A program made the position numbers and the translations under genes. From Methanobacteriota archaeon (lineage in GTDB: Archaea; Thermoplasmatota; Poseidoniia; Poseidoniales; Thalassarchaeaceae): DNA of 52,833 bases. This document shows, one piece after another, positions 1 to 52,833 of the stretch (its first letter is position 1; every line of letters starts with the position of its first letter). The stretch covers positions 1-52,833 of the forward strand of contig BPDA01000007.1 in NCBI GenBank assembly GCA_019654055.1. Reading direction: 5' to 3'. The notes under the pieces were generated by a model, which worked only from the letters and a program-made list of their open reading frames with translations, did not search any database and was not told the DNA's origin.

Positions 1-1
1 C

Positions 2-1339
2 TTCCACGACGTTGAGCCACCTGGCAAGATGCGACCACTGGCGATTGGCGACCACGGAAAGGCAGTGCCGCTGGAGGATCTGGACATCGACTCGTTCGGA
101 GTCAGCACCTACACGCAGTACACTTGGAGGCAACTAATCGACGGCTGGTCGTGCACCTCTTGCGCCCGCTGCCAGGACGCCTGCCCCGCCTACGCCAGCG
201 GCAAAGGACTCAATCCCATGGAGGTAATCCACGACGTCCGCAACTACGCTAACGAGCACGCCCCCCTGCTTCTAGCGGGCGAGCAGCCGGAGGAGACGAT
301 GATGCAGCGAATAACCGAGGAGGCTGTCTGGGCCTGCACCACCTGCAACGCCTGCGTCGACGTATGCCCCCTTTACATCGAGCACGTCCCCAAGCTCACG
401 GACCTGCGCCGCAACGCCATGATGGAGACGATGGAGTACCCTGACGTCCTGAACACCGCCATGGGCAATATCGAGTCCGCATCCAACCCTTACGGCTTCG
501 GCGCGCATGAGCGCGCCGACTGGGCCGCTGACCTCGATGTCAAGGTCGGCGAGCCGGCCGAGTACATCTACTTCGTAGGCTGTGCCGCGAGTTTCGACGA
601 GCGCAACCAGAAGGTCGCGCGCTCGACGATAGCCCTGCTCAAGGAGGCCGGGCTCGATGTCGGCATACTGGGGATGCAGGAGGGCTGCTCCGGTGACCCG
701 GCCCGCAGGGCGGGCAACGAGTACCTGTTCCAGATGCTGGCCGAGACCAACATGATGACGTTCCAGGAGTTGGGCGTCAAACGCATCATCGCATCCTGCC
801 CACATTGCTTCCACACGCTGGGCAAGGAATACGGGGACTACGGCGGCGACCGACTCGAGGTGTTCCACCACACCGAGATTCTAGCCAAGCTGCAGGACGA
901 GGGCAAGCTGCCGATGGTGGAGGGCAACGGCCGCAGCGTGACCTTCCACGACCCCTGCTACCTCGGACGCATAGGAGGCGTGATAGACGAGCCCAGAAAA
1001 GTCATCGGAGGGGTCGATGTGGAGACCGAGAGGCACGGCCAGGACTCGTTCTGCTGCGGTGCGGGAGGAGCGCAGATGTGGATGGAGGAGGACGCCGACA
1101 AGCGAGTCAACGTGATTCGCGCGAAGGAGCTCTCGGAGACCGGTTGCGACACCGTGGCGGTGGGATGCCCATTCTGTTCCGTAATGGTCAACGACGGCCT
1201 AGACGCGGTTGGGGCTGAGATGGAAGTGATGGACGTGGCCGAGTTGCTGTGGGAGCAGATAGTGGCCAGAGACAAGGAGATTCAGGATGTTTACGACAAA
1301 CCGCTGAAGAGTCTGCCCGGCAGTGAAAGTCAAAAGTAA
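2..1339 (+). CDS. HdrD/GlpC-like (Fe-S)-binding oxidoreductase, 5'-truncated by window edge
   Basis: Two ferredoxin-type motifs (CTSCARCQDACP, CTTCNACVDVCP) and CCG-type cysteine motifs (HDPCYLGR, CCGAGGAQMW). The frame stays open upstream of the ATG at 29 to the window start. Confidence 0.85.
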   Translation, partial: FHDVEPPGKMRPLAIGDHGKAVPLEDLDIDSFGVSTYTQYTWRQLIDGWSCTSCARCQDACPAYASGKGLNPMEVIHDVRNYANEHAPLLLAGEQPEETMMQRITEEAVWACTTCNACVDVCPLYIEHVPKLTDLRRNAMMETMEYPDVLNTAMGNIESASNPYGFGAHERADWAADLDVKVGEPAEYIYFVGCAASFDERNQKVARSTIALLKEAGLDVGILGMQEGCSGDPARRAGNEYLFQMLAETNMMTFQELGVKRIIASCPHCFHTLGKEYGDYGGDRLEVFHHTEILAKLQDEGKLPMVEGNGRSVTFHDPCYLGRIGGVIDEPRKVIGGVDVETERHGQDSFCCGAGGAQMWMEEDADKRVNVIRAKELSETGCDTVAVGCPFCSVMVNDGLDAVGAEMEVMDVAELLWEQIVARDKEIQDVYDKPLKSLPGSESQK

Positions 1340-1357
1340 ACTGTGTAACGTGAATTC

Positions 1358-1756
1358 ATGAGCGAGTTCAAAGTCTTAGGAATGACCATTCCAAGAATCG
1401 CAATTTTGAATGGAGCGGTCCTCACAATTTGGGGAGCAATATCTTACTTTCTTCAAAGTACAGATCCTCCTTCAATTACTGCACTGATTCCTGCCTTCTT
1501 GGGATTCCCTATGCTCGTCCTAGGGGTATTTTCTGAGAGAGATGGAAAGAACAGACACCACTACATGCATGCATCAATGGCCCTAGCATTGGTCATGACT
1601 TTGGGAGGGGCTAGGATTGTAACCGGATATTCTGATATGTCCACCTTAGCAATAATCGCCCATCTTTTACTTCTACAAGTTGGAATCTCATTTATGATTG
1701 CAGGAATCAAATCATTCAGGTATGCTCGGGAACTCAGGGAAGCTTCAGGTGATTGA
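1358..1756 (+). CDS. Small multi-pass membrane protein, unknown function
   Basis: 132-aa ORF with hydrophobic helices, AT-richer than its neighbours. Confidence 0.6.
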   Translation: MSEFKVLGMTIPRIAILNGAVLTIWGAISYFLQSTDPPSITALIPAFLGFPMLVLGVFSERDGKNRHHYMHASMALALVMTLGGARIVTGYSDMSTLAIIAHLLLLQVGISFMIAGIKSFRYARELREASGD

Positions 1757-2446
1757 GTGCGTCCAGTCATCGGAGTCACCTGCTTCATGCGTGACACAGT
1801 CTACGGCAACTGGAACAGGCATGCAGCCATACTACCCTCGGCCTACGTCTCATCCATCGACAGGGTCGGGGGCACGCCTCTCATCATCCCCCCAGCCGGC
1901 GATATGACCAAGATTCTCGACAGCATAGATGGCCTGGTCGTCTCAGGCGGGCCCGACCTCTGTCCCGACAACTACGGGGAGGAGCCCGGCTCCATGACCG
2001 TGGAGTTCTACCCTGAGCAGGATGACACCGAGATGGCACTAATCCATGAGGCGCTGTCTAGGGACATGCCCTTCCTCGGGGTCTGCAGGGGTATGCAACT
2101 GCTCAGCGTGATGCACGGCGGACGTCTGCACCAGCACCTAGACACGACCCCGGGACACGAGGGCCACGGGGGCTTCGACGGAGTCGAGACGGAGCATGGA
2201 GTCGCCGCTAAGGAAGGGTCCCTGCTGGCTAGTCTAATGGGGACCTCGATTACTGTCAACTCAACGCATCACCAGGGCGTGGCAGACGCAGGGGACCTGG
2301 AGGTAACGGCGATAGCCGAGCACGACGGACTGATCGAGGCCGTCGAGCGCCCAGACAGAAGTTTCTGTCTCGGCGTGCAGTGGCACCCCGAGAGGGCGAG
2401 GCATGACGTTCTGTACTCGGCGCTAGTGGAAGCGGCGCGGGGTTGA
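1757..2446 (+). CDS. Class I glutamine amidotransferase-like, gamma-glutamyl-gamma-aminobutyrate hydrolase (peptidase C26) family
   Basis: GTG start; motifs VSGGPDLCPDNYGE, FLGVCRGMQLL, VNSTHHQGV, GVQWHPE. Confidence 0.88.
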   Translation: MRPVIGVTCFMRDTVYGNWNRHAAILPSAYVSSIDRVGGTPLIIPPAGDMTKILDSIDGLVVSGGPDLCPDNYGEEPGSMTVEFYPEQDDTEMALIHEALSRDMPFLGVCRGMQLLSVMHGGRLHQHLDTTPGHEGHGGFDGVETEHGVAAKEGSLLASLMGTSITVNSTHHQGVADAGDLEVTAIAEHDGLIEAVERPDRSFCLGVQWHPERARHDVLYSALVEAARG

Positions 2447-3863
2447 TGACCGATAAGCCGCGCAGCCCGGACATAATGCCACTCAGAGTGTACGACACAC
2501 GCTCGCGCGAGAAGCGCGAACTGTCGACCTTGGAGGACGGCAGGGTCAGCATGTACGTTTGTGGCATAACGCCGTACTCGCCAAGCCATCTGGGACACGC
2601 TCGCTGCTACCTAGCCTTCGACGTGGTGCACCGCTGGCTGGAGGCCAGCGGTTACGATGTCGACTACGTACAGAACTTCACCGACATTGACGACAAGATC
2701 CTAGATATCTCCGACTCTGAGGGAGTCGATTACTCGGTAGTCGCCAACAGGAACATCGACGATTACCTGGAGGCCATGGACACGATGAACGTCCTTAGGG
2801 CAGACCACTACCCTAGAGTCACCGAGACGATTCCTGAAATCATCGACATGATTTCCACCTTGGAGGGCAAGGGCCACGCCTACGTCGGCGATGACGGAGT
2901 CTACTTCGAGATTGACACGGCCCCTGGGAAGTTCGGGCAGCTGACCGGCCAGACTCTGGAGATGGTGAGGGCCGGTGCGGGCGGGCGAGTCGCAGACACC
3001 GGCTCGGGCAAACGGGACCACCGCGACTTCGCGCTCTGGAAGCTGGCCAAGCCGGGCGAGCCCTCGTGGGAGAGCCCGTGGGGCGATGGCAGGCCTGGAT
3101 GGCACATCGAGTGCTCGGCGATGTCACTCAATCACTTCGGCGAGCAGTTCGACATCCATGGCGGTGGCCATGACCTGAGGTTCCCCCATCACGAGGCCGA
3201 GATATTCCAGTCCGAGTGTTGCACCGAATCCGAGCCGGTGGTCGGATACTGGATGCACAACGGCTTCGTCAATGTGGATGGCGAGAAGATGAGCAAGAGC
3301 CTGGGCAACTTCTGGACCATACGGGACGCCTTCGAGCACCATGAACCCCTCGCACTTCGCTATGCGCTGCTGAGCGTGCCATACCGCAACCCCATCGACC
3401 TGACTCCGGAGTTTCTGGAGGACGCCGCCACTCACTTCAACAGGCTCGTGGGAGCATACGGGGACTCGCTCAGCTCGGATTCCGAGTCGGAAACGGATCT
3501 CTCTGGAGCCAGCGAGCGCTTCGCTGCTGCGATGGACGACGACTTCAACACCAGAGCCGCGATGATCGAGATCCAAGCAGTTGTCTCATCGGCAAACGGA
3601 TCGGATGTGGCGGTCTGGTTGGAGAGGCACGCCGGGGATGTCCTCGGCCTACTTCCCCCGTCCGAGGACGTCATGGCGGGACTCGCTCAGGCTGATTCCG
3701 CCAGAGCAGAGGTGGCGGAAGGGTCGACGCGCTGCTGGCCGAGCGCGAGAGCGCGAGGGATTCCAAGGACTGGGCCCGCGCCGACGAGATCCGCGACGAG
3801 ATTGCTTCGATGGGAGTCGTCGTCGAGGACGGGCCAGACGGCCCGACCTGGCGCTTGGACTGA
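2443..3863 (+). CDS. cysS: Cysteinyl-tRNA synthetase, C-terminus displaced by a one-base frameshift near 3716
   Basis: CGITPYSPSHLGHAR, WHIECSAM, KMSKSLGNF. After the shift the other frame reads VDALLAERESARDSKDWARADEIRDEIASMGVVVEDGPDGPTWRLD*, the typical CysRS end. Confidence 0.93.
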
Positions 3864-6560
3864 TTACTCCTCTTCGGAGACCAGCACGGAGGGCTGGCTG
3901 CTGATGCGACTGCGAATGTTGGAGTTAATCACTCCTATTGAGCCGACTACCACCACGAGAGAGAAGAAGATAGCCGCCCAGTAAAGAGGCCCGTCCATCC
4001 AAGACGCATCCTCCGGCTCCGGCTCCGGTTTGGGCTCCGACTCATCTTCCTCGGCATCGATGAAAGACCATGCAGCCCGACAGGTCACCTCGTCTGGGTA
4101 GCTGCCCGCATCAGTGCACAGGTGAGCGGGAATCGCCACCGCATCAGCGACCTCGAGGTTGCAGAACGATCCTCCGGCCTCTATGCACCCGTCTGTAGGC
4201 TGCATCACCACCATGATGGCACCGCACAGCAGAATCTTGCTGGCTGGGATGGTCGGGACATTGGCCTCCGAAAGAGTCGCCTCGCTGGACTCGCACTCCT
4301 CGAGATGTATCCCCTCCTCAATCGTCGTCGGATGCGAAATGGTCCCGCCTCGTGGTCCGTAGGTCGGCCACAGTACGGGTAGCTCGGGCTCGGGGACCTC
4401 GGCCTGATTCCCCTCACCCCCGCACACCGTGGTCTCGCTGCAGTCGTAGTCGTCGCAGTCGACGTACGGGTCACCATCGTTGTCGACACCGTCGCTGCAA
4501 GCGGACTCGGTGTCCTCGGAGCCGTCGTTGCTGGGAGGAGTGGTGTCAATCGGACCGGCTCCTGCGACCGTCCCGTCGACGCGATGACCGTCCTCGTTCA
4601 ACTCCACATCGTAGTAGTCGCCCCAGAGGTCGATGGTTCGACCGCTCTGGAAGGTAAAGGGAATTGTTCAGGACGTCGAAGTAGCGCTCGTCCCCGAGCG
4701 TGAACAGGTATTCGATTGGTACTCCAGCGCCTTGGTTGCACTCTTGAAGCGCAGTGAGCATTTCGGCGTAGGTCTGCTGCGCTTCCGGAACGCCGTCGTA
4801 GGTGATATCGGTGGCTTTGGTGAAGCCCACTCCTTGGATTATCCCCTACTTCGTCGTCCATCGCCTGCATGATGTCGACGTCGCCGTAGACCGCCAGTCC
4901 GCCCACGACGACTAGGCGAACGTCAGGATCGATTGCGTCGACGACGTTGCGGTACGGGTCAGATCGGAAAGTGTCGAGCACGACTAGGTCTGCAGTCAGG
5001 CCCTCCTGGATGCGGCCCGTATGCTCGGACCAACCGATTGCGTCAACGATGTTGGTGGTGATGGTCTGGACCAATTCGTAATCGGTGAACACGTCACCGA
5101 GGACGTTCTTTGTCCCACCAGTCAGCCGTCTTCAACTCGTGCATGGAGCTCTTGGAACCCGATGGCGCCCAGTCGGGACCAATCATGATGTTCACTCCCT
5201 CGGCCTTGGCCGTGGCGATGTCGGTAGTGTCACCGTACAGCAGCAGGTTCGAGGTAGGGGACCAAGCCAGACTCCCCCCCACGTCGCCTAGGGCAGAGAA
5301 CTCGTTCTGAGTGAGTGCCGTTCCGTGAATGATGACCACCTCCCCCACTAGGAGATCGTTCTCTACGAGGATGTCGAACTCCGGGGCGACTAGACTCATC
5401 GATACCCTCTGCGAGGTGTAGGAACCAAGCATCGAGCTCGCCCGAGGAGTTTCCGTCTTTGATGTGCTGACCCGAGTAATCAGACTCCAGTTCGGTGACC
5501 TTGGTGTGGATGTAGTCCTTCCCGAAGTTGTAGAGTTCAATGTTGCGCGCGAGCATTGTCTCGAAGGTGTCCGTATGGGATGTGCTGCTACCCTGCAGCG
5601 CGGTGTTGCCACCTGCAACCGCACGAAGTTCGGCGAATCGCATCGCGGACGAGTCATATAGCGAGCATCCAATGTCCTTTGCATCAGCATAGCCTGAATA
5701 TGATTGCCATTGGTATCTGTTATCCCATCCGTTTGTGCCGTGGTCCCAGAGCGGAATTAGGTTGTATTTTGCGTGGTTATGAGGGTCAATAAATCCGGGG
5801 TAGATGGTGCCGCTGGTTTGAATCGAAATGACGCCTGCTGCAGTTGCCGGCGCACCTTCCTCGGCACTCCAAACTGCTTCGATCATCCGTCGCGAACCAG
5901 TATTCGCCCATCTTCGATGATATCGCTCTCAGAGACCATCGTAACCACACGTCCTTCGAGGATGTACTCTCCACTGTGGAGTGGTCCTGCGGAGGGTAGC
6001 AGTTGCCCTGCAGGTGGTTGGCCCCCCCCACTCTAGGTCGTTGGCGCCCCCCGGGGTCGGGCTGCCGTCGGACAGTTTGCCCAGTTACCGCTTGAGTCGT
6101 ACCCGTAGGGGACATCCCAATCAGAATCCTCTGGCCCATAACTGACCGAGTCCATTTCAGTCCCAGAGCCATCGAGCAGGCGAATTGTGTCCCCCTCCCA
6201 GAAGTCGAACTCTATTCCCGTCCAGGACCTATAGAAGGCGATGTAGGCACCTGCCTCAAGGACGGTGCCCCAGCCGATACTGCATGCCGGCGAACCCCGT
6301 CGGAGATATCATCGAGCCACCACCCGCCGATGTCTATTGCATCGGAAGTTGGATTGTGCAGTTCCAAGAACTGGTCGTTGTAGGTCCCCATCGAACCTCG
6401 CCGTTCCAGTCTGTGCCGTCGTACTGCTCGTTGTTGGGAGAGACTAGGATTTCGTTGATGTAAATCGCATCGGTCGGCGCAGTCTGCGCAGATGCGACCT
6501 TTGCGGGGCCCAGACTCATCATCAGCATGAGCAGGATTGAGGGATGGCTGATGCCGCATG
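3864..6560 (-). CDS. Exported lamin-tail-domain + amidohydrolase protein with C-terminal TM anchor, fragmented by multiple frameshifts
   Basis: Read in order across minus-strand frames: signal peptide SILLMLMMSLGPAKVASA; LTD-like INEILVSPNN...FLELHNPTSDAIDIGGWWLDD; amidohydrolase motifs YPGFIDPHNHAK and GLTADLVVLD; CSDGVDNDGDPYVDCDDYDC; C-terminal TM YWAAIFFSLVVVVGSIGVI. Confidence 0.7.
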
Positions 6561-6653
6561 GCCTCCAACGCCCCGCTTCAGGCTTTGAACCTCACCGCCC
6601 TGCGTTGCAGGGCGCATCGCGTGCGAAGTGCGAAATAGGGCCCAATATAGCGG

Positions 6654-8093
6654 GTGTGCCAGGGCCCGGGGCGCAGCAGGTCGAGGACGGTACTCCCCGT
6701 GATGATGGTGGCCAGCATGTCTCTGGCTGGCTGCTTCGGAGGTGGCGAGTCGGAGGCGAAGGCACCCTCCTTGGGACTCAGGCTACCACTACATCGACCT
6801 CCCCCCCTCCTACGAGGACCCGCGTGACTTCACGGTAGGCGACCCGTTCTTGAACCCACTTGGGGCAACGCCTCGTGGACTGTCTACGGCAACGAGCACG
6901 GTGGCAACTGCTGCGAGCACTACCTCGCGGCTACCAAGGAAGGATGGATCCTCAACTTCGGAGGCGAGTACCCGCCCTTGGAGCGAGGACAGGGGCCGGA
7001 CTTGGCAGGAGTGGGGCCACCATACTCTCTCAGTTCGGGTGCCTGCTGCCCAAGCCCACCGTGCCCGGCCAAGAGGGATTGGGCGAGGGTAGCATAGTGC
7101 AGGCGACCAACGGCGACCTCATCGCCATGGGCTGGTTCCCATACCCGAGCACCAGCGGGGCGGATCAGTTCTACGCCTTCCTTTTACGACGCCGAGGACC
7201 AGGATTGGAGCTGGTGCTACAATCGTCCTCCGGAGGCGTTCTACGATCGGTCGTGGCAGGTCGAGGTGACGGGCCCAATCAGCAGCATCTACGGGAGTGG
7301 ACCATGGGCGAGCATCGTCATCAGCAACTTCTGGCACCAGGTGGCCAACCGCGGGGGCCAGATTAGCACTGACGGGCTGAACTACCAGAACTTCGACTTC
7401 CCAGACCGCGATGCGAGCCTCGATGTCATGGAGGTGGACCTCGATTTCGACGAACTCGGCGTGGAGTGGGACTACACCAAGCCGCACAAGGAGATGCGAG
7501 CCTTCCCAGTACCCTCGGGCGGACTATACTTCCCAGACTACTTCGACAATGACGTTGACGCCTACTTGGACACGTCACTGAGCTGGTGGGCCGCGACCAA
7601 CTCCAACGGCAGCAGCCTGCCTTCGCAGTACTGCTCATTCGACTCTTCCACCGCGCTGCACTGCGTCACAGCGGGAGGTACCGTGCTGCAGCACATGCTG
7701 TCATGGGACGGCGGGCTGACTTGGGAAAACCAGACCTACAATCTATCAGGCGTCGCAACCGAGTTGGAGGAATGGGAGTTCCATGCCAACGGCGAGCACG
7801 ACCTGTTCGTGCTCAACGTGCGCTACCAGAGCGCCGAGGGGCCTGACGTGGACGTTGCATGGCACGTCAGGGAGTACTCTGAGAGCCTCGTCCCCGACAT
7901 GAAGACCTACCTAGGACAGGGCGACCTAGACTCGACTTCCGGGGCTGGCAACGACATCAGGTTCGACTTCGCCAGCATGGGAATCCTGCCCGACGGCGGC
8001 GCCTTCATCGCATACCATGACTCCACCGATCCCGACCCGCTGTTCGGCGTCGAGATGCTGCTTCCAGTCAGGTACGGACCGGCAGTCGCCTAA
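6654..8093 (+). CDS. Secreted lipoprotein, possibly sialidase/BNR-like, frameshifted in its 5' half
   Basis: N-terminal VLPVMMVASMSLAGCFGGG lipobox (LAGC); SWDGGLTWENQTY resembles an Asp-box (SxDGGxTW). Fragments 6742-7092, 6860-7366 and 7266-8093 join across frames. Confidence 0.6.
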
Positions 8094-11000
8094 TCATTCG
8101 CCAACTCTGAATGTAACGGCGATGCCATCGACTTCGAACGAGTCCGCCTCGCTCGGCTGCGCACCCTCGTTCAGGGCGGCACTGCCCGCCCTCGTCTCAC
8201 TCTGCACATGACCCCAGTCTTCGTCGGCCAGCTCCGCACCCTCAATCCAGACCGACAGCGAGATACTATCCTCGACCGCTAGGTCCAGCTCCTTGCGCTT
8301 CGACTGAATCCTACGAATCACGTCGCGCGCGAGTCCGCGCGACAGCAACTCGTCGTCTACCGACATGTCGAGTACCAGTGAGACGTCACCGAAGTCTTCG
8401 TCTGCCAGCGTGGCTGCAGAGTACCCGTCCCTCTCAGTACGACGAACCTCGATATCATCCATCGTGATCTGGTAGCCGGCGAGGGCGGCGATTCCAGCCT
8501 CGATCTCGAGCAACAGGGAGTCCGCATCCGCGGTATCCAGCTTCGCCAGAACCGCTGGAAGGTCGGACCTGCACTTCGCCCCCAGGACCTTCCTGTTAGG
8601 CTCGAGCACGATCCTCTGGAAACGGTCCAGATCCTCCTCGGTCATCAGATTCTCGACATTCAGCTCCTCAGCCAGAATGTCGTGGAAATCTCCGAGCCCG
8701 GGTCCGCCGATGATCCAGCCGTTGCGGCACGGTAGTCTCTGCCGACGACCCTCGTCGACTCGAATCCGGCGACCTGCCTCGGCTAGATTCCTGACCAGCG
8801 CCATCTGCTGTTCCAGCCCGTAGTCACGTGGAGGGAGGGATCGTTCCACGAGGCTGGAGCCGATCGGCCAGTCCGCGAGGTGGACCGAGGAGCCGGAAAG
8901 CGCGCGGTGAATCACATCGGGCATGAACGGCGAGACTGGAGCCATAAGTTGGCAAACCAGAAGCAGGACCTCGTGCAGAGTGTGCTGGCACCCCCTCTTG
9001 TCGTTGCTGTCTGCTTCCTCCCAAAGCCTGCGTCGCGAGCGGCGGACATACCAGTTGGATAGATCGTTGACCACGAACTCCTCGAGCTCGCGCCCGGCCT
9101 TGTGGAAGTCCCAGTCCTCAAAGTGCCGGTGGTAGGAGTCGGCCATGGAGGTGACCTTGGACAGGACCCAACGGTCGAGCGGGCTGCGCTCGGACACAGC
9201 GACGTAGCCCTCCTCGGAATTCGCATCGAATCCATCCATGGCCGCGTAGTCAGCGTGGAAGCGGTAGACGTTCCATAGCGTGAGAAACATCTTGGCGTAG
9301 GATTCTCGGACCCCGTTGGGGTCGAAGTTGGTCGGTGACCATGGCGCGCTCTGCGTTGTCATGTACCAACGGATAGAATCCGAACCCTCCTTGTTGAAGT
9401 GGTCCCAGGGGTCGACCCCGTTCCCCTTCGACTTGCTCATCTTCTTGCCATCCTTGTCGAGGATGTGACCGAGAGAGAGACAGCGGTGGTAGCAGGTGCT
9501 GTTGAACACCGCGGTGGAGACCGCGAGCAAGGAGTAGAACCAGCCGCGAGTCTGGTCCACGGCCTCGCAGATGTAGTCCACCGGGAACGAGCCAGTGAAA
9601 TCGGACTCGTTCTCGAACGGGTAGTGCCACTGGGCGAATGAGGCGCACCCGGAGTCGAACCAGCAGTCCATGACGTAGGGCTCGCGCACCATCTCGCCCG
9701 AGCAGCCATCCGACGGGCAGTGCAGCCTAACGTCGTCGACATAGGGTCGGTGAAGCTCCGGGGGGTCGGGCGACGCATCGGTCTTCATCGAAGTCATCTC
9801 ATCGATGCTGCCGACGCAGTGCTCGTGGCCGCAGTCGGAGCATATCCAGACCGGTATTGGGGGTACCCCAGTAGCGCTCACGGCTGATTGCCCAGTCCTT
9901 GATGTTCGACAACCATTCCCCCATGCGCTTGGTACCGGTCCACTCCGGCGCCCACTCGACCTCGGAGTTGTACTGCAGTATCTCGTCGCGGACCGCGGTC
10001 ATCCGGACGAACCAGCTGTCCATGGCGTAGTACAGCAAGGGGTGGTCCGTGCGCCAGCAGTGAGGATAGTCGTGAGTGTAGGTGTGCTCGCGGTACAGCA
10101 GCCCCTCATCCGAGAGATGGTCGATGATGTCCGAGTCGCAGTCCTTGACGTAGCGCCCGTCCAGCAGAGGGTGAGTTCCGGCCACAAAGCTGCCATCCAT
10201 TCCTACAGTGTGCTGTGCTGGGAAGCCGACCTGCATGCCGAGGTTGTAGTCCTCCTCGCCGTACATCACCGCGGTGTGGACGACCCCGGTGCCGTCTGTG
10301 GTAGTGACGAAGTCCGCTTCGACGATTGTCCAGGCGCTGTTCGAGCCGTCCCTGTCCACGGCGTCTGAGAACAGGGGGTGGTAGGCCGTGCCCAGCAAGA
10401 CCGAGCCGGGAAACTCGTCAACGACCTCGATCTGATGCCGCAGGACGTCGGCCAGCAGATCCTTGGCCAGAATTATCTCCTCGCCCACCTCGGCTCCGCC
10501 CCGCCCCTCCCAAGACCCGGAGGGCGGCTCAGTGATTCGGATTCGGCAGTAGGTGACATCAGGACCGACGGCAAGACCGACGTTGCCCGGCAGAGTCCAC
10601 GGCGTGGTCGTCCAGGCGAGCACGGAGGCATCATCGTCCACAAGTCGGAACTTGATGTAAACTGCTGGCTCGGAGACCTCCTTGTAACCCAGCGAGACCT
10701 CGTGGGTGGAGTAGCTGGTCCCGGTCTGGGGGCAGTAGGGCAGGACCTTGTGGCCGCGGAACAGCAGCCCCTTCTCGAACATCTGCTTGAGCGACCACCA
10801 TGCCGACTCGATGTACTCATCGTGCAGGGTCACGTACGGGTCATCCATGTCCACCCAGAACCCCATTCTCTCGGTCATCTCGCGCCAAGCCTCCTCGTAG
10901 GTCCAGACGCTCTCCTTGCATCTCTCGTTGAAGGCCTCCATACCGTAGGCCTCGATGGCCTCGTTGGACATCAGATCGAGTTTCTTCTGCACTTCTATCT

Positions 11001-11283
11001 CGACGGGCAGGCCGTGAGTGTCCCAACCTCCCTTGCGCTCGACGACGTGTCCCTCCATGGTCTTCCATCGGCATACCATGTCCTTGAACAGTCTCGAGAT
11101 GACGTGGTGGATGCCCGGTCGCCCGTTAGCTGTGGGAGGTCCTTCGAGGAAGGTGAAGGGGCTGGCGCCATCTCGGCGTGCCTCGATAGTCGCCTCAAAG
11201 GTCCCCTCTTTGCTCCAAGTTTCCATCAAGGCATTCTCTAGAGCTACCGGGTCGAGATCGCCGGCAGGTTTGGGTACGCCCAT
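8094..11283 (-). CDS. ileS: Isoleucyl-tRNA synthetase, frameshifted at a G5/C5 run near 9859-9863
   Basis: Signature EGPPTANGRPGIHH, GWDTHGLPVE, KMSKSKGN. Fragments join at AISRERYWGTP|IPVWICSDCGHEH. Confidence 0.95.
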
Positions 11284-11385
11284 CGGTCCGGCGACCTACG
11301 GCGCTGTATTGAAGATGCCCCGGTCGCCCATAGGGCGAATTCGTCATTTAGCAGACTTATTAGTGACCGCCGGGACGCCTTGAAC

Positions 11386-12027
11386 ATGTCTGAGACATCC
11401 ACTATCGCAGTCGGTGGGATGACCTGCACGGGCTGCTCTGGCCGCGTGAGAGACTCCTTGGAGGCTCTGGATGGAGTTCTGAGCGCTGATGTATCTCACG
11501 AGACCGGGCAGGCTGTGGTTTCGCACTCGGGGACGGGACGCGAAGCAATGCTCGCGGCGATTACCGGCGCGGGCTACATCGCCGACGGGGCCAGTGCCGA
11601 CTTCAACTGGGGGGACGGAGAAGTCTGGAGGAAGTCCGCGAACAACACGAAGTGGTGCCTAATCGGTTGCAGCATTGGCGATTTCGGAACCATAGCAGCT
11701 TTCCAGTTTGTATTCACTGAATCGGGATGGAGTCCGATGATGATTATGGCGCTGGCCATGTTCAACGGAATTATGACTTCAATCGCCCTTGAAACTGCCA
11801 TCCTATCGGCTCAGATGGCACTGAATGAGGCATTCCGGGTGGCAATCGGAATGTCATTGATTTCCATGCTCTCGATGGAAGCGGCGATGAATATCGTCGA
11901 CCTTGTATTGACTGGAGGGGCCAAACTGACTTGGTGGGTCATTGTCCCAATGCTTGTCGCAGGCTTCCTGACACCTTGGCCCTACAACTACTGGCGGCTG
12001 AAGAAGTACAATGCAGCGTGCCACTGA
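11386..12027 (+). CDS. HMA domain fused to a DUF4396-like membrane domain, predicted metal (copper) handling protein
   Basis: N-terminal GMTCTGCSGRVRDSL (HMA CxxC) followed by a hydrophobic domain (MIMALAMFNGIMTSIALETAILS..., TPWPYNYWRLKKY). Confidence 0.75.
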   Translation: MSETSTIAVGGMTCTGCSGRVRDSLEALDGVLSADVSHETGQAVVSHSGTGREAMLAAITGAGYIADGASADFNWGDGEVWRKSANNTKWCLIGCSIGDFGTIAAFQFVFTESGWSPMMIMALAMFNGIMTSIALETAILSAQMALNEAFRVAIGMSLISMLSMEAAMNIVDLVLTGGAKLTWWVIVPMLVAGFLTPWPYNYWRLKKYNAACH

Positions 12028-12042
12028 ATTGGGGGAAGATTC

Positions 12043-12825
12043 ATGCAAGATTGGGACCAATTAAGCAAGGAGATTGTCCATTGGATTAAGCAGTATGCAG
12101 AGAGCAATCAAATCACCTCCCTGATAGTAGGAGTTTCAGGAGGTATCGACTCCGCCGTGACCTCAACCCTCTGTGCAAAAACTGGTTTGAATACCATCGT
12201 TCTAAACATGCCAATCCATCAAGACACCTCTCAGTATGATCTCTCCAATCGGCATATTGACTGGTTACGGAGTAATTGGGGAAATGTGGAAAGTCATATT
12301 ATCGATCTTTCCGAAACTTTCACTACCTTCGATAATGAAGTTGGAGAATGTAAATCCAATCTTACTCTGGCAAATGCTAAGGCTAGACTAAGGATGACAA
12401 CATTGTATCATTTTGCAGGTTTGACCAATGGGATAGTAGTTGGAACTGGGAACAAGGTAGAGGATTTTGGAGTGGGCTTCTTCACCAAGTACGGCGATGG
12501 CGGGGTCGACATCTCCCCTATCGCTGATTTGTACAAGTCCGAGGTGTATGCGCTAGCCGATGCATTGGGAGTGGTCAAGGAGATACAGGACGCCGCACCG
12601 ACGGATGGACTCTGGGACGACGGTAGGACCGACGAGGACCAGATGGGCGCGACCTACGAAGAACTGGAATGGGCCATGCAGGAGGCAGAAAATCCCTCTA
12701 GTGGTAGCATGACTGATAGGCAGAAGGAAGTGGTGGCAATCTACGAGAGGCTGCACAATGCCAATTCACACAAGATGAATCCAATTCCCGTGTTCAGTAG
12801 GTCGAAAATCACCAAGGGAACCTGA
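12043..12825 (+). CDS. nadE: NH3-dependent NAD+ synthetase
   Basis: IVGVSGGIDSAVTS, ARLRMTTLYHFA, GTGNKVEDFGVGFFTKYGDGGVDISPIADLYKSEVYALA. Confidence 0.95.
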   Translation: MQDWDQLSKEIVHWIKQYAESNQITSLIVGVSGGIDSAVTSTLCAKTGLNTIVLNMPIHQDTSQYDLSNRHIDWLRSNWGNVESHIIDLSETFTTFDNEVGECKSNLTLANAKARLRMTTLYHFAGLTNGIVVGTGNKVEDFGVGFFTKYGDGGVDISPIADLYKSEVYALADALGVVKEIQDAAPTDGLWDDGRTDEDQMGATYEELEWAMQEAENPSSGSMTDRQKEVVAIYERLHNANSHKMNPIPVFSRSKITKGT

Positions 12826-13360
12826 TGGACCAGATTACAAGATCGTTGACAATGCACTGCACAGCCAGCATCGCAGCCCCCAGTATCATCAGTTCTGAAC
12901 TATTTACTCCGTCTTGGTACGCTCCGTAAGCCAGCAGTCCCATCATCACGTTCCCAACCGATACTAGAAACAGTATGCCAATCACCAATATAGGCGTCCA
13001 GGAATAGTCGTTGGCTAGGTGGAATATCGTGCTCTCAATCCACAAGGCAGAGGGAATCAGCACGAGCAGAAACGCCAGAAGGAGCCTGTTCATTCCAGAC
13101 CCGTCGGACTCGCCCCAAGGCCATCTGAGGGCCTCTAGGGCGGAGACTTCCATTTGGAACAGAGCAATCCACCAGAACATCAGGTATCCCGCGGCAGCTA
13201 CGAACATGAACGGGACGATGTAGGTCTGCCACGATGACGGGATGCCACCCCATAGCGCCATCCTATCCTCAGCATGTGATATCCCGTAGGCGTAAGAAAC
13301 TAGGACGAGAGGACCTAGGACCAAGGTCGCAACCAGGATGAACTCTCTAGTTATCTCCAT
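12809..13360 (-). CDS. Multi-pass membrane protein, unknown
   Basis: 183-aa hydrophobic ORF, convergent with nadE with a 17-bp overlap. Confidence 0.6.
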   Translation of the reverse strand: MEITREFILVATLVLGPLVLVSYAYGISHAEDRMALWGGIPSSWQTYIVPFMFVAAAGYLMFWWIALFQMEVSALEALRWPWGESDGSGMNRLLLAFLLVLIPSALWIESTIFHLANDYSWTPILVIGILFLVSVGNVMMGLLAYGAYQDGVNSSELMILGAAMLAVQCIVNDLVIWSIRFPW

Positions 13361-13402
13361 AGTGCGACTACGGAGATTCCGTTCATAATATGCTGTCGTT
13401 GC

Positions 13403-14560
13403 CTAGTGACCGTGCTCGATTAGCCCAGCAGCATCAGCCCCGTACAGCACCAGGACCATCAGCACCACTCCGATGAGCACGTTCTTCAGCGCCTCACGAC
13501 CGGTCTCGGGGTTGTGAATATCGGGCAAGGTGTCCACTGTAGCCACATACAGGAAGGTACCTGCAGCGAATAGCATCGCCAGCGCGATGAGATGCCCGTC
13601 TAGACCTTCCAGAGCGTAGAACGAGACCATAATCATCACAGGCGTAGCAAGTGCGAACAACAAAACATCCCTGATGGAGTCGTTCCTGTTCTCTCTCTCG
13701 TGCATTGAGAATACACCCAAGCTGAAAGCAGCCGGGACCTTGTGAATCAGAACTGCCATTGCGACCAAGGCGGTGACCGCCTCTGATGCGCCCGCAGCAG
13801 CAGATCCGATTGCCAACCCATCAGCCGCAGAATGCAGAGACAATCCGAGGACGAGAAGCCAGGGCGCTGCCCCGTGATGCACATGCTCGTGTCCGTGTTC
13901 GTCATGGTGGTCATGATGTTCTTCGTGTATTGCATGGCCCATACCAGATCCTTCTAGAATCAACATCATGATGAATCCAGCCAGTATGGCTGCTCCGATG
14001 ATTAGATTCTCAAGATTCTCTTCTTCATCTCCATGACTCTCTTCATGAACATGAGATGTAATCAGTTCCTCTATCTCCTCAATACCGGTCGAGGCATTGA
14101 TTTCTCCAGACTCGACTTCCTCTATGACATGCTCAATACCTTCAGACAGGGACTCCTCTGATTCCCCCTCATCATGTGAGTCTTCATCCTCTTCGTGGCC
14201 ATCATGCTCATCCTCATCATGTCCTCCCATGAGTCCCTCTATCTCTTCGATGGCCTCAGATGCATCGATGTCGCCATGCTCTAGTTCTAGGATTACTAGA
14301 GCCACGGATCCAGCTAGTGCATCCTCGTCGCCGTGCTCGTCATGACCGTGTTCATCGTGACCCCCTGTAGCCAACTCGAAACCTTCTGGAACTACAACGA
14401 GAAGGGCGGAGGCCAACAGAATCCCGGATGCGATACCCGTGATTCTTTTGAGAGTCTCTGGATCCTCCTTAATTTTACTGAATATTGGGAATAGACCTCC
14501 TATGAGGGCCAATATCAGAGTTAGTGCTGCTAGTTCGATAGGGGCGCTTGCTGCTGCCAT
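13403..14560 (-). CDS. ZIP-family metal transporter with extended acidic/His-rich loop
   Basis: ZIP core LGLSLHSAADGLAIGSAA and AVLIHKVPAAFSLGVF; loop with EDEHDGHEEDEDSHDEGE and HEEHHDHHDEHGHEHVHHG. Confidence 0.9.
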   Translation of the reverse strand: MAAASAPIELAALTLILALIGGLFPIFSKIKEDPETLKRITGIASGILLASALLVVVPEGFELATGGHDEHGHDEHGDEDALAGSVALVILELEHGDIDASEAIEEIEGLMGGHDEDEHDGHEEDEDSHDEGESEESLSEGIEHVIEEVESGEINASTGIEEIEELITSHVHEESHGDEEENLENLIIGAAILAGFIMMLILEGSGMGHAIHEEHHDHHDEHGHEHVHHGAAPWLLVLGLSLHSAADGLAIGSAAAGASEAVTALVAMAVLIHKVPAAFSLGVFSMHERENRNDSIRDVLLFALATPVMIMVSFYALEGLDGHLIALAMLFAAGTFLYVATVDTLPDIHNPETGREALKNVLIGVVLMVLVLYGADAAGLIEHGH

Positions 14561-14575
14561 ATCGCCGCCGATTGA

Positions 14576-14601
14576 TAATACATATATAAAAAATGTTATT
14601 A
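14576..14601. promoter_or_regulatory. Candidate operator: imperfect inverted repeat TAATACAT-N9-ATGTTATTA over a TATA-like AT-rich core
   Basis: Read directly from the ~63-bp divergent intergenic region between the ZIP gene and the NikR-like gene. Confidence 0.5.
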
Positions 14602-14623
14602 ATTCTGAGTACCTAGGACTGCC

Positions 14624-15049
14624 ATGAGCAGAGTAATTTCGTTCAGTGGAGACAGGGAGTTCGCACGCAGATTGGACTCCATGATAGAGAATTCAGGCTA
14701 CAAGAACAGAAGCATGTTCCTCAGGGACGCCAGCCTGCACTTCGCGGATGCAAATCGCGGCGGCGACCTGAGTACGATGGACGCAGATTCGGTCACCGAG
14801 GGAGTGCTGGTGATATTCTACCAGCACGGAGTGGAGAGTAAGATCCTGGATATCAGGCACTCCCACTCAATCCAGGTCTCTTCCTACAATCACAACTGCT
14901 TGACTGAGAGCCATACTTGCGTGGACACCATGCAAATCAGAGGCGAGGCAGGATCAGTCAAGGAAATCTTCGAGAGACTCAAGAATACCAATGACGTCGA
15001 CAGGGTATCCTTCGTCTCCGCACCCCTGCGCGAAGCAGGATGCTGCTGA
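14624..15049 (+). CDS. NikR-like ribbon-helix-helix metal-responsive regulator with variant ligand motif
   Basis: RHH-like N-terminus (VISFSGDREFARRLDSMIENSGYKNRSMFLRDA), then GVLVIFYQHG...RHSHSIQVSSYNHNCLTESHTCVDTMQIRG, matching the NikR C-terminal architecture. Confidence 0.75.
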   Translation: MSRVISFSGDREFARRLDSMIENSGYKNRSMFLRDASLHFADANRGGDLSTMDADSVTEGVLVIFYQHGVESKILDIRHSHSIQVSSYNHNCLTESHTCVDTMQIRGEAGSVKEIFERLKNTNDVDRVSFVSAPLREAGCC

Positions 15050-15111
15050 ATGTCTGCCAGCCGAGGTCGAGCCTGCGTCGCATTGAAGGAGCGACGCTAT
15101 GACCAAGTGAT

Positions 15112-16420
15112 GTGGAAATACCCTCGCAACTTGAGTCGATGCTCACCGGCTCGATGGGGTCGACCAAACAGAAAGCGGCCCGGTTGGTCGTCGACTTGGC
15201 ATCTACTGCGGGTGCAACGGAGTTCATCGAGGTCGAGAACGCCCACGTTTCAGGCGTGAGCGTAATCACAGGCGGGCACGGACTCAGACGTTTCCTATCC
15301 GACCTGTCTGGTGACCCCGAAGGCAAGGTGGCAATTCCCACCACTCTCAACTCGGGGGGGTGCGACCACCAGAGGATGGAAAGGAGATGGGCATAGACCA
15401 TCCCGACTTCCTCGAGCAGCAGTTCGAGATTGTTCACGCCTACTCCGAGCTCGGAATAGACACTATCCTCTCGTGCACGCCCTACGACCGAGGTATCGAG
15501 GCGGACGAAGGCATCGGCTCTTGGGCCGAGTCCAACGCAGTTTGCTTCTCCAATTCCTACACCTCGCTCGTGACCAACAGGGAGTCGGGCCTGTCCGCAT
15601 TGGCTACCGCACTCACCGGCTGGGCTCCTAGATGGGGCTTGCATCTCGCTGAGAACAGAGTCCCGAACATCCTCGTGAAGGTGGAGTGCACTATGGCCGA
15701 CTCCACCGACTGGAGCATCCTCGGGGACTGGATAGGCAAGCAGATTAGGCCTGAGTGGGGCCTGCCTTGGGGCCCGATGCCACGAATCACAGGGCTCCCG
15801 GAATGGGCCAGCTTCGAGATGCGCAAGGCGCTGACCGCAGCAGCCGCGAACTATGGTTGCCCCATGCTATGGGCAGATGGCCACACAATCGAAGCGCCCG
15901 AGGTGGGGAGCTATCAGGGAGAGTTGACGTTCACCGAGGACAATCTGGCCGAGCGCTACCGTGAACTCTCGCCTAAGGGCAGGTCGACCTCGTCGTCATC
16001 GGATGCCCCCAAGCCAGCGTCGGCGAGGCTCGCGCGACTGCTGCGGCAGTAAGGGCTAGGATGGAGCTGGGTGAGGCCATCCCGGACCAGCGCCTTGGAT
16101 CTTCATGAGCGGCCACAACCACGATCTAATCTCGGCGGACGGTACTCTCGACGTGCTGGAGGAGGCGGGAGCCCTAGTGCTGCGTGACACTGCCCCGAGG
16201 TCACCCCGTACAACCGCACCCGCTACAACCACCTGCTGACCAACTCTCTGAAGGCCGAGCACTACCTGACCAGCGGACTCAACAGGATGCCTACCAGCGT
16301 CGCCACCATTGAGCAATGCGTGGCCCACGCCTTCGACCCGACACTCGTGTCCGGCGAGCGCCCGGTGCTGAGCTCCAAAGCAGCGATGCCGATGCCGTCC
16401 GCGAAGCCCCAGCGTAGTGG
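15112..16420 (+). CDS. Aconitase X large subunit (DUF521), predicted phosphomevalonate dehydratase large subunit, several frameshifts
   Basis: GTG start; AIPTTLNSGGCD, GIDHPDFLEQQ, SCTPYD, GPMPRITGLPEWASFEMRKALTAAAANYGCPMLWADGHTIEAPE, MSGHNHDLIS, DTCPEVTPYNRTRYNHLLTNSLKAEHYL, rebuilt across frames. Confidence 0.85.
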
Positions 16421-16440
16421 GAGTATGCCTCCGACGGGAG

Positions 16441-16853
16441 CGGAATACCAAGCCAGAGCGAGTGGACCGTTTCAGGAAAGGCGTTGGTTACCGACGTCCC
16501 AATCACCTACCTCGGATACGCAACCGCGATAGCGGCACCGTCGAGGAGCCCGGCCACCCGTTGGACGGGAAAACCATCGAGGACACTGTGCTAATCTACC
16601 CCAAGGGCTCCGGCTCCACCGTCGCGCCTTTCGTGCTAATGGGACTGGTCTATTCCGGCAGGGGCCAATCGCGATAGTCAATAGCGACGTATGCCCGCTC
16701 ACATGCCGGCAGCCTCGTTGCTCGGAGTGCCCTACGCCCACGGCTTCGGCTCCGATCCCACGATGGGGGGTCAACACGGGGGACGAAGTTGAGATATCTC
16801 TGAGCGGTGGTGTGACGACCCTGAGGGTCGTCAGTAGGGCAGGAGAGGATTGA
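16441..16853 (+). CDS. Aconitase X swivel domain/small subunit (DUF126), predicted phosphomevalonate dehydratase small subunit, frameshifted
   Basis: WTVSGKALVTDVPITYLGY / NRDSGTVEEPGHPLDGKTIEDTVLIYPKGSGSTVAPFVLMGLVYSGRG / PIAIVNSD / NTGDEVEISLSGGVTTLRVV. The 5' boundary is uncertain. Confidence 0.78.
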
Positions 16854-16859
16854 TGACTC

Positions 16860-16876
16860 CCGGTGCTTCGCACCGG
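16860..16876. repeat. Hairpin CCGGTGC-TTC-GCACCGG upstream of the archaeosine TGT start
   Basis: Perfect 7-bp stem with 3-nt loop, ending 4 bp before the GTG start at 16881. Confidence 0.6.
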
Positions 16877-16880
16877 TTCC

Positions 16881-19005
16881 GTGTCTGAGCGAGCCGACCC
16901 CGAACCATGCCGGGAGCAGGACCTGGGCTTGTTCGAGGTTATAGTCCGAGATGGCGCCGCACGGATAGGACGGCTGCATACAGCACACGGTCATCTAAAC
17001 ACGCCAGCCCTGCTCCCTGTGGTAAACCCCGAACCTGAGGACTATCGAGCCACGCGAGATGTGGGAGAGGTATGGCGTAGACGCTCTAATTACCAACTCG
17101 TACGTCATCTGGAAGCACGACGACCTTAGGGAGACAGCGCTGGCGGATGGCATTCACTCGATGCTCGACTTCCCGGGAGTGGTGGTCACCGATTCAGGCA
17201 CCTTCCAGTCATACGTCTACGGCGATGTTGAGGTAGGGGTCTCTGAGATAGTCGAGTTCCAGCGTGACATAGGCGTCGATATCGGAACCATGTTGGATGT
17301 ATTCGGCCGCCCCGACATGAGTCGGGAGGAGCTCGAGGAATGCGTCGATGAGACTGCACGGAGGGCCGAGCAATCCCTAGAATCGGCTGGTCCGGGAATG
17401 CTTCTGAACGGGCCCGTGCAAGGAGGTCTCCACGAGGATCTCAGGGCCAGCGCCGGCAATCTCATGGGCTCGGCCTCCAGTGAGTTCCGAGGATTCCCGT
17501 ACACCCCGTCGGAGGCATAGTACCGCTGATGGAGAAGCAGAGGTACAGGGAACTGTTCGAAATTCTGCTCGCTGTCAGATCCACGACCCCCTCTGACCGC
17601 CCAGTGCACCTGTTCGGATGCGGCCACCCGATGCTATTCCCGATGGCAATTGCCCTGGGTGCCGACCTGTTCGACAGCGCAGCCTATGCAATCTTCGCTC
17701 GCGACGACCGCATATTGTCTCCTCATGGGACCTTCAAGCTCGAGGGCCTGAATGAGTGGCCGATTCACTCTGCGACCTGTTCGGCCACACTCCCGAGCAG
17801 GTTCGCGAAATGGGTACCGAGGAGCGATCGACCCTACTCGCTCACCACAACCTCGAGATTACCCAGGCAGAACTCGCACGCTGCCGCGAGGCGATTCGCG
17901 ACAGTTCGATATGGCAGCTCGCAGAACGCCGAAGTCACGCCTCACCACACCTCAGGAATGCCTTCGAGTGGGTGCTTGAGCAATTCGAGGAAATCCCAGA
18001 CGGCCCTGTCGGAGACTCGGCCCTCGAACTACTGGCGTCGACAGACCCCTTGAGGAAGGGTGGAGAGAGACTCAGCGAAGACATCGGAGCGAGGCCATAC
18101 ATCCTGCATCTGCACGCCCTTCTATCCCTGAGGTGGAGGCCACCGGGATCCTGGTGGGATGGCTCAGGCTCAGGCCCTGAGAGGGTCGTTCTGATTGAGG
18201 GCACATCTCCTCCCTGGCGCCACTCCGCCATGGGGGCCGCTGTCACAGAACTGCTCGAGGAGCCTAGCAGCGTCGTCATGCTCTCGACCCCCCTCGGACC
18301 CATCCCGTTCAGCCTAGAAGACGTCTCCCCGTGGTGCCACCTCGACTGTCCCGAAGAGGTCTGGTCGGAAGCGTACGAAGATGAGGAAGTCAAGAGGCCC
18401 TATTCGAGATGGGCCTCGCAGACATCCCCCTCGTTCGCACCGGGCCGAGGGGGATTCCGGACTCCGACGATGTCGGTGCCGTGCGGGCTTGGCTCGACCG
18501 ATGTTCCGTGGTGGACAAGCTCTCCGTCCTATGCGGCGTCTCTCCTGCCGATGGCTGTAGTCTGACCGAGGGCATGGTATCCCGACGCTCTCGAACCGAC
18601 CGAGTGGGCAACGTTCTGCTGGGGGACGAGCACATCCTCTCACCAAGACTCTCTGACGGCGGCATCAGCCTCGCATTGGCCGGCGCCCGACGCCTGAACA
18701 CCCTCAACCCCTCTCCTCCTGCCCGCTTCGGCGAGCAGGTCGACGAGGTCTCGGACCACCCCGGGGTGCCACGCGTCTGGCTACTTGATGACGCCATCCC
18801 GTTCGTCGGCAGGGGCCGTAACGTGATGCACGGCTACGTGCTCGGTGCGGACCCTCATTTGACTCCTGGACAGCCTTGCTTGGTGGTCGACGGAAACGGC
18901 GCACTGGTGGCCCATGGCACAGCCTTGTCGACCGCGCGAGAGATGGCTCACCTCAAGAAGGGAGTCGCCGTCAGGGTGCGTGACGGGGCACTGAGGGAAG
19001 ATTAG
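16881..19005 (+). CDS. tgtA: Archaeosine tRNA-guanine transglycosylase with C-terminal PUA domain, four frameshifts
   Basis: GHLNTPALLPVVNP, WERYGVDALITNSYVIWK, VVTDSGTFQSYVYG, DIGTMLDVFG, HLFGCGHPMLFPMAIALGADLFDSAAYAIFARD; C-terminal PUA-like GRGRNVMHGYVLGADPHLTPGQPCLVVDGNGALVAHGTA. Confidence 0.9.
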
Positions 19006-19060
19006 ACGCACCTCGGGACGTGTCGGGGATTAGTTCAAGTGGCGTATTGCCAAGCGAAAG

Positions 19061-19080
19061 TCGACTCCTATAGGAGTCGA
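19061..19080. promoter_or_regulatory. Perfect 20-bp palindrome TCGACTCCTATAGGAGTCGA upstream of the ABC operon
   Basis: Read directly; it ends 9 bp before the likely ATG at 19090. Confidence 0.65.
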
Positions 19081-19089
19081 GGGTCGAAC

Positions 19090-20088
19090 ATGGACGGTGA
19101 AGGAGACTCGACTCCGATTATCACTGCTCGGAGCCTGGGCAAGATGTACGGCCCGCACATGGCCTTGGAAGACGTCAACCTCGAAATCCCTCCAGGGGCC
19201 GTGGGGGTACTCGGCCCTAATGGGGCCGGCAAATCGACTCTGTTCAAGTGTCTGCTCGGCCTGATAACCACCACCTCGGGGGAGGGAACCGTCCTAGGTT
19301 ACGACATCAGGACTGAGGGGGACAAGATCCGCTCTCGCATCGGCTACATGCCGGAGTACGACGCACTTGACCCCGACCTCTCAGCAATTGATCAGGTCCG
19401 GTACGCCGGAGAACTGGTGGGCATGAACCCGGCCCACGCCACCCGCAGGGCCCACGAGGTCCTGCAGTACGTGGGCCTGAAGGAACAGAGGTACAGGAAG
19501 ATAGAGACCTACAGCACGGGGATGAAGCAGGCCGCCAAGCTGGCCTGCGCCTTGGTCCACGACCCCGACGTGTTGATTTGCGACGAGCCCACCAACGGCC
19601 TCGACCAGAAGGCCCGCGAATTCATGTTGCAGACCCTGCGACGCACGGTGTCGGATGGCAATCGCTCCGTTCTGATGAGTAGCCACGTCATGGACGACGT
19701 GCAGGAGGTCTGCGAGAGGATAGTGATGATTCACAAAGGCAGGATTGTGGTGCAGCGCAGAATCGAGGACCTCGCTAGGCAGATTGAGCGCGAGATCGAA
19801 ATCTCGGTGTGGGGCGGTGCCAGTAGGATGCAGCAGGAGCTCGAGACGAGGGGCTTCAAGGTTCGCCGGCTTGGCAGGGTCCTGCGGGTGGACAGGGTCG
19901 ATGAAGGGACCACTAAGGAGGTCCTTGAGGCCGCAGTCTCTGCCAACGTCCAAGTCAGGCAAATGAGGGAGTACGAGCCTGATTTGGAGGACATTTTCCT
20001 GCTCATCATGGAAAGACTCGGTGCCGAGGTCAGGGGGACTTCGGATCTGATGACGACGGCTCACACGGGAGGTGACCGCGATGAGTGA
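19090..20088 (+). CDS. ABC transporter ATP-binding protein (ABC-2 type)
   Basis: GVLGPNGAGKSTLFKCLLG, YSTGMKQAAKLACALVHDPDVLICDEPTNGLD. Confidence 0.94.
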   Translation: MDGEGDSTPIITARSLGKMYGPHMALEDVNLEIPPGAVGVLGPNGAGKSTLFKCLLGLITTTSGEGTVLGYDIRTEGDKIRSRIGYMPEYDALDPDLSAIDQVRYAGELVGMNPAHATRRAHEVLQYVGLKEQRYRKIETYSTGMKQAAKLACALVHDPDVLICDEPTNGLDQKAREFMLQTLRRTVSDGNRSVLMSSHVMDDVQEVCERIVMIHKGRIVVQRRIEDLARQIEREIEISVWGGASRMQQELETRGFKVRRLGRVLRVDRVDEGTTKEVLEAAVSANVQVRQMREYEPDLEDIFLLIMERLGAEVRGTSDLMTTAHTGGDRDE

Positions 20089-21097
20089 AGACGGCATCGA
20101 CATCGAGGGCCACAAGACGCGGATGGAGGTCGCATACGGAGCCGGTGACGGTGACGACGAGGCCAGAGCTGTGGTCGCCAGTAACGAGGCTGAGCTGGGT
20201 TCCATCTTCGAGCAGTCATACCGTCCTTGGGACGGCGAACTGGGCCCTAGGTGGGTGAGGAACTACGCGATCTTCAGGCACCACGTGTACGGGCTGTTCA
20301 GGGGCACTGGACACCGGCACTATCACCCCATGGTCAAGCTGACAATCTTCGTGATACTCCTGTTCTCCCTGCTCCCCGTCCTGATGCTGTTCCTCGCCTC
20401 ACTCTCCAGTGACGGATTCATGACCGACTTCTTCTCTAGGATGTGGGGAATCAACCGCCACAACCTATGGGGACAGGTCCTGGGGTACTTCCCTCGAAAC
20501 CTGTGCTGCTGGCCCCTTCTGACCGCTCTCGTAGTGGGCGGAATGATATCTGACGACCGAAAGAATGGCACCAGTGCAATCTACTTCTCACGTCCCGTGA
20601 CAAGATTCGACTACACCGCCATGAAGTATCTCAGCGTGGCCGTAGTTCTAGGATTCGTCATCGTTCTCTCGTACTTCGTCTACTACACCTCTGCCATAGT
20701 GTTCAACGGCGAGGGCTGGGCCTATCTCGTGGACACCCTGCCGATGTTTGTCGCCGGGCTGATTGCTGGGATACTCGTGGTAATCACCTACACCTCCATC
20801 GGACTCGCCCTATCCAGTATCAGCCAGAGCCGCTTCTTCGCCGCAATCGCCTTCCTGAGCGTGATTTACGGCACCAAGCTGCTGGCACTGCTCATCGAGA
20901 CCCAGTTTGACACCTCGATACTGTACGTGCTCAGCCCCTACGACTGCCTAGCCCATGTCGGCCAGTGGCTGTTAGGCATCGATTCCAACTACGACCACCC
21001 AATTGCGTTCTCCATCGTCTCCGTGCTGGCTATCAACGCCGCCTGCGTGGCACTGCTGACCACTCGAGTCAGCTCGCTGGAGGTGACTAGGGAATGA
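20081..21097 (+). CDS. ABC-2 type permease
   Basis: Multi-TM ORF with GMISDDRKNGTSAIYFSRPVTRFDYTAMKYLS, overlapping the ATPase gene. Confidence 0.85.
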   Translation: MSEDGIDIEGHKTRMEVAYGAGDGDDEARAVVASNEAELGSIFEQSYRPWDGELGPRWVRNYAIFRHHVYGLFRGTGHRHYHPMVKLTIFVILLFSLLPVLMLFLASLSSDGFMTDFFSRMWGINRHNLWGQVLGYFPRNLCCWPLLTALVVGGMISDDRKNGTSAIYFSRPVTRFDYTAMKYLSVAVVLGFVIVLSYFVYYTSAIVFNGEGWAYLVDTLPMFVAGLIAGILVVITYTSIGLALSSISQSRFFAAIAFLSVIYGTKLLALLIETQFDTSILYVLSPYDCLAHVGQWLLGIDSNYDHPIAFSIVSVLAINAACVALLTTRVSSLEVTRE

Positions 21098-22032
21098 GTG
21101 ACAAGACACCGGCGGTGCTCATTGACCAAGCCTCGAAGTGGTATGGAGAGGTTATCGGAATCAACGACGTCTCTCTGGCTATCGACGGGGGAGTAACCGG
21201 CGTACTCGGACCGAACGGGGCCGGCAAATCCACCCTGTTCAAGCTCCTGATGGGGCGGCTCAAGCCCAATCAGGGAAGCGTCAGGCTGTTCGGCGTCGAC
21301 CCGTGGACAAGCACAGCACCATACCGACGGGTCGGTTACGTTAGCGAGTCGGAGAGGATGTACGACTGGATGACCGGCCTAGACTTCGTCGCCACACTCG
21401 CAAGGCTGCATGGGATGACTCGCGAGGAGGCCACTGCGAGGGCCGAGCACGTCTTGGACTTCGTCGGCCTCTCTGATGTGCGGAACAAGGAGTTAGGAAA
21501 GTACAGCAAGGGCATGAGGCAACGCGTGAAGATAGCCCACGCACTGGTCCATGACCCCGATCTCATCATCCTCGACGAACCGCTCCACGGCTGCGACCCG
21601 ATAGCCCGGACGAGCATCATGAGCGTAATCAGGGAACTCGGCTCGCAGGGTAAGACCGTCATCATATCGAGCCACATCCTAGAGGAGATAGAGCGCATCA
21701 CTGAGCAGATTGTCATCCTCCACAACGGCAGACTGCTGGCCCTAGGCAACCTGCATGCCATCAGGGCCCTCCTCGACAAGCACCCGCATCGCATCCTACT
21801 GACCTGTGACGACCCGCGCAGCCTCGCTTCCCAGTTCATTTCCGAGGACCCAGTCTACGGGGTACGCTTCCCCGAAGAGGGGCAGCTTGAGATTCAGACC
21901 AACGACCTCTCGGCCGCGCATGCTATCCTGCCTCGCGTCATCGTCGACTCAGGGACCGACGTCTCTGCCATCGAGAACCCCGACGACAACCTCGAGTCGC
22001 TCCTCGGCTACCTAACGGGAGGTGATTCTTGA
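21094..22032 (+). CDS. ABC transporter ATP-binding protein
   Basis: GVLGPNGAGKSTLFKLLMG, YSKGMRQRVKIAHALVHDPDLIILDEPLHGCDP; 4-bp overlap with the upstream permease. Confidence 0.94.
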   Translation: MSDKTPAVLIDQASKWYGEVIGINDVSLAIDGGVTGVLGPNGAGKSTLFKLLMGRLKPNQGSVRLFGVDPWTSTAPYRRVGYVSESERMYDWMTGLDFVATLARLHGMTREEATARAEHVLDFVGLSDVRNKELGKYSKGMRQRVKIAHALVHDPDLIILDEPLHGCDPIARTSIMSVIRELGSQGKTVIISSHILEEIERITEQIVILHNGRLLALGNLHAIRALLDKHPHRILLTCDDPRSLASQFISEDPVYGVRFPEEGQLEIQTNDLSAAHAILPRVIVDSGTDVSAIENPDDNLESLLGYLTGGDS

Positions 22033-23699
22033 TGGACGCTAAGGGCAGGGCGCTCAGCGAGACCGTCTGGACCCGCTTGGACCGCAAGGCCGGCGCGATT
22101 ACCGAACTAACGATTAGGCAGCTCAGGCATCGACTATCCACGTGGGTCGTGCTCGCCGTCGGCGCACTAGTCATGATTCTTCTCCTCGCCTTCTACATCG
22201 ACGAGATAAGGCGCGAATCCGAACCAGTCGACAACGACGGTGACTCCGTCGACTGGGACGAGGATGGTTACCCCTTGGGCCAGGAGAACAAGTACGGGAC
22301 CAGCGACTGGGACGGGCAGGAGTATCCCGGCTCAGGATACTACGTCATGACCGGAGAGATAGACTGGAACGACGATTCAAGATTCCACAGTGGGAATCAC
22401 ACTTGGGATGGGCAGGGCTATCTCGATGCCGAGTGGGTAGACCTTGACTACACTGGCAATAGGTGGTCAGGAATCATCGACTGGGGTCAAGCGAATCCCT
22501 GTCCAGAGGGCGATGCGTTCGATGATTGGTGGATCGAATGGGGCGAGGCCTGCACCTACGACGACGGTTCTTACTTCGTCTCGGGCAAGTTCAGGGCATC
22601 AGGAACTGTCAACATACCCGAGGGGTACTACATGCAGTGGGGGCACATGACCCTAGAGACCTATGTGGAGCCAGAACCTGCTTCGATGTACATTGACGAG
22701 GACAGCATACTGTGGGACGGCGAAGACGTCTCCGAAATATATGTTGAAAGCAATTGTCAGCCGGGTTGGTACTATGGCTCAGTATACATCTGTAATGGCT
22801 TCGAGGTGGACGACGACGGCGACTGCTTGGTGGAAATGTATGATGATAACAACAACGGCATTCCCTGCGACGTGATTTGGGTTCTCGACGCTGACAGGGA
22901 CGAGATTGTTGATATTCGTGCAGATTACAATGTCAATGAGGATATCGAAGAGGGCAAGTACCAAGGAGAGTCATCACACAGGACGTTCATCATTGGTACC
23001 GGCAAGATGGCCTTCGTGTTGATGCTTGGAATCTTCATCCCGCTGTTCCTCGCTCTCGGGCTAGTGAGAGACGAGACCGAGAACGGCACGCTGCACTACC
23101 TCCTCTCGAAGCCGATCCACCGAGCCGAGTTCATCACCTACAGGCTGCTCGGATACCTGCTGCTGGCGGGCACCTACATCCTCGTCCTCGTTCTACTGAT
23201 GGCGCTGGTGACCTCGTTGATTGGGCCTGGAGACAGCCTAATCAGGCTCTCGGACTTCCCGGTTTGGCTCGGCATAGGCATGGCCACCTTCCTAGTTTTA
23301 GCAGCCTACGGGGCTTTGTACAACACGCTCGGTCTGATAGCGCCCAAGTACGGCGTCTACTTCTGTATCATTCTCGGGATATGGGAGTTCATCATGGGCA
23401 TGTTCACCATGACCATGCCCTCTGCCTCGGTGCCGATGCTGTCGATATCGCACTGGGCACTGCAATTCATTGACGCCATCGTGCTGATAGCCTGGCCCGA
23501 CACGCTGCAATACTCGCAGATTGCCTCGGCCTTCGGAATCGACTCCGGCCTCCCCTTCTTCTGGCAGCCCCCGGTGCACACCCTAGGAACCCAGAGCCCG
23601 GTCGCAGCGATGCTGGTGAGCGTCACGGTTCTGCTCTTGATTACCTTCGCTATGATGGGTATAGGCCAGTCCAGCTTCAAGAACCGCGAGATTATGTAA
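22029..23699 (+). CDS. ABC-2 type permease with large acidic extracytoplasmic domain
   Basis: TM1 (VVLAVGALVMILLLAFYI), ~270 aa D/E/W/Y-rich segment, then multi-TM with LVRDETENGTLHYLLSKPIHRAEFITYR. Confidence 0.85.
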   Translation: MMDAKGRALSETVWTRLDRKAGAITELTIRQLRHRLSTWVVLAVGALVMILLLAFYIDEIRRESEPVDNDGDSVDWDEDGYPLGQENKYGTSDWDGQEYPGSGYYVMTGEIDWNDDSRFHSGNHTWDGQGYLDAEWVDLDYTGNRWSGIIDWGQANPCPEGDAFDDWWIEWGEACTYDDGSYFVSGKFRASGTVNIPEGYYMQWGHMTLETYVEPEPASMYIDEDSILWDGEDVSEIYVESNCQPGWYYGSVYICNGFEVDDDGDCLVEMYDDNNNGIPCDVIWVLDADRDEIVDIRADYNVNEDIEEGKYQGESSHRTFIIGTGKMAFVLMLGIFIPLFLALGLVRDETENGTLHYLLSKPIHRAEFITYRLLGYLLLAGTYILVLVLLMALVTSLIGPGDSLIRLSDFPVWLGIGMATFLVLAAYGALYNTLGLIAPKYGVYFCIILGIWEFIMGMFTMTMPSASVPMLSISHWALQFIDAIVLIAWPDTLQYSQIASAFGIDSGLPFFWQPPVHTLGTQSPVAAMLVSVTVLLLITFAMMGIGQSSFKNREIM

Positions 23700-23713
23700 G
23701 CAGGGGTTTCGCT

Positions 23714-24897
23714 ATGGAGAAGTTCGTCGGAGACCTGTCTCTGTTGTGGCGACTCGATGTGATGCCTCCGATTCCGCGCCTGTCATGGTGGTGGTACTGG
23801 GTAATCATGTTCGTACCCGACCCGGATAACCCGGGCCGCTCGCGCCAGCTGATGGTGCTGTGGTCGACCAAGGAGACTCCCGCAATCCGAGTGAGCGGAC
23901 ACTGGTGGAAGCCCGGCTCTAGGATGTCGATAGACGAGCATGGGGGACACGTCATTCCCGGGATGGTGTGTGCATGGTGGTACGACGGCAAGCGGATGTT
24001 CGAACCACTCGTCATCAGGGAGTGCAGAATGGCCCTAGTCAACGACGAGCACCCACTATGGCCGGCATCCGGTACTGGCGAGGGGGCGGGTGCGATAGTC
24101 CCGATTCTGGACGAGGACTTCTCGCTCGGGATGCGACCCGGCAACGAGGGCTTCTGGCTCTGCCTGACCAGCGACCCCGAGGCTCGAGCAGAGGGCGCGC
24201 CAACCTCGTTTGAGGCCGAGCTAACCCCCTGGTGGGGACCTCCCAGCACCCTGACGTACAGGAACAACGTGTACGGTCTGGACATGGGTTACGACATACT
24301 GAGGCTGCAGGGGACAAACTGAGCCTCAAGGTCGACGGCGAGGAGTTCGAGGGCACGGCTTACTTCCAGAAGGTCTCCGTCCAAGCCCCCTCGTTCCCTT
24401 GGTTCTGGGGCATGCTCCACTTCGACGACGGCTCCTACATCGACTGGTTCAAGCCGCACATCACCCCTGGGATGACCTCGATGGACGACACGCCGTGGCG
24501 ACGCCGGGACTTCATCAGGACCCCTGCAATCGGGACTGGGATATTCCACGACGCGAATCGAGGAAGGACTGAGAATTTCAAGCGCTGCGAGGTCGAGGTC
24601 TCGGAGCCCGACGGCGAGGAACCCCTCAGGGACGAGCAGGGCAACGCCCTGCCGAAGTTCAGGATTAGGATATGGAACGGCCGCACGCAGATCTCGATTG
24701 ACGTTCGCGCCTGCAGCCGCGCACGCTGGACCTTCGACCAGCCCACGCGCGCGGGTATGGTGAGTCACCTGACCTACAACGAGTATCCCTTAGAGGTGGA
24801 GAGGATTGCGATTCTAGATGAGCAGGGCCTGAGGACAATCGACGACTACGGGTGGATCATGGGCAACGCCGAGCACACATGGGGAGTCCTGCACTAG
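23714..24897 (+). CDS. Possible lipocalin-like (CrtC/AttH-type) beta-barrel protein, one frameshift near 24315
   Basis: Halves join at ILRLQG|DKLSLKVDGEEFEGTAYFQKVSVQAPSFPWFWGMLHFDDGSYIDWFKPH after one missing G. The family call is tentative. Confidence 0.45.
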
Positions 24898-24964
24898 CGC
24901 ACAGGCACCTCCGCTCCGCACCGTTCATAACGGTGGGCCCACCAAGTGCGACCGAGGCGGTAGA

Positions 24965-25510
24965 GTGAGCGACGAGGACCTGATGACAAGAGCAGCCCAG
25001 CATATAACACAGGGCGATTTCATGGGAGCTATGGGAATATTCGAGGCGCACGTCGATACTAATCCCGATGACCCCGTGGGATACCATGGTTGGGCCGAAG
25101 CCGCGTTATTCGAGATCCAGCAGAACGGCAACATCGACGACAGCGGCAAAGATCGCATCAATGAGGGGCAGGTCGCCGCATACTTCCGGAAGGCGTCCGG
25201 ACTCGCTCCCGATAACGCCGAGTATCTGGCTGCGCACGCCAACGCGCTGCTGGAGTTCGATCGCATACCCATGGCCGTGCGCGAGTTCCAGAAGCTGCGC
25301 GACCTCGGTGCCTCGACCGATGAGGTCGACGTGTCTTTCCACCTCTACGAGGCCGCTCGCATGCTGATAGACTCAGTTGACCTCAAGACCGACTTCGACC
25401 GCAGCCATCCGTTCGCCAGGCAGTATGTCCCGGTCGCAATCGAGTTCGCCCTACTCGGACTCGGCTTCCCATCCGCTGACGAGGCGACCGAGTACCTCGT
25501 CGAGGAATGA
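24965..25510 (+). CDS. TPR-like repeat protein
   Basis: Helical repeat pattern (AAQHITQGDFMGAMGIFEAHVDTNPDDPVGYHGWAEAAL..., AAYFRKASGLAPDNAEYLAAHANALLEF). Confidence 0.6.
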   Translation: MSDEDLMTRAAQHITQGDFMGAMGIFEAHVDTNPDDPVGYHGWAEAALFEIQQNGNIDDSGKDRINEGQVAAYFRKASGLAPDNAEYLAAHANALLEFDRIPMAVREFQKLRDLGASTDEVDVSFHLYEAARMLIDSVDLKTDFDRSHPFARQYVPVAIEFALLGLGFPSADEATEYLVEE

Positions 25511-26400
25511 GGAGGGGACGGCCCTTGGACAGTGACCGCGTCATGGTCGCCATGGGCTACCACGGCGACGCCTTCCACGGCTCCCAGGTCCAGCCTGGAA
25601 TCAGGACAGTTGAGGGCGCGCTCATGCGAGCCCTCGAGCGGCTGGGTTGGTGGAGAGACAGCTGCTTGGAGATGTCCAGTCGTACCGACGCCGGCGTCAG
25701 CGTCAGGATGAACCTAGCCCGAATCGACCTACCTACTGAGGTCGCCGGCCCGATTGAGCAGACTAACCTATTGAGGGCGGTGAACGACAACCTGCCCATC
25801 GGAATGGTTGTCTGGGCGGCTAGGGGAATACCCGTTGAGACTCGCATCAGACACTCGACGTCGCGACACTACCTGTTTCGCACCGAGATTATGCACGACT
25901 GGCCGTACGAAGCCGATGCCAAGGTCTTCGCCGAGGCCTGCGCCCTGTTCGAGGGTGAGCACGACTTCACCAACATGTGCAGGCTGGAGGAGGGTAAGGA
26001 CCCGGTAAGGACAGTCGACGAGTGCGTGCCATGGCTTGCCCCCGACGGCAGGGTAATCGGCATCTCGGTCAGGTCCCAGGCCTTCCTCTGGAACCAGGTG
26101 CGCAGGATGGCCAGCGCGATATCTGGTACGGTCTCCGGCAGGAATACGCTGGATGACATACAATCCGCTCTGGACAACCCGGAAGACCCTGTCGATCTTG
26201 GCCGCTCTCCCTCGGACGGACTCGTGCTATGGTCGATAGAGAACGACCACTCCTCTGGTATTACCGATGGCTCGTTGCCCGACACAAGTTGGTTCTCCCA
26301 ACCTCCCAGTGACACTAGGGAGCACACCAGATGGCTCGCTCTCGCCCGTCTCGAGATGGCCACGCTGCTCGAGCGTGAGTGGATGAAGCGGCTCAGATGA
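25507..26400 (+). CDS. truA: tRNA pseudouridine synthase A-like
   Basis: GYHGDAFHGSQVQPGIRTVEGAL, SSRTDAGVSVRMNLA, SQAFLWNQVRRMASAI. Confidence 0.9.
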   Translation: MRRGRPLDSDRVMVAMGYHGDAFHGSQVQPGIRTVEGALMRALERLGWWRDSCLEMSSRTDAGVSVRMNLARIDLPTEVAGPIEQTNLLRAVNDNLPIGMVVWAARGIPVETRIRHSTSRHYLFRTEIMHDWPYEADAKVFAEACALFEGEHDFTNMCRLEEGKDPVRTVDECVPWLAPDGRVIGISVRSQAFLWNQVRRMASAISGTVSGRNTLDDIQSALDNPEDPVDLGRSPSDGLVLWSIENDHSSGITDGSLPDTSWFSQPPSDTREHTRWLALARLEMATLLEREWMKRLR

Positions 26401-26827
26401 GCCTGATTGTGACCTCGTCACCATCCTCGCAGGGCAGCGCCTCGCGCAGGAAGGAGGACGAGATTACCTCGGCCGTCCGGGTGTGCCGGGTCAGGTCAGG
26501 TATCAGTATGGCGCAGGGCACCCAATCGTCTCCTCCTCTGCTGATCTCGGCCTTGAAGGCGGTCGCGCCACCGAACGAGCGACCTGACCTCTCGAAGCCC
26601 TGTATCCTGATGGGAACGGCCCCCTCGATGCCCTCGCCCTCCTCAAGGCCGGCTAGGACTCTCAGTCCCCTGTAGTTCGACAGGTTGTCCCCATATAGGT
26701 CGACGTTCAGGGTGCCGGGCCAAGCACCGGAGCCTAGGATGTCCTTGAACTGGTTCTGGTAGTGGGTCTGCGACATGAAGACGTGAGCCCTGCCCAGCCC
26801 GCTAGACACGACCCCACTCAGATGCAC
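26393..26827 (-). CDS. ribK: CTP-dependent riboflavin kinase (DUF120)
   Basis: GVVSSGLGRAHVFMSQTHYQNQFKDILGSGAWPGTLNVDL, typical archaeal RibK pattern. Confidence 0.82.
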   Translation of the reverse strand: MHLSGVVSSGLGRAHVFMSQTHYQNQFKDILGSGAWPGTLNVDLYGDNLSNYRGLRVLAGLEEGEGIEGAVPIRIQGFERSGRSFGGATAFKAEISRGGDDWVPCAILIPDLTRHTRTAEVISSSFLREALPCEDGDEVTIRLI

Positions 26828-26871
26828 GGCCCTGCCCCGAGGCGACCGCTCATAATGTTCCTGATTGTGAA

Positions 26872-27756
26872 TCAGAGGGCAAACTGTTGCCCTTGGACCA
26901 CTACCCCCCAGCCTAGGTCCGACAGCTCGTCGGCCTGTGGCCCGGGACCCAGCAAGGGGTTGCTGTGATTCAGGTGGATAAAATGCACCTCGGCATCCCC
27001 CTCGACACGCTCACCCAGCCTCGCTAGGGTCTCGCTCACGGGAGGGTGAGGTATCTCGGACATGTCCCTCCCGGGTAGCTCGCTGGCGTCCCAGAAGGAG
27101 CCGTCGAGAAGGGCGATGTCCACCTCGAGGTCCGTCAGCCACTGGCGAATCGAGACGGCTCCATGCCTGTGGAGGGTCTGATCCCAGTCGTCATGGTCTG
27201 GCAGGAAGAGCACGGAGCGATTGGGCCCCCTAATCACCACTGCGTGGGTGTCCGCGTGCTCGTCCCTGTGCGGGACGGGCACGAACTCCATCTCAAAGCC
27301 GCAGCCCTCGCTCGGGGAAAAACGCTCCATCGCCTGCACCGTCGCAGCGCTGAATGGCCCCATCACGCTCCTTCCAGACAGTTCATCCAGTACGGATTCG
27401 CTAGCGAACAGGGGCATCTCTGAGCACCCCATTACTTCCTTCCCGAACTGACCCAGTCCGTCTATGTGCCCAAGATGGATATGAGTCAGGCTGACGCTGT
27501 CAGGGCGCGCCACGCCTTCAGCGCCAAGGGCTTCGGCCCACAGACGCATCTGGTCGGGCAGTGAGCGGCTCGCCTCAATCAGGTGCAGACTGCCGTCACC
27601 GCCGTGGACCCCGCATGCCACCGGGTGGCGGCGCAGCGATGGGTCCGCATGCGCCGACATGCATCGCGCGCACGAGCAACCTGCGTGTGGGACCCCCCCG
27701 TCCTGGGCGATCCCGAGAATGGTCAGGGTCGCTTCCATGATTCGCGGTTGCGCCAT
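26872..27756 (-). CDS. PqqB-like metallo-beta-lactamase-fold protein
   Basis: LGIAQDGGVPHAGCSCARC, SLTHIHLGHIDGLGQFGKEVM, VPVPHRDEHADTHAVVI. Confidence 0.8.
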   Translation of the reverse strand: MAQPRIMEATLTILGIAQDGGVPHAGCSCARCMSAHADPSLRRHPVACGVHGGDGSLHLIEASRSLPDQMRLWAEALGAEGVARPDSVSLTHIHLGHIDGLGQFGKEVMGCSEMPLFASESVLDELSGRSVMGPFSAATVQAMERFSPSEGCGFEMEFVPVPHRDEHADTHAVVIRGPNRSVLFLPDHDDWDQTLHRHGAVSIRQWLTDLEVDIALLDGSFWDASELPGRDMSEIPHPPVSETLARLGERVEGDAEVHFIHLNHSNPLLGPGPQADELSDLGWGVVVQGQQFAL

Positions 27757-27832
27757 CGGAAATGAAGCACTCGATGCAAAACCGAGGCAATCGCTCCGAT
27801 GGAGCCATGAACCTCACCGGGATTTGCGGGGC

Positions 27833-29011
27833 ATGGCGGCCGACCTGTCGTGGATGCGCGAGCGCTACGAGCAGCTGCGCTCGCAGGGCCTTGATTGGGC
27901 CCCTCCAACCCTGGAATCGGCTAGCGAGCCGCGCTGCATGATCGACGGCAGGGAGATGGTCATGCTCTCTGCTAACAACTACCTCAACCTAGCCACCCAC
28001 CCCAAGGTCGTCGAGGCAGCCGTGGAGGCCACTCGGAAGTACGGCGCCGGCTCGGGCTCGGTGCGCGCTATAGCCGGCACTCTGAACCTCCATCTCGAAG
28101 CCGAGCGCGTGTGTGCTCGCTTCAAGGAGGTCGAAGCGGCACTCGTTTACTCCTCGGGATACGCCGCCAACGTAGGCCTCATCCCCACCCTCGTGCGCGG
28201 CTCCGATGACGTAATCATCTCCGACGAACTGAACCACGGCTCGATAATCGACGGCGTGAGGCTGACCAAGGCGTCCAGGGCCGTGTATCAGCACAACGAC
28301 ATGGCCGCACTCGAGCAGATACTCCGGGAGCACTCAGAGAGCGAGAGGAAGCTGATTATCACCGACGGCGTGTTCAGCATGGACGGTGACATCGCGCCGC
28401 TGGACCAAATCACCGAACTCGCTGAGCAGCATGATGCCATGGTTCTGGTCGACGACTGCCACGGCGAGGGAGTACTCGGCGACGGCCGGGGCATAGTCGC
28501 TCACTTCGGACTACAGGGAAGAGTCACCTTCGAGATAGGCTCCTACTCCAAGGCACTGGGCGTCCAAGGGGGCATCGTCGCTGGCTCTGAGGACGTCCGG
28601 AGGCACGCTCTCAACCACAGCCGCTCGTGGCTGCTCTCCGGCAGCCAGCCACCAGGCGTCGCCGCCGCCCAGAAGGCGGCTATAGAGGTCCTGATGTCGG
28701 AGCCGGAGCACGTACGGAGACTCTGGGATAACACCGATTACTTCCGCAGCGAGCTCGATTCGCTCGGATTCGACACGGGCGCGAGCGAGACCCCGATTAT
28801 CCCGGTGATGTGTGGAGAGAGCCGATTGGCGCAAGAGCTCTCGGCCGCATTGAGGCAGGCCGGAGTCATGGTGGGCGCAATCGTGTTCCCGATGGTGGCA
28901 CGTGACAAGGCGAGGGTGAGGGCGCAGATGTCAGCCGGACTGACCCGCGAGGATCTACAGGAGGTCCTAGGCAAGTTCGAAGCCTGTGGAAGGGAATTGG
29001 GATTAATCTGA
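27833..29011 (+). CDS. kbl: Glycine C-acetyltransferase / 2-amino-3-ketobutyrate CoA ligase (alpha-oxoamine synthase family)
   Basis: SANNYLNLATHPKVVEAAVEATRKYGAGSGSVRAIAGTLNLHLEAE, DGVFSMDGDIAPL, DDCHGEGVLG, SYSKALGVQGG. Confidence 0.92.
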   Translation: MAADLSWMRERYEQLRSQGLDWAPPTLESASEPRCMIDGREMVMLSANNYLNLATHPKVVEAAVEATRKYGAGSGSVRAIAGTLNLHLEAERVCARFKEVEAALVYSSGYAANVGLIPTLVRGSDDVIISDELNHGSIIDGVRLTKASRAVYQHNDMAALEQILREHSESERKLIITDGVFSMDGDIAPLDQITELAEQHDAMVLVDDCHGEGVLGDGRGIVAHFGLQGRVTFEIGSYSKALGVQGGIVAGSEDVRRHALNHSRSWLLSGSQPPGVAAAQKAAIEVLMSEPEHVRRLWDNTDYFRSELDSLGFDTGASETPIIPVMCGESRLAQELSAALRQAGVMVGAIVFPMVARDKARVRAQMSAGLTREDLQEVLGKFEACGRELGLI

Positions 29012-29020
29012 GGGTATGAC

Positions 29021-29245
29021 ATGAATACTAGGACTACAGAGCAAAGGCAGAGACTACTCGTGATATGGCTGGTCGCCTCGGCCTTCGGCATAATGTTCGC
29101 CGTACTGTCTTGGATGCAGGAGTCAGGGATACTTCCCCCTGCTAGCGAGCTTGGCGCGTGGAAAGGGCTCATCGCCGTTCTCACTGGGCTGGTACTCTAC
29201 TGGATAGTTGCCCGAAACATACCAGGGGGTCCCGGCGATGAGTGA
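29021..29245 (+). CDS. Small two-TM membrane protein
   Basis: 74-aa ORF with two hydrophobic segments between kbl and the thioesterase. Confidence 0.5.
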   Translation: MNTRTTEQRQRLLVIWLVASAFGIMFAVLSWMQESGILPPASELGAWKGLIAVLTGLVLYWIVARNIPGGPGDE

Positions 29246-29675
29246 GTTGGGCCGCTGGCCGATTAGTTGCGAGATTCCTGTCCAATGGGGTGACTTGGAC
29301 GCCCTAAACCATGTCAATCACACCGTGTTCATCAGATGGATGGAAACCGCTCGTATGCACTATTTCATCGCCTGCGACTTCACCGGTCTGTTAGAATCGG
29401 AAGGTATCGGGCCGATACTAGCAGGCCTAAAGGTGGATTACAGTGCCCCGGTGCAGTTCCCGGACACCATCACCGTACACACCACAGTGACCCGACTGGG
29501 CAACTCGTCATTCGACATGGCATACCGGATTACCAGCGCTACGAAGGGAGACGGGTCAGTTGCTACTGGGACCGTCTCGGGTGTGGTCTTCGACTACGAT
29601 GCCGGTTCCAGCACTCCGATGCCCGACTCACTGCGGTCCCGAATAGAGAAACTCGAAGCCACCGGAAGCGGCTAG
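29238..29675 (+). CDS. Acyl-CoA thioesterase, 4HBT hotdog fold
   Basis: VQWGDLDALNHVNHTVFIRWMETARMHYF. Confidence 0.88.
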   Translation: MSELGRWPISCEIPVQWGDLDALNHVNHTVFIRWMETARMHYFIACDFTGLLESEGIGPILAGLKVDYSAPVQFPDTITVHTTVTRLGNSSFDMAYRITSATKGDGSVATGTVSGVVFDYDAGSSTPMPDSLRSRIEKLEATGSG

Positions 29676-30373
29676 GAGGAGGCCTCGACGACTTCCTCGA
29701 GCTCGCCGTCCTCGGCCTCCACGACCTCGTCCACAGGTCCTTCGTCAATGGTCCTGCTCATCCCCTCGAACGGGGCTAGGCCACGATCGAGCCGGTCGAG
29801 TATTCTCCATCTGGGCGCGTACGAGAGGTGGATGTAGAGAGGCCCGGGGAAGACGAAGCAGAACCAACCCCCCCAAATCGCCAACTCGGGGATATCATTC
29901 ATCATGGACAATGAGAGCACAGCTAGGCCTACGAATGGGAACGGGAACAGGTACCTGCGCCGGTTCTCGAGGCGGATGGGAGGGCGTCTCGCCACTGATG
30001 CGAGCATCGAGGAGAAGCCACCCAGGAAGGCTGTCAGGGTGATTAGGATTAGCGCTTGGAAGCCCCAATCCTTCATTGTGACCTCCAGCACCTGCCCCTC
30101 GCTGTTGCCGATGTAGCCGTAAGGAAGCAGTAGAGTGAGGCCGATGAGGAGCCCGTAGAAGCCACCGACGAAAACCGGGTGCGATATAGTCATGGGATAA
30201 CGCAGGAACATCTGGCTGAGAGATCCTCCCTCGAGCATGTGCCTATGCTCGGAGTCCAACTCATCGAGTCTGTCACGCCATGACACGAACCTGCGCGCGA
30301 ACGCCCTCTCTATCACCGTTACGGGTCGGTCCCGGGCGCTTTTCAAGAACAAGTCAGTTTTTTTCTGGCCCAC
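29672..30373 (-). CDS. Multi-pass membrane protein, unknown
   Basis: 233-aa ORF with several hydrophobic helices and an acidic C-terminus. Confidence 0.6.
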   Translation of the reverse strand: MGQKKTDLFLKSARDRPVTVIERAFARRFVSWRDRLDELDSEHRHMLEGGSLSQMFLRYPMTISHPVFVGGFYGLLIGLTLLLPYGYIGNSEGQVLEVTMKDWGFQALILITLTAFLGGFSSMLASVARRPPIRLENRRRYLFPFPFVGLAVLSLSMMNDIPELAIWGGWFCFVFPGPLYIHLSYAPRWRILDRLDRGLAPFEGMSRTIDEGPVDEVVEAEDGELEEVVEASS

Positions 30374-30418
30374 CGAAGCCCCCCGTGCTACCTTGATTGC
30401 GTTGTCGGAGGAGTTATC

Positions 30419-31624
30419 ATGTGGGCCTCCATACGTCGGATGCTGAGGGTTATCATGGGTGACGAGGAGCCAATCTTCACAATCACCGAGGCCAATCTAG
30501 ACTCGGGTCTCAGGGGTGTTCCCGTGGGCACCTGCAGAACATCCTTCGTAGACCCCATAGAGGGCGTCCACTACGTGGGATACCCAGTCGGAGATCTGGC
30601 GAACCTCGAGGAGGAGGACGTGATTTACCTGCTGCTACACAAGCGACTACCCGACCCCGAGGAGTCCGAGGCCTTCAGGGCTGAGCTCGCCCATAGGGCC
30701 GAGGAGATTCCCACTGGGGCCCTGAGAGTTCTCGAGTCGCTAACTCCCGGGAGTGGCCACCCGATGGACTGGCTGGCCATCGGTATCATGGCTCTGGGTG
30801 CTGCCGACTCGACAGGGGATGCACGCGCTGACTCGATGAACCTCATCGCTAGGATGCCCGAGTTGATGGCCAGACTCTTCCTTCTGCGTGGGGGCAAGTC
30901 CGAGGACCTGAGGCCACGCAAGCCTGAGCTCGGATTGGTTGAGAACTTCGTCCACATGCTCGGAATCGAGGGAGAAGAGGCAGAGCGCATGGAGCGCGTG
31001 CTCCGCTTCTTCTTCATTCTGCACATGGATCATGGAGGGGGAAACCTCTCCACCTTCTCCGGCAAGGCGGTCGCCTCCGGCCGCGCCTCAATCTACGCAT
31101 CCATAGCCAGCGCGATGAACGCGCTTTCCGGCCCCCTGCATGGCCGCGCCAACCAGGCCTGCCTCGAGTTCGTCCAGAGAATCGGTACGTCTGACCCCGA
31201 TGAGATTGAGGCCTTCGTACGCTCCGAGCTAGCGGCCCGTCGACCGATATACGGCTTCGGCCACGGCGTTCTCCGTGCCGAGGACCCACGCGCCAGTTTA
31301 CTCATCGGGCTCGGCGAGGAGATCTGCCCGGACGACGAGAACTTCCGGACCGTGACAGCACTCCGCGAGGTCGTCCCACCAATCCTCAAGGAGATACCGA
31401 AAATCAGCAACCCGTACCCAAACGTGGATTTGGCTAGCGGTAGTCTGCTGAACTCCGTCGGATTCCGCAAGCCCGACTACTACACGACCTTCTTCGGATG
31501 GGCACGTGTCGCAGGGATTTGCGCTCAGATACTGGACGAGCGCAGCGCGCGTGACGGCAGGGGAACGCCAATCTACCGGCCCAAGTACATCCCACTCGAC
31601 CAGCCACACCAGCGACTCGGCTGA
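30419..31624 (+). CDS. gltA: Citrate synthase
   Basis: ALRVLESLTPGSGHPMDWLAIGIMALG, LHMDHGGGNLSTFSGKAVASGRASIYASIASAMNALSGPLHGRANQ, GFGHGVLRAEDPRA. Confidence 0.92.
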   Translation: MWASIRRMLRVIMGDEEPIFTITEANLDSGLRGVPVGTCRTSFVDPIEGVHYVGYPVGDLANLEEEDVIYLLLHKRLPDPEESEAFRAELAHRAEEIPTGALRVLESLTPGSGHPMDWLAIGIMALGAADSTGDARADSMNLIARMPELMARLFLLRGGKSEDLRPRKPELGLVENFVHMLGIEGEEAERMERVLRFFFILHMDHGGGNLSTFSGKAVASGRASIYASIASAMNALSGPLHGRANQACLEFVQRIGTSDPDEIEAFVRSELAARRPIYGFGHGVLRAEDPRASLLIGLGEEICPDDENFRTVTALREVVPPILKEIPKISNPYPNVDLASGSLLNSVGFRKPDYYTTFFGWARVAGICAQILDERSARDGRGTPIYRPKYIPLDQPHQRLG

Positions 31625-32743
31625 TTAACCGGCACCATAGGTTCTGCCCGCTCCTCTGTGCCCTATAATCCTCGAGACTTCCCATGGCATGCTGGACTCG
31701 GAGGCCTCGGACATCAGGGAGTCCAGACTTCTCTCCCAGATCCACCTCTTCCTCCAGGACTCGATGAAGACCCTCCTCTCAGTGCCCGAGAGCTCGGACC
31801 AGGGTGCAACCTCTCTCTGCAGCCTGCGAATCGCATCCGCATGTCCATCTTCGGGAGTGGCATCCAACTGCGCCCTCACCTCGTCATCGAGAGGTTGGGT
31901 GGCTGGCCTCAGCCACCGCGGCTCGCCGGTTGGAAGCGTATGTACCTCCGGTGAGAGCTCGTCGGATATCGCCGTCAGCCCAGCATCCAGAATGGCCCGC
32001 TCCACTCGGATGTGGGCCGGCCAGACGTACACGGGGAAACCCTTCCTCTTCCGAGTCAGATTGGTAAGATGGCGCCCGTGCAACCCGACTGTCGTGCCGA
32101 TTGTGAAGTGACGCTTGCTACCATCTAGGTAGTCCAGAGCAGCGGGCAGCATCGGGGCGCCTGCCTTCCGTTGCATCGACATCAATCTGGGCAGCGACAG
32201 TCCGATGAAGTAGGGTGAGGCGAACACTCTCTTGACGAAACTGCTCCCCCATGGTCTGAGGTAGGGCACTAGTCTGGCGAATCGAAGTTCGCTGTCTGTT
32301 CTGGCTGCGGCTTTGAGTAATCTAGGCTCGAACGAGTATACCACCGACCCCGAGGGACTGATTCCTAGAGACCCTACCGACTCGTCGACCATCTCAATCA
32401 TCCTTCTCAGGTGGTCGATCTTCGCCTCTGCCGAGAACATCCCGCCCACCTTCCCACTGCTTGGATGAGGCATCTTGAGCTCGATGCAGGCGAACTTCCC
32501 CTCGCTCACCCATGGTTCGACGAATCCCGATTCCGCTAGCAGGTCATCGAGAGTGCATACGTAATCCGGCATTGTTGAGGCCTCCACGCACTCTGTGTAG
32601 CGACCATCGGCAGTTATCGAGTCGTGATACACGACTAGTTCCTCATCGGCAGAGAGTCGCAAGTCGAACTCCACGCCGTCCGAGAACCGCATGCCATGCA
32701 ATAACGCATCAAGCGAGTTCTCCGGCGGTTGCTCCCAAGCCAT
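31625..32743 (-). CDS. Glycerophosphodiester phosphodiesterase-family protein, apparently circularly permuted
   Basis: N-terminus PPENSLDALLHGMRFSDGVEFDLRLSADEELVVYHD, then ACIELKMP and YVWPAHIRVERAILDAGLTAISDELSPE; the HRGA motif is at the C-terminus (SRIIGHRGAGRTYGAG*). An in-frame TAG directly precedes the ATG. Confidence 0.82.
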   Translation of the reverse strand: MAWEQPPENSLDALLHGMRFSDGVEFDLRLSADEELVVYHDSITADGRYTECVEASTMPDYVCTLDDLLAESGFVEPWVSEGKFACIELKMPHPSSGKVGGMFSAEAKIDHLRRMIEMVDESVGSLGISPSGSVVYSFEPRLLKAAARTDSELRFARLVPYLRPWGSSFVKRVFASPYFIGLSLPRLMSMQRKAGAPMLPAALDYLDGSKRHFTIGTTVGLHGRHLTNLTRKRKGFPVYVWPAHIRVERAILDAGLTAISDELSPEVHTLPTGEPRWLRPATQPLDDEVRAQLDATPEDGHADAIRRLQREVAPWSELSGTERRVFIESWRKRWIWERSLDSLMSEASESSMPWEVSRIIGHRGAGRTYGAG

Positions 32744-32849
32744 CTAGCGGCACGAGGAGGTATCAAGTCCAATAATGCACGGACGACAGCGATTATCCAC
32801 TTCCCCAATGCTCAAACCCTCAGACCTCTAGCGACGCCTAGGTATTACC

Positions 32850-34780
32850 ATGTCAGACACAGTAGAACTAGACCGCGCATCAGACCCTCAAGCAGTACGA
32901 GGATACGCATTCTACGACTGGGCCAAGTCCTCTTTCGAGACCAGCGTCACTACTGCGGTGCTGCCGGGGTGGTTCGCTTACATTTTCCTGAAGGCGAATG
33001 GGTTGGAGGCAAGCGTACTCGGCATGGACATGACCAGCGACGCGATATGGTCCTTCTCTGTTACTATCGCTGCCCTTTTTGTTGCCATCCTTGCTCCCTC
33101 CCTAGGGGTCATCGCCGATCGACGCGCAATCAAGATATGGTGGCTAAGGATTCTGACTTACTTAGGAGCCGGGTCAACATTCCTGCTCGCCTTCGCTCCT
33201 ATGCTTGGGATTTCCCACCAGTGGGTTTGGCTGATTGTAATGTTCCTGATGGCAAACGTCGGCCTTAACGGCGCGGGAGTGTTCTACAATGCCCTCCTCC
33301 CCCATTTGGGGACCGATGACGAGATGGACGCCATCTCGAACAAGGCATATGCCTACGGATACCTTGGCGGCGGACTTCTTCTAGCAGTCCACCTTGCAAT
33401 GTGGATGACACTCACTGGAGATTGGATTATCCCATTCATCATGGCCTCGTCCGGCGTCTGGTGGCTGGGATTCGCTTGCTTGACCTTCGCTTGGGTCCCC
33501 GAGCCTCCAATCGAGAACGAGATGGAAACACTCGGGGTTGCCGACTCCGCGAAGTTTGCCTTCAGTGAGCTGAAGACTACCCTTGGGCAAATCACTCGCT
33601 TCCGCACGCTTTTCATCTACATGCTTGCCTACTTCTTCTTCATTGACGGCATTAACACCGTTACTGCACTGGCTGGAATCTACGGAGTCACAGTACTCGG
33701 CCTGACCATTGGGAATTTGATTGCCATCATCCTAGTAATCCAGTTCGTGGCCGCGCCCTGTGCAATCGGCTTCACCAAACTCGCGGAGAGAACCTCCACA
33801 CACCAAGCACTCTCCTTCTCTTGGTTATGTGGATCATTGTCATCTTTGGTGCGTTATCCTTCGCCCCGCTGGTTCTCGAGTCGCATGACGAGTATGATAT
33901 CCAGTTCGATTGGGATATGGACGGAGATGGAATCGCCGATTTTGAAGACGATGACACTGATGGTGATTGGTACTCCAACGTGGCCGAGGAAGAGGAGGGA
34001 ACCGATCCGCTGGACGCTTCTAGCACCCCCAACCCGAATCCATCGACATGGTTGCAGCAACGTCTGGATGGAAAGGGCCAATATGTCGTATCCGTCGGCG
34101 TCAGCACCTACGATAACGGCCTGTCTCAGAGCGATGAGGAGCAGGCTTGGGGAGTGGAATGGTCAGATGTCCTCCCCCTACACACTTTGGATAACGAAGC
34201 AGGAGACACGATATACGAGTTTGACGACCCCTCTGGCCCAGCCACCTCGGTTTTGAATGTCAGCAGGATATCTGATTTCAGCTCTACCTTCGATGAGAAC
34301 AGCCGCCTTAGCATGAGTATCCGGGGTGGAGATTTGGATGGCTCCACCGCACTGGGCGACGATCACCCTACGAGTCTGGGAGATGGCCCTCTGGATTTCG
34401 TATCTGACGCTGCTCGTGACAATCTGTGGGGTCCCCTCGGATTCGGAGTCTTCCTCCAGTTCCTTCTACTCGGTTGCATGGCAGGGGCTCTACTTGGTGG
34501 TTCACAGGGACTGGCGCGCAGCATCTTCGGTCAGATGGTACCTGAGACTCGCAGCGCCGAGTTCTTCGGCTTCTTCGGCTTCTTCGGCAGAGTGGCGGCA
34601 ATTCTTGGACCGCTCCTGTATGGCACTCTCACAGTGATGTACGACAGCAGAGTTGGGATAGCCAGCATCTGCGTCCTAATCGTCATCGGAGCTGCGATGA
34701 TGAAGTGGGTTGATGTCGATGACGGACGGAGAGCGGCCATGGAAGAGGATGCTCGTAATCGCGGCATCAGTCTCGATTAG
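32850..34780 (+). CDS. UMF1/Atg22-like MFS transporter with TSP3-like extracytoplasmic insert, one frameshift near 33805
   Basis: YAFYDWAKSSFETSVTTAVLPGWFAYIF and AEFFGFFGFFGRVAAILGPLLYG; insert DWDMDGDGIADFEDDDTDGDWYSNVAEEEEGTDPLDASS. Frames join at AERTSTHQAL|LLLVMWIIVIFGALSF. Confidence 0.82.
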
Positions 34781-35531
34781 TCATACGGTCGATAATCAGA
34801 GCGACCTCCAACAGAACCAGCATCGGGCCGCCGACTAGGAACAGCGATAGCGGGTCCGGAGGAGATAGGACCGCCCCGACGAGCAGTGCAGAGAACCACA
34901 GACCCCCTCTGTTGTCGGTTATGCTCGTGCGCTCTATCACGTCGTATCGAAGCAGTAGCAGCGCTGCCAGTGGCACTTGGAATCCAACGACGGAGGCAAA
35001 GTACAGGCCAAGGATGAAACCAATCCACGATTGCAACTGCCACGTCGAGTCAAGCCCCGCAGACGCAGCGTCCTCGGACAGGTACTCCAGCAGCATCGGG
35101 ACCAGTATCTCGTGAGAGTACAGCGCGCCACCGGCCCCAAGCCCGAGGGAGCAAGTCAGCGCGAAGAGCAGCCCTCCGAACCCGCCGCCGGTCGGTACGA
35201 ACTTCCTGCGATAGGCATCGGAGAGAATCTTACGTCCGTTCCAGCCGATGTCACACAGCATCGTCAGCACCACTAGGGCGATGCCGATGTTGGCTGCGAT
35301 TCTGAGTCTCAGAAGCACCACTTCCATCGGTTGCAAGATAATTACCTGCACCCCCTCAGGCAGATACCCATCGGCCTGCATCAGCCACTCTATCGCATCA
35401 CCAGCCAGGGGGTAACCCCCGGCCAGACCGGCCACGAACACGGCCAGCAGCAGGTACAGCCTGCGTGAGATATGCTCAATGAGCCCCCTGATGGCGGCCC
35501 GAGGAAGCACATCGGCTGAGCCCTCGGCCAT
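34767..35531 (-). CDS. tatC: Sec-independent (Tat) translocase subunit TatC
   Basis: Multi-TM ORF with SVVGFQVPLAALLLLRYDVI and GAVLSPPDPLSLFLVGGPMLVLLEVAL. Confidence 0.85.
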   Translation of the reverse strand: MAEGSADVLPRAAIRGLIEHISRRLYLLLAVFVAGLAGGYPLAGDAIEWLMQADGYLPEGVQVIILQPMEVVLLRLRIAANIGIALVVLTMLCDIGWNGRKILSDAYRRKFVPTGGGFGGLLFALTCSLGLGAGGALYSHEILVPMLLEYLSEDAASAGLDSTWQLQSWIGFILGLYFASVVGFQVPLAALLLLRYDVIERTSITDNRGGLWFSALLVGAVLSPPDPLSLFLVGGPMLVLLEVALIIDRMTNRD

Positions 35532-35588
35532 GCTTCGGGTAGGCGTCCCGTTCGTGAATACATCGCAACGCAGACCGACGACACGGAA

Positions 35589-36724
35589 TCATTTCCGCGT
35601 GATTATGGTCAACAGGTCATCGTCCTTCAGGACGTGGTCCAATCCAACCCTCTGCCAATCGAACTTCGCGCTCGGGCCCTTGACCCTAGCGTATCGGAAC
35701 TTGCGGACGAAGTCCCGGTGCAACTTGGCACAGACGTCGCGAACAGTCGACGTGTCCTTGACAATGAGCGGCTCGACGAGATCCGCTTCCTTGCCCTGCG
35801 GCTTGAGGTATATCGACATGAAGTGGAGGTTGTCGAAGATGAAGTCCTTCATCCCGTCAATTCCCTCGCCGGTCTTCGCCGAGACCTCGAGAATCGGCCA
35901 GCTCTCAGGCAGCATCGATCTCGTCCGCCCGAGGTCTTTCTCGGTGGCGAGGTCGATTTTGTTGACCACCACAACCGCCCGGCTGTAGATTCGACTCCCA
36001 GCCAACGTGTCGACGATGTGGTCATCGGTCACGTCTGTACGAAGAGTTACGGTGGCGGAGACGATTCCGAAGCTGCGGACTATCCCCCGAATCTCTTCCT
36101 CAGTCAGGTTAGTCTGCTCCAGCGTCGACCGCACGATTATCCCTCCGCGTTTCGTCCTCGTGATGAAGACCTGAGGTGGCTGCTGGTTGAGCCTCATTCC
36201 CGACTTCCAGAGCTCTTGGTCCAGTATCTCGAAGTGCGACTTTTGGAAAGGGTCAACCACATACAGCACCATGTCGGTACTGCGAATCACATTGAGAATC
36301 TCCCGCCCCCTGCCCTTTCCCTCGGCCGCTCCCTTAATCAGTCCGGGGAGGTCGAGAATCTGTATCTTGGCACCGCGGTGCTCCATCAGCCCCGGGATGC
36401 AGGTCAGCGTGGTGAAGGCGAAGTCCCCGATGTTTGAATCAGCATCCGTCAACCTCGATATCAGACTCGACTTGCCCACGCTAGGGAACCCAACCAGAGC
36501 CACCGAGGCATCGCCCGATTTCTTGACTTCGAAACCCGGTCCGCCACCGCTGGCCTTGGCATGTGCCTGAGCCTTCTCCTTGCGAGCCCTGAGTGCGGCG
36601 ATCTTGGCCTTGAGCTTGCCAATGTGGCCCTGCGTCGCCTTGTTGTACTTGGTCTTACCAATCTCCTCCTCGAGGGACTTAATCTGCTCCTCGATGGTTG
36701 CCAGTGCAATCCCTCCAGCCCCAT
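35589..36724 (-). CDS. DRG/Obg-family GTPase with TGS domain, frameshift near 36705 suspected
   Basis: VALVGFPSVGKSSLISRLTDADSNIGDFAFTTLTCIPGLMEHRGAKIQILDLPGL, NKIDL, C-terminal TGS. The frame is open upstream as ATIEEQIKSLEEEIGKTKYNKATQGHIGKLKAKIAALRARKEKAQ, with the nearest ATG (36724) in a different frame. Confidence 0.9.
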
Positions 36725-36774
36725 TTGGACGTCACCCACGCCCCGCCCCGGGTTCTTGAATCCGGTGGCGATAC

Positions 36775-36840
36775 AGCGCTCGCCATAGGCGAGCGAGGGT
36801 TCTTTGCGTACCACCGAGTGGTGAGTGCGGGGCGAGCGCT
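36775..36840. repeat. Nested inverted repeats upstream of the 36841 ORF
   Basis: AGCGCTCGCC (36775-36784) pairs with GGCGAGCGCT (36831-36840); its CGCTCGCC part also pairs with GGCGAGCG (36788-36795) across a 3-nt loop. Confidence 0.55.
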
Positions 36841-37521
36841 TTGGTCGATGTCATCCTGCTTCTCGTCGATCGGGAGGGCTTTGACAGCCTCCGCTCGAAA
36901 CCCCTCGCCGAATTGAGAGATGGCATGGAGGGGGGTGCTCTGAGGGCGCTGCGACCACCTCCCGATGCACGCTTCCACCGTAGTTTCGACGTCGACATCG
37001 AGGGCGATGTCATGGAGTGGTTCGATGCAGCGGGCAACCTAGACCAATCCAAGTGTCTCGCCGAGCAGCAATTGGATTCGAAAACGTCCTGCGAACTGGT
37101 ACTTTCACTGGCTCGTTGGTGCTGTTTCGGCGAATGGAGCTGCTGGGATGCCAGGTTGTTCCTGTACCTAGAGCCCCTGCTAGGCAGAGACCTCTCCGGA
37201 GACGAGTTCCTAAGGCATCAGGTCTGGTCAGAGTTCTCTGATTCACTATCTAGGACCGATAGGGCGTCATACTCCGAGTCGGTGGTACTCGACTGGATGT
37301 CGCGCCGACAGGACTTGGGTGAGACGATGGAGCCGTCGGAGGACCCGAGGATACTACCCACCATGGAGTCCCACCGGACTGCCAGCGAGTCCCTGTTCGA
37401 CTTCCTGTCTAGGGCACACAGCGAGGGACTGTCGATTCTGATTGGCAGGGAGTTCCTTGAGTCCGGGCTATGGAGGCTGGACGGACAGAGCCTCGACGAA
37501 GCGCTGGGGGTGACGGCTTGA
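36841..37521 (+). CDS. Hypothetical protein
   Basis: 226-aa ORF, TTG start, translationally coupled to nadM. Confidence 0.55.
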   Translation: MVDVILLLVDREGFDSLRSKPLAELRDGMEGGALRALRPPPDARFHRSFDVDIEGDVMEWFDAAGNLDQSKCLAEQQLDSKTSCELVLSLARWCCFGEWSCWDARLFLYLEPLLGRDLSGDEFLRHQVWSEFSDSLSRTDRASYSESVVLDWMSRRQDLGETMEPSEDPRILPTMESHRTASESLFDFLSRAHSEGLSILIGREFLESGLWRLDGQSLDEALGVTA

Positions 37522-38132
37522 CCGACCTCCTACCTGACCACGACCCACCTGAATCCCCGCCCGCCCCTGGCCTAGTGGTGCTCGGCAGGTTCCAGCCCTT
37601 CCACCTCGGTCACGCGTTGATGATTAGCGCTGCCGAGGAGTGGCGCAACCTCAATTCCCCGGAGCTCCGACTGGTCATAGCCATCGGCTCATCGAACAGG
37701 CCGGAGTCCATGGAGAATCCATGGAGTCCCGAGGAGAGGGAGACTATGCTGGATGCCTGGTTGCAGGCAGAGGGCATTGGCGATGCGCGCGTAGTTTCTG
37801 TCCCTGACATCGAAGATCCTCCCAATTGGGTGGCTCATGCCGAGAGATATCACGGTGTAGCCGGGGTCTTCTTCACCAGCGACGTGGCTTCCGCAGAACT
37901 CTACGAGAGCGCCGGCTGGACGGTGGTGATGACCCCGTTGGAGAGCCGGGACAGCTTCGAGGGATGGAGGGTCAGGGAGACGGCTAGGATGATGTCGACG
38001 GTTGATGACGAAGAGGCCGTGCGCAGCGTCTTGTCGCAATCCATGCCCTCGGTCGTAGTCGACCATCTAATCGACTGCGGCGCGCTCAGGCGCCTCGCCT
38101 TCCTCGGAGAAGGTGGTGAGCCAGTCGGCTAA
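37518..38132 (+). CDS. nadM: Nicotinamide-nucleotide adenylyltransferase (archaeal type)
   Basis: VLGRFQPFHLGHALMI, VIAIGSSNRPESMENPWSPEERETML, probable TTG start overlapping the upstream stop. Confidence 0.88.
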   Translation: MTDLLPDHDPPESPPAPGLVVLGRFQPFHLGHALMISAAEEWRNLNSPELRLVIAIGSSNRPESMENPWSPEERETMLDAWLQAEGIGDARVVSVPDIEDPPNWVAHAERYHGVAGVFFTSDVASAELYESAGWTVVMTPLESRDSFEGWRVRETARMMSTVDDEEAVRSVLSQSMPSVVVDHLIDCGALRRLAFLGEGGEPVG

Positions 38133-40214
38133 TCCCAGACTCCTTCAAAGGTACAAGAATCGTTGCAAGTGTCGATAATTATCCCCGAATCAAGATACTC
38201 GAATCCCATGTTGTAGGCTTCAGGCACCCCCCTAATCTGCCCATGTGCATGAGAGTGGTAGTCCAGTGATCCTGCTAGATTACCGACTGGCACTTCGGGG
38301 AAATCGCCATCGAAGTACACAACCCCAGAACCCTCGATTGGACCGCTTGTCAAATCCACCCCCCATGGGTGCCAAGGAGATGACTCCAGATTCTGGATAC
38401 CGGCTGTCCTGACGGCCCTGTCGCAACTCAAAGTCGAAACTTGGAAGTCGTTCATTGAGGTAATGTAGAGCATTTGGAACGGTTGAATCAATCCCTCGAT
38501 GCCATTCTCGTGGTAAGGCAGGAATGTCTCTGCATCCAGAGAGTCCCATATTGACTGCATCGTGGCAATCATGATTCCTCTATCGTTCCTCGATGGGTAT
38601 GCTATACTCTCGGCAAAGAGCATCTCGAAGGTGATGTAGTGCGTGGACCTCTCAATCTGCTGGGTGAAAGAGGAACCTCCGACCCAGAGCACCCCTCTGT
38701 CGACTTCGGGGACCATACTCATCAAGGCCGGCCCGCGCAGTCCTCCGAACGAGATTCCCCAGTAATCGACATTCGATCCATCAACCAGATTGTTGCCTTC
38801 GTAGACGAACTCCTGAAGGTCGGCGCAGACGCCAGTGAACGTCCTAATCATTGCTAGGTTGTTGACGATTGACTGCATGTGGCGCTCGTGCTGGTGCTGG
38901 AAGTACTCGACGTTGATTAGAGAGTAGGTCAGGGCATCGAAATCGCCATCAGCCTCCATCCTTTCCAATCAGTCGCTATCATTACCCTGCCTGTGAGGTT
39001 TGCAAACTCTCGGCTGCCTGTGGCCATGCCATCTCCGTCACCCATGAATCCGTGACCTAAGACGGTCATGAGGCCCGAACGCCCTTCGTCAGCGAGGATC
39101 TGCGGAATCAGGATGGTGAAGACCACTTCTCTGAATTCGATGAACTCGGGGGTGCCGCTGAATCCCTCCGCATCTCTGCAGGAGGGTAGTCAGACTCCAT
39201 GTACTGAGGGGTGCTGAATGTGCCTCGGATGAGTCGGAAGGTGGCATTGTCATCGCCGTAACCGTCGACGACTTCTGTAACATTGCAACCTATTCCATCA
39301 TCCCCGAGTCTTTGTGATGCATCATCGCGCATGTGGACAATGTCTTGCAGGATGGAAGCCGTTGAAGCAGTATGGAAGAACCAAGCAGCTTGCAGACTTG
39401 CCCTTTCTACACCCGCGCCGCCTAGGGCTTCGAAGAGCCCCTCGTACTGGGCTCGCTGCGACTCAATCTGCGGCGAGTCGGTAGTCAGACCGTCTCTGAG
39501 TGCTACGAAAGCATCGGAACCCTCAATCGAATTACCCCCCGAATCCACTAGATTTCTGTACCCAACTCCGTAGGACGCATCGTGGTCGAGGCCCCGAATG
39601 GTTCGGATGTAGACGAACGTCGCCTCATCGTCTTGACTCCTCATGTCGACTTCGACCCAGTGGGGCAGTAGCTCCCCAGTATCGAGGTTAATCAGCAAGG
39701 TGCTGTGGCCTGAGTCTAAGGAGTCTCCGATACTGTATTGGTCAGCCATGCCGGAGACGTCCGGAGTAGACTCGAATGTGGTGAATATCTGTGTGGATGG
39801 ACTGTATCCGTCCACTCTGTTGATCATGTGAAACTCATCGGATGTCCCCGAACCGGAATCTGGAATCGCCTCACCCGGGATGTGCAACCTGTAACCAGTG
39901 GCCGTGCTCCCGTCATCTACCAGAAATGCTGGAGCCGGGAAAGGAAGCATGCAGTGATGCGGATTGACATCATCGCAGAACTCTGACTGTGAAGCCAGCC
40001 TAACGTCTGGCTCGGGTTCGGGCTCGGGTTCGGGCTCAGGATAGATACAGGATCTGTCCGACACCGTCGCATCTGGATTGTAATTCTCGGCAGCCTCATC
40101 CATGCAACCTGGGATTTCTTCGGGCTCCTGCTCAGTCTCCCCCCCAGTGCAGCCGGATAGCAGCATTGAGATTACTAGCAGAATGGGTATCTTCGTCTTG
40201 GCATTATTCCTCAT
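38129..40214 (-). CDS. Exported lipoprotein with alpha/beta-hydrolase-like C-terminal region, two frameshifts
   Basis: KIPILLVISMLLSGCTGGE lipobox, GCMDEAAENYNPDATVSDRSCIYPEPEPEPEPEP, VLGHGFMGDGDGM, nucleophile elbow-like DYWGISFGGLRG. Fragments 39108-40262, 38929-39126 and 38129-38968 join. Confidence 0.7.
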
Positions 40215-40251
40215 CGACCCCGTGAGGCTCCAAGTGGTTATCAAATGTCCT

Positions 40252-41312
40252 TCAGGATGCAAGCATCCTGTGGAAGTGGTGAACTCCCGTTTCTTTCTTT
40301 GGAGAGTATCGCCCCCTGTCGTAAGTCCCGGACATCACCCCCCTCTGGGTCGCCTCGACGATTCCTTGATCCTCTTCCTCTACCTTGTCGAGGTCTCCAC
40401 CTGCGCCCTTTCCGAGCTTAGAACGGTCCCAGACGAAGCCGTAGTAGACGATTCTGGTCCGTTTCACCGAGATTGGGATGACGAGATTCACAGACAGCCC
40501 CCACGGGTAGAAGTTCAGCATCAAGCCAGGGTACAGCCAGTAGTAGTAGGCCGCGATTCGCTGTCCGTGATCGGGTGAGGACTCTGGCAGATCGAAGCAC
40601 GTCTCTGTGTCTCTGGCGATGCCGACCTGTAGCACACCTCCCTCGAACAGCTCGGTGCGATATGAGTCGTAGTCCAGCTCCTCGTGCAAGTCCCCGTGGA
40701 CGTAGGGAATGTGGAATCCCTCGAGGTAGTTGTCGACATACAGGGCCCAGTTGGCATCTATTTCGTACGAGCGGTGGCGCGAGGGGTCGTGCTCGAACGA
40801 CTCGATTGGCATCCAGCCCACACGGCACTCGAGCTCTGCTAGGCAGTCTGCAAAGCGGCTCGGCCCGTTACCTGCGAAGAGGAGCCCCTTCCATCGCTTG
40901 AGGTCGAACTCGCGAAGGTCGTCAGAGGAACTCGGGAAACCCTCCACACCCTCGAACTCCGGCATGTTCCGCATGCAACCGTCGAGTCCGAAGGTGCGGC
41001 CATGGTAACCGCATCGCAGGACCGACGCGCTACATGCTTCGGTCGAAACCAGCATCCCGCGGTGGGTGCAGACGTTGGAAAGGCACCTGAAGCCATCATC
41101 GCGGGTGAGAGCATCGACTCCCCCACAAACCGCTCCATATGCTCGAGGGGAAGCACGTTGTGCTCTGCCAGTTGACTCACGTGGGCTGCGAAGTGCCAGC
41201 ATTCGGAGAACCCCGCCACCACCTCGGAGAAGACCGACTCTTCGGTGTAGAACCGAGAAGGCAGAGTATGCGCCTTGCGAATGTCCGGATCAATCAGTTC
41301 GTCCGACATCAC
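40252..41312 (-). CDS. Rieske-type ring-hydroxylating oxygenase alpha subunit, frameshift near 41125
   Basis: Rieske ligands CTHRGM...CGYHGRTF, mononuclear iron region NYLEGFHIPYVH. Frames join at LEHMERFVG|GVDALTRDDGFRCLSNVCTHRG. Confidence 0.88.
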
Positions 41313-41815
41313 TCACCCTCGGCCACAATCACTCTAGCGGCGCGGAGGACGCGGTCATGGTACATGTATCCGACCTCGACAACCTCGATGACACTGCCCG
41401 CCACGGCTCCCTCTGGCACGGGAACCGTGGCTATCGCCTCCATCTTGGTTGGGTCGAAGGAGGACTCGACATCAATCTGGCTGACGCCCTCCGCCTCCAA
41501 GGCCGCCCTAGCGCCCTCTAAGGTGAGTCTGACCCCTTCACCGAGGGCTTCGGAACCCTCACCATCGGAGGCCGCCAGTGCCTTCTCAAGGCTGTCGACC
41601 AGAGGCAGCATCCTGAGGGCCATCGACATGCCTCCGTAGCGCATTGCCTCTGAACGCTCCTTGGCGGCCCTCTGCCTCACGTTGACCATCTCCGCGGCAG
41701 AGTACTGCAACTCCTTCTCGAGTTCCGCCACCCTGTTCTCCAGACTCTTCACTGGGTCAACCCCCTCGTCTTGCTCGGGGGCCTCCGGGGCCTCGCCTCC
41801 TGTCTCGTCCGTCAC
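41309..41815 (-). CDS. grpE: Nucleotide exchange factor GrpE
   Basis: ELEKELQYSAAEMVNVRQRAAKERSEAMRYG, MLPLVDSLEKAL, coiled-coil N-terminus plus beta domain. Confidence 0.85.
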   Translation of the reverse strand: MTDETGGEAPEAPEQDEGVDPVKSLENRVAELEKELQYSAAEMVNVRQRAAKERSEAMRYGGMSMALRMLPLVDSLEKALAASDGEGSEALGEGVRLTLEGARAALEAEGVSQIDVESSFDPTKMEAIATVPVPEGAVAGSVIEVVEVGYMYHDRVLRAARVIVAEGE

Positions 41816-41856
41816 GCTGCCGCGTCTTATGGCCTATTCAATAATCCAATGGTATC

Positions 41857-43635
41857 CTACTCAGCGTAGAAGTACTCTCCCTCGGCCTTCTGGGAGCGGT
41901 CCTTGACGCTGCCGGGCTTGTTTATTCTGGGCCTATGCGAGTCATGGTCACGCCGGAATGTGACGTCCACGCTGGAGAGGAAGCGGTTCATACCCTTCCG
42001 CAGGCTAAGCGGTCCCATCGCTTCGCCATTACTACCTCCTTCACCCTCGAAGACTAGGAGGGAGTCGCTGACGATGTCGATGAAGTAGATGTCGTGATCT
42101 ATCACCATGGCCGCCTTCTCGTTGCTCTCCATGGTCCTCCGAATCGCCTTGGCTGCCTCCATCCTCGCGTTGGCGTCGAGGTGCGCACTCGGCTCGTCCA
42201 ACAGGTACAGGTCAGCCTCCCTACCTAGGCAGATGGCAATGCTCACCGCCTGGAGCTCTCCTCCGGAGAGCTTCTTGACTTGCAGCTCCAGCATCTTGTC
42301 AACCTGCAGGGTCCGAATCACTTGGGTGTGGAACTCACCGGTTCGCCATTTGTTACCCAGCTCGGTGTCTAGCCAGTCCTGCACGGTGCCATCGAAGTCG
42401 GCACTCACGTGCTGGGGCTTGTAGGAGACCTTCGCGTCCATGGTGCACCATCCCTCGTCCGGTTCGATTTCCCCTGCGATTACCCTGACCATCGTCGTCT
42501 TCCCCGTCGCGTTGGGACCAACCACGCCCACCACCTCGGCGGACTTGACCTCGCCCTCACCGGTCTTGAGGTGGAAGTCTCCTAGCTTCTTCTCGATGCC
42601 TCCCCACTTGAGAATCGGCATACCCACCTCCTCTCCCCTTGTGCGCCCGCGCAGGAACTGTATCGGCTTGTCACGAATCCTGATGTTCTCCTCAGGGAGG
42701 AAACCGTCTAGGTAGGCGTTGATCGCCGTCCGCGTCGAGCGAGGAGGCGTGAAGATGCCGTAGGCCGCTCGTTCTCCATAGACCACATGCAGCAGGTCGC
42801 ACAGCACGTCGAGTATCGCTAGGTCGTGCTCGACGACCAGAATGCGCTTGCCGCGCTCCGCTAGACCCTGAATGATTCGGACAACTCTCATCCTCTCGTG
42901 GATGTCGAGGTACGAGGATGGTTCGTCGAAGAAGTACACGTCTGCCTCCTTCAGCAGCGTGGCACACAGCGCCACGCGCTGCAGCTCACCTCCAGACAGC
43001 GCGCCCAGCTTTCGATCCAGGACGTGGTCTATTGCCAGCATTGAGGCGTGCTCGACGAGCTCACTGCGGTCGTCGACCCTCTCCAGCAGCTCGCGCACCT
43101 CTCCGTCGAATATCTTCGGCAGCTTGTCGATGTACTGCGGCTTCACAGCGACCGTCACGCCCTCCTTGGCGACCATCCCGAGGTAGTCTCGGAGCTCGCC
43201 ACGCGGGAATGACTCCAGCACCTCTGTCCATTCGCGTGAATCCACAGTCCAATCTCCCAGATTGGGTTGGATGGTCCCAGCTAGCAGGTTCACCGCGGTC
43301 GACTTACCCATCCCGTTGGGCCCCAGTATACCGACGACCTGCTCCTCGCGAGGTGCTGGTAACCTGAACAGCCGGAAACCGTTCTCACCGTACCGGTGTG
43401 TCATCTCACCGTCCAGCTCCTCGGGCAGGTTGGTGATGATTAGCGCGTCGAATGGGCATTTGACCACGCAGATCCCACAGCCTATGCAAAGGGGTTCCGA
43501 GACCAGCGGCTTGCCACTCGAGTCATCGAGCACGATGCACTCGATGCCGTTGCGCACGGGGGGGCAGAAAGCCCAGCACTCCGCATTGCACTTCTTAGGC
43601 TGGCAACGGTCCTCCAGCAGAACTGCCACCCTCAT
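41857..43635 (-). CDS. ABCE1/Rli1 ribosome recycling ATPase
   Basis: N-terminal Fe-S cysteines, GILGPNGMGKSTAVNLLAG, GVVGPNATGKTTMVRVIAG, two LSGGELQ signatures. Confidence 0.96.
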   Translation of the reverse strand: MRVAVLLEDRCQPKKCNAECWAFCPPVRNGIECIVLDDSSGKPLVSEPLCIGCGICVVKCPFDALIITNLPEELDGEMTHRYGENGFRLFRLPAPREEQVVGILGPNGMGKSTAVNLLAGTIQPNLGDWTVDSREWTEVLESFPRGELRDYLGMVAKEGVTVAVKPQYIDKLPKIFDGEVRELLERVDDRSELVEHASMLAIDHVLDRKLGALSGGELQRVALCATLLKEADVYFFDEPSSYLDIHERMRVVRIIQGLAERGKRILVVEHDLAILDVLCDLLHVVYGERAAYGIFTPPRSTRTAINAYLDGFLPEENIRIRDKPIQFLRGRTRGEEVGMPILKWGGIEKKLGDFHLKTGEGEVKSAEVVGVVGPNATGKTTMVRVIAGEIEPDEGWCTMDAKVSYKPQHVSADFDGTVQDWLDTELGNKWRTGEFHTQVIRTLQVDKMLELQVKKLSGGELQAVSIAICLGREADLYLLDEPSAHLDANARMEAAKAIRRTMESNEKAAMVIDHDIYFIDIVSDSLLVFEGEGGSNGEAMGPLSLRKGMNRFLSSVDVTFRRDHDSHRPRINKPGSVKDRSQKAEGEYFYAE

Positions 43636-43703
43636 GCTCCTTCCCCCGTTGCGATTTGCTCTATACTTCTTCCGTGTGGCTTGCCATAGGCAGCCGCTTC
43701 TGC

Positions 43704-44954
43704 TCAGAGTGCAAGGAAGCGGTAGCGCACGTACACGTACGCGGCGAAGACCATCTTCTCGGTCTTGCTGAGTTGTATCCTCTCGGTGAAGACGTCACCG
43801 TCCCTCTTCTGAATCTTCTTCAGGATTGACGTGTAGAAGCTCGCCATGGCCGCCGGCGAGTATCGCGATGACCGGTCCAGCATCGGTAGTAGTTTGAACG
43901 CCTTCTCACGGTATCCCTCACATCTCTCGATGTACTCGTCCACGAACGGCTTCCATCCAGGGTGTTTGAGTAGCTCCTTACCGCTCTTCACGTCTTCCTC
44001 GGTGATTCCGAAGCGTGCTAAGTCGTCCAGCGGCAGGTAGATCCTGTCGCGCTCGGCGTCCTCTGCGACGTCACGTAGGATGTTGGTAAGCTGCATGAAC
44101 ACGCCCCATGACTCGGCGTACTCGCGAGCCCGTTGGTCGTCGTAGCCGTAGATCTCTATGCACACCAGGCCGACGGTGGAGGCGACCCGGTAGCAGTACG
44201 AGTACAGGTCCTCGAAGGTCTCGTAGCGGTTGCGGTGGAAGTCGTCCTCCATTCCGCTGACCATGTCGTCTAGCAGCTGCCGCGGAATCCCGAAGGTTTC
44301 CACTGTGTCCTTCATGGCCATGAAAATGGGGTCGGTCGAGGTGATGTCTCCGTATGCGGTGGAGAGCTTCTTCCTGTAGTAGAACAACTGCGACATCTTG
44401 TCGTTGTAGGCCGACCTCTCGACCACCGGACGGCCCGGGCTCAGTAGTTCGATCTTCGACCTGTAGTCGACTGACTCGGGCTCGTCGGTTGAGCCACCGG
44501 GAAAGACGTCCTCGTAGTCTCCGTCGGCTATGTCGTCAGCGCGTCGGCAGAACGCGTAGTAGGCCATTATTGCCCTACGCTCCAGATTTGGCAGGTACTT
44601 GAAGGAGTGGTAGAAGTTGCCCGCCTCCCTCCTAGTGAGCTCCTCGCAGTAGTCGTAGGCGGTCTCTGTCATGTCGTCAGGTACGTCTGGTTCGGTCCAG
44701 ATTGCAGCGTCGATGTGCCTGAACGGGTTGACCAACTGTCCCCTGTTTCCGATTACTCCCATGAAAAGGGCCCCCTCTCTCACTGCCTCGATGGCTGTGA
44801 TGCTGATTGCGCGAGCAGCCTCTTTGGTCAGGCTGACCGCCGATCGCACCCTGTCGATACCACTCGCAGGCTCGTCCGTCTCGAACAGGGATATGCTCCG
44901 CTCGGCATCGTATCCGGCCGAAATCACCGAATCAGAATCCTGACGCTGAGCCAT
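43704..44954 (-). CDS. Squalene/phytoene synthase family protein
   Basis: YYAFCRRADDIADGD and MQLTNILRDVAEDAERDRIYLP aspartate-rich motifs. Confidence 0.88.
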   Translation of the reverse strand: MAQRQDSDSVISAGYDAERSISLFETDEPASGIDRVRSAVSLTKEAARAISITAIEAVREGALFMGVIGNRGQLVNPFRHIDAAIWTEPDVPDDMTETAYDYCEELTRREAGNFYHSFKYLPNLERRAIMAYYAFCRRADDIADGDYEDVFPGGSTDEPESVDYRSKIELLSPGRPVVERSAYNDKMSQLFYYRKKLSTAYGDITSTDPIFMAMKDTVETFGIPRQLLDDMVSGMEDDFHRNRYETFEDLYSYCYRVASTVGLVCIEIYGYDDQRAREYAESWGVFMQLTNILRDVAEDAERDRIYLPLDDLARFGITEEDVKSGKELLKHPGWKPFVDEYIERCEGYREKAFKLLPMLDRSSRYSPAAMASFYTSILKKIQKRDGDVFTERIQLSKTEKMVFAAYVYVRYRFLAL

Positions 44955-45023
44955 GCTGTTCCCGAAACGAGCGACCGCAACCTGCCTTTGAACCTCTCCC
45001 TCGTGCGCGCGGGACGCGCGTCG

Positions 45024-45042
45024 TGCGGTCCTCAGGACCGCA
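45024..45042. repeat. Hairpin TGCGGTCC-TCA-GGACCGCA between the two prenyl synthase genes
   Basis: Perfect 8-bp stem read directly. Confidence 0.6.
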
Positions 45043-45062
45043 GTGGAGCGTTTTTCAAAGCG

Positions 45063-46076
45063 TCATCCATCACGGTACTCGTTGAGTAGCGCCCTACTCC
45101 TCTTGGAGAATGGGACTGCGAGGGCAACTCTACGAACTAGTCCCTCGATATCGGACCTGCTAATCTTGATTCTGCTGTCGGAATCAAGCACGTTGCCCTG
45201 CCTGAGTAGCATCAGGGTGCGTTGCCCGATGAGCACGGGGAGCATACAGGAGCCGCGCAGTCGCAACTGACGGTGGGGAAGCATGCCGATGTACTCCACG
45301 GCCGCATCCAGATGGGACTCGGCTAGGTCAATGTAGGAGTCGAACAAGGGCCTAAAGCTCTCCATGTTGCCCTCATCGAGGAGATCGGCAGGGACCAATC
45401 CGTGCGCCGACAGGGAGCTGCTCGGGATGTAGCAGCGCCCCATCCTCATGTCCACGGGGATGTCGCGGAGAATGTTGATCAGTTGCAGGGCCTTGCCGAA
45501 CCGAACCCCCCTCTCGAAGAGCCTCTCTTCGGTCTGTGCATCGGCATTGTAGATGTGGTCCAGAGTCATCCGGGTCCAGAACTCACCAACACTGCCGGCG
45601 ACCCTGTATGCGTAGTCGTCCAGATCGGCATCCTCCGAGAGGGCGACCACATCACCCTCGGATGCAGTGGTGAAGCGTCGCAGGTCGAGGCTCTGACCAC
45701 CCACGATGACGTCGAGGCAACGACGTATGTGCAGTTGATCGGACTCGCTCAATTGGCCTATGCAGGCCACGGTCTCCTCGACGCTCTCGAGCAGCCTCTT
45801 CTCTGATGCTATGCTCTGTAACTGGGCGATCCCCGCGAGTTCGGGAGGCGAATCCGAGCGACCTTGCGCGTACTCGTTGTAATGCTCCAGCGCAGCTAGC
45901 CTGGACTCCGGGGAACCGCGTTCCGAGTCAGCTATGGTGTCCGACGTCCTAGCCAGTAGGTAGAGCAGTCCGAGTTGCGACCTGACTCCAGAGGGAAGCT
46001 GCTTGAGGCTGAGGTAGAATGATCTGGAGGTCCCCTTCAGGATGGCGTCCAACTCCGCGTCCAACACATCGGCCAT
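45063..46076 (-). CDS. Squalene/phytoene synthase family protein, distinct subtype
   Basis: GTSRSFYLSLKQLPSGVRSQLGLLYLLARTSDTIADS, ALQLINILRDIPVDMRMGRCYIP. Confidence 0.86.
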   Translation of the reverse strand: MADVLDAELDAILKGTSRSFYLSLKQLPSGVRSQLGLLYLLARTSDTIADSERGSPESRLAALEHYNEYAQGRSDSPPELAGIAQLQSIASEKRLLESVEETVACIGQLSESDQLHIRRCLDVIVGGQSLDLRRFTTASEGDVVALSEDADLDDYAYRVAGSVGEFWTRMTLDHIYNADAQTEERLFERGVRFGKALQLINILRDIPVDMRMGRCYIPSSSLSAHGLVPADLLDEGNMESFRPLFDSYIDLAESHLDAAVEYIGMLPHRQLRLRGSCMLPVLIGQRTLMLLRQGNVLDSDSRIKISRSDIEGLVRRVALAVPFSKRSRALLNEYRDG

Positions 46077-46111
46077 GGCACTCCCTCGGCCCGACTCAGC
46101 CGCCCCCTCAT

Positions 46112-47041
46112 CTAAGACTCTCGCAGTCCCGCTTCGATGAGGACCCCGAGCAGGACCTGTCCTATGGCCGATGGGTCCCTCGCGACGTGGATACCAGCCG
46201 CTTCGAAGGCCGCGAACTTCTCCTCAGCAGTCCCCTTGCCCCCGGAGATGATTGCCCCGGCGTGCCCCATCCTCTTCCCGGGGGGCGCGGTGGCGCCGGC
46301 GACGAAGCCGACTATGGGCTTGCTGAAGTTGTCGGCGGCCCATGCGGCCGCGTCCTCCTCGGCGGTGCCACCAATCTCGCCGATTAGCACCACGGCCTCG
46401 GTCTCCGGGTCCTCCTCGAATGCCGCTAGGCAGTCGATGAACCCGGTGCCGCTGACAGGGTCGCCGCCTATGCCGATGCAGGTAGTCTGACCCTCGCCGA
46501 TGCTCATTGTCTGAGCCACCGCCTCGTAGGTCAGCGTGCCTGACTTGGAGATGATGCCAATCCTCCCCTTGGCATGGATGTAGCCGGGCATTATTCCGAC
46601 CTTACACCCGCCCTGCTCGCCGGGTGTGATTATCCCCGGGCAGTTGGGGCCAATCAGGCGGACGCCCGGCTTGTCGGACAGATGACCAATCGAGCGCACC
46701 ATGTCGAGTGTCGGGATGCCCTCAGTGATGCAGACTATCAGACCCCCTCCCCTAATCTCGTGGAATGCCTCTGCCGCCTCAATGATGGCCGAGGCTGCGA
46801 ACCTCGCTGGCACGTAGATGACGCTGACATCGGCACCGGTGTCCGAGACCGCCTCCGTCATGCTCTCGTAGACGGGGACCGTTCTACCGGGCAGCTCAAC
46901 GGTCTGGCCGCCCTTGCCCGGGGTGACCCCACCGACGACGTCGGTTCCGTACTCCTCCATGCGAGTTGCATGGAAGGTGCCCTGACTGCCGGTGATGCCC
47001 TGCACGAGCACCTTACTTTCCTCGTGGACCCAGATGCTCAT
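46112..47041 (-). CDS. sucD: Succinyl-CoA synthetase alpha subunit
   Basis: [73 protein letters not shown]. Confidence 0.96.
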
Positions 47042-48248
47042 CAGTCTCCGCCTCCTATCGCACCGACTATGGCCTCGGCCCCCTCAGCCAGCGTGCTGGT
47101 GGTGATGACAGAGAGGTCGCTGGACTCGAGGACCTCCTTGCCCTGCTCGTGATTCGTGCCTGAGAATCTGACCACCAGTGGCACATTGAGGCCGACCTCC
47201 GCCGACGCGTCGATGATGCTGCGGGCTACCATGTCGCAGCGGATGATGCCGCCGAAGATGTTTACGAGAATCCCCTCGACGTTCGGGTCCTCTAGGATGA
47301 TTCCGAAGGCGGCGGTGATTGACTCTTTGTTGGCCCCGCCCCCGATGTCGAGGAAGTTGGCCGGCTCGCCACCGTAGAGCTTGATAACGTCCATCGAGGC
47401 CATCGCTAGGCCCGCACCGTTGACAAGACAGCCGATGTTACCGTCGAGCTTGACGTAGGATAGGCCGGACCGCTTCGCCCTGACCTCGGTCTCCTCCTCC
47501 TCGGAGCGGTCGCGCAGCTCCGCCCTCCAAGGGTGCCTGAACGATGCGTTGTCGTCGAAGCTGACCTTAGAGTCCAGAGCGACCATCGTGCCACCCTCGG
47601 TCCTGACCAGCGGGTTGATCTCGACCATCGAGCAATCCAGCCCGACGAACATTTCCGCCAGCCGACCAATCATCTCGACGAACGAGCCGTGGGCCGATCC
47701 GGTCAGTCCTAGCGAGTCGGCGAGCGCAGCCTTCTGCTCGTCGCCAAGCCCATTCAGAGGGTCTACCCATGCCTTGTGGATGGCCTCGGGAGTCTTCTCC
47801 GCCACCTCCTCGATGTCCATGCCACCCTCTGTGGATACCATAATCAGGACCGAGTCGGCCTCGCGGTCGACTAGCAGGGCGAGATAGTACTCATGCGCGA
47901 TTGAGCAGCCGGCTTCGACATACAGGTTACCGACCGTCTTGCCACGACTCCGGTTTGCTTGGTGACCAGCCGGTTGCCTAGGATGTTGGAGGCGTACTCC
48001 TCGACCTGCTCGCGCGAGGAGGCAATCTTGACGCCCCCTTCCATCACGAGATTTCCCGTGTCATGGTCGTACAGCTTGCCCTTGCCCCTGCCTCCAGCGT
48101 GAATCTGGCTCTTCACCGCCACTACCTGCGAGCCCAGCGAGTCGTAGGCCGTGAGGGCCTGCTCTACACTGGTGCAGTGGACCCCGTCCTGCACCGCGAT
48201 GCCTGACTCCCTGAACAGGGCCTTGCCCTGATACTCGTGGATGTTCAC
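47041..48248 (-). CDS. sucC: Succinyl-CoA synthetase beta subunit, frameshift near 47944
   Basis: [56 protein letters not shown] missing G in [30 protein letters not shown] splits the ORF. Confidence 0.94.
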
Positions 48249-48346
48249 GGCCCGGCCACCCCAACCCCGTCTTTCAACGATGCGCATGCGCGTCGTGTGT
48301 GGCGCGGACGCGAAGCGCTCAAACGCGGCCGCACGCCCGACAGGAC

Positions 48347-49306
48347 ATGGACGTCATAGTTCTGGCAGGAGGCTTCGGCACCCGTCTGCGGCCGTGGACA
48401 GAGGGACGGGCCAAGCCACTGCTACCGCTTCTCGACAAGACCCTGCTGGAGCGCGTTGTCGAGGTAGTCCCTTCTGAGATGGTCGACCGAGTGGTTGTCG
48501 CCGCAGGTTATGGGATTGACGAGATGGAGTCGTTCCTCGCGGGCGCGAGCCTGCCTTACGAGACAGTGCTGTCCATCGAGGACGAGGCCATGGGGACGGG
48601 CGGTGCGGTGGCGTTAGCGCGGCAGCACCTGAGAGGTGAGGGACCAGTTCTCGTGCTCAATGGAGACCTGATCTCAAGCGTCGATGTGACCGCTCTGGCC
48701 GCTCATCACGCGGCAACCGGTGCCAAGGCCACGCTGTCCCTGTGGCAGGTCGAGGACCCGAGCCGTTTCGGGGTCTGCGAACTCGATGGGTCGGGCATGA
48801 TTGGTAGGTTCCAGGAGAAGCCCCAGCCGGGCACCGAGTTCTCCAATCTGATCAACGCAGGATGCTACCTGATTGAGCGCGACATCCTGAGCGGGCTGTC
48901 CGAGGACAGGCACAGCATGGAGCGCGAGGTCTTCCCTGAGCTCGCTGAGTCTGGTGACATGGCTGGCCTCGCATTCACCGGGTATTTCGTCGACGCAGGC
49001 ACTCCCGAGTCCTTCATCGAAGCCGCGCAGGTCTGCATAGCGAACGACCGCCACGACACCGGACAAGTTCACGGTGACTGCTGGTTGGGTGACGGCTCGG
49101 TCTGCTCGGGAGATGCTACGGGCAGCGCCATCGGCGCGGGCTCGGTGATCGAGCAAGGTGCTGCTCTAGTCGACTGTGTAGTCCTGGATGGGGCTAGGAT
49201 AGGGGCCCGAGCCAAACTCACGAGGTGCCTTGTTGGCGAGGGTGCGACGATCTCTGGAGATTCGGAACTCTCTGAGCAAGTAATCGGCCATGACGCTTCA
49301 ATCTAG
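48347..49306 (+). CDS. NDP-sugar pyrophosphorylase (nucleotidyltransferase)
   Basis: MDVIVLAGGFGTRLRPWTEGRAKPLLPLLDKTLLERV, TGGAVALARQHL, LVLNGDLISS, C-terminal hexapeptide-like repeats. Confidence 0.9.
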   Translation: MDVIVLAGGFGTRLRPWTEGRAKPLLPLLDKTLLERVVEVVPSEMVDRVVVAAGYGIDEMESFLAGASLPYETVLSIEDEAMGTGGAVALARQHLRGEGPVLVLNGDLISSVDVTALAAHHAATGAKATLSLWQVEDPSRFGVCELDGSGMIGRFQEKPQPGTEFSNLINAGCYLIERDILSGLSEDRHSMEREVFPELAESGDMAGLAFTGYFVDAGTPESFIEAAQVCIANDRHDTGQVHGDCWLGDGSVCSGDATGSAIGAGSVIEQGAALVDCVVLDGARIGARAKLTRCLVGEGATISGDSELSEQVIGHDASI

Positions 49307-49336
49307 CCCAACTCTAGGACTAGCGCCGAGACTGGC

Positions 49337-49717
49337 CTACGACACCTGACCAACCGCTTGCGCAGCCCAGACACCAATTCCGTAAGCCAGTATGGTGGCG
49401 ATGATACCCACCGCCATCGACGCCTCGAAACCCCATCCCCGCCTGAGCAGGAACGGCAGTATCACGAAGAGCAGCATTGACGGTATAACCAGCCATAGTA
49501 TGCTCTCTGCGAAGTCGGCAACCTGTGCAGTATCTTGCGTGTCATTGTAGAGCCACGTCATTGACATGATACTCGCTAAAGGTAGGGAGATGACGAGTGC
49601 GCCGAACACCGCCGACCTCTTCGCAATCTCGCTCGCTGTCACTATCACTGCCCCTGAGAAGAGACCCTTTCCTGCTAGGTTGACCCAGTCCATGGTGTCT
49701 GAAGCGGGAGCCGGCAC
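49337..49717 (-). CDS. DUF3147-like membrane protein
   Basis: SEIAKRSAVFGALVISLPLASIMSMTWLYNDTQDTAQVADFAESILWLVIPSMLLFVILPFLLRRGWGF. Confidence 0.7.
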   Translation of the reverse strand: MPAPASDTMDWVNLAGKGLFSGAVIVTASEIAKRSAVFGALVISLPLASIMSMTWLYNDTQDTAQVADFAESILWLVIPSMLLFVILPFLLRRGWGFEASMAVGIIATILAYGIGVWAAQAVGQVS

Positions 49718-49764
49718 TCAAGCCTTTCCGGCACGGTCAAAGGGAACTCACCGCTCGTCGTGCT

Positions 49765-50704
<940 letters not shown>

Positions 50705-50727
50705 GTCGACACCTCCGAGAACGAGGT

Positions 50728-51321
50728 CTACCCGAGATGATGACGTTCCCGTTGTGCATCAACATCTCGTGCCACTCGAAGTATTTTCCTCACGTCGTAG
50801 CCCTTGGCGGCGTTGTTAGGAATCAGGTAGAAGGTCACCACAGAAGTCACGAGCAGTGCCGTGCCGCACGCCGTGGCGAATGCCAACGGCACGGCTGCCA
50901 GTGCCCATCCCGGGACCTCCCCTCCGAGGACTAGGACCCATGATGAGGCGGCTGCAACGGAGAAGTAGAGGCCGAATGCCGCGAAGCTCCACACCGTGAA
51001 CGGGACCAGTCTGTGGATTCCCAGCAAGAGAACCTCCTCGCTCTGCCTGCTGTCGTAGAGCGTCGGTAGCGACAAGCTTCCTTCATCATCAGTGCATATG
51101 CTGATCAGGGTGAACACCGACAGAACAGCGGCAACCGTCCTGAACAGGGCCAGGAGAATGTCTGGCACGTACTGCGAACCGGCAATCTGACCCTGTGTCT
51201 GCATGGCTCCAACGACGCCGCTGGCCAAGACGTAGTACAGCAGCGCTAGCAGTGCGAAGGTGAGTAGAGCAATGGTCTCGAGGTGTCGGTCTCTCTCGCC
51301 GTACTCGAGCAGCCAGCGCAT
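50728..51321 (-). CDS. Multi-pass membrane protein
   Basis: 197-aa ORF with several hydrophobic helices. Confidence 0.55.
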   Translation of the reverse strand: MRWLLEYGERDRHLETIALLTFALLALLYYVLASGVVGAMQTQGQIAGSQYVPDILLALFRTVAAVLSVFTLISICTDDEGSLSLPTLYDSRQSEEVLLLGIHRLVPFTVWSFAAFGLYFSVAAASSWVLVLGGEVPGWALAAVPLAFATACGTALLVTSVVTFYLIPNNAAKGYDVRKILRVARDVDAQRERHHLG

Positions 51322-51376
51322 GCTGGTGCAAAATGCACACTAGCCTTGAACTATGCCCCGGACAGTGCGATTATAC

Positions 51377-51484
51377 TCACTGCTTGGCGCGCTTGCGTGA
51401 GGCCTTTCGACGTCGCAACTTCTTCTTGCGCCACTTCCAGCGCTGCTTCCCCTGCTTCTTCCAAGCACGGGAGCCTCTCTTCAT
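51377..51484 (-). CDS. rpl41e: Ribosomal protein eL41, 35 aa
   Basis: Manual translation: MKRGSRAWKKQGKQRWKWRKKKLRRRKASRKRAKQ*, the short Lys/Arg/Trp-rich eL41 pattern. Absent from the supplied ORF track because of its size. Confidence 0.85.
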   Translation of the reverse strand: MKRGSRAWKKQGKQRWKWRKKKLRRRKASRKRAKQ

Positions 51485-51539
51485 GCGAGTCGCCGACCTG
51501 CTCTCCCTATTTGAGCGATTCGCGGAGTCAGAGGAGAGA

Positions 51540-51616
51540 TGGTGGGCGATACAGGATTCGAACCCGTGTCACCGGCTTAGAAGGCCGGGATGATATCCAG
51601 ACTACACCAATCGCCC
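51540..51616 (-). tRNA. tRNA-Arg (anticodon TCT), 3' CCA encoded
   Basis: Acceptor GGGCGAT/ATCGCCC, anticodon arm CCGGC-CTTCTAA-GCCGG, T arm ACGGG-TTCGAAT-CCTGT, discriminator A then CCA. Confidence 0.95.
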
Positions 51617-51639
51617 GGTTACCCCCGCAGGCCTCTCGG

Positions 51640-52443
51640 TCAAGAACCCTGCACATCGTCCGAGACGTCCTCGAGCAGCTCTCCGACCGCCTCTTCGACC
51701 GCCTCCTGCATCTCTTCGACGTCCGAGCCGGCGCTCAGGTTGAGCGAACCGTCGTCCCTGATATCCTGCCTGATGTCTGCGACCTTCCTCCCGGTCTTCT
51801 TGGAGATCTCCTTCTGCAGTCTCTTGCGCTTCCAGCGCTTAGAGCGGATTCTACTCAGGGTGGTCGTGATCCGCAGCAGGGTCTCGAGGATGGCCAGCAG
51901 CACGAGGCTGCTGAGGAACGATCCAGCGAGCTCGGGCAGGCTGTTAAGCAGGGTCGCGAACTCATTCCACTGGATTGAGGTCGAACCGACTAGGAAGACA
52001 CCGAGGACCGCGAACGGGAGCATCTTGGCGACGTCCCTCGAGAGGTCCTCGGTCCAGTACGCGAGGATGCGCACGGCACCGACCACAGAGGTGGCGATGA
52101 GGGCGTTGCGCGCGTGGTCCGAACCGTCCGACAGAAGAGTAAGGATGACCGCTAGGACCAGCGTCCAGAAGGCTATCAGTATGGGGACGACTACGATGTA
52201 CTGAATGACGAACAGCACGCTCCGCAGGTACTTCTTGACCTTTCCACCGAAGTCGTCAGCGTACTTGCTCAGATCCAGTGTCAGAAGGTCCTTCTTGGCC
52301 AGTATCCGGTAGAACATGAAGACGAAGCCGGAGTACACGGCGATGGCGATGATGGCCATCAGTGTCGGGTAGGTCTCTCGCCCGAAGTCGACGAGCACCT
52401 CGAGCAGCTCATCACGAGTGGTCGGAATCTCCACGCGACCCAC
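51640..52443 (-). CDS. Multi-pass membrane protein with charged C-terminal domain
   Basis: 267-aa ORF with several TM segments followed by a basic/acidic soluble tail. Confidence 0.6.
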   Translation of the reverse strand: MGRVEIPTTRDELLEVLVDFGRETYPTLMAIIAIAVYSGFVFMFYRILAKKDLLTLDLSKYADDFGGKVKKYLRSVLFVIQYIVVVPILIAFWTLVLAVILTLLSDGSDHARNALIATSVVGAVRILAYWTEDLSRDVAKMLPFAVLGVFLVGSTSIQWNEFATLLNSLPELAGSFLSSLVLLAILETLLRITTTLSRIRSKRWKRKRLQKEISKKTGRKVADIRQDIRDDGSLNLSAGSDVEEMQEAVEEAVGELLEDVSDDVQGS

Positions 52444-52470
52444 ACCCCCCTCTGACTCAAGGTAGTTGCC

Positions 52471-52833
52471 CTAGTTGGTGCTGAAGGGGCGCGCGCACTT
52501 GGGACACCTTGTGGGCGCGCTGACCCTGACCCTCTCCCAGGCGTGCCCGCAGTTGCCGCAGATCCACTGCCTCTCTGGGAGGCTGTCGAGCACCTCCTGA
52601 CGCAGTCTTCTGAGCACTACTGACTCGGCTAGGCTCGGCGCGGGTGCGATTCGCTTGACCAGCTCCGCGTGGTTGCCCCCGTGCTCGACCATCCCCGCTG
52701 CGTGGAGCAGCTCGTGCACTAGGGTGTGACGGAACAGCAATTCATCATCGGCGAGAACGCGGTTGAGTCCGATGGTGACAGAGCCGGGCGCGGCCCTGAG
52801 CCTGCGCCTCCTGAACAGCTCGTTGGGTCGTAC
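52471..52833 (-). CDS. SprT-like zinc metallopeptidase with zinc ribbon, truncated by window end
   Basis: HTLVHELLHAAGMVEHGGNHAELVKRI, CGNCGHAWERV...CPKCARPF. The frame stays open upstream to the window edge. Confidence 0.82.
   Translation of the reverse strand, partial: VRPNELFRRRRLRAAPGSVTIGLNRVLADDELLFRHTLVHELLHAAGMVEHGGNHAELVKRIAPAPSLAESVVLRRLRQEVLDSLPERQWICGNCGHAWERVRVSAPTRCPKCARPFSTN

Follow-up and report, generated by a model that had tools for sequence, protein, structure and literature searches.

The window, by which we mean the whole stretch of 52,833 nucleotides that was analysed, carries on its minus strand an open reading frame for a protein of the GDPD family (Table 1). This protein scores 29.2 bits against PF03009, above the curated cut-off of 23.6, with the match covering only residues 7-44, equivalent to profile positions 9-47. 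Since the match begins at profile position 9, the HRG strand (positions 1-8) is absent from the N-terminus. The N-terminus reads MAWEQPPENSLDAL, starting at the EN motif (MAWEQPPENS), and MAWEQPPENSLDALLHGMRFSDGVEFDLRLSADEELVVYHD opens the chain straight after an in-frame TAG. The catalytic HR motif was found instead in the C-terminus, SRIIGHRGAGRTYGAG, which runs to the stop codon.

The GDPD site is known to consist of two catalytic histidines, a Glu/Asp/Glu metal site and an arginine and a lysine that contact the phosphate, and the canonical order of the motifs is HR-EN-EXD-HD (PMC4926365). The full set of motif residues (HR, EN, EXD, HD and ExK) is present in the window protein and nearly all of them are invariant in an alignment of 37 orthologs (33-85% identity to the window protein), with H362, R363, N9, E25, D27, H40, E88, K90, W241 and D261 unchanged in every sequence. 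The order observed is however EN-EXD-HD-...-HR, and HR comes last in all 37 orthologs instead of first as in the canonical linear order. As the HR-last order is circularly equivalent to the canonical one, the protein was filed as a permuted member of the GDPD family rather than an ordinary one. The linker comes after the last barrel strand, where in sequence it joins the old N- and C-termini. Both new termini lie in the stretch from HRG to EN, with the chain ending 5-15 residues past HRG and beginning 4-12 residues ahead of EN.

The first-pass annotation of this locus had placed the HRG strand at the extreme C-terminus of a protein that keeps all its catalytic residues, with a TAG directly before the ATG and no HRG just upstream. 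The same layout was recovered here, as GHRGxG is located within 5-15 residues of the terminus in 37 of 37 orthologs, the catalytic residues are invariant and the TAG is found in the window sequence. No HRG occurs in the open frames extending upstream of the start, and no GDPD-like HRG was found in three frames up to 400 nt upstream at 52 loci, where the only HRG-like triplets lie at least 44 codons away in contexts unlike those of GDPDs. The linker of about 80 residues described earlier is also present, although its length is not fixed and the spacing between D261 and H362 ranges from 60 to 103 residues across the aligned orthologs.

Table 1. Features of the GDPD-family gene in the window. Counts refer to the 37 aligned orthologs.
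Feature	Position	Strand	Evidence
Circularly permuted GDPD gene, 372 aa	31625..32743	minus	ORF; PF03009 E 1.2e-6; orthologs in 124/127 Poseidoniales genomes
E8-N9, EN motif at N-terminus (canonically just after HRG strand)	32717..32722	minus	N9 37/37, E8 35/37
E25-x-D27, metal-binding EXD motif (beta-2)	32663..32671	minus	37/37; Glu44/Asp46 of pfGDPD (PMC4926365)
H40-D41, second catalytic His (HD motif)	32621..32626	minus	H40 37/37, D41 34/37; His59 of pfGDPD
E88-x-K90, metal/phosphate ligands	32474..32482	minus	37/37; Glu111/Lys113 of pfGDPD
W241, late barrel strand (VWP vs canonical WTVN)	32021..32023	minus	37/37; aligned to canonical W (profile comparison)
D261, last barrel strand (ITD-type motif)	31961..31963	minus	37/37; aligned to canonical TD (profile comparison)
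Linker, residues 267-350, predicted helical, from barrel end to HRG strand	31694..31945	minus	variable spacing; helices in model
C-terminal RIIGHRGAG, strand and catalytic HR (N-terminal in canonical GDPDs)	31646..31672	minus	conservation; rotation tests

Conservation, neighbourhood and distribution of the gene

All 37 aligned orthologs match PF03009 (E<=0.01) and all of them carry an invariant GHRGxG at the C-terminus, even at identities as low as 33%, which is a conservation far beyond chance. Within this segment R358, G361, H362, R363, G364 and G366 show no substitution in the alignment. Orthologs with an N-terminal HRG were looked for among these sequences and none was found. The tail (residues 351-372) gave dN/dS values of 0-0.06 against near relatives, where computable; these values are similar to or below those of the barrel, while the values of the linker are higher in most pairs. 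The tail is thus under strong purifying selection, and the linker is the least constrained region of the protein in most comparisons.

The gene lies tail-to-tail with a citrate synthase gene in both Poseidoniales families, an arrangement which marks the permuted genes as orthologs, and the tail is also conserved at L043 and L054, two loci at which citrate synthase is either far from the gene or was not seen in its vicinity. A single ortholog (L058 4076-5077, genome G018) was seen to end before the HRG strand; no HRG was found in any frame between its early stop and citrate synthase, and its early end is either a loss or an assembly error. Another ortholog (G309:C5:199641-200741) contains a single in-frame TGA and could be a pseudogene or a sequence error. 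At three loci from the genus of the window (L045, L046 and L047), the citrate synthase and transporter flanks are 87-97% identical to those of the window (30419-34780), yet their GDPD alleles are only 38-41% identical to that of the window and group with other genera on the tree, an apparent in-place replacement of the allele by recombination. On the other side of the gene, an ATG22/MFS-type transporter is broken in the window into a pair of overlapping ORFs that lie in different frames (32850-34780), with a TSP3-like acidic repeat (33821-34100) between the two halves. The same transporter is one ORF of 643 aa in the close relative L031, and the split is a frameshift, whether real or due to assembly.

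A match was given by 93 of 98 relatives. Sampling was then widened to 394 Thermoplasmatota genomes, 127 of which come from the two families of the order to which the window belongs, Poseidoniales (Marine Group II). The permuted family was found in 124 of these 127, with members in each of the two families and at E<=1e-67. Outside the two families, the same sample gave only short matches to ordinary GDPDs (best E 5e-10), none of which goes beyond the profile's first third. The distribution beyond Thermoplasmatota was covered by scanning genome contigs once with a single sequence, together with viral, phage and plasmid collections; the named matches among the contigs are Marine Group II, Candidatus Thalassarchaeum and Poseidoniales MAGs, and the name given to the order rests on these. 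Within the collections searched the permuted family is seen only in Poseidoniales, and its distribution may extend more widely beyond Thermoplasmatota. No relative was found in the viral contigs, phages or plasmids searched, and a mobile or viral origin was therefore rejected.

The sister family of the same class (f3) has only ordinary GDPDs of about 230-250 aa, for example at locus L106, where the protein starts with RFMSPRIISHRG followed by PEN. In G000, in the single-contig genome G060 and in most of the other genomes, the permuted GDPD is the sole PF03009 protein found, which is consistent with a predicted housekeeping role in glycerophosphodiester turnover. Some Poseidoniales genomes (L081, L092, L093 and L114) contain a second, short GDPD-like paralog of about 190 aa that starts with GHRLGxSGT..ENT in the ordinary order and apparently lacks the last part of the barrel.

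Rotation tests and predicted structure

With the tail moved to the front, four out of four proteins gained 3.8-5.5 bits against PF03009 and their match started at position 1 instead of position 7-11, whereas a reversed-tail control gained 0.3. When each of the 37 proteins was rotated at every residue and scored with an HMM built from archaeal GDPDs in ordinary order, the rotated form scored above the native one in 36 of them (mean best gain 3.5 bits). Favourable rotations are mostly those that start anywhere in the linker as far as some 6 residues ahead of HRG, and a few proteins in which the joined loop is long gain almost nothing.

A similar pattern was observed at the profile level, where the alignment of permuted GDPDs (A1) was rotated and compared with a profile of ordinary archaeal GDPDs using hhalign. 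The score is 137 in the native order and about 158 for the tested starts from the barrel end to just before RxIGHRG, and it returns to 137 once the cut passes RxIGHRG, which indicates that the gain stems from this segment alone. The alignment with ordinary GDPDs spans the whole barrel. Relatives in ordinary order exist in the sister family and in the phylum, and they align in full only after rotation. A tree built from the rotated sequences separates the permuted proteins, as a single group, from the ordinary ones (100/100). The rotation scans with fixed rows replaced a PDB search with one profile in native and one in de-permuted order, which is an unfair comparison because of the differing row numbers (37 vs 16) and in which de-permutation does not raise the score for every chain. 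The circular permutation proposed in the first-pass annotation is supported by the orthologs and by all three rotation tests, which agree with one another.

The fold search returned 25 PDB matches at E<=0.001, nearly all of them GDPD-type structures. Two AlphaFold models built from 15 input sequences have mean pLDDT values of 68 and 62, with the confidence of the tail falling below 50 from residue 363 in the first model and from residue 362 in the second. The first model contains a short strand at residues 359-360, in a tail of confidence below 50, and its top Foldseek matches are GDPD-type (TM 0.3-0.6). Given this weakness at the tail the models were not used as proof, and as they are too uncertain for the tail strand we infer its place between beta-8 and beta-2.

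Proposed architecture and alternative readings

We consider a natural circular permutation of the GDPD TIM-barrel, with the tail strand rebuilding the active site, to be the best explanation (probability of about 0.88). The low confidence of both models at the tail and the G018 ortholog that ends before the HRG strand count against it. Strand beta-1, formerly N-terminal and carrying the catalytic HR, would now be the C-terminus, the new N-terminus would begin within the beta-1/alpha-1 loop, a short way before the EN motif, and the old ends would be bridged by the linker after beta-8. Most likely the tail strand inserts into its own chain between beta-8 and beta-2 and closes the barrel, an arrangement that would bring the two chain termini to the mouth of the active site and rebuild the site from H362/R363, E25, D27, H40, E88 and K90. 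On the simplest reading of the sequences, the beta-1 place would be filled by the tail strand and the enzyme would act as an ordinary metal-dependent phosphodiesterase. It would hydrolyse glycerophosphodiesters inside the cytoplasm, using a divalent metal and, as acid and base, two histidines. A cytoplasmic role is likely, as the chain starts at the EN motif and leaves no room for a signal peptide.

The permutation could also be adaptive. With the two ends of the chain at the mouth of the active site, the catalytic HR strand could have become a detachable C-terminal element that subunits exchange or that moves aside as a switch, in which case the main GDPD of this group might be turned on and off or be obligately oligomeric; we regard this as unlikely. 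It is improbable, too, that the strand enters the barrel of a neighbouring subunit to give a composite active site and an obligate oligomer. The long and variable linker speaks for such a swap, and insertion in cis and in trans are indistinguishable from sequence data, but alpha-8 of an ordinary TIM barrel already ends beside the start of beta-1 and closure in cis needs no swap.

A degenerate or repurposed GDPD, in which the C-terminal HRG would serve for binding and the barrel would have no catalytic function, might account for the highly diverged mid-barrel and for single-sequence searches scoring well only for the first part of the barrel. The invariance of the catalytic, metal and phosphate residues in all 37 orthologs, the profile alignment across the whole barrel and the strong purifying selection all speak against it, and we hold it to be quite improbable. 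An artefact has a negligible chance of explaining the data despite a fragmented, 73%-complete window assembly with a frameshifted transporter next to the gene, since the architecture recurs in every aligned ortholog including that of a single-contig genome (G060, locus L050). A mis-called start or frameshift is ruled out by the in-frame stops, among them the TAG before the ATG, and by the three-frame scan upstream, and the local misassembly that had been raised as a possible objection is ruled out by more than 120 independent genomes that carry the gene, with synteny conserved where examined.

For the natural circular permutation, an origin by tandem duplication would involve fusion of the two copies and loss of the start of the first and the end of the second, with the linker made from the duplication junction. 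The consensus before the C-terminal HRG is (M)PWExxRxIGHRGxGK, with Met preceding PWE in 17 of 37 sequences, and this stretch resembles the N-terminus of an ordinary GDPD such as UgpQ (WPYPRIVAHRGGGK), which fits such an origin. We infer that the permutation is older than the split of the two Poseidoniales families.

At the sequence level the permuted GDPD is real, conserved and well supported, and it represents a known family in a novel arrangement. In the open-access papers that were searched, we found no description of a circularly permuted GDPD. GDPDs are widespread and are recognised through the N-terminal HR...EN motif, which is here split over both ends of the chain and fixed across an order of abundant marine archaea. 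Standard annotation sees the permuted GDPD as a partial match, and motif-order rules and profile coverage filters can take such enzymes for fragments. With one clade and an unpermuted sister family, it offers a clean case for work on the emergence and persistence of circular permutations.

Comparison with known systems

The window protein shares the EN, EXD, HD, ExK, W and D motifs and the full set of catalytic and metal residues with PF03009 GDPDs such as those of Thermococcus kodakarensis (4OEC), Pyrococcus furiosus (7E0V) and T. tengcongensis (2PZ0), and it has TIM-barrel matches in common with them. It differs from them in its HR strand, which is C-terminal instead of N-terminal, in the added linker and in a very diverged mid-barrel. 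The ordinary GDPDs of f3 and other Thermoplasmatota have a related PF03009 barrel and occur in many genomes, with an N-terminal HRG, a length of about 230-250 aa and no linker. UgpQ-type GDPDs (2OTD, PRK09454) are alike around HRG (WPYPRIVAHRGGGK in UgpQ vs WEVSRIIGHRGAGR) and score 34 bits before and 41 bits after de-permutation, with row sets that differ between the two values; they have the ordinary order, and the window protein scores 22 bits against a cut-off of 264 bits for the NCBIfam of the UgpQ family.

Transaldolase and class I aldolase are related by circular permutation and are likewise TIM barrels with a circularly shifted strand order. Their barrels have been discussed as a case of non-sequential alignment (PMC2213659). 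They belong to another superfamily with other chemistry, and there whole families differ, whereas in the permuted GDPD the break lies inside the defining motif of the family.
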